Of a stretch of 64,000 bases of DNA, positions 1 through 64,000 are shown in pieces. Every line of letters begins with the position of its first letter. Within the stretch, counting starts at the first letter, position 1. Origin of the DNA: Lachnospiraceae bacterium (lineage in GTDB: Bacteria; Bacillota; Clostridia; Lachnospirales; Lachnospiraceae); the NCBI GenBank assembly GCA_016284175.1, contig JAEEOJ010000077.1, positions 1 to 64,000 on the forward strand, read 5' to 3'. Position numbers and translations under genes: made by a program. The notes beneath the pieces are model-generated. The model was not told where the DNA came from. It saw only the letters and a program-made list of their open reading frames with translations, and did not search any database.

Positions 1-63
1 GTCCAAGGTGTAAGCACAGTAATGTGTTCAGCTGATGGTCACTAATAGGTCGAAAGCTTATCC
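1..63 (+). rRNA. 23S rRNA 3' end (partial)
   Basis: Sequence gttcagctgatggtcactaataggtcgaaagctta matches the conserved 3' terminal segment of Firmicutes 23S rRNA; exact end approximate. Confidence 0.85.
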
Positions 64-122
64 AGGTTTAGGTTAAAATCTAGTTTAAAGAATTCTGTGT
101 TCGGTTTTGAAGGTACAAACAA

Positions 123-196
123 GGCCTAGTGGCTCAGTTGGTTAGAGCGCCGCCCTGTCACGGCGGAGGTCGTCGGTTCGAGTCCGATCTGGGTCG
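123..196 (+). tRNA. tRNA-Asp(GTC)
   Basis: Cloverleaf: GGCCTAG/CTGGGTC acceptor, anticodon GTC in ccctgtcacgg, TTCGAGTC T-loop. Confidence 0.95.
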
Positions 197-230
197 TTTC
201 AACATAAGGTTGAAGATATTTACTTTGCGT

Positions 231-303
231 GGGGTCTTAGCTCAGCTGGGAGAGCATCTGCCTTACAAGCAGAGGGTCACAGGTTCGAGCCCTGTAGGCC
301 CCA
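231..303 (+). tRNA. tRNA-Val(TAC)
   Basis: GGGGTCT/AGGCCCC acceptor, anticodon TAC in ccttacaag, GGTTCGAGCC T-arm. Confidence 0.95.
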
Positions 304-315
304 CTCACATTATAT

Positions 316-397
316 GGATGGGTTCCCGAGTGGCCAAAGGGGGCAGACTGTAAATCTGTTAGCGACGCTTTCGGTGGTTCGAATCCACCTCCATCCA
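316..397 (+). tRNA. tRNA-Tyr(GTA)
   Basis: Class II tRNA with variable arm; acceptor GGATGGG/TCCATCC; anticodon GTA in actgtaaat. Confidence 0.93.
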
Positions 398-433
398 TTT
401 GGCAAAAGCCATGGAAGTATCAAACTTCAATGC

Positions 434-506
434 CGCGGGGTAGAGCAGCTGGAAGCTCGTCGGGCTCATAACCCGGAGGTCGTAGGTTCGAATCCTTCCC
501 CCGCTA
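434..506 (+). tRNA. tRNA-fMet(CAT), initiator-like
   Basis: CGCGGGG/CCCCGC acceptor with unpaired first position, consecutive G:C pairs in the anticodon stem around CAT (gggctcataaccc). Confidence 0.9.
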
Positions 507-510
507 TTAT

Positions 511-583
<73 letters not shown>

Positions 584-810
584 TCTTTTATTACCCAAAA
601 TTCACCGAAAGGTGATTTTTTTATACTCAAAATCCTGAAAAATCCCTATTTATAAGCATTTGCAACCGCAGGTTGACAAATTGATAAGTCCGATTGTTAG
701 ATTGCAACCGGATATTTTCATATGATTTCCTTGTAAAGACAAGGGCAAAACGATAAACTGTAATTGCCCGATGATGAAATTCAGAGGGCATGGCCCGGAA
801 AGGATATTTT

Positions 811-1797
811 ATGATATTAGCAGATAAGATTATTAATGAAAGAAAAAAGAACGGCTGGTCTCAGGAAGAACTCGCTGAGATGCTTTCGGTTTCCAGACAG
901 TCGGTTTCTAAATGGGAGAGCGCACAGGCGGTTCCAGATCTTAACAGAATCATTAAGATGGCCGAGATCTTTGGTGTCAGCACCGATTATCTTTTAAAAG
1001 ATGAAATAGAAGCAGTTGAAAATACTGCCGGAGATTTTGTTGAAACTGATTCTAATATAAGAAAAGTTTCTCTTGAAGATGCGCAAAGGTATATTAAAAC
1101 GGTTAAGAAAAACACTCCGAGCGCAGTTATAGCTACAATGCTTTTTGTTTTATGCCCCGTTACACTTATTATTCTTGGGGGTGTCACGGAATATGTTCCG
1201 GGATCCATTACTGAGCCCATTGCGGCATTAATCGGAATTATAGTTTTATTAATTGCCGTTATTTCAGGCATAGCTCTCTGGATTGCTGTTGAAGCAAAGG
1301 AAAAAGAATTCGATTTCTTTGATAAAGAAGATTATGATACTCTTTACGGAGTAGACGGTATGGCCAAAGAAGCAAAAGCTTCCTTCGAAAAAATAAGGGT
1401 TCCCCTTCTTGTTGCAGCCATAGCCTTATGTATTTTCTCTCCTGTCGGAGTACTTACCACGGGATTTCTGGAAGCACCCGAGATGGTTATTGTAAGTATG
1501 GTGGGTCTTCTTCTTATAATGATTGCGGTCGCTGTCGGAATATTTATTTATCTGGCCAGAAACTCAAGCATTTATTCAAATCTTCTCATGGAAAACAAGC
1601 TTAACCGCGAACAGCGGGAAAGAAAACGCGTAATCGGCAAAATTTCCGGAGCATATTGGTGTATAGCGGTTGCTGTATTCCTGGTACTCGGCTTAGGCTT
1701 TGACAGATGGGAAATCGCCGGAGTTTTATTCCCCGTTGCTGGCGTACTCTTTGCCGCAATTTTAGCTATAGTAAAGATCTTTGCCAACGATGACTGA
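811..1797 (+). CDS. XRE-family transcriptional regulator with C-terminal transmembrane domain
   Basis: N-terminal HTH (NGWSQEELAEMLSVSRQSVSKWESAQAVPDL) then several hydrophobic segments; start moved to the ATG after aaaggat. Confidence 0.85.
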   Translation: MILADKIINERKKNGWSQEELAEMLSVSRQSVSKWESAQAVPDLNRIIKMAEIFGVSTDYLLKDEIEAVENTAGDFVETDSNIRKVSLEDAQRYIKTVKKNTPSAVIATMLFVLCPVTLIILGGVTEYVPGSITEPIAALIGIIVLLIAVISGIALWIAVEAKEKEFDFFDKEDYDTLYGVDGMAKEAKASFEKIRVPLLVAAIALCIFSPVGVLTTGFLEAPEMVIVSMVGLLLIMIAVAVGIFIYLARNSSIYSNLLMENKLNREQRERKRVIGKISGAYWCIAVAVFLVLGLGFDRWEIAGVLFPVAGVLFAAILAIVKIFANDD

Positions 1798-1826
1798 TAA
1801 TAAATCATAAAAGATATAAAACAAAG

Positions 1827-1862
1827 GGCTCTGTATCATAAAAGATACAGGGCCTTTTTTTA
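1827..1862 (+). terminator. Rho-independent terminator
   Basis: GGCTCTGTATC-ATAAAA-GATACAGGGCC followed by T-tract. Confidence 0.85.
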
Positions 1863-1920
1863 ATCAAAAAAAATTTCAAAAAAAGATGGACAAATCTAAA
1901 AATTGTGATATTATATATTT

Positions 1921-1938
1921 ACCGACCGAACGGTCGGT
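1921..1938. promoter_or_regulatory. Palindromic operator, likely for the TetR regulator at 6030
   Basis: Perfect inverted repeat ACCGACCG-AA-CGGTCGGT upstream of the RND pump; typical TetR-family operator style. Confidence 0.7.
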
Positions 1939-2045
1939 CGAAAAATCGGATATTAAAAAATGTCCGAGGTTTTTATTTTTTTCGCCAAAATTAAGCATTT
2001 TTCCTGTTTTCGGATAAAACAGAGTATATAAAACGGAGTTTTTTT

Positions 2046-5000
2046 ATGTCTAAATACAGTGTCAGAAAACCTTATACAGTTCTCGTCGGAGTGCTGCTTG
2101 TAATAGTTCTCGGAATTGTTTCGGTTACGAGAATGACTGCGGATCTTTTACCCGATATGAATCTGCCGTACGTAATCGTTATCACGGCTTATCCCGGAGC
2201 GAGTCCCGAAGAGGTGGAGCGAAATGTTACAGCACCCATAGAAGCACAGATGGCGACGACATCCAATATCGAATCCATACAGTCCATGTCTTACAACAAC
2301 TATTCGCTGGTTATCCTCGAATACGGTCAGAACAGTAATATGGATTCGGTTGTCATTCAGATGCAGCAGAAACTCGATCAGGTATCGGGTTCTTTCCCGA
2401 CAGGGGTTGCATCTCCTCTTATCATGCAGATTGATCCTTCCATGCTGCCTGTAATGGTTGCATCGGCTGATGTTGAGGGACTTGATCAGATTCAGATCAC
2501 GGACTATGTAAATACCACGATTGTTCCTTATCTGGAAAGTGTCGAAGGTGTTGCGAGCGTATCGACCATAGGCAGTGTCGAAGAGAAGATAGAGATTACG
2601 TTAGACGAGAAAAAGATTGAAAAGATCAACAAAGACGTAGTCAAAAAAATCGACGAAGGTTTTGAGGATGCTCAGAAAGAAATCGACGAAGCAAAGGAAA
2701 AAATGGAAGAAGGCGAGCAGGCGTTAAAAGACGGTCAGAGCAAACTCGCCAAAGAACTTGCCAACGGTGCCAACGAACTTGTAAACGGCAAAATCCAGGC
2801 TTATGTCGGCGAAGCCACAATCGAGACCAATCTTGCCACTCTTAAAATGGTTAAACCCATCCTCGAGAGAGCGGTCAATGCGGTTAATTCATACAATCAG
2901 CTTGCCACTGCGTACAGAGAGCAGAACAATATGGCAAACACATATCAGAATCTGCTTAATAATGCTTCGGATGAAGATATTATGAAAGCAACGGGTATGA
3001 CCAAGGAACAGCTTACGGCCATGCTCGGACAGATTCAGAATGAACCTCCCGCAGAGGAACCGAGCAAGGAAGAAGTACAGGCTGCGCTTGATACATTAAA
3101 AGCCAACGGAATAGATCTTTCGGCTATCGGAATAACAGCGGATATAACGGATATGCCTTCGCTTTCGGCTCAGCTTTCGCAGTCGCTTGCACAGGTCAAT
3201 TCATCGATTGCGACTCTTGAAGCGGCCAAACAGCCTTTGGCGGAAGGCAAGATTACTCTTGACGATGCATACAAAAAATTAAACGAAGGTCTTATAAACG
3301 GAATTATTGAGATAAGCAGAGGTGCTTCCGAACTTGCCAACGGAAAAGCGGCTCTTGAGCAGGGCCAGGCTCAGCTTGATCAGGCCAAGGAAGAAGCCAA
3401 GAAGGCTTCGGATATTTCAAGTATCGTAACGGCGGAAATGCTCGGCAATCTTATCATTGCACAGGATTTCTCGATGCCCGCGGGATATGTTGCCGAAGGT
3501 AACAATCAGTATCTCGTAAATGTCGGAGACAGCGTTAATACCGTTGAAGACCTCGAAAATATGGTACTTTTGGACCTCGGTATGGACGGCATAGAACCTA
3601 TCTGCGTTAAGGACGTTGCCAAAGTCGAAGTAGTTAACAACGCAGCGGATTCTTACTCAAAGATAAACGGAAACCCTGCGGTAATGCTTTCCATCGAAAA
3701 GCAGACGGGTTATTCCACGGGCGATGTAACGGACCGCCTTTTAGAGAGATTCAAACAGATGGAGGAAGAAACTCCCGAGCTTAACATGGCTGTTCTGATG
3801 AATCAGGGTATCTATATCGACATAGTTGTATCCAGTGTCCTTCAGAACATGTTAATCGGTGCCGCACTGGCAATCATCATACTGATTATTTTCTTAAAAG
3901 ATTTTAAATCAACCTTTATTATCGGCTGTTCGATTCCTTTAAGCGTAATATTCGCAATAGTACTCATGTATTTTTCGAAGATTACGTTAAATATCGTATC
4001 TCTTTCCGGTCTTGCGCTCGGAATAGGTATGCTGGTGGATAACTCCATCGTTGTAATCGAAAATATATACAGGTTAAGAAAAGAAGGCGTAACGGTTAAA
4101 AAAGCCGCAGCCGAAGGTGCGAGAGGCGTAGGCGGAGCGATTGCCGCATCCACACTCACCACGATCTGTGTATTCGTGCCAATAGTCTTTTCAAAGGGTA
4201 TTACCAAGCAGCTATTCGTCGACATGGCTTTGACCGTAGGATATACGCTCGGTGCATCGCTTATAGTTGCGCTCACATTCGTTCCCGCAGCCGCTTCAAT
4301 GATGATAAAAGACGGCGAAGAAAAGCAGACCAGGCTTTTTGACAGGATAAGGGACGGATACGGTTTTGCCTTAAGCAAAATATTAAAATTCAAACCCCTT
4401 GTGTTTGTGCTTGCTCTCATTCTCCTTGCAACGAGCCTTTACGCAGGCTTTTACAGAGGCTTTTCATTCTTTGATATGGATATCGAAACCGACCAGATTT
4501 CGATGAGCGTATCCCTTCCCGAGGAATCGGATATGACCGAAGAAGACTTAATGGAAATGTGCGATGAAGTCACGGAGAGAATCAGCGACATCGAAGGTAT
4601 AGATACAATCGGCGCAATGATCGGTTCGGGCAGCGTACTCGGAGCCTTCGGAATGGGCGGAGGCGGCGGAAGCGCCACATTCTATATTCTTTTAGACGAA
4701 AACAGCAAACGTAAAATGAAGGATATTCAGGCCGATATTGTAGAACGTACCAAAGACCTTGACTGCAATGTCAGCGTAACCACATCTTCCTCGGATATGA
4801 GCTCTTTTATGGGCGACGGATTATCTGTAATGGTTAAGGGACGTGACCTTGATAAAATCAGGGAATACACCAAAGAAGTGGTTAAAATCATGGAAGAAAC
4901 ACCCGGCGTAATCGATATTAACGACGGCCTCGACGATACCACGCCCTGCCTTAAAATCCACGTGGATAAAGTTAAGGCGATGGAGTATCAGATGACGACG

Positions 5001-6011
5001 GCTCAGGTTTACATGGAAGTAATGAAAGCCATGATGCCTTCCACCGCAACGGCCAATCTGTCTGCAGACATAAAAGATTATGACATCTACGTAATCGCTG
5101 ACGAGCAGAAAGATACCACTTTACAGGATATTAAAAACCTCAAATTCGACTATACAAACCGCGAAGGAGAGCACGAGGAAGTGCCTCTTTCAAAGATAGT
5201 TACATTCGAAGAAACCGACACATTAAACATCATCAACCGTGATTCGCAGACCAAGTATATTTCGGTGTCCGCGCAGGTTGACGCAGACCACAATATCTCA
5301 TTCGTCGGTAACGAACTTGAAAACCGTTTCAAGCAGATCGACATGATTGAAGGATACAAGATTGAGATGAGCGGTGAAGATGAAATGATTAAAGATGCAA
5401 TGCAGCAGGTAGCATTAATGCTTGCGCTCGCAGTCATTTTCATTTACCTTATAATGGTGGCCCAGTTCCAGTCATTCCTTTCACCGTTTATCATCATGTT
5501 TACGATTCCGCTTGCGTTCACCGGTGGCTTCTTCGCACTCTTTATAACGCACAACAATGTATCGGTTATCGGTGCGCTCGGCTTCGTAATGTTAGCCGGA
5601 ATCATAGTTAACAACGGTATCGTAATGGTAGACTACATCAATCAGCTGCGTGAAGGCGGAATGAGTAAAAAAGAGGCAATTGTCGAATCGGCCAGAACCA
5701 GACTTCGTCCGATTTTGATGACCACTCTTACCACCGTAATTTCGATGTCGACATTAGCACTCGGAATCGGCGGCGGCTCTGCGATGATGCAGCCCATGGC
5801 GATAGTTATGATCGGCGGTCTGATTTACGGAACGCTGCTTACACTGATTGTAGTTCCGTGTCTCTATGACGTATTCAATTCGAATAAGTCAATGAAGGTC
5901 GACGAGTACGGCGAGCTCATAAAAGATGAGGAAAATGTTCCTCAGAATGTATCGCTTGTTTTAGAAGCAAATACTGTAAATGAAGACTTGAAATTTGAGA
6001 AACTGGGTTAA
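2046..6011 (+). CDS. RND-family (AcrB/HAE1-type) efflux transporter with large coiled-coil insertion
   Basis: N-terminal MSKYSVRKPYTVLVGVLLVIVLGIVSVTRMTADLLPDMNLPYV, PGASPEEVE, and LSGLALGIGMLVDNSIVVIENIYR motifs. Confidence 0.92.
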   Translation: MSKYSVRKPYTVLVGVLLVIVLGIVSVTRMTADLLPDMNLPYVIVITAYPGASPEEVERNVTAPIEAQMATTSNIESIQSMSYNNYSLVILEYGQNSNMDSVVIQMQQKLDQVSGSFPTGVASPLIMQIDPSMLPVMVASADVEGLDQIQITDYVNTTIVPYLESVEGVASVSTIGSVEEKIEITLDEKKIEKINKDVVKKIDEGFEDAQKEIDEAKEKMEEGEQALKDGQSKLAKELANGANELVNGKIQAYVGEATIETNLATLKMVKPILERAVNAVNSYNQLATAYREQNNMANTYQNLLNNASDEDIMKATGMTKEQLTAMLGQIQNEPPAEEPSKEEVQAALDTLKANGIDLSAIGITADITDMPSLSAQLSQSLAQVNSSIATLEAAKQPLAEGKITLDDAYKKLNEGLINGIIEISRGASELANGKAALEQGQAQLDQAKEEAKKASDISSIVTAEMLGNLIIAQDFSMPAGYVAEGNNQYLVNVGDSVNTVEDLENMVLLDLGMDGIEPICVKDVAKVEVVNNAADSYSKINGNPAVMLSIEKQTGYSTGDVTDRLLERFKQMEEETPELNMAVLMNQGIYIDIVVSSVLQNMLIGAALAIIILIIFLKDFKSTFIIGCSIPLSVIFAIVLMYFSKITLNIVSLSGLALGIGMLVDNSIVVIENIYRLRKEGVTVKKAAAEGARGVGGAIAASTLTTICVFVPIVFSKGITKQLFVDMALTVGYTLGASLIVALTFVPAAASMMIKDGEEKQTRLFDRIRDGYGFALSKILKFKPLVFVLALILLATSLYAGFYRGFSFFDMDIETDQISMSVSLPEESDMTEEDLMEMCDEVTERISDIEGIDTIGAMIGSGSVLGAFGMGGGGGSATFYILLDENSKRKMKDIQADIVERTKDLDCNVSVTTSSSDMSSFMGDGLSVMVKGRDLDKIREYTKEVVKIMEETPGVIDINDGLDDTTPCLKIHVDKVKAMEYQMTTAQVYMEVMKAMMPSTATANLSADIKDYDIYVIADEQKDTTLQDIKNLKFDYTNREGEHEEVPLSKIVTFEETDTLNIINRDSQTKYISVSAQVDADHNISFVGNELENRFKQIDMIEGYKIEMSGEDEMIKDAMQQVALMLALAVIFIYLIMVAQFQSFLSPFIIMFTIPLAFTGGFFALFITHNNVSVIGALGFVMLAGIIVNNGIVMVDYINQLREGGMSKKEAIVESARTRLRPILMTTLTTVISMSTLALGIGGGSAMMQPMAIVMIGGLIYGTLLTLIVVPCLYDVFNSNKSMKVDEYGELIKDEENVPQNVSLVLEANTVNEDLKFEKLG

Positions 6012-6029
6012 TTAACGGGGGTTAAGGAA

Positions 6030-6683
6030 ATGAAAAACGAAGAACTTTACGGATACATAAAAGAAATGGAAAATCTTCCCGAAAAGGAAGTTAAAATATA
6101 TGCCGCAGTAGGAGCACTCATAAAAGAAGGAAAAGACGTTTCTAACCTTACAATCAGCGAAATCTCCAATCGCGCCGGCATAGGAAAAGGCACAACATAC
6201 GAGTATTTTGACAGCAAGGAAGAACTTATTTACAAAGCCCTTCATTATTTTGTAATCGATTCGTTAAAAGTCGTTCTTTTAAAAATGTTAAACGAAGGCT
6301 CTTTTAAGGATAAGTTTTATTCGATCATGGATTACATGTGGGAAAGCCGTTTAGGCGAAGACACCATTCAGTCCATTATGAGTTTCGTGCGTAATTTAAG
6401 TCCCGCATTAAAGGAAGCACCTGTAAAAGAAAATCCTGAAAAATACGACCCCTGCACGGCGACCGCTTTTATTGAAATGCTTTTAAAACAGTACCTTAAT
6501 TCCGGTTTCGAAGAAGGCATATTCACCGAAGAAGACGATTCCTTCAGAAAAAACGTATTAAGTTCCCAGGTTCTTTTATTCCTTTTCCTTATGAAAGACA
6601 TAAGGGAAGAGAAGCGTAAAAAAGAAATCGAAGACTATGTTTATGACGGCATGATAATGCTTCTTAACTCAAGGAAAAAGTAA
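6030..6683 (+). CDS. TetR/AcrR family transcriptional regulator
   Basis: HTH region LTISEISNRAGIGKGTTYEYFDSKEELIYKAL. Confidence 0.92.
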   Translation: MKNEELYGYIKEMENLPEKEVKIYAAVGALIKEGKDVSNLTISEISNRAGIGKGTTYEYFDSKEELIYKALHYFVIDSLKVVLLKMLNEGSFKDKFYSIMDYMWESRLGEDTIQSIMSFVRNLSPALKEAPVKENPEKYDPCTATAFIEMLLKQYLNSGFEEGIFTEEDDSFRKNVLSSQVLLFLFLMKDIREEKRKKEIEDYVYDGMIMLLNSRKK

Positions 6684-6692
6684 TTAAAATCT

Positions 6693-6727
6693 AAAAGATT
6701 GCGTGGTAATTAAACGCAATCTTTTTT
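6693..6727 (+). terminator. Rho-independent terminator
   Basis: AAAAGATTGCGT-ggtaattaa-ACGCAATCTTTTTT. Confidence 0.9.
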
Positions 6728-6800
6728 AATCTTTTGTAATTGTACAAAACCGCCTATGTTATGGTATAATTAATTAACTATGAGAAAAGGAGCAAACAAG

Positions 6801-7652
6801 ATGGGCAAGACAGTAATTATAGCAGACAGCACCTGCGACCTTTCAAAAGAATTAATTGAAAAATATCAGATTGAAATTATTCCTCTTTGCATCATTATGG
6901 ATGACAAGAGTTATTTTGACGGCGTTGATACAACAGCCGCAGAAATAATCGAGTGGTCAAACAAAAACAAAACCACACCCAAGACTTCCGCAGCCAGCAT
7001 TGAACTGACAATGGATCACTTAAAGCCTCACAAGGAAGCCGGAGACGAAGTTATTTTCATCGGTATCTCTGAAGACATGAGTACCACATGTAACGTCATC
7101 CGCCTTGCTGCACAGGAACTCGATTATGATGAGGTTTATGTTATTAACTCCATGAACCTTTCCACAGGTATCGGACTTCAGGTAATAAGAGCCTGCGAAA
7201 TGCGTGACGAAGGAAAGAGCGCCGAAGAAATTTACGAAGCAATTAACGGCGCAAGAGATAAAGTCAGAGCAAGCTTCGTGCTCGATCAGCTTATATTCCT
7301 TTCAAGAGGCGGCAGATGCAACGCGGTTACCGCACTCCTTGCAAACGCACTTAAATTAAAGCCCAGGATTGAAGTTAAAATGGGCAAGATGGGCGTAGGC
7401 ACCAAGTACAGAGGAAAAATGCAGAAGGTTCTTATTTCATATGTGGACGATATGAAAGAAGATCTGCTTAAAGCTGATAAAAGAAGAGTATTTGTTACAT
7501 ACTGCTCGATGGATCACGAACTGGTTCAGCCTGTTGTTGACTATCTTAAGGAACTCAACTACTTTGACGAAATCCTTGAGACTCAGGCAGGCGGCGTTAT
7601 CACGAGCCACTGCGGACCCGGCACACTCGGCGTGCTCTTCTACCTTCAATAA
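6801..7652 (+). CDS. DegV family (fatty-acid binding) protein
   Basis: MGKTVIIADSTCDLSKELIEKYQIEIIPLCIIMDDKSYFDGVD is DegV-typical; RBS aaaaggag. Confidence 0.92.
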   Translation: MGKTVIIADSTCDLSKELIEKYQIEIIPLCIIMDDKSYFDGVDTTAAEIIEWSNKNKTTPKTSAASIELTMDHLKPHKEAGDEVIFIGISEDMSTTCNVIRLAAQELDYDEVYVINSMNLSTGIGLQVIRACEMRDEGKSAEEIYEAINGARDKVRASFVLDQLIFLSRGGRCNAVTALLANALKLKPRIEVKMGKMGVGTKYRGKMQKVLISYVDDMKEDLLKADKRRVFVTYCSMDHELVQPVVDYLKELNYFDEILETQAGGVITSHCGPGTLGVLFYLQ

Positions 7653-7697
7653 TTACTACTAAGGGGAAAAGAACCTAAAAGGTTTTAAAAGATTTAA

Positions 7698-8288
7698 ATG
7701 GGAAAGATTTATTGTATCTGCGGAAAAAGTTCTTCCGGCAAAGATACTGTTTATAAAAGACTTTTGGCTGATGAGTCGCTTAAATTGAATCAGCTCGTAA
7801 CGTATACTACAAGGCCTATCAGAGAAGGCGAAGTAAACGGAAGAGAATATTTTTTCATCGATGAAGCACAGGCTATCAAGCTTCACGAAGAAGGCAAAAT
7901 CGTCGAATCGAGAGCATACAACACCGTCTTCGGAATATGGAAATACATGACCGTAGATGACGGCGACATCGAACTCAATGAGAAGAGTTACATCGTAATC
8001 GGCACACTCGAATCCTACGTTCAGATAAGAAACTACTTTGGCAAAGACAAAGTTGTTCCCGTAATGATTGACGTGGATGACGGCGAAAGACTTGAGAGAG
8101 CTCTTAAAAGAGAAAAACTTCAGCCTAATCCGAAATACGATGAAATGTGCAGAAGATTCTTAGCCGACTCGGCTGATTTTTCCGAAGATAAAGTCAGAAG
8201 TGCGGGTATCGAAAAAGTATTTGTAAACGACGTTCTCGAAGATTGCATAAACAGTGTACGCGAATATGTTTTAAGTATGGAAGCATAA
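7698..8288 (+). CDS. Guanylate kinase-like protein
   Basis: CGKSSSGKDTVYKRLL P-loop, YTTRPIREGEVNGREYFFI. Confidence 0.85.
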   Translation: MGKIYCICGKSSSGKDTVYKRLLADESLKLNQLVTYTTRPIREGEVNGREYFFIDEAQAIKLHEEGKIVESRAYNTVFGIWKYMTVDDGDIELNEKSYIVIGTLESYVQIRNYFGKDKVVPVMIDVDDGERLERALKREKLQPNPKYDEMCRRFLADSADFSEDKVRSAGIEKVFVNDVLEDCINSVREYVLSMEA

Positions 8289-8316
8289 AAACTTTATTGG
8301 GGATTACTAAAGGTGA

Positions 8317-9312
8317 ATGACTATGGCAAGATTTGAAGACATTATTGGACAGGACCATTTAACCGAATATTTTAAAAAAGCAATAAGTACCGGAGAGGTT
8401 GCGCATGCATACATCATCGAAGGTGAGATGCGAAGCGGAAAGGAATTCATCGCGAGAGTCTTTTCCGAGGCTCTTTTATGCGAAGGCGAGGGCGAAAAGC
8501 CCTGCGGCAAATGCCAGTCATGCCTTCAGATGGAGAACAACGCCCATCCGGATTTTTACAACATTGTTCATGACAAGCCGGGCTTAATAAGCGTGGATGA
8601 TATCAGAGAACAGGTCGTAAAAGATATAAACACAAAGCCTTTCAAAGGCGGATATAAAATCTATCTTATCAACGAAGCCGAGATCATGAATGAACTGGCT
8701 CAGAATATGCTTTTAAAGACTCTCGAAGAGCCGCCCGAATATGTGGTAATCATTCTTCTTACCACATCCAAGGAAAAGCTTTTACAGACCATTCAGTCAA
8801 GATGCGTAAAGCTCTCTCTTAAGCCCGTTGAGAAAAAGATTTTAAAGAAATATCTCATGAAGGAATTCAAGATTCCCGATTACAAGGCAGATATTGCGGT
8901 ATCTTTCTCACAGGGTAACTTCGGTAAGGCGAAAATGCTCATTATGAATGAGGATTTCGACAAGATGAAAACCGAAGCCGTATCACTGCTTAAGCACATC
9001 AATGAGATGGATGCTCCCGACATCATGGAAGCCATCAACAAGATTAAGGAATACAAATACGACGAGATAGATTACCTTGATATTTTCTCGGTATGGTACA
9101 GGGACGTTCTTTTGTTCAAAGCAACAAACGATGTCAACGACCTTGTATTCAAGCAGGAAATACAGTATATTAAATCAGTGGCCAAAAAGACGAGCTACGA
9201 GAAGATTGATGATATCGTAAAAGCACTCGAAAAGGCCAAAGCAAGAATAAAAGCAAAAGCAAATTTCGAAACCTGCATGACTTTGTTACTCGAAGTCATC
9301 AAGGGAAATTGA
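8317..9312 (+). CDS. holB: DNA polymerase III subunit delta'
   Basis: FEDIIGQDHLTEYFKKAI, CGKCQSCLQMENNAHPDF, ILLTTSKEKLLQTIQSRC. Confidence 0.9.
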   Translation: MTMARFEDIIGQDHLTEYFKKAISTGEVAHAYIIEGEMRSGKEFIARVFSEALLCEGEGEKPCGKCQSCLQMENNAHPDFYNIVHDKPGLISVDDIREQVVKDINTKPFKGGYKIYLINEAEIMNELAQNMLLKTLEEPPEYVVIILLTTSKEKLLQTIQSRCVKLSLKPVEKKILKKYLMKEFKIPDYKADIAVSFSQGNFGKAKMLIMNEDFDKMKTEAVSLLKHINEMDAPDIMEAINKIKEYKYDEIDYLDIFSVWYRDVLLFKATNDVNDLVFKQEIQYIKSVAKKTSYEKIDDIVKALEKAKARIKAKANFETCMTLLLEVIKGN

Positions 9313-9325
9313 CAGAAAGGTTAGT

Positions 9326-10498
9326 ATGGCAGAAGTAGTCAGCGTGCGTTTCCGTACGGCAGGAAAACTTTATTATTTCGATCCGCTCGATTTTGAAATG
9401 AAAAAGGGCGACCATGTAATAGTAGAGACCGCCAGAGGCATGGAATACGGAACCGTAATAGGAGAAAAAAGAGAAGTTGCGGAAGAGAATATAGTAAGAC
9501 CTTTAAAGCCCATCCTTCGTATAGCAACAGCTGAGGATGATGCGCAGGAGGCAGATAATCTCGCCGTAAGAGAAGAAGCATATAAAATCTGCAAGGAAAA
9601 GATTGCAAAGCATGAGCTCCCCATGAAACTGGTGGAGGCGGAGTACACATTCGACCGTAAAAAACTCATGTTTTATTTTACTGCGGACAACCGTATAGAT
9701 TTCAGAGAACTCGTAAAAGATTTAGCAGCCGTATTTAAAACCAGAATCGAATTAAGACAGATTGGTGTAAGAGACGAGATTAAATTACTCGGCGGCGTAG
9801 GCATGTGCGGAAGAGAATTCTGCTGTCATTCGTATCTTCACGAGTTTGCTCCCGTTTCCATTAAGATGGCTAAAGAACAGAACCTTTCGCTTAACCCTGC
9901 AAACGTTTCAGGTGTCTGCGGAAGACTTATGTGTTGCCTTAAAAACGAAGAAGAAACATACGAAGAACTCAACAAGACCATGCCCGGTGTAGGCGATACC
10001 GTCAGCACCAACGACGGCTTCAAGGGAGAAGTTGTCAGCATCAATGTCTTAAGACAGAAAGTCAGAGTAGTCATTGAGATAAAAGACGAAAAAGAAATCA
10101 GAGAATACAACGCTTCCGAACTCTACTTCAAGAAGAAATCCCACAAGGATAACAAGGAAGAAGAGACATTAAACGAGGAAGATTTAAAGGCACTCGAGCT
10201 TCTTGAAAAGCAGGAACAGGAAGATATTATTGAGACCGAAAGAGAGCAGGAAGAGGAAAGAAAAGAGATTTTAGGATCTCCCAAGAACGACCGCAATTCC
10301 GGCAAGAAGTTCGATAAAAAGAATAATGCATCTTTCGAAGGCAAGAATAAGAAGAAAGAAAAGAAGGACTGGGAAAAGAATGGTCCCGGACCTGAAAAAT
10401 CGGATAAGAAAAAATCGGGTAATCCTCAGAAGAAAAACGGCGGCCACTATCACAATAACCGTCGCGAATCAAGACCCAGACGAAACGGTGATGAATAA
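9326..10498 (+). CDS. ricT: PSP1/YaaT (RicT-like) protein with long charged C-terminal tail
   Basis: GVGMCGREFCCHSYLHEFAPVSIKMAKEQNLSLNPANVSGVCGRLMCCLKNE conserved Cys motif. Confidence 0.88.
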   Translation: MAEVVSVRFRTAGKLYYFDPLDFEMKKGDHVIVETARGMEYGTVIGEKREVAEENIVRPLKPILRIATAEDDAQEADNLAVREEAYKICKEKIAKHELPMKLVEAEYTFDRKKLMFYFTADNRIDFRELVKDLAAVFKTRIELRQIGVRDEIKLLGGVGMCGREFCCHSYLHEFAPVSIKMAKEQNLSLNPANVSGVCGRLMCCLKNEEETYEELNKTMPGVGDTVSTNDGFKGEVVSINVLRQKVRVVIEIKDEKEIREYNASELYFKKKSHKDNKEEETLNEEDLKALELLEKQEQEDIIETEREQEEERKEILGSPKNDRNSGKKFDKKNNASFEGKNKKKEKKDWEKNGPGPEKSDKKKSGNPQKKNGGHYHNNRRESRPRRNGDE

Positions 10499-11231
10499 TT
10501 TACTTAAGGAAAACGAAAGAATAGATTCGCTTCAAAGAAACGGGTACAGTATAATCCAGAACTCTACCCGTTTTTGTTTTGGTATGGATGCGGTGCTTTT
10601 AACCGAGTTTGTGAGACTCAAAAAAGGCGATAAAGTCATGGATCTCTGCACGGGCACCGGAGTCATTCCGATTCTTTTATCAGCGAAAAGTGAAGCAGAG
10701 CATTTTACCGCGATTGAGATTCAGGAAGAGTCGGCCGACATGGCAAAGCGAAGCGTCATCCTAAACAGCCTCGAAGATAAGATTGAAGTTATCTGCGAAG
10801 ACTTAAACAATTTAAAAGGCATATGCGCAAACGCATCCTTTGATGCCGTTACAGTCAATCCGCCTTACATGATACCGGGCAAAGCACTCATCAATCCCGA
10901 CGAGAGCAAAGCGGTAGCAAGGCATGAGATAAAATGTACGCTAAACGATGTTTTATCCGTATCATCGTTTCTTTTAAAAAACGGCGGCAGATTTTTTATG
11001 GTACATAAACCCGACAGGCTTGACGAAATCATCGTAAAAATGAAGGAAAATAAGTTGGAGCCCAAGAGACTTCGCGTGGTTTATCCGAGAGTCGATTCAG
11101 AGCCTAATATGATTCTTATAGAGGGCGTTAAGTGTGCCGCTACAGGCATGAGAGTCGAAAAGCCTTTAATTATATACGATGAAAACGGCAACTATTCACC
11201 TGAAGTCAGCAAAATATATGAGGAAGCATAA
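10491..11231 (+). CDS. tRNA1(Val) (adenine-N6)-methyltransferase-like (TrmN6/YabB)
   Basis: DLCTGTGVIPILLSAK SAM motif, VTVNPPYM NPPY motif; start at MNNLLKENERIDSL. Confidence 0.88.
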   Translation: MNNLLKENERIDSLQRNGYSIIQNSTRFCFGMDAVLLTEFVRLKKGDKVMDLCTGTGVIPILLSAKSEAEHFTAIEIQEESADMAKRSVILNSLEDKIEVICEDLNNLKGICANASFDAVTVNPPYMIPGKALINPDESKAVARHEIKCTLNDVLSVSSFLLKNGGRFFMVHKPDRLDEIIVKMKENKLEPKRLRVVYPRVDSEPNMILIEGVKCAATGMRVEKPLIIYDENGNYSPEVSKIYEEA

Positions 11232-12070
11232 TGGCAGGTATTTTGTATTTGTGTCCGACTCCGATAGGCAACCTTAAAGACATCTCCGAGCGCGTGCTCG
11301 AAACCTTAAGGGAAGCGGATTTAATCGCAGCCGAAGACACCAGAAATTCGATGAAACTGATGAACGCTTTTGATATTCATGTGCCGATGACAAGCTACCA
11401 TGAATACAACAAGACCGAAAAAGCGTACACGCTCATCGACAAATTAAAAGAAGGAACAAATATTGCACTTATTTCCGACGCAGGCACCCCCGGAATCTCA
11501 GATCCCGGTGAAGTGCTTGTGAAAATGTGCCATGAAGAGGGCATAAAGGTAACATCTTTGCCCGGCCCCTGCGCATGTATCTGTGCACTGACACTTTCAG
11601 GCTTTTCCACAAGAAGATTTTCCTTTGAAGGTTTCCTTCCCTCGGATAAAAAAGAAAGAAAAGAAGTACTTGAAGACCTTAAAAAAGAATACCGCACATT
11701 CATTATTTACGAAGCGCCCCATCATCTTAAAGGCACGCTTGAAGAGTTAAAAGAAGCTCTCGGCGGCGAGAGAAAGATTGCGCTTTGCCGGGAACTTACC
11801 AAGAAATTCGAGGAAGTTTTGCGTTTCGACCTTGACGGCGCGAGTGCCTTTTATGAGAAAAACGAACCCAAGGGTGAATTCGTGCTTGTCCTTGAAGGAC
11901 TCGACCGCAACGAGGAAAAAGAAAAAGAGAAAAAGAACTGGCAGGAAGTGTCTTTGGAAGACCATATGAAGATTTATTTAGATGCGGGAATGGACAAAAA
12001 AGAAGCCATGAAAGCAGTCGCAAAGGACAGGGGAATTTCGAAGAGCGACGTCTACAAAGCCCTTTTATAA
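11231..12070 (+). CDS. rsmI: 16S rRNA (cytidine(1402)-2'-O)-methyltransferase
   Basis: LYLCPTPIGNLKDISERVLETLREADLIAAEDTR, ALISDAGTPGISDPG. Confidence 0.95.
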   Translation: MAGILYLCPTPIGNLKDISERVLETLREADLIAAEDTRNSMKLMNAFDIHVPMTSYHEYNKTEKAYTLIDKLKEGTNIALISDAGTPGISDPGEVLVKMCHEEGIKVTSLPGPCACICALTLSGFSTRRFSFEGFLPSDKKERKEVLEDLKKEYRTFIIYEAPHHLKGTLEELKEALGGERKIALCRELTKKFEEVLRFDLDGASAFYEKNEPKGEFVLVLEGLDRNEEKEKEKKNWQEVSLEDHMKIYLDAGMDKKEAMKAVAKDRGISKSDVYKALL

Positions 12071-12179
12071 AAAAATCCTAAAATAAAAAATTGTGGTTGA
12101 CAAAGAAATATACTGATAATATACTCATAGTCGTTAAGGCAAGACTAAAGAGAAAGAAAATATATAAAGAGGTGTCACA

Positions 12180-12413
12180 ATGCTTGATAAAATAAAAGAG
12201 ATTATAATTGAACAGCTTAATCTTCAGGGAGTTGAAATCACAGAAGAAACATCTTTTAAGGATGACCTTGGTGCAGACTCTCTTGATTTGTTTGAACTCG
12301 TAATGGCATTCGAAGAAGAATTCGGAATCGAAATGCCCCAGGATGATCTTGAAAATATCGAAACAGTCGGCGATGTTATCAAACTTTTAAAGGATACAGG
12401 AATCAACGACTAA
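12180..12413 (+). CDS. acpP: Acyl carrier protein
   Basis: [26 protein letters not shown] phosphopantetheine attachment motif. Confidence 0.95.
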
Positions 12414-12436
12414 TCTTTTTATAAACGATAAAAATA

Positions 12437-12466
12437 AAAGAACCGGAGCATTTCGGTTCTTTTTTC
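12437..12466 (+). terminator. Rho-independent terminator
   Basis: AAAGAACCG-gagcattt-CGGTTCTTTTTT. Confidence 0.85.
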
Positions 12467-12527
12467 TTTTTCTTGATTATGAGACCGTTTTTTATTATAA
12501 TTAAAGAGATTTTGAAAAGGGGTAAGC

Positions 12528-14015
12528 ATGATGAACAAAATTGGCTTTGACAATGATAAATATCTTAAAATGCAGTCTGAAAAAATCAAAGAAAGAATAG
12601 ATTTTTTCGGAGGCAAACTTTATCTTGAATTCGGAGGCAAACTTTTCGACGATTATCATGCATCCAGAGTACTTCCGGGATTTAAGCCCGACAGTAAGAT
12701 CAAGATGCTTTCGCAGTTAAAAGACGAGGCAGAAATCGTTATCGTTATTTCCGCTGCAGACATCGAAAAGAACAAAATGCGTGCAGACCTCGGCATCACA
12801 TATGATGTTGATGTTTTAAGACTTATCGATGCATTCAGAGGCTACGGTCTTTATGTAGGCAGTGTATGCCTTACACATTTTGCATCACAGCCCAGCGCAG
12901 TGGCTTATCAGAAAAAGCTCGAGTCGCTCGGCCTTAAGGTTTACAGACATTATCCCATCGCAGGTTATCCTTCCAATATTCCTTTCATCGTAAGTGATGA
13001 AGGATACGGAAAGAACGAATATATCGAAACATCACGTTCACTCGTCGTAATCACGGCTCCGGGACCCGGATCGGGCAAGATGGCTACATGCCTTTCCCAG
13101 CTTTATCACGAATACAAGAGGGGCATCAAAGCAGGTTATGCAAAGTACGAGACCTTTCCTATCTGGAACCTCCCGCTTAAGCATCCCGTAAACCTTGCTT
13201 ACGAAGCTGCTACCGCAGACCTTCAGGATGTCAACATGATTGACCCGTTCCATCTTGAGGCATACGGCATTACGACAGTTAACTACAACAGAGACGTGGA
13301 AGTATTCCCCGTACTTAACGCAATGTTTGATAAGATCATCGGTGAATCACCTTACAAATCACCGACCGACATGGGCGTTAACATGGCAGGCTTCGGAATC
13401 ATTGACGACGAAGTATGCTGCGAAGCTTCCAAACAGGAAATTATCAGAAGATATTACAGCGCTCTTTGCCAGCGTCGACAGGGTATAGCAGACGAAGAAG
13501 AGTGCTTTAAGATAGAGCTGCTTATGAAGCAGGCGGGAATCACCGTGGACGACCGTAAGGTTGTATCCGCAGCTAAGGTTAAGGCTGAGGCAACAGGCGA
13601 ACCTGCAGCAGCTATTGAACTTCCTGATGGCAGAATCATCACGGGAAAGACGAGCGAACTGCTCGGACCTTCAAGTGCAATGCTTCTTAATGCATTAAAA
13701 GCACTTGCCGGAATCGATGATTCAAAAGAGCTCATAAAAGCTACAACTTTAGGACCTATCCAGGATCTTAAAGTAAACCATTTAGGAAACAGAAACCCCA
13801 GACTTCACACGGATGAAGTATTAATCGCTCTTTCAATATGTGCGGCAGAAGATCCGGACGCAAGAGCAGCAATCGAACAGATTCATAATTTAAGGGGTTC
13901 AGAGGTGCATTCAAGTGTGATTCTTTCACACGTGGATAAAAATGTATTCAGGAAGCTTGGGGTAAATTTAACATGCGAACCTGTATACGAAACTAAATCA
14001 CTATACCACAAATAG
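12528..14015 (+). CDS. DUF1846 family protein
   Basis: [48 protein letters not shown] signature. Confidence 0.88.
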
Positions 14016-14028
14016 GAGGGGTAATTTT

Positions 14029-14709
14029 ATGAAGTATGAAGTAAAAGGCGAACCGTTTCCCGTTGTAGTTTGCAACATGGGAGCAAATGAGAGTGTTAAG
14101 TGTCAGGCAGGAGCTATGGCTTGGATGACTCCTAACATGGAGATGAAGACTCAGTCCGGCGGATTGGGCAAGATGTTTGGTAAGGCTCTTACCGGCGAGG
14201 CTCTTTTCGAAAACGTTTACACCGCTCAGGGCGGCGAAGGAATGATCGCATTCACAACAGGTGTTCCCGGAAAGATTCTTGCAGTCAGCCTTGAAGGCGG
14301 AAAGACAATCGTTGCTCAGAAGAAATCATTCCTTGCTTCATCTACAACAGTAGAAATGGAAACAACATTCCAGAAGAAATTCGGCGCAGGCCTTCTTGGC
14401 GGCGAAGGATTTGTAATGCAGAAGTTTTCAGGAAGCGGAGATCTTTTCCTTGAAATCGACGGTTCAATGATCGAGTACGATCTTGCACCCGGACAGGTTA
14501 TGTTAGTTGATACCGGTTCTCTTGCAGTTATGGAAGGCACAGTTCAGATGGACATTGAAACAGTTAAGGGCGGCTTAGGCAATAAGCTCGTTGGTGGTGA
14601 AGGATTCTTCAATACCAAACTTACAGGACCCGGAAAAGTATGGTTACAGACAATGCCTGTATCTCAGCTTGCTGAGGCCATCAAACCTTTCATTCCTACA
14701 GGAAGATAA
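14029..14709 (+). CDS. TIGR00266/AIM24 family protein
   Basis: ESVKCQAGAMAWMTPNMEMKT ... GLLGGEGFVMQKFSGSGDLFLEIDG. Confidence 0.88.
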   Translation: MKYEVKGEPFPVVVCNMGANESVKCQAGAMAWMTPNMEMKTQSGGLGKMFGKALTGEALFENVYTAQGGEGMIAFTTGVPGKILAVSLEGGKTIVAQKKSFLASSTTVEMETTFQKKFGAGLLGGEGFVMQKFSGSGDLFLEIDGSMIEYDLAPGQVMLVDTGSLAVMEGTVQMDIETVKGGLGNKLVGGEGFFNTKLTGPGKVWLQTMPVSQLAEAIKPFIPTGR

Positions 14710-14782
14710 TTTTTTCGATTGTATTTAACTTTCGACTGAATCGGACCGGGCTAGAAACAGTCCGGTCCGTATTTCGTAAAAT

Positions 14783-16012
14783 ATGAAGACTTTAAAGATT
14801 TTTGATACGGATGCTTTCGTTGATTCAAACGAGGCAACCGTCACAGACTGTAAAAAATCGAATAAAGAAGGTTATGAAGATTATTATGAAGTGATAACCG
14901 ATTCGACGATTTTTGCTCCCGAAGGCGGCGGGCAGAAATGCGACGAGGGATTTTTTGACGATGTAAAAGTAATTGACGTTCAGGAAATCAACGGTGAAAT
15001 AGTTCACTTCCTTGAAAGTGAAATTAAGGCAGATACGAAAGTACTGCAGAAGATAGATTTAAATCTTCGCTTCAGACGAATGCAGAATCACAACGCAGAG
15101 CACTTAATCTGCGGTCTGATTCATGCGAAATTCGGCTTTGACAATGTCGGCTTTCATCTTTCGGAAGTAAGAAACGATGACGGCAGTCTTGAAAGCATTG
15201 AAGCGATAATGGATGTCGACGGACCGATATCGGCGGAGGATTTAAAAGAAATCGAAATGAAAGCCAATGTGGCCATTTCCGAAAACGTTCCGATTTATGC
15301 GATACTTCCAAGCGCCGAAGAAGCAGAGAAGATAAGTTACCGAAGCAAACTCGACATCAGTGAAAACTTAAGACTTGTAATTATAGACGGTTATGATGTC
15401 TGCGCCTGCTGTGCTCCGTGCCTTGACTCAAGCGCACAGATACAGCTGGTTAAGATAGTAGATTTCTTCCCTCACAGAGGAGGCATGAGACTTACACTTA
15501 AAGCCGGAATCGACGCCGTAAAAGATTATATAGCGCTTCACGACGACAACAAAGGCACAATGAAAATTCTTTCCTGCGAAAGAGGCAGATGTGCAGAAGC
15601 CGCAGAGCGAATGAATGTGAAGCTTACCGAAGCACACGAAGACAAAGTTTCTCTTAAAAGACAGATTACCGTGATGCTCGAAAAAGAACTTAAAAACACC
15701 ATTCGAATGCAGGAGTCGACATACATTGTTTATTTCGCGGATTCGATAGATGAAATACAGGCAAGGGCTTTAATAAACGACAACATAAACGAAGCCGAAA
15801 AAGTCATCATAGTAATGTTTGAAAAAACCGATGACGGCTACAGATTCGTTGCAGGCAAGAACGAAAACCTTACCGAAATTTCACTTAAAGACCTGGCAGC
15901 AAAAATGCGTGAAAAATTAAATGCCAGAGGCGGCGGAAGCGAGCAGATGATTCAGGGAAGCATCGCAGCCGACCGCGACACAATATCAGAATATTTTAAA
16001 AACGAACCATAG
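14783..16012 (+). CDS. Alanyl-tRNA editing (AlaX-like) protein with DHHA1-like C-terminus
   Basis: TIFAPEGGGQKCDEG, QNHNAEHLICGLIHAKFG, C-terminal RGGGSEQMIQGSI. Confidence 0.85.
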   Translation: MKTLKIFDTDAFVDSNEATVTDCKKSNKEGYEDYYEVITDSTIFAPEGGGQKCDEGFFDDVKVIDVQEINGEIVHFLESEIKADTKVLQKIDLNLRFRRMQNHNAEHLICGLIHAKFGFDNVGFHLSEVRNDDGSLESIEAIMDVDGPISAEDLKEIEMKANVAISENVPIYAILPSAEEAEKISYRSKLDISENLRLVIIDGYDVCACCAPCLDSSAQIQLVKIVDFFPHRGGMRLTLKAGIDAVKDYIALHDDNKGTMKILSCERGRCAEAAERMNVKLTEAHEDKVSLKRQITVMLEKELKNTIRMQESTYIVYFADSIDEIQARALINDNINEAEKVIIVMFEKTDDGYRFVAGKNENLTEISLKDLAAKMREKLNARGGGSEQMIQGSIAADRDTISEYFKNEP

Positions 16013-16051
16013 GGACGGTTCTTCCGGTTCGAAAAGAACCACGGGGACAGA
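16013..16051. repeat. Short repeat of the GGGACGGTTC...GGGGACA family (diverged copy)
   Basis: gggacggttcttccggttcgaaaagaaccacggggacaga right after a stop codon; resembles copies at 39.5, 59.0 and 62.4 kb. Confidence 0.55.
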
Positions 16052-16074
16052 CCTAAACAAATAGGAGAGAAAAA

Positions 16075-18045
16075 ATGACAGACAACAAATACTACATCAC
16101 AACGGCAATTGCATATACATCCGGCAAGCCGCATATAGGCAACAGCTACGAGATTGTGCTCGCAGATTGTATCGCCAGATTTAAAAGAAAACAGGGTTAT
16201 GATGTTTTCTTTCAGACAGGTACCGATGAACACGGTCAGAAAATCGAGTTGAAAGCCGAAGAAGCAGGCGTAACTCCCAAGCAGTTTGTAGACGGTGTTG
16301 CAGGCGAAATCAAAGACATCTGCAAATGCCTTAACATTTCCTATGACCACTTCATCAGAACAACCGATGATTATCATGAAAAACAGGTCCAGAAAATGTT
16401 CAAGAAATTTTATGAGCAGGGCGATATTTACAAGGGCTCATACGAAGGTCTTTACTGTACTCCCTGTGAATCTTTCTGGACTCAGGCTCAGCTTGTTGAC
16501 GGCAAATGTCCCGACTGCGGCAGAGAAGTAAAAGCAGCAAAAGAGGAAGCATATTTCTTCAAGATGAGCAAATATGCAGACAGACTCATTGAGCACATCA
16601 ACACTCATCCCGAGTTCATTCAGCCCGTATCCAGAAAGAACGAAATGATGAACAACTTTCTTCTTCCCGGACTTCAGGACCTCTGCGTTTCGAGAACGTC
16701 ATTCAAATGGGGCATTCCCGTTGATTTTGATGACAAGCATGTTGTATATGTATGGCTCGATGCGCTTTCAAACTATATCACAGGCATAGGCTACGATGCA
16801 GACGGTAACAGCAGCGAACAGTATAAAAAATACTGGCCCGCAGATTTACACTTAATCGGTAAGGACATCGTAAGATTCCATACCATTTACTGGCCCATCT
16901 TCTTAATGGCACTCGGCGAGCCCCTGCCCAAGCAGGTATTCGGTCATCCCTGGCTTCTTGCCGGCGACGGAAAGATGAGTAAGTCAAGAGGCAACGTAAT
17001 TTATGCAGACGACCTTGCAGCATTCTTCGGAGTTGATGCGGTCAGATACTTCATGGTTCACGAGATGCCTTACGAAAACGACGGCTCCATCACATGGGAC
17101 TTAATGACAGAGAGAGTTAACGCAGATCTTGCCAATATTCTTGGTAACCTCGTTAACAGAACCATCTCCATGAGCAACAAGTACTTCGGTGGAATCGTTG
17201 AAGACAAGGGCGCTAAAGAAGAAGTTGATGCAGACCTTAAGAAAGTTGCAACCGAAAGCTATTCCAAGGTTTGTGCAAAGATGGAAGACTTAAGGGCAGC
17301 AGACGCTATTACGGAAATCTTCACACTCTTTAAGAGATGTAACAAATATATCGACGAAACCGAGCCCTGGGTGCTCGCAAAAGACGAGGCAAAGAAAGAC
17401 AGACTTGCTACTGTTCTTTACAACCTTACAGAGAGCATCACAATCGGTGCGAGTCTTTTATGGCCTTTCCTTCCCGAGACTGCAGAAAAGATTGTCGCTC
17501 AGCTTAATACAGAGATAAGAGATTACGACAAGCTCGGCGAGTTTGGTCTTTATGCAAACGGCACAAAGGTTACAGAGAAGCCTGAAATTCTTTTCGCACG
17601 TCTTGATATCAATGACGTATATGCAGAGGCAGCAAGAATCGCAGCTATTCAGAAGGCTGAAGCAGGCGTAACCGAAGAGCCTGAAAAGGAAGAAAGCGAG
17701 GTAGAAGTTAAGCTTAAAGACGAAATCACATATGACGACTTTGCAAAAATGCAGTTCGTTGTAGGTGAAATCGTAAAATGTGAGGAAGTTCCCAAGTCAA
17801 AGAAACTTCTCTGCTCACAGGTTAAAATCGGTAATATGACAAGACAGATTGTTTCGGGTATCAAGCAGTACTACAAGCCCGAAGAAATGGTCGGCAAGAA
17901 AGTAATGGTACTTCTTAACTTAAAGCCCGCAACACTTGCAGGCGTGGTTTCGGAAGGTATGTTACTCTGCGCAGAAGACGAAAACGGCAATCTTGCACTT
18001 GTTTCTCCCGAAAAGGAAATGCCTTCGGGAGCTGAAATCTGTTAA
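16075..18045 (+). CDS. metG: Methionine--tRNA ligase
   Basis: YTSGKPHIGNSYEIVLADCIARFKR, KMSKSRGN, C-terminal tRNA-binding domain. Confidence 0.96.
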   Translation: MTDNKYYITTAIAYTSGKPHIGNSYEIVLADCIARFKRKQGYDVFFQTGTDEHGQKIELKAEEAGVTPKQFVDGVAGEIKDICKCLNISYDHFIRTTDDYHEKQVQKMFKKFYEQGDIYKGSYEGLYCTPCESFWTQAQLVDGKCPDCGREVKAAKEEAYFFKMSKYADRLIEHINTHPEFIQPVSRKNEMMNNFLLPGLQDLCVSRTSFKWGIPVDFDDKHVVYVWLDALSNYITGIGYDADGNSSEQYKKYWPADLHLIGKDIVRFHTIYWPIFLMALGEPLPKQVFGHPWLLAGDGKMSKSRGNVIYADDLAAFFGVDAVRYFMVHEMPYENDGSITWDLMTERVNADLANILGNLVNRTISMSNKYFGGIVEDKGAKEEVDADLKKVATESYSKVCAKMEDLRAADAITEIFTLFKRCNKYIDETEPWVLAKDEAKKDRLATVLYNLTESITIGASLLWPFLPETAEKIVAQLNTEIRDYDKLGEFGLYANGTKVTEKPEILFARLDINDVYAEAARIAAIQKAEAGVTEEPEKEESEVEVKLKDEITYDDFAKMQFVVGEIVKCEEVPKSKKLLCSQVKIGNMTRQIVSGIKQYYKPEEMVGKKVMVLLNLKPATLAGVVSEGMLLCAEDENGNLALVSPEKEMPSGAEIC

Positions 18046-18055
18046 TTAATACGGG

Positions 18056-18086
18056 GTGTCCGGCTCCTTTTGGTGCCTGACACCCT
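18056..18086. repeat. Short palindromic GGTGTC...GACACC element
   Basis: GGGTGTCCGGCTCC-tttt-GGTGCCTGACACCC inverted repeat downstream of metG. Confidence 0.55.
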
Positions 18087-18104
18087 AAAATTTTTGGTGG
18101 GGAA

Positions 18105-18578
18105 ATGGATAAAAGATACGAGGTAAGGGCAGCGGTCAGAGACGAATGGGAAGACGCCATGGCACTCGCCTGGCGAAGCTTTAAAAAGTTCGTTGCGCCC
18201 GACTATTCCGACATGGGTGTAAAAGAGTTTTCCAATTTTATATCCGACAACGGAATATACAAAATGTTTTTAATAGGTGAATACAAACTCTGGGTGGCCG
18301 TGCTTGACGGCGAGATAGTAGGCATGATTTCCGTGAGGGCTAAAAGACACATTTCGCTCCTCTTTGTCGACGACAAACATCAGAGGATTGGAATAGGCAG
18401 AGATCTTATCAACACCGCAACCGATTACATGAAGGAAAACGGCGAGACTTTTGCCACCGTAAACGCCTCTCCCTACGGCGTAAATTTCTATCATGCGGTC
18501 GGTTTTAAAGACACGCGTTCAGAGTACGTGGATTCGGGAATGAGAGTCACTCCGATGAGGCTTGATTTCAAAAAATAA
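18105..18578 (+). CDS. GNAT family N-acetyltransferase
   Basis: ISLLFVDDKHQRIGIGRDLINTATDYM, NASPYGVNFYHAVGF. Confidence 0.88.
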   Translation: MDKRYEVRAAVRDEWEDAMALAWRSFKKFVAPDYSDMGVKEFSNFISDNGIYKMFLIGEYKLWVAVLDGEIVGMISVRAKRHISLLFVDDKHQRIGIGRDLINTATDYMKENGETFATVNASPYGVNFYHAVGFKDTRSEYVDSGMRVTPMRLDFKK

Positions 18579-18798
18579 GGGCGATTTTTTGTGCGGTGTA
18601 AAGCTTGCACAAATATGAGTTTAAAAAACATACAAATTAACCCCGCAAACAGATTTTGAAGGACAAATTTTACAAGGATTACCGAAAAGTTTGTGTAAAT
18701 GTGGTATGGTATTTTAAAGGCTTTGCTCGTAAAATAACTACATACGGGTAAAGACCCAAAAATAACAATACAGATTATAATGTAGGAGGAAAATTTAA

Positions 18799-19911
18799 AT
18801 GGCAGGATTATCCTTAAAGAATATCTGCAAAGTTTATCCTAACGGATTTGAAGCTGTAAAGGATTTCAACCTTGAAATCGCTGATCAGGAATTCGTAATT
18901 TTCGTAGGACCTTCAGGTTGTGGTAAATCTACAACTCTTCGTATGATCGCAGGTCTTGAAGATATCAGTTCTGGTGAATTGAGAATCGGTGACAGACTTG
19001 TAAATGATGTTGAACCTAAGGACAGAGATATCGCGATGGTATTCCAGAACTACGCTCTGTATCCTCATATGACTGTTCAGGAGAACATGGCTTTCGGTCT
19101 TAAGTTAAGACATGTTCCCAAGGACGAAATCGACAAGATGGTTAAGGAAGCAGCTAAGATCCTTGATCTTACTCCCCTTCTTGATCGTAAGCCCAAGGCT
19201 TTGTCCGGTGGTCAGAGACAGCGTGTTGCAATGGGACGTGCTATCGTTCGTAACCCTAAGGTATTCCTTATGGACGAGCCTCTTTCCAACCTCGATGCTA
19301 AACTTCGTGTACAGATGAGAATTGAGATTGCTAAGCTTCATCAGAGACTTGGCACCACAATCATCTACGTTACACATGACCAGACAGAAGCTATGACACT
19401 TGGTACAAGAATCGTCGTTATGAAGGACGGTGTTATCCAGCAGGTTGATACACCTCAGAACCTTTATGACAAGCCTCAGAACCTCTTCGTTGCAGGTTTC
19501 ATGGGTTCACCTCAGATGAACTTCCTTGATGCTGTAGTAGAAGTACAGGGCGAGACAGCTTACCTTAACGTAGCTGGTCACTCAATTCCTCTTCCTCCCG
19601 CTAAGTCAAGAAAACTTATTGAAGGCGGCTATGACGGAAGAAGCGTAACATTCGGTATTCGTCCTGAAGACGTTTATGATTCCGAAATGTATGTAGAAAC
19701 ATCACCTATGAGTGTATTCGAATCACAGATTAAGGTTTACGAATTACTTGGTGCAGAAGTATTCTTATACTTCGATCTCGAGATGTTCCCTATGACAGCA
19801 AGAGTAGATCCCAGAACAACAGCAAGACCCGGCGATACAATTAAGTTCGCTCTTGACGTTGAGAAGATCCACGTATTCGATAAGGAAACAGAACTTGTTA
19901 TTACCAACTAA
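18799..19911 (+). CDS. Sugar ABC transporter ATP-binding protein (MsmK/UgpC-like)
   Basis: GPSGCGKSTTLRMIAGLED, LSGGQRQRVAMGRAIVRNPKVFLMDEPLSNLDAKLR, C-terminal TOBE-like region. Confidence 0.94.
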   Translation: MAGLSLKNICKVYPNGFEAVKDFNLEIADQEFVIFVGPSGCGKSTTLRMIAGLEDISSGELRIGDRLVNDVEPKDRDIAMVFQNYALYPHMTVQENMAFGLKLRHVPKDEIDKMVKEAAKILDLTPLLDRKPKALSGGQRQRVAMGRAIVRNPKVFLMDEPLSNLDAKLRVQMRIEIAKLHQRLGTTIIYVTHDQTEAMTLGTRIVVMKDGVIQQVDTPQNLYDKPQNLFVAGFMGSPQMNFLDAVVEVQGETAYLNVAGHSIPLPPAKSRKLIEGGYDGRSVTFGIRPEDVYDSEMYVETSPMSVFESQIKVYELLGAEVFLYFDLEMFPMTARVDPRTTARPGDTIKFALDVEKIHVFDKETELVITN

Positions 19912-19933
19912 TATTCAGGTATTGTTAATTCAA

Positions 19934-19965
19934 AGGAAGCACTTCAACAGTGCTTCCTTTTTTTG
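19934..19965 (+). terminator. Rho-independent terminator
   Basis: AGGAAGCAC-ttcaaca-GTGCTTCCTTTTTTT. Confidence 0.9.
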
Positions 19966-20065
19966 TGCCTTAAAATGTACCTAAAAAGTCCCGCAAATAC
20001 TGTAAAATTTGACAATAAGCACGCAATGTGTAAAAATAAGAAAGTTAATGGTGAGGGATTACTAT

Positions 20066-20509
20066 ATGGATGTTTCAAAAAAACTCAAAGAGCTTAGAGA
20101 AAGCAAAGGTTTTTCTTTGCAGGAATTAGCTGAAAAATGTGAAAAGGATATAGGTCTGATAAAAGAGTGGGAAGAAGGAAGTACGGTACCCTCTGCATCG
20201 GATCTTATCGGTCTGTCCAAAGTCTACGGACTTACCATGGACGAAATGCTTTATAACGACAAAGAAGCGACCGAGTTTATAGCGGAGAACGGTACGTACG
20301 CAAACCTTCCGGGCAGCGAAGAGGAAGAGCAAAAGGGCCTTACAAAAGCTGAGAAAGTTACACTTATAATCTTTCCCGGTATTTGTATTGTCGTTTATCT
20401 TATCCTCGGCTTCGGTATGCATCTCTGGAGCCCCGGCTGGATAATCTTCCTTATTATTCCGATTTATTACATCCTTATACTTATATTAAGCCGCGCAGGA
20501 AAAAAATAA
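20066..20509 (+). CDS. XRE-family HTH protein with C-terminal TM hairpin
   Basis: MDVSKKLKELRESKGFSLQELAEKCEKDIGLIKEWEEG then two hydrophobic segments. Confidence 0.8.
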   Translation: MDVSKKLKELRESKGFSLQELAEKCEKDIGLIKEWEEGSTVPSASDLIGLSKVYGLTMDEMLYNDKEATEFIAENGTYANLPGSEEEEQKGLTKAEKVTLIIFPGICIVVYLILGFGMHLWSPGWIIFLIIPIYYILILILSRAGKK

Positions 20510-20530
20510 CTTTTTAAAGGAGCATATAAA

Positions 20531-22819
20531 ATGATAGAGTTGTTCGAGAGCGGAGCATATCTCGTTAACGGCGAAAAGCTCATAAAAGAGTCGCCCGAAG
20601 CCTTAAGCGAGATTAAAAGCCTCACAGGAAAAGAGACCTCAAAAGAGGAAGCCAAAAAAGGAACCATAGCTTACGGAATACTTAAGAAGCACAACACTTC
20701 CGACAATATGGATAAGCTTAAAATAAGATTTGACAAGCTGACATCCCACGATATTACTTTCGTGGGTATTATTCAGACCGCAAGAGCATCGGGACTTGAA
20801 AAATTCCCCATGCCTTATGTTCTTACCAACTGCCACAACTCACTCTGTGCGGTAGGCGGTACCATCAATGAAGACGATCACATGTTTGGTCTTACATGTG
20901 CGAAGAAATACGGCGGAGTTTATGTTCCTCCTCATCAGGCTGTTATACATCAGTTCGCAAGAGAAATGCTTGCAGGCTGCGGTCGAATGATTTTAGGATC
21001 TGACTCCCACACACGTTACGGTGCACTCGGTACCATGGCAATGGGCGAGGGCGGACCCGAGCTCGTAAAACAGCTCTTAAACCAGACATACGATATCAAT
21101 ATGCCCGGCGTAGTCGGTGTTTATCTTGAAGGCGCACCTGTTAAGGGCGTAGGTCCTCAGGACGTTGCACTCGCAATCATCGGTGCAGTATTCGGCAACG
21201 GATACGTTAAGAATAAAGTAATGGAATTTGTGGGCCCCGGCGTATCAAACCTTTCACCCGATTTCAGAATCGGTATCGACGTTATGACCACAGAGACCAC
21301 ATGTCTTTCCTCAATCTGGCGTACAGACGACAAGGTTAAGGAATTCTTTGAAATTCATAAAAGACCTGAGGATTACGCAGAGCTTAATCCTGACGAAGTT
21401 GCATACTATGACGGCATTATTAAGATTGATTTATCAACCATTAAGCCCATGATTGCAATGCCTTTCCATCCGAGCAACACATACACTATCGATGAGTTAA
21501 ACGAAAACCTTATGGACATCCTTGATGACGTAGAAAAGAAGGCATTAGTTTCTCTTGACGGTGCTGTTGAATACTCACTTAAGGATAAGGTTAAGAACGG
21601 CAGATTCGTTGTTGAACAGGGTATCATCGCAGGCTGTGCAGGCGGCGGATTCGAAAACATCTGTGCTGCAGCAGATATCCTCGACGGCAAAAATATAGGA
21701 AACGGCGCATTCACATTAAGCGTTTATCCCGCATCAATGCCCATATATATGGAAATCATCAAAAACGGCTGTGCTGCAAAGATTATGCAGACAGGCGCTG
21801 TGCTTAAGACTGCATTCTGCGGTCCCTGCTTCGGTGCAGGCGATACACCCGCCAACAATGCATTCTCAATCCGTCACTCAACCAGAAACTTCCCCAACAG
21901 AGAAGGTTCCAAGCTTCAGAGCGGACAGATTTCATCGGTTGCTCTTATGGATGCTCGTTCCATCGCAGCCACGGCTGCCAACCACGGTGTGCTTACGCCC
22001 GCTACGGAATTTGACGGTAACTTTAACGAATACACATATTTCTTTGATAAAGCTATTTACGACAACCGCGTATTTGATTCAAAGGGCGTTGCTGATCCCA
22101 CGCAGGAAATCCAGTTTGGTCCCAACATCAAAGACTGGCCCAAGATGTCAGCTTTACCTGAGAACCTCCTCTTAAAAGTAGTATCAGAGATCCACGATCC
22201 TGTTACAACTACAGACGAGCTTATTCCTTCAGGCGAGACATCATCCTATCGTTCAAATCCTTTAGGACTCGCAGAGTTTGCACTCTCCAGAAAAGATCCC
22301 GAATACGTAGGACGTGCTAAAGCCGTTCAGGTTGCTCAGAAAGCTCTTGAAGAAGGCAAGTGTGCAGGCGAAGCTGTTCCCGAAGTAGGCGAGGTAATGG
22401 CTGTTGTTAAAAAGACATTTACAGATGTATGCCATGAAAATCTCGGCGTAGGTTCCACAATCTTCGCAGTTAAGCCCGGTGACGGTTCAGCCAGAGAACA
22501 GGCTGCAAGCTGCCAGAAGGTACTTGGCGGCTGGGCAAATATCGCCAACGAATACGCTACCAAGAGATACCGTTCCAACCTTATTAACTGGGGTATGCTT
22601 CCTTTCTTAATCGAAAAGGGCGAGCTTCCTTTCAAGAACCTTGATTATATCTTCCTTCCGGGCATCAAAGCTGCTGTAGAAGAGAAGAAGGAAATCATCG
22701 ACGCATACGTAGTTAAGGACGGTGCACTTAATAAGTTCGAGATGCGTATCGGAGAACTGACCGATGAGGAGAGACAGATCATCTTAAAGGGCTGCCTCAT
22801 CAATTACAACCGCGTATAA
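20531..22819 (+). CDS. Aconitase-family hydratase (YbhJ-like)
   Basis: [52 protein letters not shown]. Confidence 0.85.
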
Positions 22820-22855
22820 AATAAGGACAAAAGGGTCCATAAAATAAGCAGTTTT

Positions 22856-22937
22856 AAGAGGTTTTTCAAACGTCAAATATATTTGTTTTTAGTTCGTGCA
22901 TATATATTTGTAGTTGATGAATAACCTCTTTTTTTTT
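22856..22937 (+). terminator. Probable Rho-independent terminator (long stem)
   Basis: AAGAGGTT ... AATAACCTCTT followed by T9. Confidence 0.6.
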
Positions 22938-23286
22938 ATTTTCAGTGTGGTATATTTGTATCAACAAAAAGGAACGAAACAGTTTACCTTTTAAATCGAA
23001 AGTTTTAAGATTGCTGGTGAAACTGAATTTTGATCCGACTCGATAATATTTGATTTTCTTGTATTCTTAGAAAATAGTAAAAATGTGACGGTTTTTGTTG
23101 ATTCTGTGACAAGAAATTTAAAGGTTAGCGAGCGGATTGATCGGAGGCTAGGCAGGAATTTTAAACCGTAGATTTTAAAAGAAGGGGGAACCAAGATCGA
23201 AAGATGTTCTCCGTACTAGCTGTTCTCGACATTCGTCGTTGGAAAAGATTGATGAGGTGTCGAAATGAATTTAGAAAAGTTGAAAT

Positions 23287-23332
23287 AGGAAACCTTATTT
23301 GAAGCAGATGCTTCGGGTACGGTTTCCTTTTT
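23287..23332 (+). terminator. Rho-independent terminator (nested hairpin)
   Basis: AGGAAACC-ttattt-GAAGC-agat-GCTTC-gggtac-GGTTTCCTTTTT. Confidence 0.75.
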
Positions 23333-23351
23333 CATTACCGTAAAAGAGATG

Positions 23352-23377
23352 GCAGGCGGACAGCCTGCTTTTTTTAC
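23352..23377 (+). terminator. Second hairpin/T-tract terminator
   Basis: GCAGGC-ggaca-GCCTGC-TTTTTTT. Confidence 0.7.
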
Positions 23378-23463
23378 GCATTTATTTATTTTTAGGGCAG
23401 AAAGTTGTATAATTAGTGAGATATGTGAAAATGTGCCCATGAGGGCGGATAGGAGAATCAGAC

Positions 23464-24501
23464 ATGAATATAGTTGTACTTGCCGGAGGCAATTCTACCG
23501 AAAGAGACGTATCTCTGGTTTCCGGAAGAGAAGTATACGAAGCATTAAAATCCAAAGGACACAAGGTTGTGCTTGTTGACGTATATCTCGGAGTGGATGA
23601 CGTAGACGTTGATAATATATTTGAAGATACAAGAGACTGGGCTGAGGGCATTAAGAAAATTGCCGCAGACAATCCCGACCTTAACTATATAAAGAGCTTA
23701 AAAGGAGAAAGCAAAGATTTCTTCGGAAAGAACGTGCGCGAAATCTGCATGAAGGCTGACTTCGTATTTATGGCGCTTCACGGAGCAAACGGTGAAGACG
23801 GCCGTATCCAGGCAGCGCTTGATTTAATGCAGGTTAAATACTCGGGCACCGATTATGTAAGCAGCGCAATCTGTATGGATAAGTCTATGACCAAAGAACT
23901 CTTTATAATGAACGGCATCCGTACACCCAAGGCATATACGATTTATACCGAGGCAGAATTCGCAGACGGCGAAAAAGTGATTGGCTATCCTATGGTTGTT
24001 AAGGCACCAAACGGCGGTTCAAGCGTAGGAGTATTCATCGTAGATAACGAGGACGAAGCAAAGAACGCCGTAAAAGAATGTTTCAAGCTTGATAACCATG
24101 TTCTTTTAGAACAGTACATAAAAGGCAGAGAATTCACCTGCGGCGTAGTTGACGGCAAAGCACTTCCCGTAGTTGAAATCGAGCCCGTGAGCGGCTTTTA
24201 TGATTACAAAAACAAATACCAGGCAGGAAGCACAATCGAAACCTGTCCCGCCAAATTACCCGATGACCTCACACAGAATATTCAGAGAAGCGCAGAGGCT
24301 GCATTTAAGGCACTTCACATCAAAACCTATGCGCGTATCGATTTTATATTAAACGAAAAGGGCGAAGAGTACTGCCTTGAGGCCAACACGATTCCCGGTA
24401 TGACACCGACATCGCTCATCCCTCAGGAAGCAGCTGTACTCGGCACAGATTTCCCGACACTCTGCGAACAGATAATTGAAATCTCTCTTAAGAAGTACTA
24501 G
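23464..24501 (+). CDS. ddl: D-alanine--D-alanine ligase
   Basis: MNIVVLAGGNSTERDVSLVSGREVYEAL, VKAPNGGSSVGV, CLEANTIPGMTPTSLIPQEA. Confidence 0.93.
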   Translation: MNIVVLAGGNSTERDVSLVSGREVYEALKSKGHKVVLVDVYLGVDDVDVDNIFEDTRDWAEGIKKIAADNPDLNYIKSLKGESKDFFGKNVREICMKADFVFMALHGANGEDGRIQAALDLMQVKYSGTDYVSSAICMDKSMTKELFIMNGIRTPKAYTIYTEAEFADGEKVIGYPMVVKAPNGGSSVGVFIVDNEDEAKNAVKECFKLDNHVLLEQYIKGREFTCGVVDGKALPVVEIEPVSGFYDYKNKYQAGSTIETCPAKLPDDLTQNIQRSAEAAFKALHIKTYARIDFILNEKGEEYCLEANTIPGMTPTSLIPQEAAVLGTDFPTLCEQIIEISLKKY

Positions 24502-24525
24502 AGATCGGCTAAAACGGAGGAAAAT

Positions 24526-27500
24526 ATGAAAATCCTTACAGTTGAAAACATAGTTACCGCACTTGGCGCAAACCTTGTAAACGGCGACGAATTTAAAGAA
24601 AAAGAAATACTCGGAGTTGCGATTGACTCAAGAAAAGTGGAAAAAGATTTTCTCTTCTTTGCTTTCAAAGGAGACAAGGTTGACGGCCACGATTATATAA
24701 AAGCTGCTTTTGACAACGGAGCGGCTGCTGTCGTATGCGAAAGAGTTCCCGAAGGCGAAGAGGGAGTATGTATCGTAGTTGAAGATTCCGTAGAAGCTCT
24801 TAAAAAACTCGCAACATATTACAGAGAAAAACTCGGCGTAAAAGTAGTAGGCGTTACCGGAAGTATCGGAAAGACCACAACAAAGGAATTCATCGCAACC
24901 GTTCTTTCACAGAAATACAATGTTTTCAGAACGGAGAAGAATCAGAACAACCTTATCGGTCTTCCTCTTTCAATTTTGAACATAAAAGAAAACAACGAAG
25001 TAGCGGTACTCGAAATGGGTATCAGCGAATTCGGTGAAATGACCAAGCTTTCGGAGATTGCTAAGCCCGATATCTGCGTTATCACAAATATCAGCGCATG
25101 CCATCTTGAAACACTTGGTTCACTCGACGGCGTGCTTAAAGCTAAGACCGAAATCTTCGAGCATATGAACCCTGAAGGAAGTGTCGTTGTATGCGGCGAT
25201 GACGAGCGCCTTGCAACGATTGAAGAAGTTAAGGGTAAAAAGCCTATCACCTTCGGTTTTGACGAAAAGAACGAAGTACATCCCACCAAGGTTGTTAACC
25301 GCGGTCTCTGGGGCAGCGAATGCACAGTTGAAAACGGCGACGGAATATTTAATATAAGCATTCCTCTTGCAGGAAAGCATATGATACTTGATGCTCTTGC
25401 AGCAGTGAGCGTTGCAAAGATTCTTGATGTATCGGCTGAGCAGATTGGCTTTGGTATATCATGCGTAAAAGCATTATCCGGCAGAAACAACATCATTCAG
25501 AAAAACAGCATCACAATAATCGACGACTGCTACAACGCAAGTCCCGAATCAATGAAATCGGGCCTCGATCTTTTAACGGAAGCAATTACCCCCACAGTGG
25601 CTATTTTAGGAGATATGCTCGAACAGGGTGAGAACGAGGAAAAGAGCCATGAGGAAGTCGGAGCATACGCAGCAGAAAAAGGAATTAACACAATTGTCTG
25701 CGTAGGACCTCTTTCAAAGAAGATGTATGATAAGGCACTCGCAGAGTCTGCAACCAAGGCAGGCACAGAAGTGCTCTATTTCACCACAGTTGACGAGGCA
25801 ATAGAAAATCTTACCACATATGTAAAGAAAGACGATACGGTGCTCATAAAAGCTTCAAACGGCATGCATTTCAACAAGATCCTTGAAGCCATCACAAGCG
25901 ATGATAAAAAGGATTCTTTTGAAAAGAGAGAAGAGAAACTGTTCGAGGCTGCACAGCATGTTCCCGACGATAAATTAATCGGAGAGATAAAAGACGTAAC
26001 TCCTTCAGATGCACCCGTAGTCGTTGAAGAAGCTAAAGAAGAGGCAGCAGAGCCCGAAAAGCCCGCTAAAGCAAAAAAGGTAAAGAGCGCAGACCAGAAA
26101 GAAAAAGAAAGTGCAGGAATTCAGCTTGGCGTAATCATTGCGCTTGTTATAGTTGCAATCATCGCAGGCTTAATTGCATTCGGCGTTGTAAAACACAATA
26201 TTTACAAAGAAGCCACACAGGGAACGATTGTTTATCTTGCAAACAATAATTACAGCACAAAGGGTCTTATCGAAGATAATGTAATCGCCAAGACAAGCGA
26301 TGCGATTATTTGGAACAGCGGTTCACCATTCGTTCAGATGGGGTATGACGGCAAGTATTATTACTATGCTGTTCCCGACGGCGGCAACTACGAAATCTTC
26401 GTAACCGACAAGTACGGCAAAAACACAAAGTTAATTGAGAAGAATGTCAGAAGATACGAAATCCTTGATAAGGGCAGCATCATCTTCTTCTCGGGCAACG
26501 GACTTTACACATACAATGTCAAGAAAGACGAAACCAATCTCGTAGGAGAATCGGTTCAGACATTCATACTTAACAAAAAGAAAACCGAGGTTGTATTTTT
26601 CACATATGACGGTGACTTAAAGCGCATGAAGATAGGCAATCAGGAGTCGCTCGAAGTAATCGACACCGCAGTTACATCCTTTGATTTTGCGGACGAAAAA
26701 TTAAAGACAATTTACTATCATAAAAAAGACAGTCTTTACGTAAATAATAAGAAGGGCAAGCCCTCGATTCTTATAAGCGAAGACGCAAAGAAGGTTTATT
26801 TCGCAGATAAGGAAAAAAGAGTCGCAGCTTACTTTAATGATTCGAAAAACGCACTCTGGTATTACAACGGCAAAGCAAAAGAAGCGGTTAAAGTTACCGA
26901 CGCTGGACAGAATGTCTATGGTGCAACTTTGGGTTATGCTTCTTTTATGATCTTGGATAACGACGGTAAATGGAAATTCGTAAACAAGAGTAAAGTGTAT
27001 TCATTCAAGGATTTCGAACCCGCTCCGTTTACGCTTGTTGTCGGCGCAGATTCAAAGAAGGTTTATTTCTTAAATACAGATTCGGATAAGAATACTTCCG
27101 TTGTTTATTCCGTATCCGCAAAGGGCTTCGGCAAAGAGAAAAAGGTTATAAACGAATCTTCAAATGTCGACAGCGTCGAATACATCGGCGAAGGATATCT
27201 CTTCGTACTTAAGGATGACGGCGGCGGAAAGAAAGACCTTTACGACGGCGAAAAACTCGTTGCAAGAAACATTGAACCCGGCAGCCTTAAAAAGACCGAG
27301 TACGGCGATGATTTTGTATTCGCATATCAGGTAAAAGATGCAGACGGATTTTACAAGATTGTTATGTACGACGGAAAGAACTTAAACGATGTCGGCTCAA
27401 GCCTTGATATCGATGTGGTTGCCATGAGCAAAAAGAAAATTTACTTCAGAACCCGCGGCGAGAAGATCGGTTTTGAAATCAAGTACTTCAACGGCCGCAA

Positions 27501-27552
27501 GGCAAAGACTTACAAAGAAAGCATTGATGAGTTTAAATATATCCAGTACTAG
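24526..27552 (+). CDS. murF: MurF ligase fused to a single TM helix and a large propeller-like C-terminal domain
   Basis: N-terminal GVTGSIGKTTTKEFIATVL, TIIDDCYNASPESMKSGL (MurF); TM QLGVIIALVIVAIIAGLIAFGVV; then about 430 aa of repeated YYY/G-D beta-type segments. Confidence 0.88.
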   Translation: MKILTVENIVTALGANLVNGDEFKEKEILGVAIDSRKVEKDFLFFAFKGDKVDGHDYIKAAFDNGAAAVVCERVPEGEEGVCIVVEDSVEALKKLATYYREKLGVKVVGVTGSIGKTTTKEFIATVLSQKYNVFRTEKNQNNLIGLPLSILNIKENNEVAVLEMGISEFGEMTKLSEIAKPDICVITNISACHLETLGSLDGVLKAKTEIFEHMNPEGSVVVCGDDERLATIEEVKGKKPITFGFDEKNEVHPTKVVNRGLWGSECTVENGDGIFNISIPLAGKHMILDALAAVSVAKILDVSAEQIGFGISCVKALSGRNNIIQKNSITIIDDCYNASPESMKSGLDLLTEAITPTVAILGDMLEQGENEEKSHEEVGAYAAEKGINTIVCVGPLSKKMYDKALAESATKAGTEVLYFTTVDEAIENLTTYVKKDDTVLIKASNGMHFNKILEAITSDDKKDSFEKREEKLFEAAQHVPDDKLIGEIKDVTPSDAPVVVEEAKEEAAEPEKPAKAKKVKSADQKEKESAGIQLGVIIALVIVAIIAGLIAFGVVKHNIYKEATQGTIVYLANNNYSTKGLIEDNVIAKTSDAIIWNSGSPFVQMGYDGKYYYYAVPDGGNYEIFVTDKYGKNTKLIEKNVRRYEILDKGSIIFFSGNGLYTYNVKKDETNLVGESVQTFILNKKKTEVVFFTYDGDLKRMKIGNQESLEVIDTAVTSFDFADEKLKTIYYHKKDSLYVNNKKGKPSILISEDAKKVYFADKEKRVAAYFNDSKNALWYYNGKAKEAVKVTDAGQNVYGATLGYASFMILDNDGKWKFVNKSKVYSFKDFEPAPFTLVVGADSKKVYFLNTDSDKNTSVVYSVSAKGFGKEKKVINESSNVDSVEYIGEGYLFVLKDDGGGKKDLYDGEKLVARNIEPGSLKKTEYGDDFVFAYQVKDADGFYKIVMYDGKNLNDVGSSLDIDVVAMSKKKIYFRTRGEKIGFEIKYFNGRKAKTYKESIDEFKYIQY

Positions 27553-27564
27553 GCGGAGATTTAC

Positions 27565-28863
27565 ATGATAATAAAAAACGGCCGGATAATCGATCCTGCA
27601 AACAACTTAGACGCCATCGGAGATATCCAAGTCAAAGACGGTATCATAACGAATGTGATCATAAAAGAAAAAGTGTCCGATAATTTGGACATGTCCGATG
27701 AAGAAATCATAGACGCAACGGGCCTTATTGTAATGCCCGGCTTTATAGATGTTCATTCACATTTCAGAGATCCCGGATTTGAATACAAGGAAGATATTTT
27801 CACGGGTGCTAAGGCAGCGGCAGCAGGCGGATATACGACCGTTGTTTTAATGTGTAACACAAAGCCCACCGTGGATAATCCCGAGACGCTTGATTATGTT
27901 TTAAACAAGGGTAAGCAGACCGAGATAAAAGTCGAATCCTGCTCGACTGTCACATACGGACTTAAGGGTGAGAAGCTTACAGACTTTGATGAGATGATTA
28001 AACACGGTGCAGTAGGTTTCACCGATGACGGCATTCCTTTAATGGATGAAAATATTCTTCGCGAAGCTTTCAGGAAAGCAAAGGATTATCCGGTCAGTCT
28101 TCATGAAGAAGATAAAACACTTATTAAAAACAACGGCATCAATCATGGCAAAGCCAGTGAGCATTACGGTGTATACGGCTCGCCGAGAGAAGCAGAAATA
28201 AGTCTTATAGGCAGAGACTTACAGATTGCGCTCGAAGAAGGCGGAATGATTGATGTGCAGCATATTTCCTCAAAGGAAGGCGTAGCGCTCGTCAGAGAGG
28301 CTCTGCGTAAAGATTTAAGCACACAGAGTGTAAGACACATTCACGCAGAAGCAACTCCGCAGCATTTCTCGCTTACCGAAGATGCCTTAATTAAGAAAGG
28401 CACACTTGGCAAACTTAATCCTCCTTTCAGAGAGGAAGCAGACAGACTGGCCATTATCGAAGGCCTTAAGGACGGAACGATAGATTTAATCGCAACCGAC
28501 CACGCTCCTCATGCAGCAGAGGAAAAGGCCAAGAGCATAACTGATGCTCCGAGCGGAATGATTGGACTTGAAACAGCATTCGCGCTTGCTGTAACACATC
28601 TTGTAAATGAAGCAGGCATGAGTCTATCGGATGTGGTAAGTAAGATTACGATTAATCCTGCAAAGCTTTATAAGTTCGACAGAGGAACTTTGGGTGTTGG
28701 CAAGCCTGCAGATATCACTATTGCAGACATAAACGAAAAGTGGATTGTAAGTGAAAACGATATCAAGTCTAAATCCTGCAACACTCCTTTTTTAGGAGAA
28801 GAACTTACCGGTCGAATTAAATACACAATCTGTGACGGAAAAGTAGTATTTTCAAATAAATAA
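27565..28863 (+). CDS. pyrC: Dihydroorotase
   Basis: GFIDVHSHFRDPGFEYKEDIFTGAKAAAAGGYTTVV, LIATDHAPH. Confidence 0.95.
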   Translation: MIIKNGRIIDPANNLDAIGDIQVKDGIITNVIIKEKVSDNLDMSDEEIIDATGLIVMPGFIDVHSHFRDPGFEYKEDIFTGAKAAAAGGYTTVVLMCNTKPTVDNPETLDYVLNKGKQTEIKVESCSTVTYGLKGEKLTDFDEMIKHGAVGFTDDGIPLMDENILREAFRKAKDYPVSLHEEDKTLIKNNGINHGKASEHYGVYGSPREAEISLIGRDLQIALEEGGMIDVQHISSKEGVALVREALRKDLSTQSVRHIHAEATPQHFSLTEDALIKKGTLGKLNPPFREEADRLAIIEGLKDGTIDLIATDHAPHAAEEKAKSITDAPSGMIGLETAFALAVTHLVNEAGMSLSDVVSKITINPAKLYKFDRGTLGVGKPADITIADINEKWIVSENDIKSKSCNTPFLGEELTGRIKYTICDGKVVFSNK

Positions 28864-28875
28864 TCAGGAGGCAAC

Positions 28876-29652
28876 ATGTTTTACAGAAATATTGATGAAG
28901 GGAAGGTAATTTCGCAGGAAGAAATTTCAAGCGGAATCTTCAGCCTTCTCGTGGAAAATAAAGGCGCAGCATTCGCATCGCCCGGACAGTTCGTAGGAGT
29001 TTATCCAAATTCCAAGGATACGCTTCTTATGCGTCCGATTAGTATCTGCGAAACGAAAGACGGTGCAACAAGACTTGTTTACAGAGTCGCAGGGAAAGGT
29101 ACTAAAGAATTTTCATCACTCAAAGAGGGCGACAAAGTAAGACTTCTTGCAAACTTAGGAAACGGTTTCCCCGTTGATGAAGTTAAAGGCAAATGCATCG
29201 TGCTTATGGGTGGCGGTATCGGTATCCCTCCCATGCTTGGCGTTGCAAAGGCTTTACAGGGCGAAGATGTGCATGCATATTTAGGCTTTAGAAACAAAGA
29301 TACATTCTTATCAGACGAATTCATGCAGTACTGCAAACTCTATCTTGCAAGCGAAGACGGCAGCATCGGTGTAAAAGGAAACGTGCTTGACGCACTTAGA
29401 GCCAGCACAGGCATTAAGCCTGATGTCATCATGGCCTGCGGTCCAATGCCCATGCTTCGTGCAATTAAAAAGTACGCAGAAGAGAACAACATCATTGCAT
29501 ATATTTCACTTGAAGAGCGTATGGCCTGCGGTGTAGGCGCGTGCCTCGGCTGCGTATGCAGGACAGTTAAAAAAGACGATCATTCACATGTAAACAATAC
29601 AAGAATCTGTACCGAAGGTCCGGTTTTTGATGCAAGGGAGGTGGATATCTGA
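28876..29652 (+). CDS. pyrK: Dihydroorotate dehydrogenase electron transfer subunit
   Basis: LMRPISICE, GGGIGIPPMLGVAKAL, ERMACGVGACLGCVC. Confidence 0.94.
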   Translation: MFYRNIDEGKVISQEEISSGIFSLLVENKGAAFASPGQFVGVYPNSKDTLLMRPISICETKDGATRLVYRVAGKGTKEFSSLKEGDKVRLLANLGNGFPVDEVKGKCIVLMGGGIGIPPMLGVAKALQGEDVHAYLGFRNKDTFLSDEFMQYCKLYLASEDGSIGVKGNVLDALRASTGIKPDVIMACGPMPMLRAIKKYAEENNIIAYISLEERMACGVGACLGCVCRTVKKDDHSHVNNTRICTEGPVFDAREVDI

Positions 29653-30554
29653 TGAATACAAAAGTTACCATCGCCGGTGTGGAATTTAAAAATCCCGTAA
29701 TGACTGCATCGGGAACATTCGGTTCTGGAATGGAATATTCGCAGTTTGTAGATCTTAACAGACTCGGCGCTGTTGTCACCAAAGGTGTGAGCAACATTCC
29801 CTGGGAAGGCAATCCGACTCCGAGAGTCGCAGAAGTTTACGGAGGCATGCTTAACGCAATCGGTCTTCAGAACCCCGGCGTTGACGTTATGATAGAGCGC
29901 GACCTTCCTTTCCTCGCAAAATACGATACAAAAGTAATCGTTAATGTTTGCGGAAAATCTGTCGAAGATTATATTGAAGCGGTTGAAAGATTAAACGACA
30001 CCGCAGTCGATATGTTTGAAATTAACGTATCCTGCCCCAACGTAAAAGAAGGCGCAATCGCTTTCGGACAGAAGGCAGATGCACTTTTTAACATAACGGA
30101 CAAAATCAAAAAAGCTTCAAAGAAACCAATCATCATGAAGCTTAGCCCCAATGTCACTGACATTACTGAAATGGCTAAGGCAGCAGAGGCAGCAGGCAGC
30201 GATGCAATCTCGCTCATCAATACCATCACCGGTATGAAGATTGATATCGAGAGAAGAAAAATGGTGCTTGCTAACAAGACCGGCGGAATGTCAGGTCCTG
30301 CGATTAAGCCCGTAGCTGTAAGGATGGTTTACCAGTGCGCAAATGCCGTTAAGATTCCCATCATCGGAATGGGCGGAATCATGACGGGCGAGGATGCCAT
30401 CGAATTTATCATGGCAGGTGCAAGCGCAGTTGCAGTCGGTGCAGCAAACTTTATCAATCCTTATGCAACAATTGATGTGGTTGAAGGTATAGAAAGATTT
30501 ATGATTTCCCACAATATTGCCGATATAAATGATATCAGAGGTTGTGTGGGCTAA
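29652..30554 (+). CDS. pyrD: Dihydroorotate dehydrogenase catalytic subunit
   Basis: GVEFKNPVMTASGTFGSGMEY, NVSCPNVKEG, GMSGPAIKPVAVRMVYQ. Confidence 0.95.
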   Translation: MNTKVTIAGVEFKNPVMTASGTFGSGMEYSQFVDLNRLGAVVTKGVSNIPWEGNPTPRVAEVYGGMLNAIGLQNPGVDVMIERDLPFLAKYDTKVIVNVCGKSVEDYIEAVERLNDTAVDMFEINVSCPNVKEGAIAFGQKADALFNITDKIKKASKKPIIMKLSPNVTDITEMAKAAEAAGSDAISLINTITGMKIDIERRKMVLANKTGGMSGPAIKPVAVRMVYQCANAVKIPIIGMGGIMTGEDAIEFIMAGASAVAVGAANFINPYATIDVVEGIERFMISHNIADINDIRGCVG

Positions 30555-30581
30555 TGGTTTATTGATTTCGGGGGATATGAT

Positions 30582-31883
30582 ATGGCAATTAATAAAACCG
30601 TAAGAGAAAAAGCATATGCAAAAGTAAATCTCGGACTCGATGTTTTAAGAAAACGCGAAGACGGATATCATGAAGTCAAAATGGTTATGCAGACCATCGG
30701 TATCTGCGACGAACTGATTATAACCACTTCCGCGGACACAGTCGGAGTTACTTTAAAAGCAGACATTGACAATCTTCCGCTCGACGATACCAACTTAATC
30801 GTAAAAGCGGCAAATCTCATAATCGAAAAATACGGCATCAAGCAGGGCATCGAAGTCAAGCTCATAAAAAACATTCCGATGTCGGCAGGCCTAGCGGGCG
30901 GAAGCTCCGATGCTGCAGCAACACTTCGCGGAATGAACAGACTCTTCGGTCTCGGACTTACCGATGAAGAACTTTGCAGACTCGGTGTGAGAATCGGCGC
31001 AGACGTGCCTTACTGCATCCGCGGCGGCACATACTTAGCCGAAGGACTTGGCGAAGAACTCACCAAACTTCCCGAAGTGCCTCAGTGCACTGTGCTTGTT
31101 GCTAAGCCTAAATTCGGCGTATCCACAGGCTACGTATATCAGAGTTTAAGACTTGATCAGGTGAGAAAACATCCTGACATAGACGCAGTTGTGGAAAGCA
31201 TTAAGAAGAACGACTTAAAGGGCATAGCTTTTAACATGGAGAACATCCTCGAGACAGTTACCGTTCGCGATTATCCGTTCATCCAGATCATAAAAGATAT
31301 AATGAACGACTTCGGCGCATTAAAAACCCTGATGAGCGGCAGCGGCCCTACCGTATTCGGTTTGTTTGACAACAAGGCAAACGCAGAAAGGGCAGCAGTT
31401 ACTTTAAGAGACCTTGATGACGTAGGCGATGTAATCGTTACATGTTTCGAAGACCTTAACTCCGATGAAGTCACCAAGAAAGCCCAGATTACTCTTAAGA
31501 GTGTCATGGATGATGACGAACCTTCCGTTGAAGTTCATGAATGTATCGCAGTTGAGAAACGCGGAACCATCAGCGTAACCTACCGCGAAAAGGATCCCGA
31601 AACCGGCTCCGAGATAATCAACACCATGACCATCAGCGACAGAAGAATCGACTACTGTAAATCCGGTTCAACCAGTACGCATATGGTCATAACTCCTGAC
31701 GAGGCAACGAGTACAATCTACAGAACGCCTTTCGGAAACATTATCATTGATATCATCTGCCATGAGTATGTATTAAATGAAATTGCTGATCGAATAAGAC
31801 TCGAGCTTGACTATGATGTAATGCAAGGCGGTACCAATGTAAATCATTGCAATATGACAATTGAGATAGAGTACAATATTTAA
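30582..31883 (+). CDS. ispE: 4-diphosphocytidyl-2-C-methyl-D-erythritol kinase fused to a C-terminal DUF1934-like domain
   Basis: AYAKVNLGLDVLRKREDGYHEV, PMSAGLAGGSSDAAATLRGMN, SGSGPTVFG; tail VEKRGTISVTYRE...GSTSTHMVITPDEATSTIYRTPFGNIIIDI resembles DUF1934/YwiB. Confidence 0.88.
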   Translation: MAINKTVREKAYAKVNLGLDVLRKREDGYHEVKMVMQTIGICDELIITTSADTVGVTLKADIDNLPLDDTNLIVKAANLIIEKYGIKQGIEVKLIKNIPMSAGLAGGSSDAAATLRGMNRLFGLGLTDEELCRLGVRIGADVPYCIRGGTYLAEGLGEELTKLPEVPQCTVLVAKPKFGVSTGYVYQSLRLDQVRKHPDIDAVVESIKKNDLKGIAFNMENILETVTVRDYPFIQIIKDIMNDFGALKTLMSGSGPTVFGLFDNKANAERAAVTLRDLDDVGDVIVTCFEDLNSDEVTKKAQITLKSVMDDDEPSVEVHECIAVEKRGTISVTYREKDPETGSEIINTMTISDRRIDYCKSGSTSTHMVITPDEATSTIYRTPFGNIIIDIICHEYVLNEIADRIRLELDYDVMQGGTNVNHCNMTIEIEYNI

Positions 31884-31898
31884 ATATTTCTACATACC

Positions 31899-31928
31899 TC
31901 GCAACCAAATGGTTGCGAGGTTTTTTTA
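31899..31928 (+). terminator. Rho-independent terminator
   Basis: CTCGCAACC-aaat-GGTTGCGAG-GTTTTTTT. Confidence 0.92.
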
Positions 31929-32067
31929 TTGTCAAAAAACAGATTCCAGAGTAGAATGTGAGTACATTCATTTTTTATCATGTCCGATTCGGACATTATT
32001 TCCCGTTATTTATTTAATTATTTGTGTGTAGCATGGGGCAAATTTTAAAATTTTTTATAGAAAGGGG

Positions 32068-32490
32068 TTGACTTGGTTGAGAAATATCTCATACAATATT
32101 AATGAGCAAATAAGTGAAAAATCTTTTATGGTAGAGTTTTATGAGACCGAAGACGGAAAGAGGCCGGTAGAGGATTTTCTTGATTCGCTAGATAATAAAA
32201 CTGCTTCTAAAATGCTTGGGCTAATGGAATTGCTTGAGGAAAAAGGAGATGGACTTAGAATGCCTTATTCCAAGCATTTAGGAAATGGTATTTTTGAACT
32301 CCGATGTAAGCTTGGCACCAATAATACGAGAGCATTATATTTCTTTTATTATGGTGGAAAAATAGTTATTACAAATGGTTTTGTAAAGAAGACTCAAAGA
32401 ACTCCACCTAGTGAAATCAAATTGTCAAAACACAGAAGAGAAGAATGGATAAAAAGGCAAGAGGAATCATATAAGGATATAGGGAGGTGA
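32068..32490 (+). CDS. HigB/Gp49-like (RelE superfamily) toxin; start uncertain (TTG 32068 to ATG about 32128)
   Basis: VEFYETEDGKRPVEDFLDSL ... FELRCKLGTNNTRALYFFYYGGKIVITNGFVKKTQRTP. Confidence 0.85.
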   Translation: MTWLRNISYNINEQISEKSFMVEFYETEDGKRPVEDFLDSLDNKTASKMLGLMELLEEKGDGLRMPYSKHLGNGIFELRCKLGTNNTRALYFFYYGGKIVITNGFVKKTQRTPPSEIKLSKHRREEWIKRQEESYKDIGR

Positions 32491-32786
32491 TTTTTATGAA
32501 TTTAAAAGAATACAAAGAAAAAAGAATGAAGGATCCTGAGTTCGCAAAAGCATATTTAGATATGCAGCCTGAAATGCAGGTGATTCGTGCTTTGATTGAT
32601 GCGAGAATATCTCAGAATATGAGCCAGAAGGAATTGTCGGAGAAAACCGGAATTGCTCAGACGGAGATAAGCAAGCTCGAAAACGGAACACGCAATCCAT
32701 CAATCAAACTTCTGCAGCGTCTTGCGGACGGAATGGGAATGGTTTTAACCGTAACATTTACTCCCAAAGAAACTATGATTAAATAA
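32487..32786 (+). CDS. HigA-like XRE antitoxin
   Basis: NMSQKELSEKTGIAQTEISKLENGTRNPSIKLLQRLADGMGM HTH; overlaps the toxin gene. Confidence 0.87.
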   Translation: MIFMNLKEYKEKRMKDPEFAKAYLDMQPEMQVIRALIDARISQNMSQKELSEKTGIAQTEISKLENGTRNPSIKLLQRLADGMGMVLTVTFTPKETMIK

Positions 32787-32789
32787 TAA

Positions 32790-32817
32790 AAAAGGCAGTT
32801 CATTTTGAACTGCCTTA
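32790..32817. terminator. Bidirectional terminator between convergent genes
   Basis: AAGGCAGTTCA-tttt-TGAACTGCCTT. Confidence 0.8.
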
Positions 32818-32821
32818 AACT

Positions 32822-33331
32822 TTATTTTTTACTAATCGGCTTGGCACCGGCTTTTTCCTGAAGCTTCTCAACTGTACGCTTGAAGAAGTTTTTCTTCTTT
32901 GCGGGAGCAAGCTCCTGTTTGCCGTGCGCAAGTTTTACGGATACGATGTACATTCCGCTGACTACTGCCTTAACTTCCTTCTTAACGGGAATGGAATCGA
33001 AAATCTTGTCGTCTGCGATGAGTGTTACGATCTGAGGTCCGACCTTAGCCTTAACAACGGGAACTTTTAAGAGCCTTGTCATCTTGGGCGCCTGGTCAAC
33101 AACCGACTGAGGGAAGCCTGCGTCTTTAAATCTGACTTTCTTCTTGTCGATGATAAGCATCGTCATGTTCTGTCTGGCTGCATCAATCTGCTTCTGCTGC
33201 TCAGCCTGCTTCTTATCCATTCTCTTTCCAACGAAGAAAAGAACGATAACTGCTATAAGTAAAACCAAGGTAATGGACATCATTACGATGGAGAATGGTG
33301 ATATCTGTATTAAAAGTAAATTCGGTACCAT
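32822..33331 (-). CDS. Single-TM conserved hypothetical protein
   Basis: Good-length ORF with N-terminal TM (SIVMMSITLVLLIAVIVLFFVG) and K-rich tail; upstream aggaggc-type RBS on minus strand. Confidence 0.7.
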   Translation of the reverse strand: MVPNLLLIQISPFSIVMMSITLVLLIAVIVLFFVGKRMDKKQAEQQKQIDAARQNMTMLIIDKKKVRFKDAGFPQSVVDQAPKMTRLLKVPVVKAKVGPQIVTLIADDKIFDSIPVKKEVKAVVSGMYIVSVKLAHGKQELAPAKKKNFFKRTVEKLQEKAGAKPISKK

Positions 33332-33589
33332 TTATTGCCTCCTAAAAAATTGCTATACCATAATATCAAAAAACTCTGAAAATAGCAAGAATACATAAAT
33401 TTGTAAAAATGATTAAAAAAAGCCCTTAAGCATATAAAAATATGTAAATTACGCGTATTGATTTATAAAAATTGCTGTGTTATCATAGGTGCGATAAAAT
33501 TTCACGAACTATACATAAAAGTATATAAGTATGTATGTCGAAAGGAATTTCGGCGTTCATTTTTTTACACAGTCAAAAAAGGTCGGCAT

Positions 33590-34270
33590 ATGAGCGATAG
33601 GAAGTTTAACATTATATGCGGTCATTACGGATGCGGTAAGAGCAATTATTCAATCAATCTTGCCCTCGATATGGCTAGTAAGGGCAGAAGAGTCATGCTC
33701 GTGGATTTGGACCTGGTCAATCCGTACTTCCTTTCATCAGGCTACAAAGACATGCTCGAAGAGAACGGCATCAAAGTAATCGCTCCGCTCTTTGCAAACA
33801 CCAACGTGGAAACGCCCGCACTTCCCGCAGACTTAAACCTCATGTTTGAGACTGACATGGATGTCGTGATGGATTTAGGCGGCGACGATGCAGGCGCAGT
33901 TGTCCTCGGCCGCTACGCCGGACAGCTTTCACAGATTAACTACGAAATGACCTACCTCGTAAACAAGTACAGAAACTTAACTGCAACTGTAGACGATACG
34001 GTAGAAATCATAAAAGAAATAGAAGCAGCTTCAAGATGTAAGGCTACGAAAGTATTAAATAACTCACATCTTAAATTCGAAACTACGTATAAGACAATTG
34101 AGGAATCAATTGATTATGCGAAAGAGGTTGCTAAGATTTTGAATTTGCCTTTTATGGGCAGTACAATACCTAAGTTCGTACTTGAAGATGAGACCATAAA
34201 AGATAAAATCGAATCTTCTAACGAGACTTTCATCCCCATCGATATCTATGTAAGAGCTCCTTGGGAATAA
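33590..34270 (+). CDS. ParA/CobQ-like P-loop ATPase
   Basis: NIICGHYGCGKSNYSINLALDMASKGRRVMLVDLDLVNPYFL. Confidence 0.82.
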   Translation: MSDRKFNIICGHYGCGKSNYSINLALDMASKGRRVMLVDLDLVNPYFLSSGYKDMLEENGIKVIAPLFANTNVETPALPADLNLMFETDMDVVMDLGGDDAGAVVLGRYAGQLSQINYEMTYLVNKYRNLTATVDDTVEIIKEIEAASRCKATKVLNNSHLKFETTYKTIEESIDYAKEVAKILNLPFMGSTIPKFVLEDETIKDKIESSNETFIPIDIYVRAPWE

Positions 34271-34301
34271 GTCCTTTATACCGATATTTTTTCGATTACC
34301 C

Positions 34302-34456
34302 GGGAGTGGCGACCGTATGATGCACGAGCGGGTAATATGGCTCCGTCGGTGCTTAATGAGACGAGCATTTTAATGCGAAGTCGAATTTAGCAGCCGCTAC
34401 GTGAGACATCTTAGCGAGAGCGTGCCCGCGGTGTATCGTGCGGTCGACACTCCCCC
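34302..34456 (+). ncRNA. Candidate structured RNA or structured 5' leader; strand inferred
   Basis: Long imperfect terminal stem 34302-34332 / 34425-34454 with G-U and compensatory pairs plus internal hairpins; no ORF. Confidence 0.6.
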
Positions 34457-34511
34457 TGTAAGTCAATAAACAACGGCTAAACATACACAAACGAAAGAGA
34501 GGAAAATACAA

Positions 34512-34718
34512 ATGGCAAAAGTTACGATTAACGAAGCTTTATGTAAAGGTTGCGGTCTTTGCGTGGAAGCGTGCCCCAAGAAATTGCTTGTGCTTGCTAC
34601 GGATCATATTAATGCTAAAGGATATCATCCTTCTACAATGACCGATGAATCTCAGTGCGTTGGTTGCGCATCATGTGCAATCATGTGTCCCGATGTGGCT
34701 ATCAAGGTGGAAAGATAG
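34512..34718 (+). CDS. 4Fe-4S ferredoxin-type subunit of 2-oxoacid:ferredoxin oxidoreductase
   Basis: CKGCGLCVEACP and CVGCASCAIMCPDVAI. Confidence 0.93.
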   Translation: MAKVTINEALCKGCGLCVEACPKKLLVLATDHINAKGYHPSTMTDESQCVGCASCAIMCPDVAIKVER

Positions 34719-34730
34719 GAGGAAAGATAA

Positions 34731-35795
34731 ATGGCAGAGAAAGTTTTGATGAAAGGTAACGAAGCTCTTGCCGAAGCAGCTATCCAGTGTGGCTGCAAGC
34801 ATTACTTCGGTTATCCTATTACCCCTCAGACAGAGGTTGCCGCATATATGTCCAAGAGACTTCCAAAAGAAGGCGGTGTATTCCTTCAGGCAGAGTCAGA
34901 AGTAGCGGCTATCAACATGGTACTTGGTGCAACAAGTGCAGGTGTCAGAGCAATGACATCTTCATCTTCACCGGGAATTTCACTTAAGTCCGAAGGTGTT
35001 TCATACATCGGCGGTTCAGATCTTCCCGCACTTATTATAAATGTACAGAGAGGCGGCCCCGGACTCGGCGGTATCCAGCCTTCACAGTCAGATTACTGGC
35101 AGGCTACAAAAGCTTTAGGTCACGGCGACTTCCAGCTTTTCGTACTCGCTCCTTCAACCATTCAGGAAATGGTAGACTTCGTATCACTTGCATATGAAGT
35201 AGGCGAGAAGTACAGAGTTCCTGCAATGATTCTTTCCGACGGTATGCTCGGACAGATGATGGAGCCCGTTGAATTCCCTCAGAAGAAGGAAGGCCCCGTA
35301 GCAGAAAAAGCATGGGCTACAAACGGTCACCAGAACAAGAGAAAGAAAAACATCATCAACTCGTTATATATTCAGCCTGAAGAGCTTGAAAACCTCATAA
35401 AAGAAAGATACGAGCGTTACGCAAAGATCAAAGAGGAAGAGCAGAGAGCTGAAGAATTCATGTGTGACGATGCTGAAATCTTCGTAGTAGCTTTCGGCGC
35501 AAGTTCACGTGTATCAAGAAGTGCTGTTATGCAGGCAAGAGCAGAGGGTATCAAGGCCGGTCTTATCCGTCCCATCACACTCTGGCCTTTCCCTGACAAG
35601 ACTATCGAAAAGAATGTAGACAAAGCTAAGAAATTCCTTTGCGTCGAGATGAACATGGGTCAGATGGTCGACGACGTTAAGCTTGTTGTTAACGGTCGCA
35701 AGGATGTTGAGTTCTTCGGACGTACAGGTGGTATAATTCCTACACCCGCTGAAGTACTTGCAGAAATTCGAAAGCTGTCTGGAAAGGAGAATTAA
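34731..35795 (+). CDS. 2-oxoacid:ferredoxin oxidoreductase alpha subunit (VorB/KorA-like)
   Basis: GNEALAEAAIQCGCKHYFGYPITPQTEVAAYM, GVRAMTSSSSPGISLKSEG. Confidence 0.92.
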   Translation: MAEKVLMKGNEALAEAAIQCGCKHYFGYPITPQTEVAAYMSKRLPKEGGVFLQAESEVAAINMVLGATSAGVRAMTSSSSPGISLKSEGVSYIGGSDLPALIINVQRGGPGLGGIQPSQSDYWQATKALGHGDFQLFVLAPSTIQEMVDFVSLAYEVGEKYRVPAMILSDGMLGQMMEPVEFPQKKEGPVAEKAWATNGHQNKRKKNIINSLYIQPEELENLIKERYERYAKIKEEEQRAEEFMCDDAEIFVVAFGASSRVSRSAVMQARAEGIKAGLIRPITLWPFPDKTIEKNVDKAKKFLCVEMNMGQMVDDVKLVVNGRKDVEFFGRTGGIIPTPAEVLAEIRKLSGKEN

Positions 35796-35797
35796 TC

Positions 35798-36553
35798 ATG
35801 GCTGTAGTATTTGAAAAACCCAAGGCATTAGCTGATGTGCCTTTTCATTACTGCCCCGGATGTACACACGGTATCGTACATCGTCTTGTGGCAGAAGTAT
35901 TAGATGAACTCGGCGTTGAAGGACAGACAGTAGGTGTTGCTTCCGTTGGATGTTCAGTATTCAGTTACAACTACTTTAACTGTGATATGGTACAGGCTGC
36001 ACACGGCCGTGCTCCCGCAGTTGCAACAGGTTTAAAGAGAGCGCTTCCCGACAATGTAATCTTTACATATCAGGGCGACGGTGACCTCGCAGCTATCGGT
36101 ATGGCAGAAACAGTTCATGCCGCAACAAGAGGTGAGAACATCACAGTTATCTTTATCAACAATGCTATTTACGGTATGACAGGCGGCCAGATGGCTCCCA
36201 CATCACTTCCCGGACAGGTTACACAGACTTCTCCTTACGGAAGAGATGTTAAGACAGCAGGTTACCCCATCCGTGTATGCGAGCTTCTCTCCACTCTTTC
36301 AGGAACAGCACTTGCACAGCGTGTAACAGTTGATTCCGTAGCACATGTAAGAGAAGCTAAGAAAGCCATCAAGAAGGGCTTTGAAAACCAGATTAACAAG
36401 AGAGGATACTCCATCATCGAAGTTGTATCCACATGTCCTACCAACTGGGGACTTTCTCCCAAGGAAGCTATGAACTGGCTTAGAGACAACATGCTTCCTT
36501 ACTATCCTCTCGGAGTATATAAAGATGTAACCGCAGAAGGAGGAGAACAGTAA
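35798..36553 (+). CDS. 2-oxoacid:ferredoxin oxidoreductase beta subunit (TPP-binding)
   Basis: FHYCPGCTHGIVHRLVAEVLDEL, YQGDGDLAAIGMAETVHAATRGENITVIFINNAIYGMTGGQ. Confidence 0.93.
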   Translation: MAVVFEKPKALADVPFHYCPGCTHGIVHRLVAEVLDELGVEGQTVGVASVGCSVFSYNYFNCDMVQAAHGRAPAVATGLKRALPDNVIFTYQGDGDLAAIGMAETVHAATRGENITVIFINNAIYGMTGGQMAPTSLPGQVTQTSPYGRDVKTAGYPIRVCELLSTLSGTALAQRVTVDSVAHVREAKKAIKKGFENQINKRGYSIIEVVSTCPTNWGLSPKEAMNWLRDNMLPYYPLGVYKDVTAEGGEQ

Positions 36554-37086
36554 TGAGTACACTTAACGTTTTACTTGCCGGATTCGGCGGACAGGGTATT
36601 CTCTTCGGAGGAAAGACTCTTGCTTACTCAGGACTCCTTGACGGAAAGAACCTTTCATGGCTTCCTTCATACGGTCCCGAAATGCGTGGCGGTACATGTA
36701 ACTGCTCAGTAGTTATCAGTGACGACCCCATCGGTTCACCCCTTGTAACACAGCCTGACGTGCTTGTTGCAATGAACCGTCCTTCACTTGAGAAGTTCGT
36801 TAATGCAGTTGTACCCGGCGGCATGATTTTAGTAGACAGCTCAATGGTTGACATCAAGGTTGAGAGAGACGATGTTAAAGTATTCTACATCGACGCTACA
36901 AAGATCGCTGATGAAAACAACATGAAGAGCTGCGCAATCATCATCCTTATCGGAAAGATGTTCAAAGAAATCGGTTTCCTTAACAAAGACGTTGTAAACG
37001 ATGCAGTTAAGAAAGTTATTCCTGCAAAGAAAGCAGCTATGATTGAACTTAACTTAAAGGCAATCGAAATCGGACTTAACTCATAA
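36553..37086 (+). CDS. 2-oxoacid:ferredoxin oxidoreductase gamma subunit
   Basis: LLAGFGGQGILFGGKTLAYSGL, SYGPEMRGGTCNCSVVISDDPIGSP. Confidence 0.93.
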   Translation: MSTLNVLLAGFGGQGILFGGKTLAYSGLLDGKNLSWLPSYGPEMRGGTCNCSVVISDDPIGSPLVTQPDVLVAMNRPSLEKFVNAVVPGGMILVDSSMVDIKVERDDVKVFYIDATKIADENNMKSCAIIILIGKMFKEIGFLNKDVVNDAVKKVIPAKKAAMIELNLKAIEIGLNS

Positions 37087-37097
37087 AAGAAAAAATC

Positions 37098-37126
37098 CTT
37101 CCCGCACTTTTATGGTGCGGGAAGTC
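37098..37126 (+). terminator. Hairpin terminator after the KOR cluster
   Basis: CTTCCCGCAC-ttttatg-GTGCGGGAAG; weak T-tract. Confidence 0.6.
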
Positions 37127-37269
37127 ATATATTTTTAAAGAAGGGATTTATACCCGTCTTTTATGATTGACACGCCATAATTTTTTGTGGCGTGTAATGT
37201 GTTTTTTATGGTATTCTTAAAATACGAATATTTAAGCAGTTCATAAGTGTTTAAAGAAAGGTACGAACT

Positions 37270-37818
37270 ATGGATGAAATCAGAGAAATAGCTTTAAGAA
37301 TCAAAGAACTTCGTGAGATCTGCGATTACACAGAGGAAGAAGTGGCAAAGCGAGTGGGCGTGGACGTCGAGACATACAGAGAGTATGAAAGAACCGGCAA
37401 AGATATCCCCATCAATACCATTTACCAGCTTTCGAAGATGTATAAAGTGGATATGTCCGAGATTCTTACGGGTGTTTCCGCAAAACTTAATACATATCAG
37501 GTGGTTCGTGCAGGACAGGGTGCAAAGGCCGACAGATATCCGGGTTACGAATTTAAGGACCTGGCTTATCATTATGCAAACACGCTGATGCAGCCTTTTA
37601 TAGTTACGCTTGATCCGTCCGACAAGCCCGCGGATTTGGTTACTCACAGGGGGGAAGAATTCAATCTCGTATTAGAAGGTACCGTCGTCGTCACCTTTGG
37701 TGACAAGGAATTAGTTTTGGAAAAAGGCGACAGTATTTATTTTAATCCCAATTACCCTCACGGACAAAGATGCGGAGGAGATTCTCCTGCTACGTTCCTG
37801 ACCATGATTGCGGAGTAA
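37270..37818 (+). CDS. XRE HTH plus cupin domain regulator
   Basis: N-terminal HTH (YTEEEVAKRVGVDVETYREYERTG), C-terminal cupin (HRGEEFNLVLEGTVVVTFGDKELVLEKGDSIYFNPNYPHG). Confidence 0.9.
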   Translation: MDEIREIALRIKELREICDYTEEEVAKRVGVDVETYREYERTGKDIPINTIYQLSKMYKVDMSEILTGVSAKLNTYQVVRAGQGAKADRYPGYEFKDLAYHYANTLMQPFIVTLDPSDKPADLVTHRGEEFNLVLEGTVVVTFGDKELVLEKGDSIYFNPNYPHGQRCGGDSPATFLTMIAE

Positions 37819-37839
37819 GGAAACGGAGAGATAAAAGAA

Positions 37840-39522
37840 ATGTTAGAAAGATTTTTACCCAGAATAGATTTTGACAGTTACGAAGATTTTAAGGCAAATT
37901 ACAAAGTTACTCCTCCCGAGGATTTTAACTTTGCATACGATATAGTAGATGCATGGGCAAAGGAAGAACCCGATAAAAGAGCGCTTTTATGGTGCAACGA
38001 TCACGATGAAGAAAGAACATTTACCTTTACGGATATTTCAAAATATTCCAACCAGGTAGCAAATATGTTCAGAGCCCGCGGACTTAAAAAAGGCGATGTT
38101 GTAATGCTTATTTTAAGAAGACGCTGGGAGTACTGGATTGCAGCCACAGGCTTAATGAAACTCGGTGTTATCATCGTTCCCGGCACATTGCAGCTTACTA
38201 AAAAAGATATTGCATACCGTGCAAATGCAGCCCACATCAAAGCATTTATCTGCGTTGACGATGCATACGTAATTGAGCAGATGGAACTCGCGTTACCCGA
38301 AGCTCCCTGCATCGAAAGCGTATTTATAGTAGACGACAAGGAAAGAGAAGGCTGGATTAATTTCAACGCCGAAATAGCGAAATATCCCGATACATTTGAG
38401 AGACCTGTCGACGATCAGAAGACCGTAGGTACAGACCTCATGCAGATTTATTTCACATCGGGAACAACAGGAATGCCCAAGATGGTTTGTCACAATTACT
38501 TCCATCCTTTGGGACACATTGTTACGGCTCATTACTGGCAGAGAGTACAGGAAAACAAACTCCACATGTCGGTTTCAGACTCCGGCTGGGCTAAGTTCGG
38601 CTGGGGCAAAATCTACGGTCAGTGGATTTGCGGAGCTACAATTTTCTGTTACGACATGGATAAATTCCATGCTAACAACCTTCTCGCAAAGATTGAAAAA
38701 TACAGACTTACAACATTCTGTGCACCTCCTACAATGTACAGATTCATGCTTCAGGAAAAGGTTGAAGACTACGATTTATCAAGCGTAGAACACTGGGCAA
38801 CCGCAGGCGAAGCATTAAATCCCGAAGTATTTAACCGTTGGGAAGAGCTTACAGGCAAAAAGATTGCATCAGGTTTCGGCCAGACAGAAGGTACTGTTTT
38901 AATCGCAAACTTCGAATGGTTTGAATCAAAACCCGGTACACTCGGCAAGCCTTCGCCCATTTACGATCTTCACCTCTTTGACGCAGACGGCAAAGACTGT
39001 GAAAACGGTGAGGAAGGCGAAATAGTTATCTGCGATGTAATCAATAATCCGCCCATCGGACTTTTCGTAGGATATTACAAGAACAAAGAATTAACCGACG
39101 AAGCTCTCGGCAGCGGCAACTACAATCTTAAGGACGTTGCATGGAGAGACAACGACGGATATTACTGGTTCGTAGGACGTCACGACGACGTTATCAAATG
39201 TTCCGGTTACCGTATCGGACCTTTCGAGGTAGAAAGTGCGCTCATCGAGCATCCTGCAGTAGTAGAATGTGCGATTACCGCAGCACCCGACCCCATCAGA
39301 GGCCAGGTAGTTAAGGCAAGAATCGTACTTGCAGCAGGCTACACACCTTCGGAAGAACTTACCAAGGAACTTCAGAACCACGTTAAGCATGCAACCGCAC
39401 CTTACAAATATCCGAGAATCGTTGAATACGTTCAGGAACTTCCCAAGACCTTAGGCGGCAAGATTAAGCGTAAGGAACTTCGTGAAGAAGATGAGCGTAT
39501 GTACGCCGAAATGAACTACTAG
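37840..39522 (+). CDS. AMP-binding acyl-CoA synthetase
   Basis: YFTSGTTGMPKMVCHNY, GFGQTEGT, GRHDDVIKCSGYRIGPFEVESALIEHPAV. Confidence 0.93.
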   Translation: MLERFLPRIDFDSYEDFKANYKVTPPEDFNFAYDIVDAWAKEEPDKRALLWCNDHDEERTFTFTDISKYSNQVANMFRARGLKKGDVVMLILRRRWEYWIAATGLMKLGVIIVPGTLQLTKKDIAYRANAAHIKAFICVDDAYVIEQMELALPEAPCIESVFIVDDKEREGWINFNAEIAKYPDTFERPVDDQKTVGTDLMQIYFTSGTTGMPKMVCHNYFHPLGHIVTAHYWQRVQENKLHMSVSDSGWAKFGWGKIYGQWICGATIFCYDMDKFHANNLLAKIEKYRLTTFCAPPTMYRFMLQEKVEDYDLSSVEHWATAGEALNPEVFNRWEELTGKKIASGFGQTEGTVLIANFEWFESKPGTLGKPSPIYDLHLFDADGKDCENGEEGEIVICDVINNPPIGLFVGYYKNKELTDEALGSGNYNLKDVAWRDNDGYYWFVGRHDDVIKCSGYRIGPFEVESALIEHPAVVECAITAAPDPIRGQVVKARIVLAAGYTPSEELTKELQNHVKHATAPYKYPRIVEYVQELPKTLGGKIKRKELREEDERMYAEMNY

Positions 39523-39585
39523 GCCAATTGGGCCATTTGGGGACGGTTCCGTTTTGGCCTTTTTTACCACCTGGGGACACATCTC
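39523..39585. repeat. Dispersed GGGGACGGTTC...GGGGACACATCTC repeat
   Basis: ggccaattgggccatttggggacggttccgttttggccttttttaccacctggggacacatctc abuts the stop codon; near-copies at 58969 and 62383. Confidence 0.8.
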
Positions 39586-39616
39586 ACTTTAACGAAATAA
39601 ACACTACGGAGGAAAT

Positions 39617-40789
39617 ATGAGCTCAGATAAACCTGATAAACGCGAGGCACAAAAGAAAAACAGAGAAAAAGCAATACAGAAGGCTAAAACAGCCAAGACC
39701 ATAAAATGGATTGTCATAATAGTAGTTATAGCCGCAGTCCTTGGCCTTGTCGGCTGGGCAGTAGCATCAAGCGTTGTAACAAACACACCTTCAGTCAAAG
39801 ACTACAGCGCAGGTCTTAACGACGACGGTACGATAGCAGGCATCAAGGCAACTGACTATGTAGAACTCTTTGATTACAAGAACATTAATGTACCCAAGAG
39901 TGAGATTTCCATCAGCGATGAGGAAATGCAGTCTCAGATTGACAAACTTGTAGCACAGTATCCTAACTACGACAGCGACCCTTCGAGAAAGATTAAGGAC
40001 GGCGATGTCATCAACCTTGACTATGTCGGCAGCATCGACGGCGTACCTTTCGACGGTGGCTCAACAGGCGGCGCAGGCACAAGCCTTACAATCGGTTCAG
40101 GTCAGTACATTGACGGTTTCGAATCCGCAATCATCGGTCACAACGTCGGCGAAAACTTTGACATCAACGTTACATTCCCCGAAGATTACGGCAACACGGA
40201 TTTAGCCGGAAAACCTGCAGTATTTAACATCACAGTTAACTCCGTACAGGTTCCCGCAGAATTCAACGATGCATTCGTAGCCGAACATCTTTCAGACGTT
40301 GCAACAACTGTTGAAGGCTACAAAGAGTATTATCAGAAGCAGCAGTCTGAATCGAAACTCATGGTTTACTTAACAGACTACGTCAGAGAAAATGCGACCA
40401 TAAAAGAATATCCGAAGAACTACTTAAAGATCGTAAAAGGTCAGCTCAAGTATAACGACGAGCAGACATACGAATCCTACAAGTCTTCACTCGGCGATTC
40501 ATATACATTCGAATCCTACATCGGTATGAGCAAGAAAGAATACGAAGCATCCTTAACAACCAAGGCTCAGAATGCACTCGATGACAACCTTAAATTCCAG
40601 GCAATCTTCGAAGACGCAGGCCTTGTAGTAACACAGGATGATGTAAACGAACTGCTTGACGAGTACGGACTCGACAGCGCTTACTACAGCGTATACGAGC
40701 AGACATACGGCAAGCCGTATCTTTATCAGACAGGTATGTCATATACGGTTATAAAATATCTCGTAGATATTTGTACTGTAACCGAGTAA
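39617..40789 (+). CDS. Membrane-anchored FKBP-type PPIase / trigger-factor-like protein
   Basis: N-terminal TM WIVIIVVIAAVLGLVGWAV, FKBP core KDGDVINLDYVGSIDGVPFDGG...GFESAIIGHNVGENFDINVTFPEDYG, trigger factor C-terminal-like helices. Confidence 0.85.
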   Translation: MSSDKPDKREAQKKNREKAIQKAKTAKTIKWIVIIVVIAAVLGLVGWAVASSVVTNTPSVKDYSAGLNDDGTIAGIKATDYVELFDYKNINVPKSEISISDEEMQSQIDKLVAQYPNYDSDPSRKIKDGDVINLDYVGSIDGVPFDGGSTGGAGTSLTIGSGQYIDGFESAIIGHNVGENFDINVTFPEDYGNTDLAGKPAVFNITVNSVQVPAEFNDAFVAEHLSDVATTVEGYKEYYQKQQSESKLMVYLTDYVRENATIKEYPKNYLKIVKGQLKYNDEQTYESYKSSLGDSYTFESYIGMSKKEYEASLTTKAQNALDDNLKFQAIFEDAGLVVTQDDVNELLDEYGLDSAYYSVYEQTYGKPYLYQTGMSYTVIKYLVDICTVTE

Positions 40790-40812
40790 ATAAAAGAAAA
40801 GGAGATTTTTAT

Positions 40813-41799
40813 ATGAGTTCAAACGTTAGACCCGAGTCAATGGAAAGAATCACCACAGAAGCTTTGGCAACTGCTTTCATCGACGAGCAGATCGCTGAGA
40901 TTAAGGCACAGGTTGGTGATAAGAAAGTGCTTCTTGCATTATCAGGCGGTGTAGATTCATCCGTAGTTGCAGCCCTTTTAATCAAGGCTATCGGACAGAA
41001 TCTTGTATGCGTACATGTTAACCACGGCCTTTTAAGAAAGGGCGAGCCCGAGCAGGTAATCGAAGTATTCAAGAATCAGATGAATGCAAACCTCATCTAT
41101 GTTGATGCAACAGACAGATTCTTAGACAAGCTTGCTGGTGTGGCAGATCCTGAAAAGAAACGTAAAATAATCGGTGCAGAATTCATCGACGTATTTGCTG
41201 AAGAAGCAAAGAAACTCGAAGGTATCGAATTCCTCGCACAGGGAACAATTTATCCCGACATCCTTGAAAGTGACGGCGTAAAGGCTCACCACAACGTAGG
41301 CGGCCTTCCCGAAGAACTTAACTTTGAACTCGTTGAACCCGTAAAACTTTTATACAAAGACGAAGTACGTGTAGTTGGTAAGGTACTCGGCCTTCCCGAC
41401 AACATGGTTTATCGTCAGCCGTTCCCCGGCCCCGGACTTGGTGTTCGCTGCGTAGGCGCAATCACAAGAGACCGTCTTGAGGCATTAAGAGAAGCTGATG
41501 CAATCGTTCGCGAAGAAATCGGCAAACTTCCCGAGACCCCTTGGCAGTACTTCTGTGCAATCCCCGACATTCAGTCCACAGGTATCAAGTATGACGCCAA
41601 CGGCAAGGGCGAGCGTTACATGGGTTGGGCAGTAGTTATCCGTGCTGTCAACACAACCGATGCAGTTAAGGTAACCGTTCCCGAAATTCCTTTCGCAACA
41701 CTCTGCAAAATGAGAGACCAGATCGTTCAGATCCCCGGCGTCAACAGAGTACTTTGGGACATTTCAGAAAAGCCCGTTGCCACAATCGAGTGGGAGTAA
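40813..41799 (+). CDS. guaA: GMP synthase ATP-PPase plus dimerization domains, no GATase domain
   Basis: VLLALSGGVDSSVVAALLIKAIG, QPFPGPGLGVRCVGAITRDRLEALREAD, C-terminal NRVLWDISEKPVATIEWE. Confidence 0.93.
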   Translation: MSSNVRPESMERITTEALATAFIDEQIAEIKAQVGDKKVLLALSGGVDSSVVAALLIKAIGQNLVCVHVNHGLLRKGEPEQVIEVFKNQMNANLIYVDATDRFLDKLAGVADPEKKRKIIGAEFIDVFAEEAKKLEGIEFLAQGTIYPDILESDGVKAHHNVGGLPEELNFELVEPVKLLYKDEVRVVGKVLGLPDNMVYRQPFPGPGLGVRCVGAITRDRLEALREADAIVREEIGKLPETPWQYFCAIPDIQSTGIKYDANGKGERYMGWAVVIRAVNTTDAVKVTVPEIPFATLCKMRDQIVQIPGVNRVLWDISEKPVATIEWE

Positions 41800-41831
41800 A
41801 GAATTATTTCCCGCAAGCCCCTATTTGCAGG
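41766..41831 (+). repeat. guaA 3' end repeat copy 1 (attL-like)
   Basis: agaaaagcccgttgccacaatcgagtgggagtaaagaattatttcccgcaagcccctatttgcagg; shared with 50111 and 55384. Confidence 0.85.
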
Positions 41832-41850
41832 CAACAACTTATTAACATTA

Positions 41851-41888
41851 AACCCGCAAGTTCTGTGAACCGAACCTGCGGGTTTTTA
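41851..41888 (+). terminator. Rho-independent terminator in the element left-end sequence
   Basis: AACCCGCAAGTTC-tgtgaacc-GAACCTGCGGGTTTTT-like hairpin. Confidence 0.8.
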
Positions 41889-41970
41889 ATTTCCTGTGCT
41901 CTTTTGCCCGCCGCTGTTGAATTATTTGTTTTGATATTTTTTATATCGCGTGCAAAAGAAAAAAACAAAA

Positions 41971-42004
41971 ACCTATTGACATGGTAGGTAAATACAAATA
42001 TAAT
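41971..42004 (+). promoter_or_regulatory. Promoter with ACCTA-N9-TAGGT operator-like palindrome (copy A)
   Basis: TTGACA (41976-41981), 17-nt spacer, TATAAT (41999-42004); ACCTATTGACATGGTAGGT overlaps -35. Confidence 0.75.
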
Positions 42005-42050
42005 CCGACTTATATTTTTAAATTTTCACATGATAAAGAGGATGATTGAA

Positions 42051-43238
42051 ATGTCGGAACAGAATTCAGACTTTGACTGCTGTATTCAAAGAAAGGGAAC
42101 GAATTGTTTAAAATATGATTTTGCTTTAAGAAGAGGGATGCCTGAAGATGTACTTCCTTTCTGGGTGGCAGATATGGACTTTGCGACTTCATCATATATT
42201 CAGGATGTTTTGAAAAAAAGAGCAATGCACCCGATATTCGGATACAGTGAAACTGGTGAAGAGTATTTTGATGCAGTGTCGGGATGGATGAAAAGACATC
42301 ATAATTGGGAAGTAAAAAGAAGCTGGTTAATCAAGACGCCTGGTGTGATATTCGCTGTCGCAATGGCTGTAAAAGCGTATACCGAACCCGGAGACAAAGT
42401 GCTTATTCAACGGCCGCTTTACTATCCTTTTGCAGAGACAATAATCGCCAATAACAGAGTCGCGGTAAGCAACAGCTTATATCTGGGAGAGGATAACAGA
42501 TACCATATTGATTTTGAGGATTTTGAAAAAAAGATTGTGGATAACAATATTAAATTATTTCTGCTTTGCAATCCTCACAATCCGTCAGGGCGTGATTTTA
42601 CCGGGGAAGAACTGACAAGGATAGGAGATATATGTCTTAAACATAATGTTACAGTGCTAAGCGATGAGATACACAATGATTTTGTATTCAAAGGAAAGCA
42701 CACAGTGTTTGCAAGCGTAAAAAAAGAATTTGAGGATATATGTGTCGTATGCACTTCTGCGAGCAAAACCTTTAATATAGCAACCATGCTTGTATCCAAC
42801 ATCTTTATTCCAAACAGAGATTTGAAAAAAAGATTTCAAAAAGAAGTTGATGCCGCCGGAATAAGCCAATTAAACATAATGGGACTCCTGGCGACTCAGG
42901 CAGCATATGAATACGGAGAAGAATGGTATGAGTCTATGCATGCGTATGTTAAAGGCAATATCGAATACGTCAAAGAATATGTTCATAGCAATCTTCCCGG
43001 AGTAAAAGTTATAGACTCAGAAGGAACTTACCTGATGTGGCTTGATTTCAGAAATACGGGTATCAACAGTGATGAGATCAACAGGAGGATGATTAATGAC
43101 GCAAGACTCTGGCTTGAGAGAGGAGAAATATTCGGAGAAGAAGGAGAAGGATTCCAACGTCTCAATATAGCCACTCCAAGAACAAATCTAACCGAATGTT
43201 TGGAAAGAATCAGAGAACACGTATTAAAAATATCATAA
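42051..43238 (+). CDS. MalY/PatB-type PLP-dependent aminotransferase / C-S beta-lyase
   Basis: LPFWVADMDFATSSYIQDVLKKRAMHPIFGYSE, LLCNPHNPSGRDF, CTSASKTFNIATM. Confidence 0.9.
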   Translation: MSEQNSDFDCCIQRKGTNCLKYDFALRRGMPEDVLPFWVADMDFATSSYIQDVLKKRAMHPIFGYSETGEEYFDAVSGWMKRHHNWEVKRSWLIKTPGVIFAVAMAVKAYTEPGDKVLIQRPLYYPFAETIIANNRVAVSNSLYLGEDNRYHIDFEDFEKKIVDNNIKLFLLCNPHNPSGRDFTGEELTRIGDICLKHNVTVLSDEIHNDFVFKGKHTVFASVKKEFEDICVVCTSASKTFNIATMLVSNIFIPNRDLKKRFQKEVDAAGISQLNIMGLLATQAAYEYGEEWYESMHAYVKGNIEYVKEYVHSNLPGVKVIDSEGTYLMWLDFRNTGINSDEINRRMINDARLWLERGEIFGEEGEGFQRLNIATPRTNLTECLERIREHVLKIS

Positions 43239-43248
43239 AAACATAAAA

Positions 43249-43282
43249 ACCTATTGACATAGTAGGTTAATGGTAGTATGAT
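43249..43282 (+). promoter_or_regulatory. Promoter with ACCTA-N9-TAGGT operator-like palindrome (copy B)
   Basis: TTGACA (43254-43259), 17-nt spacer, TATGAT (43277-43282); ACCTATTGACATAGTAGGT overlaps -35. Confidence 0.75.
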
Positions 43283-43304
43283 GCTGCGTAATGGAGAAAA
43301 AATT

Positions 43305-43406
43305 ATGAAAGAAGTTTGTTTATCAATTAGATATATATGTATGTGTATGTACATGTGTTCCTACCGAATGTGCCGGACTGGATTACAAACCGGGCGTTTG
43401 GCGTGA
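43305..43406 (+). CDS. Cys/Met-rich leader peptide MKEVCLSIRYICMCMYMCSYRMCRTGLQTGRLA
   Basis: RBS ggag 8 nt before ATG; 33 codons with 5 Cys and 5 Met; directly followed by antiterminator/terminator hairpins. Confidence 0.75.
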   Translation: MKEVCLSIRYICMCMYMCSYRMCRTGLQTGRLA

Positions 43407-43476
43407 TTTTTTGCGCGTGAAACGCCAACACGATGATTAAGTTTGTAAAGTCCGGTTCTTAAAGCCGGACTTTTTT
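43373..43476 (+). promoter_or_regulatory. Transcription attenuator: antiterminator (43373-43390 with 43441-43455) versus terminator (43448-43476)
   Basis: CCGGACT-gga-TTACAAAC pairs with GTTTGTAA-AGTCCGG; competing AAGTCCGG-ttcttaaag-CCGGACTT-TTTT terminator. Confidence 0.75.
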
Positions 43477-43499
43477 ATTAAACAAAAAGGAGACAGGAA

Positions 43500-44492
43500 A
43501 TGAAAAAAAACTTTATTAAGGCATTAAGTATTGCCATCACACTTTTTTTAACGGCAGGAACTTTCGCCGGATGTACAGGTAAAGAACCCCAAAATGTAAG
43601 TGACGGTAAGAAAAAGGTTACGATTGCTTATGCAGGCGGAACATGTGAGGCACCGGTATTTGCAGCATATCACAAGGGATTCTTTGAAGAAGAAGGACTC
43701 GAGGTTGAATTGGTTCAGGCAGGATTTGACGAATTAAAACAGGGTCTGGCAACAGGTAAGATTGATGCAGCCATGGCAAATATTGCATGGTTTAAGCCTA
43801 TTGAGCAGGGTATGGACTTAAAACTTACGGCAGGTATTCATACAGGATGTATAAAGGCTGTAGTTCCCGGAGATTCCGATATTAATTCCTTTGCGGATCT
43901 CAAAGGCAAGACGGTAGGTGTAGATGCCATCGGCGGTGGCCCGCAGATTGCTCTTTCTGCGAAACTCAGAGAAGAAGGTGTGGATCCAAATACTGAAGTC
44001 AATTGGGTTGCATACAGCGGCAATTTGTTGGATGAAGCAATTAAAAAGGGAGAAATCCAGGCATACATGACTTGGGATCCCTTTCCTACAAAAGCACATG
44101 ATAATGACGGATACAGATACCTTCTTGATATCGGGGCTGACGATCCTTTTAAGGATAAGTACTGCTGCTTCGTGGGCGTAAGTGCCAAATTGATAGAAAG
44201 TGATACGGAAACAGCAGGAAAGATTACCAAAGCTTTGATGAAGAGTTCGGAGTGGGTTCAGCAAAACCCTGTGGAGGCTGCGAAGATTTCTCTTGATAAC
44301 AATTATGTCGGCGGTGATGTAGATCTTAACTCGCAGCTTTTAAGCGAATACAACTGGACTCCCAGCGTAGAAGGCGCAAAAGAAAATATCAAATGGTATA
44401 TCCACGAACTTAAGGATCAGGGAATTCTTGAGAGTTCCACGGACGAAGATGCCCTTTTCAATGCAACTTTCGCAGATGTTATAAAAGAATAG
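43500..44492 (+). CDS. ABC transporter substrate-binding lipoprotein (SsuA/TauA/NMT1-like)
   Basis: Lipobox FAGCTG; TIAYAGGTCEAPVFAAYHKGFFEEEGLEVELVQAG. Confidence 0.9.
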   Translation: MKKNFIKALSIAITLFLTAGTFAGCTGKEPQNVSDGKKKVTIAYAGGTCEAPVFAAYHKGFFEEEGLEVELVQAGFDELKQGLATGKIDAAMANIAWFKPIEQGMDLKLTAGIHTGCIKAVVPGDSDINSFADLKGKTVGVDAIGGGPQIALSAKLREEGVDPNTEVNWVAYSGNLLDEAIKKGEIQAYMTWDPFPTKAHDNDGYRYLLDIGADDPFKDKYCCFVGVSAKLIESDTETAGKITKALMKSSEWVQQNPVEAAKISLDNNYVGGDVDLNSQLLSEYNWTPSVEGAKENIKWYIHELKDQGILESSTDEDALFNATFADVIKE

Positions 44493-44504
44493 TCGGGTGA
44501 AAAA

Positions 44505-45512
44505 ATGGCAAGTAATAACAGGGAAACGATATCTGATAAAAAAATCAATAAAACAAATAAAGCAAAAACAACGGGCATAATAAAAGGAATACTCCCTGCA
44601 GTAATAATTTTTTTCGCAATTGCGGAGCATTTGCTTATCCCAAATAAGCAGGTTGTATCTACAACGGGTGTATACAATAAGGTGTTAATGGCATCACTGA
44701 TTTTAAGCATAGCGGTTTTTATTATTTCTTTGATAAACAAGAAATTCGGGAAAGCGTATTTTTATAAAGCACCTTTTATAGCAGCAGTTTTCCTGTTCCT
44801 TGTTATATGGGATGTGGTGACTTTAAAACTGTCTCTCCTTCCGCTTCCGTTTTTTCCCGGACCGGATAAGGTATTGTATGTATTCGCATCAGATGGAGCA
44901 ATTTTATTAAAATGTGCGCTTTATTCAGTCAGATTATTACTGTGCGGATATCTGCTCGGAGCATCGTTTGGATTGTTCACGGGAACTTTGATCGGATGGA
45001 ATCAAAAGGCGGATTATTGGATAGGTCCTCTCTTAAGGATTATCGGACCGATACCTGCTACGGCATGGATTCCGATTGCGCTCGTAGCTTTTCCGACAAG
45101 CTTCCTGGCAAGTATATTCCTGATTGCACTGGCCGTATGGTTTCCTGTTACGGTAATGACAAGTACGGGAATTCACAATGTACAGAATTCGTATTTTGAA
45201 GTGGCAAAGACTCTCGGAGGCAATCAAAAATTTTTGGTATTTAAGGTAGCAATACCTGCAGCAATGCCTTCCATTTTCATAGGTTTGTTTATGGGTATGG
45301 GAACATCTTTTGCAACACTTATCGCGGCGGAAATGCTTGGAGTAAAAGCGGGACTTGGCTGGTATATTAACTGGTCGCAGGGATGGGCAGAATACAACAA
45401 GGTATACGCTTGTCTGATTGTTTTAGCTCTTATGTTTTCCGGACTTATCAAGTTGTTGTTCTTCGTTAAGGATAAACTTCTCGGATGGCAGAAAGGATTG
45501 ATCAAATGGTAG
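44505..45512 (+). CDS. ABC transporter permease (SsuC-like) with extra N-terminal TM segments
   Basis: GPIPATAWIPIALVAFPTSFLASIFLIALAVWFPVTVMTSTGIHNV permease signature. Confidence 0.9.
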   Translation: MASNNRETISDKKINKTNKAKTTGIIKGILPAVIIFFAIAEHLLIPNKQVVSTTGVYNKVLMASLILSIAVFIISLINKKFGKAYFYKAPFIAAVFLFLVIWDVVTLKLSLLPLPFFPGPDKVLYVFASDGAILLKCALYSVRLLLCGYLLGASFGLFTGTLIGWNQKADYWIGPLLRIIGPIPATAWIPIALVAFPTSFLASIFLIALAVWFPVTVMTSTGIHNVQNSYFEVAKTLGGNQKFLVFKVAIPAAMPSIFIGLFMGMGTSFATLIAAEMLGVKAGLGWYINWSQGWAEYNKVYACLIVLALMFSGLIKLLFFVKDKLLGWQKGLIKW

Positions 45513-46297
45513 ACGAAAGAAAAGGAGCATTATCCTTTAGAAATATTCATAAAGAATTCATTGATAACGACGGCAACAAATTTGTTGCATTGGACAATTT
45601 TTCGATGGATATACAACCCGGATCTTTTGTTTCATTGATTGGACCGAGCGGATGCGGAAAATCTACCCTGCTTAGAATGATTGCAGGTCTTGATACTCCC
45701 ACAAACGGAGAGATATTGCTTGATGACGAAAAGATAGACGGAACCAATCATGAACGCGGGCTGGTTTTCCAGCAAGCCAATCTGTTTCCCTGGCTTAATG
45801 TAAGAGAGAACGTGGCAACAGGGTTGGTAGCAAGAAAAGTATATAAAGAAAATAAAGATGAAGTGGATAAATACATAAAACTGGTCGGATTATCCGGTTT
45901 TGAAAAGTCTTATCCTCATCAGTTATCGGGTGGTATGGCACAAAGAGTATCTCTTGTCAGGGTACTGGTTAACAAGCCCAAAGTATTGCTTCTCGATGAG
46001 CCTTTGGGAGCGCTAGATGCTTTTACCAGGATGAATATGCAGGATGAGATACTAAAGATTTGGCGGGAACAAAAAGTAACGGTTATTCTTGTCACGCATG
46101 ATGTTGATGAAGCGGTTTATATGAGTGATACGATCGTTATTCTCTCTTCCAGACCCGGACGTATACAGGAAGTTATCAAATTAAGGCAGAATCGAACCAG
46201 ATCGCGTAATTATCCTGACTTTGTTGATTTAAGAACAAGAATACTTGAAAAACTCAATTTCGCAAGTACGGAAGATACGGCAGGATATTACATTTAA
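45506..46297 (+). CDS. ABC transporter ATP-binding protein (SsuB/TauB-like)
   Basis: GPSGCGKSTLLRMIAGLD, LSGGMAQRVSLVRVLVNKPKVLLLDEPLGALDAFTR; ATGGTAG overlap with the permease stop. Confidence 0.93.
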   Translation: MVDERKGALSFRNIHKEFIDNDGNKFVALDNFSMDIQPGSFVSLIGPSGCGKSTLLRMIAGLDTPTNGEILLDDEKIDGTNHERGLVFQQANLFPWLNVRENVATGLVARKVYKENKDEVDKYIKLVGLSGFEKSYPHQLSGGMAQRVSLVRVLVNKPKVLLLDEPLGALDAFTRMNMQDEILKIWREQKVTVILVTHDVDEAVYMSDTIVILSSRPGRIQEVIKLRQNRTRSRNYPDFVDLRTRILEKLNFASTEDTAGYYI

Positions 46298-46360
46298 GGT
46301 GTCAAAAAAAAGGGTAGAAAGGTTATCTGATGTCCAAAAGCCATCGGATAAAAAAGAAAG

Positions 46361-47821
46361 ATGAAAGTAGCAAACAACATTACGGAATTAATTGGAAATA
46401 CACCGCTTGTCAGACTTGAAAAGATTAATCCTTACGGAGCGGAAATATTGGTTAAATTGGAAAGTTTCAATCCTCTCTCGAGTGTAAAAGACAGGGTTGC
46501 GCTTGCAATGATTGAAGAAGCAGAAAAAAGCGGCAAGATTAAACCCGGAGATGTTCTGATTGAGCCCACAAGCGGCAATACGGGAATAGGACTTGCTTAT
46601 GTAAGTGCTGTTAAAGGATATAAGCTTATTCTCACAATGCCCGAAACCATGAGTATCGAACGAAGAAAGATTCTTAAGGCGTTGGGAGCAAAGATTGTGT
46701 TAACCGAGGCATATGACGGTATGGAGGGAGCGGTTGCAAAAGCAAAAGAATTAGCTGCAACAATTCCCAATTCGTTTATTCCTCAGCAGTTTGACAATCC
46801 CGTCAATCCCGAGGCACACAGAAAAACAACGGCAGTAGAGATTCTTAACGATCTTGATGGAGAAGTAGATATCTTTGTTGCCGGAGTAGGTACAGGCGGA
46901 ACGATAACAGGCGTAGGCGAGGTATTGAAAAAGAATAATCCCAATGTAAAAGTAGTAGCTGTAGAGCCGTTTAAATCTGCGGTTCTCTCAGGAGGAATAG
47001 CACAACCTCATCGTATTCAGGGTATAGGAGCAGGCTTTATTCCCAGCATACTCAATACGTCTATTATTGATGAAATACTGACCGTAACCGACGAGGATGC
47101 AAGTGATATAGCTCACAAACTTGCAAAGAATGAGGGTATTCTCGTTGGTATTTCTTCAGCGGCAGCAGTGTGGGCAGCACTTGAATTGGCCAAGAGAGAA
47201 GAGAATAAGGGAAAGAGAATAGTAACGCTTCTTCCTGATTCGGGAGAAAGATATTTAAGTACATGGCTTTACGAAGAATTTGCTGTTAACAATACCGAGA
47301 ACAAGAGATTGAATGACGAGATTATCAGAGATCTTAACAAGGAACTTCCGCCTGCAGTTGCATTGTCTCATGAGTATTTTAAAAACGGATTGTATTGTTC
47401 GGAAGCAATACTTCGAGCATTCAATGAGGTATATAATCTGGGATTTCCTGCAGAATTTTATAAAATATCCACCGGTTTTGGAGCCGGACTCGGAGAGTCG
47501 GGATGCTCTTGCGGTTCCGTGACAGGTGCTGCAATGGTGCTTAGTATTATCACCGGACGAAACGTCAATTATGAGTCGGAAAGACTTGCGTTCTCACTTA
47601 TAAATGAACTTCATGACAGATTCAAAAACAAAAATAAAGCAATCTGTTGTCGTGCTTTAACAAGAAATGTCGTATGGGGAGCAGCAGAACATCATATGTT
47701 ATGTGAGGATTACGTTGTAGATGCTGCACTGATAACAGATGAAATAATCAAAAGAGACCTCAAGGAATTTTTACCCAATCTTGATAAGGGATTTATTGAG
47801 GCTCACGCGGAGGGAAAATAA
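46361..47821 (+). CDS. cysK: Cysteine synthase (CysK) fused to a C_GCAxxG_C_C-type redox domain
   Basis: ITELIGNTPLVRLEKINP, KLESFNPLSSVKDRVA, EPTSGNTGIGLAYV; tail YCSEAILRAFNEVY...GAGLGESGCSCGSVTGAAMVLSIITG...ICCRALT. Confidence 0.9.
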   Translation: MKVANNITELIGNTPLVRLEKINPYGAEILVKLESFNPLSSVKDRVALAMIEEAEKSGKIKPGDVLIEPTSGNTGIGLAYVSAVKGYKLILTMPETMSIERRKILKALGAKIVLTEAYDGMEGAVAKAKELAATIPNSFIPQQFDNPVNPEAHRKTTAVEILNDLDGEVDIFVAGVGTGGTITGVGEVLKKNNPNVKVVAVEPFKSAVLSGGIAQPHRIQGIGAGFIPSILNTSIIDEILTVTDEDASDIAHKLAKNEGILVGISSAAAVWAALELAKREENKGKRIVTLLPDSGERYLSTWLYEEFAVNNTENKRLNDEIIRDLNKELPPAVALSHEYFKNGLYCSEAILRAFNEVYNLGFPAEFYKISTGFGAGLGESGCSCGSVTGAAMVLSIITGRNVNYESERLAFSLINELHDRFKNKNKAICCRALTRNVVWGAAEHHMLCEDYVVDAALITDEIIKRDLKEFLPNLDKGFIEAHAEGK

Positions 47822-48240
47822 TGAATTTTTTTAAGAAGAATGCCGCAGGCATAGCGGAATTATTGATAAGCATTATACTTACTGTCGGTGTATTTACTTT
47901 GTTTAAGGCATGCGGCCTTCACGAAGGCAAGGCAATGGCCTGTCATTGGGCGGAAAATACGGTAAAAGCGCTTGGAATTGCGTTCATCACTTTAAGTGCG
48001 ATTCGTCTGATTGTAAAAGAAGAAGGAGTCAAGAAAGGAATAGCATTGGCATTTGTTCCTCTTTCTGTTCTTACGTTCCTGGTTCCCGGGAAGATTATAT
48101 CTTTATGCATGATGGATACGATGAGATGTCAGACTTCATTCAAGCCGTTCGTAATAGTATTGTCTGTTGTGCTGGCTCTGATTTCCCTGGCTGATGTGGT
48201 TATTCTTTCGCTTGGAAAGAAAAACAATAATAAACAATGA
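47821..48240 (+). CDS. DUF4418-like membrane protein
   Basis: Four TM segments; FKACGLHEGKAMACHWAENTVKALG, MMDTMRCQT. Confidence 0.75.
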   Translation: MNFFKKNAAGIAELLISIILTVGVFTLFKACGLHEGKAMACHWAENTVKALGIAFITLSAIRLIVKEEGVKKGIALAFVPLSVLTFLVPGKIISLCMMDTMRCQTSFKPFVIVLSVVLALISLADVVILSLGKKNNNKQ

Positions 48241-49436
48241 ATGTTAAAAGACTGATTATCAAAAATATAATTAAAAGACCGGTTAAGACAGCATTGCTAT
48301 CCTCAATGGCATTATTAATGGCTTTCGCAATTCTTGCAGGAGCCAATTTGAGTAAAAGCCTAATAAGAGGGTTAAACAGCATGGAAGCGAGACTTGGAGC
48401 GGATATTATTGTTATTCCGAAAGGTGCAAAGTCCGAAGAGGAACTTAAAAATATCTATTTTAAGGGAACACCGGAAAACTTTTATATGGATAAATCCATT
48501 GTGTCCGATCTTGCCTCAGTTGAGGGAGTGGAGGATTATTCGATTCAGTATTTTTTGGCTTCATCGGTGTCGGATTGCTGCTCTGCGCCTGTGCAAATAG
48601 TAGGGTTTGATCCTGAAAATGATTTTGTGGTTGCTCCCTGGATAAAAGACAATTTCAAGGGTCAACCGGGAAAAGACGAGATAATCGCCGGGAGCAGCCT
48701 TTCTGTTCAAACGGGAGAAAGTCTGAAAATTTATGGAATTGAGTGTTTGGTAGTAGGAAAACTCAGTTCCACCGGCACAGGTCTTGATACTGCGGTGTAT
48801 GCCAACGAAGAGACGATAAAACATCTCATAGAAGCATCAAAAGAAGTGGGACTTAGCATGGTCGGAGAAAAGAGCCCGGACGAGACGGTTTCGGCTGTGT
48901 ATATTAAAGTAAAAAAAGGATATGATATCAGTGTGGTCTCAAGCACGATAAATATAAATTTTAAGGATCGGGTTGAGGCTGTGAGAACAAAGAGCATGAT
49001 ATCCGATACTGTTAAAAGATTGGATGATGTTTCGAAAATCATATACGCCTTGGTGACAGGGATATGGGTGTTTTCAATCATCATTATGGGATTAGTATTT
49101 TCGGTCAGCATCGGCGAGAGAAAGAGTGAATTTGCTCTTCTTCGCGCAATGGGATTTTCCAAAATCAAAATTGTCTCACTAATTTTCACTGAGTCGATGA
49201 TTATATGCTTGATCGGATCGGTTCTTGGAATTGTCCTTTCATTGGTGATTATCATATCATTTGGAAATATGATTGAAGGGTACCTGGGATTGCCTTTTCT
49301 TTTACCGAACTTTTTAAATACGGTTTTATATTCATTTTTGGCACTTTTTATCACGGTACTCACCGGACCGATAACGGCTTCGATATCTACAATGGGCGTA
49401 TGCAGGGAAGACATAGGCAATGCATTAAGAAGGTAG
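48237..49436 (+). CDS. FtsX-like ABC transporter permease
   Basis: MacB-like periplasmic region and C-terminal FtsX segments SVSIGERKSEFALLRAMGFSKIKIVSLIFTES. Confidence 0.9.
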   Translation: MNVKRLIIKNIIKRPVKTALLSSMALLMAFAILAGANLSKSLIRGLNSMEARLGADIIVIPKGAKSEEELKNIYFKGTPENFYMDKSIVSDLASVEGVEDYSIQYFLASSVSDCCSAPVQIVGFDPENDFVVAPWIKDNFKGQPGKDEIIAGSSLSVQTGESLKIYGIECLVVGKLSSTGTGLDTAVYANEETIKHLIEASKEVGLSMVGEKSPDETVSAVYIKVKKGYDISVVSSTININFKDRVEAVRTKSMISDTVKRLDDVSKIIYALVTGIWVFSIIIMGLVFSVSIGERKSEFALLRAMGFSKIKIVSLIFTESMIICLIGSVLGIVLSLVIIISFGNMIEGYLGLPFLLPNFLNTVLYSFLALFITVLTGPITASISTMGVCREDIGNALRR

Positions 49437-49444
49437 AATGGTAT

Positions 49445-50092
49445 ATGATTAAGGTTAATAATGTCAGTAAAAAGTATACGCTAAAAAACAGGGAGATTTT
49501 CGCTCTAAACGATACTTCTCTTTCTATCGAAGACAGCAAACTGGCTGTAATACACGGTAAGTCGGGAAGCGGGAAGACAACTCTTTTGAATATAATGGCA
49601 GGACTGTTGCCTCCCTCAAACGGCAGCATATCGCTTGACGGTGTAGATCCGTATCTGCTTGGAGATAAAGAATTATCTTTATTCAGAAATAAAAATATAG
49701 GATATATCCCTCAGGGAACAAGCGGTGTGAGCAGTCTTACGGTCTTGGAAAATGTGATGCTTCCCGCCAATATATATGGGGTAAATGATATAAAAGAAAA
49801 AGCTGTCAGTCTCTTAAAAGATCTTGGGCTTGAGAATCTTATGGATTCTTATCCTGCTGAGTTATCCGGCGGAGAATTAAGACGTGTCTCAATTGCAAGA
49901 GCGATTATTAATTCACCAAAGATGATATTTGCGGACGAACCCACCAATGACCTTGATAAAGAAAACACCGAATTTGTATTAAAATTACTTAAAGAAAAAA
50001 GCCGTGAGGGAATGAGTGTCGTAATTGTATCCCATGACGAAGCAGCAATGAAGTATGCCGATGATGTTATCCGAATGGGTTCAATTCAATAA
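49445..50092 (+). CDS. ABC transporter ATP-binding protein (LolD/MacB-like)
   Basis: HGKSGSGKTTLLNIMAGLLPP, ELSGGELRRVSIARAIINSPKMIFADEPTNDLD. Confidence 0.93.
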   Translation: MIKVNNVSKKYTLKNREIFALNDTSLSIEDSKLAVIHGKSGSGKTTLLNIMAGLLPPSNGSISLDGVDPYLLGDKELSLFRNKNIGYIPQGTSGVSSLTVLENVMLPANIYGVNDIKEKAVSLLKDLGLENLMDSYPAELSGGELRRVSIARAIINSPKMIFADEPTNDLDKENTEFVLKLLKEKSREGMSVVIVSHDEAAMKYADDVIRMGSIQ

Positions 50093-50110
50093 TCCATAAC
50101 CCAATTCGCC

Positions 50111-50174
50111 GAGAAGCTGTTGCTACAATCGAGTGGGAGTAAAGAGGTATTTCCCGCAAGCCCCTATTTGCAGG
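50111..50174 (+). repeat. guaA 3' end repeat copy 2
   Basis: gagaagctgttgctacaatcgagtgggagtaaagaggtatttcccgcaagcccctatttgcagg; near-identical to guaA 3' end but detached from any guaA. Confidence 0.88.
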
Positions 50175-50195
50175 GGTTTGCGGGATTTTTTTTAT
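50152..50195 (+). terminator. Intact guaA-type terminator at repeat copy 2
   Basis: CCCGCAAGCCCC-tatttgca-GGGGTTTGCGGG-ATTTTTTTT. Confidence 0.85.
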
Positions 50196-50362
50196 TTTCT
50201 GACGGCAAAATGCCTGCAAAATTCCCACTTAATGTATAAAAAAATAAAATTAAAAAAAATAAATAAGTGGGAAATGGCATAATAATGTTATATTATACAA
50301 TTGGAGGAAAGAAGATCCCGACAATCGAACGTGATTCGTCTTTTTGACATAAGGGAGGCTTA

Positions 50363-51049
50363 ATGAAAATACAGATAGTTGAAGACGATCTTTCGCTTTG
50401 CGAAGGGGTAGCGATTACGCTTAACGAAAACAATGAATTTTACAAAGAAAATACCAGACATGATGCCAAAGACGGATTTGACAATTACGGCAAGGAACTG
50501 GATATGATTATTCTTGATATCAATCTTCCGGACGGAAGCGGATATGATTATCTTAAATATGTCAGGGAAAGAAGCGACGTTCCGGTTTTGATTCTTACGG
50601 CAAACGATCTGGAAATTGACGAAGTGACGGGACTTACCCTCGGAGCGGATGATTATCTGACCAAGCCTTTCAGTCTTGCTGTTTTAAGAGCAAGGGTAAA
50701 TGCTTTGATAAGAAGAAGCGGTATTGCAAAAGAAACCGAAAAAAGAAGTGAAACGGTATACAGACTTGATGATATGATTTTCGATTTTGACAAAATACTG
50801 TTCAAAAAAGGCAATGAGGATTTGTTTTTCAGCGTTAACGAACAAAAACTGCTGAAACTGTTTCTTGACAATAAAGGTCGGATATTGACCCGCGAAATAC
50901 TTATGGAAAGACTTTGGGGCAATGAAGGCGAATTTGTGGATGAAAATGCACTTTCTGTTACAATAAACAGATTAAGAAGCAAGATAGATTCCGATTCCGA
51001 AAACAGGCACATAAATACCGTTTACGGACAGGGATATCGTTTTGAATAG
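50363..51049 (+). CDS. OmpR-family response regulator
   Basis: MIILDINLPDGSGYDYLKYVRERSDVPVLILTANDLE; winged-helix C-terminus NEQKLLKLFLDNKGRILTREILMERLWG. Confidence 0.94.
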   Translation: MKIQIVEDDLSLCEGVAITLNENNEFYKENTRHDAKDGFDNYGKELDMIILDINLPDGSGYDYLKYVRERSDVPVLILTANDLEIDEVTGLTLGADDYLTKPFSLAVLRARVNALIRRSGIAKETEKRSETVYRLDDMIFDFDKILFKKGNEDLFFSVNEQKLLKLFLDNKGRILTREILMERLWGNEGEFVDENALSVTINRLRSKIDSDSENRHINTVYGQGYRFE

Positions 51050-51911
51050 GAGATATATGTTAGCCAACAGAACAATCGTAAGACTTGAAGAAATGCTGGA
51101 TGATGCGATTGAAGGTACCTTTGTTGAAGACAAATACGACGAAAGCAGGATGTCGAGGCTCGAAAGCAGATGGAAGGATTTTCTGAGCAACTCGGTTTTG
51201 TCCAATAAGAATCTGGAAACCGAAAGACAGAGACTTGAACAGTTCATTTCCGATATTTCGCATCAGACCAAAACTCCGATGACGAATATCAAAATGTATT
51301 CTACCCTTCTTTCCGAAGAGGTTTCGCGTGGCGAAGATGCATCGCTTGAGAAAATAAGGAATTATTCCTCGGAAATAGAGAAACAGACTTCAAGACTCGA
51401 ATTTTTAATTGAATCTTTAACAAAACTTTCAAGGCTTGAAAACGGAACTCTTTCGTTATCGGCAAAAAAAGAAGATACGAACAAGCTGATACGAACATCG
51501 ATTTCAGCCATAGAGTCAAAAGCGGCATTAAAGAACATTAAAATTATTTTAGGCGACGACAACGGATTAACCTCTTTGTTTGATATGAAATGGACGAATG
51601 AAGCTTTGGTTAACATTCTTGACAATTCTGTAAAATATACCCCCGAAGGCGGAGAAATCAAGGTTTTTACGGAATCGTTCGAGATGTATAATGCCATACA
51701 TGTTGTCGACAGCGGCCCGGGAATAAGCGAGGAAGAAGCGGCCAGAATTTTCGGAAGATTTTACCGCGGAAATGAAGTCAAACAGGAGGAAGGCATCGGT
51801 ATAGGGCTTTATCTTGCCAGAGAAATCATTTCCAAAGAAGAAGGATATATCAAAGTGGTTCCGAACAATAAAAGAAAAGGCGGAGAGATTGTCGTATATT
51901 TAAGAAAATGA
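51042..51911 (+). CDS. Sensor histidine kinase lacking an obvious TM domain
   Basis: FISDISHQTKTPMTNIKMYSTLL H-box, NILDNSVKYTPEGG, GIGIGLYLAREII. Confidence 0.92.
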   Translation: MNRRYMLANRTIVRLEEMLDDAIEGTFVEDKYDESRMSRLESRWKDFLSNSVLSNKNLETERQRLEQFISDISHQTKTPMTNIKMYSTLLSEEVSRGEDASLEKIRNYSSEIEKQTSRLEFLIESLTKLSRLENGTLSLSAKKEDTNKLIRTSISAIESKAALKNIKIILGDDNGLTSLFDMKWTNEALVNILDNSVKYTPEGGEIKVFTESFEMYNAIHVVDSGPGISEEEAARIFGRFYRGNEVKQEEGIGIGLYLAREIISKEEGYIKVVPNNKRKGGEIVVYLRK

Positions 51912-51921
51912 TGAAATAAAA

Positions 51922-51951
51922 CCTCTTTATCGAAAAGATAAGGAGGTTTTT
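51922..51951 (+). terminator. Hairpin that may act as terminator or RBS-sequestering element
   Basis: AACCTC-tTTATC-gaaaa-GATAA-GGAGGTTTTTT; contains the aaggagg RBS of the next small ORF. Confidence 0.55.
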
Positions 51952-51954
51952 TAT

Positions 51955-52029
51955 ATGAAAACGAATATGAAATCCGGAAATCTTTCAAAATTGAAAGAAT
52001 CGGGTAATATTTCAGAAAGAGTCGGCTGA
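51955..52029 (+). CDS. Small ORF MKTNMKSGNLSKLKESGNISERVG (24 aa)
   Basis: Strong aaggagg RBS with about 9 nt spacing; not in the ORF track because short. Confidence 0.45.
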   Translation: MKTNMKSGNLSKLKESGNISERVG

Positions 52030-52088
52030 TATGCTTATATTATCAAAATTATAATTCTAAGAATCGGCAAATGCCAAGGAGAACCAAT

Positions 52089-52760
52089 ATGAGTATTTTG
52101 GAAGCAAAAGATTTGAAAAAATATTACGGAAAGGATGAGACTCTTGTAAAAGCGCTTGACGGAGTTTCTTTAAATGTGGAAAAAGGCGAATTCGTCAGTA
52201 TCATCGGAACAAGCGGAAGCGGAAAATCGACACTTCTTCACATGCTTGGCGGACTTGACAATCCCACATCGGGAAAAGTAATCGTTGATGATAAGGATAT
52301 TTCCGACTTGAAAGGCGATGAACTTTGCATATTCAGAAGAAGAAAAATCGGATTTGTATTCCAGAGTTACAACCTTGTTCCTTCAATATCCGTTTATGAA
52401 AATATTGTTCTTCCGATCAAACTTGACGGAAAGAAAGTTGACAAAGAATTTATCGACAATGTCATTGACACGCTCGGATTAAAAGAAAAGGTTAATGTTC
52501 TTCCGTCCAAATTGTCCGGAGGACAACAGCAAAGAGTTGCCATTGCACGTGCTCTTGCGGCAAAACCGGCCATTATTCTTGCGGATGAACCCACAGGCAA
52601 TCTTGACAGCAAGACAAGTCAGGATGTTCTGGGATTGCTTAAAACAACAGGCAGGAAATTTAACCAGACAATCATGATAATCACACATAACGATGAAATA
52701 GCACAAATGGCCGACAGAATCATTCATATCGAAGACGGCAGAATAATCGAAAACAAATAA
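52089..52760 (+). CDS. ABC transporter ATP-binding protein (BceA/SalX-like)
   Basis: [60 protein letters not shown]. Confidence 0.95.
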
Positions 52761-52779
52761 ATCAATCGAAGGAAAAAAT

Positions 52780-55368
52780 ATGAAAGTCAAAAATAACAAA
52801 GCGATAAACAACCTTGCTTTAAGCGGAATAAAAAACAACATAAAAAAATATGCCCTGCTTTCAATTGCGGTAATTTTAACAACACTTATGTTTTCTTCGT
52901 TTTTTACGATTGTGGGAAGCATATTAAATGAACTGCAGCTTGCAAGCATGAGACGGGCCGGCGGAAGTGCTCATACCGAAATAAAATATCTGTGCCAAAG
53001 CGAATACGATATCTTAAAAAAAGATTCAAAGTTCAAAGATATTTCATACAGAATTGTAGTCGGATTCGTCAGGGATGAAAGACTTAAAAAATTAAATGTG
53101 GAAGTAAATTATTTTGAGCCGCTTAACGCAAAAGGCTCTTTCTGCTATCCGGAAGAAGGAAGAATGCCGGAAGCCGAAAATGAAATTGTTTTAAGTGATT
53201 TAACACTCAAAGAACTTGGTGTTCCCAAAGAAATAGGTTCGGAATTTTCTTTGGATTTACTTATAGGAAATGAAGTTAAAACATATGATTTTGTTCTTTG
53301 CGGATCTTACAGAGGAGATCCGATATCATTTGCACAGCAGGCGCTTGTTTCCGAAAAGTTTCAGCAAAAATACGCTCCCGTAAAACAAACTTCGTTTTTT
53401 GAAGAAACTGATTTTAATTATTCGGGATATATCATGGCTGATATTAATTTCCGCAATTCATTTAACCTTCAAAAGAAACTGGATAAGCTTATGTCAAGGA
53501 CAGGATTAAATAACAGTAATTCCGGAGTAAACTGGGCTTATATGACCTCATCAATCGATCCTTTGGCTATTGTACTTATGATAATGTTTTTGGCTGTTTT
53601 CTTCTTTGCCGGATATTTGATTATTTATAACATCTTTTATCTTAATATTATTTCCGATACTCAGGAATACGGGCTTTTAAAAACTATCGGAACGACAGGA
53701 AAACAAATCAGACAAATAGTGTTAAGAAGAGCATCGCTGCTGTCATTATTCGGTATACCCATAGGTTTAATACTGGGAATAGGAGTCGGAGCATATCTTT
53801 TACCTGTTATCACCGAGGATTTAAATACCGTTTCTTTTGACAAAGGGAAAGTTCATCTGAATGTATGGATTATTCTTCTGGCTGTGGTTTTTTCATATGT
53901 GACCGTAATAATCAGTTCGCTTCGCCCGTGTAAAAACGCAGCACGCGTATCGCCGATTGAAGCTTTGAAATTTACCGAAAAGCTTGGGAAGAACGGAAAA
54001 CCAAAAAGAAAAAAGGTGATTGTAATTCTATCCTTAAGTCTTGCATTGGTGGTTCTTAATTCAACATTCGGAATATTGTCGGGTCTTGATTTAAACACCT
54101 TTATAGAAAAATATACTTCCGTTGATTTCAGCATCCAGGATGCGGGTTTTGACAATCCTTCCATGATGTCTTACGGAATCGGAGTCGACAACGGTTTCTG
54201 GGAAGCGGCGAATGAACAGGATTCAATTGAAAATATCGGACGTCTATACTTTGAGTTTGAAGAGGATACTCCTTATTGTTTTGATGATATAACATGGGAG
54301 AAGATTGAGAACAGATTATTAAAGACCCGGGAAGCACGAGAGAGAATAGAATACTTTAACAGATATTATCCGAATTTTGATGTAAATGTTTTTATTGAAA
54401 ATCTGAATAAAAAGAAATCGCTTGAGGGAAAACTTTACGGAATGGATGAATTCGTGGTGAGCAAACTTGATGTTATCGAAACCCTTGACGGTTCGGATAA
54501 AATCGACATGGAAAAATTCATGTCCGGGAAATACGTTTTGTTAAATCAATTTAATTACAATGGAAGTTGTTACAACGCTCTTGATCCGGGAGATAAAGTC
54601 CTGGTGAGAAACAAAAGACCCGAGTATTTTAAACCGAAATATTTTGCACAGGATGGCACACCTTACATCTTTGGGGCATATGACGAGGCGCCTCTTGAAG
54701 AATATGAAGTACTGGCCTTGGTTGAGATTCCGTATCCGATAGAACGACAATCTTATTACTGTTATGATTTCGACTGCATACTTCCTCCCGACGAATTCTT
54801 AAATATATGCGGCGATCGCCTTCCGGAGAGAGTATTGATTGATGTTAAAAACGAAAGTGAAGAAGAATTTGAAACGTGGATAAAAGATTATACCGAAAAC
54901 GAGAACGATAATCTTTCATATATATCCAAGGCCAGTGTGGAGGAAGAATATAAATCCACACGAAAAACCATAATATCAATCGGTTTTGTTCTGGTAGTAA
55001 TTCTCTCGCTTATCGGACTGTTGAATTACGCAAATACAATTATTGCATCAATTATGGTTAGGAAAAGAGAATTTGCGATGCTGGAGGCTGTCGGAATGAC
55101 CGGAAAACAGCAGATATTCAGCATGGTGAGGGAAGGATTGGGTTATTTTGTCTGGACTGCAATTGTATCAACTGTTCTGTCGACTGTGGTTAATATTTTT
55201 ATTCTCAGAAATCTTATGGATGGAACTGCAATTTTAATATGGCATTTTACGCTTTTGCCTCTTATAATCTGTTTACCTTTGTTTTTAATTTTGTCTGCTT
55301 TAATACCGGTTGCGTCATATTCGGTTTTAAACAAAAAAAGCGTAGTGGAACGTCTCAGAGTGGAATAA
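52780..55368 (+). CDS. FtsX-like ABC permease (BceB-like, large extracellular domain)
   Basis: YIIYNIFYLNIISDTQEYGLLKTIGTTGKQIRQIVLRRA plus C-terminal MVRKREFAMLEAVGMTGKQQIFSMVREG. Confidence 0.92.
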   Translation: MKVKNNKAINNLALSGIKNNIKKYALLSIAVILTTLMFSSFFTIVGSILNELQLASMRRAGGSAHTEIKYLCQSEYDILKKDSKFKDISYRIVVGFVRDERLKKLNVEVNYFEPLNAKGSFCYPEEGRMPEAENEIVLSDLTLKELGVPKEIGSEFSLDLLIGNEVKTYDFVLCGSYRGDPISFAQQALVSEKFQQKYAPVKQTSFFEETDFNYSGYIMADINFRNSFNLQKKLDKLMSRTGLNNSNSGVNWAYMTSSIDPLAIVLMIMFLAVFFFAGYLIIYNIFYLNIISDTQEYGLLKTIGTTGKQIRQIVLRRASLLSLFGIPIGLILGIGVGAYLLPVITEDLNTVSFDKGKVHLNVWIILLAVVFSYVTVIISSLRPCKNAARVSPIEALKFTEKLGKNGKPKRKKVIVILSLSLALVVLNSTFGILSGLDLNTFIEKYTSVDFSIQDAGFDNPSMMSYGIGVDNGFWEAANEQDSIENIGRLYFEFEEDTPYCFDDITWEKIENRLLKTREARERIEYFNRYYPNFDVNVFIENLNKKKSLEGKLYGMDEFVVSKLDVIETLDGSDKIDMEKFMSGKYVLLNQFNYNGSCYNALDPGDKVLVRNKRPEYFKPKYFAQDGTPYIFGAYDEAPLEEYEVLALVEIPYPIERQSYYCYDFDCILPPDEFLNICGDRLPERVLIDVKNESEEEFETWIKDYTENENDNLSYISKASVEEEYKSTRKTIISIGFVLVVILSLIGLLNYANTIIASIMVRKREFAMLEAVGMTGKQQIFSMVREGLGYFVWTAIVSTVLSTVVNIFILRNLMDGTAILIWHFTLLPLIICLPLFLILSALIPVASYSVLNKKSVVERLRVE

Positions 55369-55383
55369 AAAATCACCCCTCTT

Positions 55384-55610
55384 CAGAAAGAATTACTCGG
55401 GAACCATCGAGTGGGAATAGAATTTACTTCTCACAACCCCTATTTGCAGGCAACAATTTATTAACACTAAACCCGCAAGTTCTGAAGAACCTGCGGGTTT
55501 TTAATTTCCTCCGTTCTTTTGCCAAAGGTTATACAAAACTTGCAGTATTTTTAATATCCTCGGCCATTTTCCCCGCCCACTGTTGAAATATTTGTTTTGA
55601 TATATTATAA
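55384..55610 (+). repeat. guaA 3' end repeat copy 3 plus element left-end sequence (attL-like, diverged)
   Basis: acc atc gag tgg gaa tag (TIEWE stop) ... cccctatttgcaggcaacaatttattaacactaaacccgcaagttctgaagaacctgcgggttttt matches 41766-41945. Confidence 0.85.
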
Positions 55611-55735
55611 TTTCACTCACTACAATAAGTTGAGCTTAATTCTAAGCTCATTTTTCCCAGAAATCCTTAAAAATGAATACATGCTTACAGCAATGGAAGC
55701 TTTTTTGCATGCTTTTGCTCTGAAATATCATTTTA

Positions 55736-56036
55736 TTACGGGCTAAACGAAAGAAAAAGCAAGAAAGCCCGTAAAAGCAAGCGGCACCAGTCGAGAAACT
55801 ACGGGCTAAAACAAGAAAAAGCAAAGAAAGCCCGTAAAAACAAGAAGCACTGGCCGAGAAACTACGGGCTAAAACAAGAAAAAGCAAAAAAAGCCCGTAA
55901 AAACAAGAAGCACTGGCCGAGAAACTACGGGCTAAAACAAGAAAAAACAAAAAAAGCCCGTAAAAACAAGAAGCACTGGCCGAGAAATTACGGGCTAAAA
56001 CAAGAAAAAGCAAAAAAAGCCCGTAAAAACAAGAAA
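55736..56036 (+). repeat. 63-bp tandem repeat (about 4.8 copies), each unit an internal hairpin
   Basis: Units start at 55736, 55799, 55862, 55925, 55988; consensus ctacgggctaaaacaagaaaaagcaaaaaaagcccgtaaaaacaagaagcactggccgagaaa; TACGGGCT/AGCCCGTA inverted repeat in each. Confidence 0.95.
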
Positions 56037-56069
56037 ACTATCAAAGATTATAAGAGAAAAGGGGGTAAC

Positions 56070-56867
56070 ATGGAAAACTACAGAGAAAAACTCATACTTC
56101 AACTAAATGAAATAAATGAGTTACTTGCAAAATCAAATAGAAATCTTTCAAAATTACAGAATATTCCGAAGCGTCTGGTTAAATCGAGTAAAAGTGGAGG
56201 ATGCGTTCAGTACTATTGGTTTGATAAGACGACAAATAAAAAGATATACATCACTAAAGCTCATAAAGAAGAATTGAGAAAAACCCTTCAACGTGACTAC
56301 GAAATTTCCGTTAACAAAAAACTGAACGCCCTCAAAAGAAAACTATCGAAATTCCTAAAATCCTACAATATCGACGAAATAGAAAAGGTTTATACCAACC
56401 TTCCTGAAGCAAGAAAAATACTTGTAACTCCAATAGTGGAAACAAAGGAAGAGTTTGTAAAGAAGTGGGAAAGCGTAGAGTATGAGCCGATGGAAATCAA
56501 CGATAACATTGAATTTGTATCAGTTAACGGAGTTAAGGTCAGATCAAAATCCGAGTTGATTATTGCCAATATGCTGGAGCAAAACGGAGTCTGCTATAGA
56601 TACGAATATCCGCTTATGCTTAATGGATTAGGAACAGTCAGACCGGATTTTCTTTGCCTGAATAAACGAACCGGAAAGGAATATGTTTGGGAGCATTTTG
56701 GCATGATGGATAATATTGCGTATGCCAATAAAAACATAGCAAAAATCCAAACATACGAGCAGAATGGTTTCCTCGCGGGAAAAAACATGATCATGACATT
56801 TGAGTCATCGATGACTCCGCTCAGTTCAGCCACAATAAAACAAATGATAGAAGAATATTTGTTATAA
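56070..56867 (+). CDS. PD-(D/E)XK nuclease-like protein
   Basis: VRSKSELIIANMLEQNGVCYRYEYPL...VRPDFLCLNKRTGKEYVWEHFGMMD arrangement. Confidence 0.72.
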   Translation: MENYREKLILQLNEINELLAKSNRNLSKLQNIPKRLVKSSKSGGCVQYYWFDKTTNKKIYITKAHKEELRKTLQRDYEISVNKKLNALKRKLSKFLKSYNIDEIEKVYTNLPEARKILVTPIVETKEEFVKKWESVEYEPMEINDNIEFVSVNGVKVRSKSELIIANMLEQNGVCYRYEYPLMLNGLGTVRPDFLCLNKRTGKEYVWEHFGMMDNIAYANKNIAKIQTYEQNGFLAGKNMIMTFESSMTPLSSATIKQMIEEYLL

Positions 56868-56971
56868 AATTGTATCACCATTGGTGACAGAAATTGGTTG
56901 GTCTAATCAATGGATGATATGTTAAAATAATTAAGAAAGTATTCCAACCACCCACAGAAAGGAAGAATAGT

Positions 56972-57754
56972 ATGGCAAATATTTCTGTTCGCTTTTATTC
57001 AAACTGTTTGAGAAGATTTACGACATTCAATATGTATCTGCCCAATGATATAAGGGAAGAGGAGCCCAACGAGTCGGAGTACGCGAATCGTCCGATTAAG
57101 ACGCTGTTCCTGCTTCACGGATATACGGGCGACGCAGATAACTGGGTGCCGTGGTATCTGGCGGATAAGTATAATTTTGCGGTTGTGATTCCAAACGGCG
57201 AGAACGCATTTTGGCTTGACGGCATTTCGACGGGTCATGCATTCTGCAAATTCGTGGGCGAGGAACTCATGGATTATGTCAGGAGAGTTTTCGGCCTCGC
57301 AAAAACAAAGGAAGACACCTACATCATGGGAATGTCCATGGGCGGATTCGGCGCACTGCACACCGCTTTGTACTATCCCGATAAATTTGGCACCGCGACA
57401 GCACTTTCTCCCGCGTTAATCGTACATGAAGTAGCGTCCCTAAAAGAGGGCGAAGGAAACGGGATAGCAAATTATGAGTACTTCAGAGAATGCTTCGGAG
57501 ATCTCACGAAAGTGCTTGAAAGCAGGAACAATCCCGAAACGCTCATAAAAGATATAAAAGCCGAAGGCAAAGACTGCCCTAAAATATACATGGCTTGCGG
57601 AACGGATGATTTCCTGATCGAGAATAACCGAGACTTCCACAAATTCCTTGAATCCGAGGGAATTGAACATGTTTATGCGGAAGAGAAGGGCGATCATAAC
57701 ATGGAATTTTGGGATAAATATTTGAGGATATTTATACCTAAGATGTTCGAATAG
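56972..57754 (+). CDS. Alpha/beta hydrolase, esterase family
   Basis: FLLHGYTGDADNWVPWY, YIMGMSMGGFGALHTALYYPDKFG. Confidence 0.9.
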   Translation: MANISVRFYSNCLRRFTTFNMYLPNDIREEEPNESEYANRPIKTLFLLHGYTGDADNWVPWYLADKYNFAVVIPNGENAFWLDGISTGHAFCKFVGEELMDYVRRVFGLAKTKEDTYIMGMSMGGFGALHTALYYPDKFGTATALSPALIVHEVASLKEGEGNGIANYEYFRECFGDLTKVLESRNNPETLIKDIKAEGKDCPKIYMACGTDDFLIENNRDFHKFLESEGIEHVYAEEKGDHNMEFWDKYLRIFIPKMFE

Positions 57755-57939
57755 CTCGAGGGTGCTTTGGCTACCGGGTGACACCGGGGGACGGGGGTTT
57801 AGTGTCATTTTATGCGATTACACAAATGGCTGTGTCGAAAGATGTGGCCATTTTTTATATTGAATCTTTAGCAAATTTTCCCATAATAATCCTATGTTCA
57901 TTTCGTGTATTATACAGAATGATCATTCGGAGGCCAATC

Positions 57940-58968
57940 ATGAAAAACAATGTAAAAAAAATACTCGCAACAATAAGCATATTAATACTTGCAGTATTAT
58001 CAATGACCGGGTGTGGCAAGAAGGCACCCGAGTTTAGCGATGAGATAATGTTTTCGCTTCGTGTATATCAGCCGTGGATTTATGAATCGCTTCACTATAC
58101 TCTGCTTTGCGACGGAACCCTGATAGTACAGTATTACGAAACAGAACTCGGAAGAGAGACAATTTCAGATGAAAGAATGGATGAGATAAAAAAGAAATTC
58201 TCTGCTGAAAAAGTTTACAATATGAATGTGGGAAAAGAAGCTGACTTTACAGACGGAACAAGCAGTTACATTGTTCTTTATGACAGCGACGGAAATGAAA
58301 TAAAAATCGGTGGATACGAGGTATCAAGCAGAAAGTTTAATAGTCTCTTTTATGATCTTTATGCTTTGTGTGAAGACGATTATACCAAACAGTTTTCGGA
58401 TCTTCTGCTTGAATGCAGGCGTGAAGGATTAACCTACCGCGAAAAATATATGAATAACAATGTTCCGGATGAGCCGGAAGAAACCGATTCCGAAGAAGAA
58501 ACCTGGGAAGAAATGGAATGCGAATATATAAACAGTTTCAAATGCGGGTATTTAAGTCAGAATAACGCGCCGAGTGCGTATGTTATGTATCTGATTGAAA
58601 CAGATGAAGAAGCGGACTATGCAGAAGAAAAGCTTGGAATGAGAGAGCCTGATGATCCTGATGAATTATGGTGTTTTAATACAGATGTTTCTGATGTTTT
58701 TCAGGAAATGAGGATGAATTATTCGACAGCAATATATAATTATCTGATTTATTACATGGAATACTCTCAGGGCGGTAATTATTCCCATGCCGATGCCGTA
58801 ATAACCAATGGCAGGGAGATATCGTTTAATTTTGATGTTGTTGAATCGCCGGAAGGAGACTTTGGTACAGCTGTAATGGACGGCGACATCGTTCTCGCAG
58901 CCGTTCCGAAGTACTGTTTCAAGGACCTGGAATTAACCAATACGGTAAGCCCGCTGGAAGAAAAGTGA
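57940..58968 (+). CDS. Putative lipoprotein
   Basis: Signal peptide and lipobox ILAVLSMTGCGKKAPE; ggagg RBS upstream of internal ATG. Confidence 0.75.
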   Translation: MKNNVKKILATISILILAVLSMTGCGKKAPEFSDEIMFSLRVYQPWIYESLHYTLLCDGTLIVQYYETELGRETISDERMDEIKKKFSAEKVYNMNVGKEADFTDGTSSYIVLYDSDGNEIKIGGYEVSSRKFNSLFYDLYALCEDDYTKQFSDLLLECRREGLTYREKYMNNNVPDEPEETDSEEETWEEMECEYINSFKCGYLSQNNAPSAYVMYLIETDEEADYAEEKLGMREPDDPDELWCFNTDVSDVFQEMRMNYSTAIYNYLIYYMEYSQGGNYSHADAVITNGREISFNFDVVESPEGDFGTAVMDGDIVLAAVPKYCFKDLELTNTVSPLEEK

Positions 58969-59022
58969 CCAATTGGGGACGGTTCTATTTTGGCCTTTTT
59001 TACCAGGTGGGGACACATCTCT
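58969..59022. repeat. Dispersed GGGGACGGTTC...GGGGACACATCTC repeat
   Basis: ccaattggggacggttctattttggccttttttaccaggtggggacacatctc directly after the stop codon. Confidence 0.85.
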
Positions 59023-59165
59023 GAATAAATATCCAGCATTCACAAGTTAAACGAAACCCTTTTTCTTATCTATGTATAGATGAATTGAATTGGTGTAGAA
59101 GAAATCAGGAAGTAATAGTTAATAAAGCGAATGTTTTAAAATTTCTTACATTTTGTAAAATATAC

Positions 59166-59194
59166 TTGACATTATGTCGCGATAGGATTACTAT
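59166..59194 (+). promoter_or_regulatory. Candidate promoter for the CPBP protease gene
   Basis: TTGACA, 17-nt spacer, TACTAT; -10 overlaps the CTATATGCTC/GAGCATATAG inverted repeat. Confidence 0.5.
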
Positions 59195-59293
59195 ATGCTC
59201 AAGTCGACGAGCATATAGTTTTTTTATGCATTTTATTTAGCACCCTAGGTTAACACTTGAATAACATGTACATCAAATATCAGGAGAACAAAC

Positions 59294-60949
59294 ATGAAAA
59301 AGAACATACCATACATTTTAGCAATGATACTGATGATTCCGTTTTTTGTACTTTCAGTCCTGTCGATGGGATCGCAGGGAAGCGGAAAAGAGATTTTAAA
59401 CACGAATATGTCATGGACAGTCGTGAAGGAAGACGGCGTGATTGAATCAAGAGAAGGAATGCCGGTGGATGTGACCATCGAAGAAGACGGCAATTACAAC
59501 CTGTCATTCTCGTGGGACGTCGAAGAGCCGGGATTTTTCACAGGCATGACGGTTAAAGATGCAGCAGGCAACACTGTTTACAGCACCAGCGCATTTCAGC
59601 TTCAGATATCAAACGAAAGCATCTACCTAAAAAAAGGCAACTACACAATTAACACGGAATTCTTCGCAACGGAAGATGAGTTCCGCGAATTTGCCGGGGA
59701 AAACAATGCATTTAAGAGCGAAAGTGCACTTAACGATTATATAAGCGCCATCGGTTTTGATACTTTCAACCCTGACAGCGAAGCAAGTTTTTCATTCAGT
59801 GTACAGCTTGCCAAACCTTACACATCCCCCGCGTGGGTTAAGGTGCTCACAGCCCTGACAGGCCTTGCAATCATCACTCTTTGCATCATAATACTTATAA
59901 CAAGCAAAAGTGCTGATGCAACCACATCAACTCCCAACACCACCACATCAACCCCCGATACCATCAACCGCGGCCTCGACAACATAGGCCTCGCATATGC
60001 TATCTTTTCAATCGTTATTACATGCGTGCAGCTCTTAGTATCCGTAGGCTTTGGAACTTTGTTTCCCGGATTTGTGCAGTCAAACAGCGTAATCTTTTCA
60101 CTTATGCTGGTTATGATAAGTGTGGATATGATAGGCTTCCCGCTTATTTTCGGATTGACCGGGAAGATTCCCACAAGAGACATCCCAAAGACAAAAATCG
60201 GTTTCTTCGGATTCATTCCCTTTATCTTCATGACATTCGCCATCCTCGTCCCGGGAATGATCGTGGGAACGCTGGTTCACACATTAATGACCATTCCTTT
60301 TGGAGGTAATGGTTCAAACGCAGTAGCAGAACTGCTCGTTGGTTCAAATCCGATTCCGAGAATCATAGTGATAGGTATACTGGCACCGATCTTCGAAGAG
60401 CTTATCTTCAGGAAACTCCTTATCGACAGATTAAGCAGATACGGCTCTTTTATAGCAATCATCGTATCGGGACTTTTCTTCGGACTTTTCCACGGCAACT
60501 TCTCGCAGTTTTTCTTTGCCACCGGAATAGGCATTCTCTTCGCATTCCTTTACTCGAAGACGGGCAAAATCCACCTTACGATAATACTTCACATGATTGT
60601 AAATATGTACACCTCCGTCATAACAACTACGGCAGTCCAAAATCTGGTTAAAGTCAACCCCAACATGGATTTGTCGCAGGAATTCCTGATGGCACATCCC
60701 GAGGCACTTGCAGCAGCAGGATTCTTGGGACTTGCATATGCGGGATTAGGCCTCTTCGCATTTATCGGAATAATCTGCTTCATCGTATTCGCGGCCAAAA
60801 AGAAATTCAGACTCGAAAAAATCGAAGGCGAACCCACCAAAGCAGAAGCCTTAAAAGCACTCGCAACGAGCAAATATGTGTGGCTTTTCATCCTCTCAAC
60901 CATCGGCCTTTTCGTCTTTTCATATCTGCCGGTGATACTGGGCATATAA
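59294..60949 (+). CDS. CPBP-family intramembrane metalloprotease with N-terminal ectodomain
   Basis: EELIFRKLLIDRLSRYGSF, GLFFGLFHGNFSQF, LTIILHMIVN motifs. Confidence 0.9.
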   Translation: MKKNIPYILAMILMIPFFVLSVLSMGSQGSGKEILNTNMSWTVVKEDGVIESREGMPVDVTIEEDGNYNLSFSWDVEEPGFFTGMTVKDAAGNTVYSTSAFQLQISNESIYLKKGNYTINTEFFATEDEFREFAGENNAFKSESALNDYISAIGFDTFNPDSEASFSFSVQLAKPYTSPAWVKVLTALTGLAIITLCIIILITSKSADATTSTPNTTTSTPDTINRGLDNIGLAYAIFSIVITCVQLLVSVGFGTLFPGFVQSNSVIFSLMLVMISVDMIGFPLIFGLTGKIPTRDIPKTKIGFFGFIPFIFMTFAILVPGMIVGTLVHTLMTIPFGGNGSNAVAELLVGSNPIPRIIVIGILAPIFEELIFRKLLIDRLSRYGSFIAIIVSGLFFGLFHGNFSQFFFATGIGILFAFLYSKTGKIHLTIILHMIVNMYTSVITTTAVQNLVKVNPNMDLSQEFLMAHPEALAAAGFLGLAYAGLGLFAFIGIICFIVFAAKKKFRLEKIEGEPTKAEALKALATSKYVWLFILSTIGLFVFSYLPVILGI

Positions 60950-61081
60950 AAAGCACTCATAAAAGAGCAGAGCTGAAATACTCTCGCGTCAATCAGCAAT
61001 AATAAATTGTAATAAAGCATAATAAGCGTTAAAATGAAAGGTGGTCGGGCAAACCGGCCACCGGACATAAGGGAGTTTATC

Positions 61082-62191
61082 ATGAAAAAATCAATCATCG
61101 TAAGAAGAATCATAGTATCGGTTTTATTCGCGGCAGTGCTTCTGGCAACTCCACTTCTTTTCTTAATTAAAACTCCCAGGGAAAAGAAAACTCTAAAGTG
61201 GACTTCGACCATAGAAATAAACGACAGGAACCTAAGCCCCAAGAGCAATTCCATCGATTTTAAGGTCGATAAAGCGGGCGAGCATACACTCTATTTTTCG
61301 CTCATCCCCGACGGCTACGATGAGGACAGCGTCGGTGAAGTCAAGCCCTCGGATATCGGATTCGTAACAACATTTACTGTAACGGACGCATCAGACGAAA
61401 TCGTCTATTCATCCACGCAGGGCGCGATATTCTTGGATACTGTAATCTATTTAAAGCCCGGCAATTATAAAGTGAATTATTACTATTTTGCCGACGAAGA
61501 CGAGTTTTATGATTTTGAGTCGACGAACGTTGTCAGCATAAAAGAAGCTCAACAGATGGCAAAAGACATCAACTTTCCTTCCTTTAAGGAGAACGGAAAT
61601 ACCGTATTTAACTACGAATTCTGCTGCTTAAGCAAAGAAGAAGGACTCGTATTCCCTTCAATCATGCTTGGCTGGGGGATGCTTATGGGCCTTCTGTTTG
61701 GGTTCTTCATAGCAGAGTTTGTTTTCTTCGGCAGAGAAGGTGAGAAAAAATACGATGAAAGACAGATCCTCGAGCAGGGCAAAGCTTTTAAGATCGGCTT
61801 TTTCGTAATGCTTATAACCGTCGAAGCGCTGATAATACTTAATATCTCGGGCATCGCAATAGTTGCGGACTACCCTGTCTTTTATCAGACGGCGATTTTC
61901 CTGGGCCTTTTGACATATGTGGTTTACTGCATATGGCACGAGAGCTACTTCGCGGTCAACGAAAAATCGACCCGCGTGAGCATATTCTTCGCATTTATTG
62001 CGCTCGTCAATCTGGTAATCGGAATCATCAATATCATTCACGGGCAGTTAATTGTGGACGGAAGAATCACATTCAGAATCTTGAATCTCCTGTGCGCGGT
62101 TCTTTTTATCGTAATATTTGCAACGATGCTCCTTAAAAGAATCGCAAATTCGCGTAAATCCTCGGACGACGAAGAGGAGGAAGACGAATGA
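61082..62191 (+). CDS. Membrane protein with ectodomain paralogous to the 59294 protein and C-terminal TM (DUF2178-like) domain
   Basis: YSSTQGAIFLDTVIYLKPGNYKVNYYYFADEDEFYDF matches YSTSAFQLQISNESIYLKKGNYTINTEFFATEDEFREF in the preceding gene. Confidence 0.75.
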   Translation: MKKSIIVRRIIVSVLFAAVLLATPLLFLIKTPREKKTLKWTSTIEINDRNLSPKSNSIDFKVDKAGEHTLYFSLIPDGYDEDSVGEVKPSDIGFVTTFTVTDASDEIVYSSTQGAIFLDTVIYLKPGNYKVNYYYFADEDEFYDFESTNVVSIKEAQQMAKDINFPSFKENGNTVFNYEFCCLSKEEGLVFPSIMLGWGMLMGLLFGFFIAEFVFFGREGEKKYDERQILEQGKAFKIGFFVMLITVEALIILNISGIAIVADYPVFYQTAIFLGLLTYVVYCIWHESYFAVNEKSTRVSIFFAFIALVNLVIGIINIIHGQLIVDGRITFRILNLLCAVLFIVIFATMLLKRIANSRKSSDDEEEEDE

Positions 62192-62382
62192 AGAATCTTA
62201 AACTAAAGGCAGCCAGAGCCGCGCTGGACTTATCCCAACAGGATCTGGCCGATAAAGTCGGCGTCTCCAGGCAGACCATAAATGCAATAGAAAAGGGTGA
62301 TTACAACCCTACCATCAATCTGTGCCGAAGCATCTGCAAAGTGCTTGGCAAGACACTCGACGAAATCTTCTGGGAAGAATGA
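62188..62382 (+). CDS. Short XRE-family regulator
   Basis: LSQQDLADKVGVSRQTINAIEKGDYNPTINLCRSICKVLGKTLDEIFWEE. Confidence 0.93.
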   Translation: MKNLKLKAARAALDLSQQDLADKVGVSRQTINAIEKGDYNPTINLCRSICKVLGKTLDEIFWEE

Positions 62383-62471
62383 GCCAATTGGGGACGGTTC
62401 TATTTTGGCCTTTTTTACCAAAACGGAACCGTCCCCGTTTGGCCTTTTTTACCACCCGGGGACACATCTCT
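62383..62471. repeat. Compound GGGGACGGTTC repeat (direct plus inverted copy)
   Basis: gccaattggggacggttctattttggccttttttaccaaaacggaaccgtccccgtttggccttttttaccacccggggacacatctc. Confidence 0.85.
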
Positions 62472-62479
62472 GAATTATA

Positions 62480-62510
62480 AAACCCTGCAGCGTGAGACTG
62501 CAGGGTTTGT
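62480..62510. terminator. Hairpin terminator
   Basis: AAACCCTGCAG-cgtgaga-CTGCAGGGTTT. Confidence 0.7.
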
Positions 62511-62638
62511 TATATTAAGTGTCTAACTATATTTAATAAATCTCGGACCACACACCGCCAAGTTCCTGAAGTGCATGATTCTCAACGCACCAATCACCGG
62601 CTCATTTTCGATAATAAGAATTTTCCCTTTTCCCACAA

Positions 62639-63187
62639 TTATTTAACGAAAATTACCTTGGAACTTTCAAGTCCGTAATAAGTACCGTTGTAGTTAACTC
62701 CTGCGCCGTCGCCGTCACGGTTGCTCCATGCGATATATACAGCACAGTCAGTTCCTTCCTGGTTAGGCACTACACAGATGATACCGCTGTCTCTTGCGGT
62801 TCTGGATTTAAGATACTGGGAATGATTACAACCCTGGGTTAAAACATCTACACCAACAATTTCGGTAAAGCTTTTTCCGAATTCACAAGTTACCCACTGG
62901 CTGCCTGAACCAAAACAATCAAGACGCGTACCGGTAGGATTTCCGGGATCCAAAAGTCCGCCTGTGTCATAAAGCATTTTCTGGCTGATTTCATCAGCAA
63001 CTACATCCGGATCGGAAGCCGATGTCATAATAGCATTGTGAATGGTGTCACATAACTGAGTGTCGGCAGAAATGTTTGTCTTTTCAATATACTTAATAAG
63101 CAACGGTGCCATAACTCCGACTAAAATAGCCATTATCGCAATTACGATAATAAGCTCAACCAACGAAAAACCCTTGTTTTCTTCCAT
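62639..63187 (-). CDS. Type IV pilin-like prepilin
   Basis: KGFSLVELIIVIAIMAILVGVMAPLLIKYIEKTN prepilin cleavage/methylation motif. Confidence 0.9.
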   Translation of the reverse strand: MEENKGFSLVELIIVIAIMAILVGVMAPLLIKYIEKTNISADTQLCDTIHNAIMTSASDPDVVADEISQKMLYDTGGLLDPGNPTGTRLDCFGSGSQWVTCEFGKSFTEIVGVDVLTQGCNHSQYLKSRTARDSGIICVVPNQEGTDCAVYIAWSNRDGDGAGVNYNGTYYGLESSKVIFVK

Positions 63188-63422
63188 TTTTAATTCTCCC
63201 TTTTAATGATTATTTCAGTTGTGCTCATAAAAAAACCAACTTTGAAAAAATAATAAAATATCATAAAAGAAGAATATATTCCAATCGGGGAATAATAGAG
63301 CGAGGTAATGTGCTGATTTGGGCGAAATAAAAAAGAGATTAGGTTGTCAAATAAATTTGTATAGGGTAAAATAGGAATACATTCAAATCCGATTCGGATA
63401 GAATTCCCTTTGAAACCATAAA

Positions 63423-63440
63423 TATATCGTGAAAGATATA
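63423..63440. promoter_or_regulatory. Palindrome TATATC-GTGAAA-GATATA
   Basis: Paired with a near-copy at 63482-63499 upstream of the XRE gene. Confidence 0.55.
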
Positions 63441-63472
63441 ATTTCACACAAATATACTTTCGAGAATATATT

Positions 63473-63501
63473 TTGACAAAATATATCATAAAAGATATAA
63501 T
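63473..63501 (+). promoter_or_regulatory. Promoter with TATATC-ATAAAA-GATATA palindrome between -35 and -10
   Basis: TTGACA (63473-63478), 17-nt spacer, TATAAT (63496-63501); palindrome 63482-63499. Confidence 0.75.
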
Positions 63502-63555
63502 AACCTCATAAAATACTTCAAAATATATAATTGTAATATTGTTATGGAGAGGCTT

Positions 63556-63858
63556 ATGAGAGATTTACAGAAATTTTTAGACAAAGAATTAAAAAAAGTT
63601 GAATTTGCAAACGGTCCCGTAAGGGAAGTGGCAGAAGAAGATTTTGGAACGCTTGATACAGTTAAGGATAAAGTGTCTGAAGCAAGAGAAAACGCAGGAT
63701 TAACACAAAAGGAGCTTGCTGCTATAACCGGGCTGACTCAATCAAATATTAGTAATATCGAGAAAGGAAATAATATACCAACACTTGCTACCCTTAATAA
63801 GATAGCGAATGCTACAGGCAAAAGACTTGTAATAGATTTTGTAGATGAGGAGGATTAA
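63556..63858 (+). CDS. XRE-family regulator/antitoxin-like protein
   Basis: AGLTQKELAAITGLTQSNISNIEKGNNIPTLATLNKIANATGKRLVIDF; start after gagagg. Confidence 0.88.
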   Translation: MRDLQKFLDKELKKVEFANGPVREVAEEDFGTLDTVKDKVSEARENAGLTQKELAAITGLTQSNISNIEKGNNIPTLATLNKIANATGKRLVIDFVDEED

Positions 63859-63861
63859 TTT

Positions 63862-64000
63862 ATGGCAAAAATAGATAGTTTGATGATAGACAGTTTTAGA
63901 GGAATCAAAGATTTATATTTGGAGAATCTTAATAATGTAAATTTGATTGTCGGACCAAACAACAGTGGAAAAACTTCTTTGTTGGAGGCGATAGAATTAC
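63862..64000 (+). CDS. AAA/OLD-like ATPase, truncated by window edge
   Basis: MAKIDSLMIDSFRGIKDLYLENLNNVNLIVGPNNSGKTSLLEAIEL Walker A in a SMC/OLD-type N-terminus. Confidence 0.85.
   Translation, partial: MAKIDSLMIDSFRGIKDLYLENLNNVNLIVGPNNSGKTSLLEAIEL

Follow-up and report, generated by a model that had tools for sequence, protein, structure and literature searches.

Between the promoter and the first gene of an operon for sulfur uptake and cysteine synthesis, a Lachnospiraceae genome carries a short Cys-rich open reading frame (ORF) and an intrinsic terminator. This arrangement raises the question of whether translation of the ORF decides if transcription proceeds into the operon, and whether the same design recurs elsewhere. 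We analysed the window, the whole stretch of 64,000 nucleotides that contains the locus (contig JAEEOJ010000077.1), together with loci from related genomes. A previous sequence-only reading had proposed ribosome-mediated attenuation, and the proposal gained support from folding of the RNA with a masked ribosome, from the constraint between transcript start and terminator in the sister species G318, and from independent Cys-run leaders at other cysteine and sulfur operons. Judged by computation alone, the element is very probably a cysteine-responsive, trp-type ribosome-mediated transcription attenuator that senses Cys-tRNA.

Layout of the locus and its operon

The coordinates of the elements are collected in Table 1. 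The ggag ribosome-binding site and the 33-codon ORF that had been read from the sequence are both present, and they place a Shine-Dalgarno sequence (SD) and a short translatable ORF between promoter and structural genes, as in leader-peptide attenuators. The promoter combines a -35 box TTGACA (43254-43259), which lies inside the operator palindrome, with a 17-bp spacer and a -10 box TATGAT (43277-43282; TATTAT in G318), giving a predicted transcript start near 43289. The leader contains five Cys codons, at positions 5, 12, 14, 18 and 23, and thus a codon run for the amino acid that the operon supplies through CysK and a sulfur transporter. Among SD-preceded ORFs of at most 45 codons, the leader is the only one on the plus strand of the 64-kb window with 3 Cys in 7 residues, and the minus strand holds 4, so Cys content by itself is weak evidence; the run also sits in a low-complexity ATGT/TGTA (TATG/TGTA-like) stretch.

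Table 1. Features of the window and of related loci
Feature	Location	Strand	Basis or remark
Second operator CCTATTGACATGGTAGG, 5' of the PatB-type C-S lyase gene (42030-43238)	41972-41988	+	
Operator palindrome CCTATTGACATAGTAGG (CCTA-N9-TAGG), probable Rrf2/CymR-like site	43250-43266	+	
Sigma-70 type promoter	43254-43282	+	direct reading
Shine-Dalgarno GGAG	43293-43296	+	direct reading; 8 nt 5' of ATG
Leader peptide ORF, MKEVCLSIRYICMCMYMCSYRMCRTGLQTGRLA and stop	43305-43406	+	
Predicted regulatory Cys codons C12, C14, C18	43338-43358	+	masked folding; a stall here would keep the antiterminator arm accessible
Antiterminator 5' arm CCGGACT-gga-TTACAAAC	43373-43390	+	starts 14 nt past the C18 codon
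Stable hairpin within the antiterminator loop	43393-43426	+	overlaps ORF end and stop codon
Antiterminator 3' arm GTTTGTAAAGTCCGG	43441-43455	+	final 8 bases common to terminator 5' arm
Intrinsic terminator hairpin	43448-43476	+	U tract 43471-43476; about -15 kcal/mol
SsuA/NMT1-like substrate-binding lipoprotein, first regulated gene	43500-44492	+	TIGR01728 8e-27, PF13379
ABC permease (44505-45512) and ATPase (45485-46297), SsuC/SsuB-like	44505-46297	+	
Cysteine synthase CysK fused to C_GCAxxG_C_C domain	46361-47821	+	TIGR01139 6e-140, PF09719 4e-26
Operon continuation: DUF4418 membrane protein, FtsX-like permease, ATPase	47821-50092	+	similar gene order in L056, L063, L080
Leader MKKCFLSMMIMKMCMYRCC..., before SsuC-SsuB-SsuA operon	L050		
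Leader MQMCCMCCMCSTC, before cysK	L063		
Leader before cysK	L080		
Leader with ICMCITMC, upstream of tRNA-Cys gene and NifB-like gene	L056		
Pairing AUGCAU..GUACCUG with CAGGUGU.AUGCAU	L163		by eye
Pairing ACACUUUAU with AUAAAGUGU	L159		by eye
Pairing CUUUAUG with CAUAAAG	L139		by eye
Pairing GCACU.GUG with CAC.AGUGC	L255		by eye
tRNA-Cys (gca) genes	L056:8552-8622, L066:12402-12471, L247:2893-2962, L248:384-455, L249:290-359		
CTGACTGGAAA element	L036:1410-1475, L037:1430-1495; also L058, L065, L081 (upstream of SsuA); L253		
Palindrome TTATC-N6-GATAA	L036, L037, L056, L063, L066, L080		

Domain matches to SsuA, an SsuC/SsuB-like transporter and the CysK fusion bear out the earlier view that the downstream genes fit sulfur amino acid control. 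CysK and its C_GCAxxG_C_C redox domain are joined in a single 486-aa protein. Near cysK, the order NMT1-like binding protein, permease, ATPase, DUF4418-type membrane protein, FtsX-like permease and ATPase is conserved between the window (43500-50092) and the loci L056, L063 and L080.

The operator was followed through the same genome and through cysK upstream regions. Its stricter form, CCTAYN7RTAGG, occurs at 7 sites in the genome, of which 4 precede sulfur genes (patB, the window ssu operon, metY-cysK and a cysteine desulfurase gene), and CCTA-N9-TAGG is found in 43 of 90 cysK upstream regions, with 0.7% per region expected. The genome-wide operator count is not above that of a reversed-pattern control, and the support for the operator is its placement before sulfur genes, not its raw count. 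An Rrf2 gene lies directly 3' of cysK in this genome and another upstream of the L050 leader. As in a CymR/Rrf2 regulon, cysteine genes thus have a common operator in a genome that encodes an Rrf2 protein, and from the shared operator and the neighbouring Rrf2 genes we infer that a CymR-like protein of this family likely binds and represses the window promoter in response to cysteine.

Competing hairpins and ribosome position

The antiterminator proposed between the two arms is a perfect 15-bp pairing, and the AGTCCGG arm is, as had been claimed, common to it and to the U-tracted terminator, which makes antiterminator and intrinsic terminator mutually exclusive. Pairing of the upstream RNA with the terminator 5' arm reaches -18.9 kcal/mol, compared with a shuffle mean of -9.4 and with none of 5000 dinucleotide shuffles as good, and this antiterminator is the strongest competitor among the 41 terminator-like sites in the 64-kb window. 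The folding z-score of the leader is -3.1.

We folded the leader at equilibrium while keeping the footprint of a ribosome unpaired codon by codon, and in this model the position of the ribosome sets the outcome. With the ribosome at C12, C14 or C18 the outer pair of the antiterminator has a probability of about 0.76-0.83 and the terminator one of 0.13-0.17; with the ribosome at C23 or at the stop codon the terminator probability rises to 0.84-1.0. Codon-resolved folding therefore returns the antiterminator at the Cys codons and the terminator beyond them, as the sequence-only reading had anticipated. Its statement that 43373-43390 is covered once translation reaches the stop codon holds for the 3' end of the arm only (about 43386 onward), which in the folding suffices for a terminator probability of 0.87-0.97. 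The window RNA takes the antiterminator fold when no ribosome is present, and uncoupled transcription, or a start-codon mutant, is therefore predicted to read through.

These results suggest the following course of events. RNA polymerase would start near 43289, at a promoter that the CymR-like Rrf2 protein probably represses at high cysteine, and a ribosome would translate the leader peptide behind it. If Cys-tRNA were scarce, the ribosome would wait at C12, C14 or C18 with its leading edge just short of 43373, and 43373-43390 would then be free to pair with 43441-43455, blocking the terminator and allowing transcription of the SsuA-SsuC-SsuB-CysK operon. With plentiful Cys-tRNA the ribosome would move over 43373-43390, the antiterminator would be blocked, and the terminator at 43448-43476 would form and stop transcription. 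Translation of the ORF, stalling at low Cys-tRNA and the choice between hairpins in vivo are all steps that we infer in this scheme.

Conservation and recurrence of Cys-run leaders

G318 carries the same operon, with an SsuA gene 5.8% divergent at the DNA level. From transcript start to U tract its leader shows 0/187 changes, compared with 9/72 in the intergenic bases flanking the leader block, 14-17% at third codon positions of SsuA and CysK, and 10% in the intergenic gap before CysK; the chance of 0/187 is about 1e-11 at the flank rate and about 0.02 at the rate of the slowest neighbouring gene (PatB, 2.2%). The operator is kept at 17/17 bases. This sole relative of the window leader is too similar for covariation, and the covariation evidence comes from other leaders.

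Searches with the window leader returned little beyond this pair. Among 299 family genomes the best peptide match besides the window had E = 7e-4, and the matches inspected either overlapped other reading frames or had no start codon. A DNA search of 31 genus genomes recovered the own genome and G318 only, three weaker matches being due to chance, and a covariance model of the window leader found, in 392 order genomes, itself and two weak matches with E > 0.01. A family-level SsuA search of 397 genomes yielded no close ortholog; the nearest named relative (L045, 64%) has no leader, and upstream of the SsuA homologs L034-L082 no SsuA gene is directly preceded by a Cys leader. The leader therefore does not travel with SsuA, and the expectation that homologous loci keep the Cys enrichment fails before SsuA homologs and holds before other operons of the cysteine regulon, including the SsuC-first operon of L050.

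When the fetched loci were screened for an SD, a short ORF and a terminator, four further Cys-rich leaders emerged (L050, L063, L080 and L056). In related Clostridia, Cys-run leaders, most of them with a terminator, precede cysK, metY, a MetQ-like protein gene and a second SsuCBA operon. Family cysK upstream regions contain SD-preceded Cys-run leaders in 10 of 110 cases, with 0.43 expected from shuffles; their runs include CCCC, CMCCC and CCCRCC, and a terminator is present in at least 8 of the 10. For the Cys runs of L154 and L158 a terminator was looked for and none was found. A covariance model built from 7 cysK leaders, aligned from Cys run to U tract, was applied blind to genes across 397 genomes and detected five new loci at E <= 2e-6, four of which encode the Cys runs MCMMMCCC, MCCCC, CMCCC or RRCCC and the fifth MCMCF. 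The genes adjoining the new loci include those for a MetQ-like binding protein and a NifB-like protein.

Most leaders hold, downstream of the Cys run and frequently near the stop codon, a segment that can pair with their own terminator arm (examples in Table 1). Shuffle tests of single cysK antiterminators were mostly not significant, and for this reason a swap test was used: exchanging terminators among leaders weakens the pairing, with permutation p = 0.00005 for all 18 and p = 0.00015 for the cysK group, whose switch has its main support in this test. At equilibrium the terminator is favoured at every ribosome position in most members of the cysK group. Given this bias and the weak single-locus tests, the switch of the cysK group is either kinetic or less certain than that of the window. 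For L050 and L056, masked folding, shuffle and swap tests gave no clear antiterminator.

A leader of the same geometry as that of the window occurs in the same genus, before the metY-cysK operon of the near-complete genome G120. It follows the operator CCTATTGACACAGTAGG and reads MFGNYVNLTTEYMCCCRMQYSRACNLAGAFD (MFGNYVNLTTEYMCCC...); in it CTCCCGGGC, 11 nt past the Cys run, pairs perfectly with the terminator arm GCCCGGGAG (p = 0.001). In masked folding the antiterminator probability is about 1 with the ribosome on any codon of the Cys run, and just beyond the run the terminator probability is about 1, a switch even sharper than that of the window leader. A ribosome parked at the stop codon again permits the antiterminator in the folding, so timing matters for this switch. 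The window's own genome has a metY-cysK-Rrf2 operon (L292, G000 C129 21400-22400) with the operator and MAKDYIIDFVKNILLIRMCSRCRCCF, and L305 (1096-1179) has the leader MKKLLISFVRHNCKYQRMQGCCCCYCC before metY; in both the Cys run lies at the stop codon, and an intrinsic terminator was seen in neither. Such stop-proximal Cys runs may represent a second, terminator-free subtype.

Other elements accompany these operons. The cysK upstream region L155/L259 keeps the terminator and part of a leader with no Cys-run ORF, perhaps a decayed attenuator. In several genomes tRNA-Cys (gca) genes lie near cysK or Cys-leader operons, and with this adjacency charging capacity and supply may be co-regulated. A short element, CTGACTGGAAA(A/G)ACC(A/G)GAGG, with a matching terminator directly 3' of it and no Cys ORF, is found mostly between a LysR gene and an SsuA gene; in L253 it stands just after the first terminator, in tandem with a Cys leader attenuator. 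The palindrome TTATC-N6-GATAA occurs before promoters adjoining LysR genes, upstream of SsuA or of leaders, and may serve this family of sulfur operons as a LysR operator.

Alternative readings and known systems

The leader could instead act as an arrest peptide: stalling would be brought about by a conserved nascent chain, such as the tail CRTGLQTGRLA, with a metabolite and not uncharged Cys-tRNA as the cue. The window tail is indeed identical in both species, and the cysK leader group has a common tail type, VCMNTVYFSY, but between groups the leaders are unrelated outside the Cys run, and the tails have an explanation in the RNA, that of the cysK group in the hairpin CUGUAU/AUACGG and that of the window in the antiterminator arm, which leaves this reading very unlikely. 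Another reading takes the ORF for the gene of a small functional Cys-rich protein and the hairpin for an ordinary intergenic terminator, which we regard as highly improbable: the SD and start codon would suit such a gene, whereas leader sequences vary freely outside the Cys run, the terminator stands between the promoter and the operon, the arms pair better than by chance and the pairing partners co-vary.

The nature of the signal was also considered. Met and Cys codons alternate in the leaders of the window, L050, L063 and L080, as would suit an attenuator that senses general translation stalling, or Cys plus Met limitation, in place of cysteine specifically. However, Cys runs are present in nearly all leaders while Met content is variable, L153, L163 and L188 carry CCC or CCCC but no Met runs, and the regulated genes serve cysteine and sulfur supply, those of the window and of related leaders making or importing cysteine or its sulfur; we consider such a broader signal unlikely. 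Of the Cys/Met-rich character first ascribed to the leader, the Cys part stands as the common signal, and Met shows no consistent enrichment in relatives and is not supported as a separate signal. A T-box or sulfur riboswitch with an ORF arising by chance would have precedent, as the cysK of Clostridium perfringens is under a Cys T-box that senses Cys-tRNA charging through transcription termination (PMC2940859), and the own genome gives six T-box matches elsewhere. The T-box covariance model has no match in the window, though, and neither S-box nor any other Rfam riboswitch reaches its gathering score in the window leader or in related leaders. We therefore hold this explanation to be exceedingly improbable, in agreement with the earlier remark that T-box and S-box control do not use such a design; a T-box RNA, moreover, binds tRNA directly without a ribosome.

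The cysteine-responsive attenuator that we favour resembles the trp, his, leu and ilv attenuators of Proteobacteria in its leader ORF of cognate codons, in its control of the cognate pathway and in an antiterminator and an intrinsic terminator that share one arm. It differs from the trp type in its cysteine signal, its Clostridia host, the operator CCTA-N9-TAGG overlapping the promoter, and the predicted readthrough of its ribosome-free RNA. In Firmicutes, where amino-acid leader peptides are thought uncommon (PMC2965389), ribosome-mediated attenuators are represented by Rli60 of Listeria monocytogenes, which responds to branched-chain amino acids below the global repressor CodY (PMC5864092), and by the His leader peptide before hisS*/hisZ in bacilli (PMC2965389); the window attenuator is of the same kind, with cysteine as its signal instead. 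Among the Cys leaders known or predicted in other bacteria, and compared by description, uORFC-8-2 before cysS in Rhodobacterales, a tandem-Cys leader ORF followed by a terminator where stalling is proposed to cause readthrough (PMC8632094), is alike in combining Cys leader and terminator, the present cases lying in Clostridia before cysK, metY and sulfur transporters. Actinobacterial Cys-run leaders before cys operons have no obvious terminator (PMC1262725), and the polycysteine leaderless ORFs of mycobacteria are reported to act by translation attenuation in M. smegmatis (Canestrari 2020, as cited in PMC13236596). The Cys-run ORF before a cys operon is the common trait, while the window leader has an SD and an intrinsic terminator in place of a leaderless start without one. 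Cys runs close to the stop codon, as in G000 C129 and L305, are nearer to the actinobacterial leaders than the window leader is.

A literature search, with most subscription papers outside its reach, found no Cys leader attenuation described in Firmicutes, and the window attenuator is apparently one case of a recurrent group in Clostridia not described before. No Rfam family matches the window leader or the related leaders, and automatic annotation therefore misses them. Lachnospiraceae and related Clostridia probably possess an undescribed regulon of cysteine leader-peptide attenuators, with several unrelated Cys-run leaders, that covers ssu operons, cysK, metY, a MetQ-like protein and tRNA-Cys/NifB-like genes, often under an Rrf2 operator; on the same probable reading it includes the terminator-free subtype, whose Cys run lies at the stop codon, and takes the place that Cys T-boxes have in C. 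perfringens. The Cys run is the only evident sequence that the leader groups have in common, and these relatives therefore suggest that amino-acid leader peptides of Firmicutes arose more than once for the cysteine signal. Several clostridia have no T-box before cysK, and other mechanisms may exist there (PMC2940859). This left the control of cysteine supply in clostridia partly open, and a concrete, testable mechanism for it now comes from the window locus and its relatives in abundant gut and rumen bacteria.
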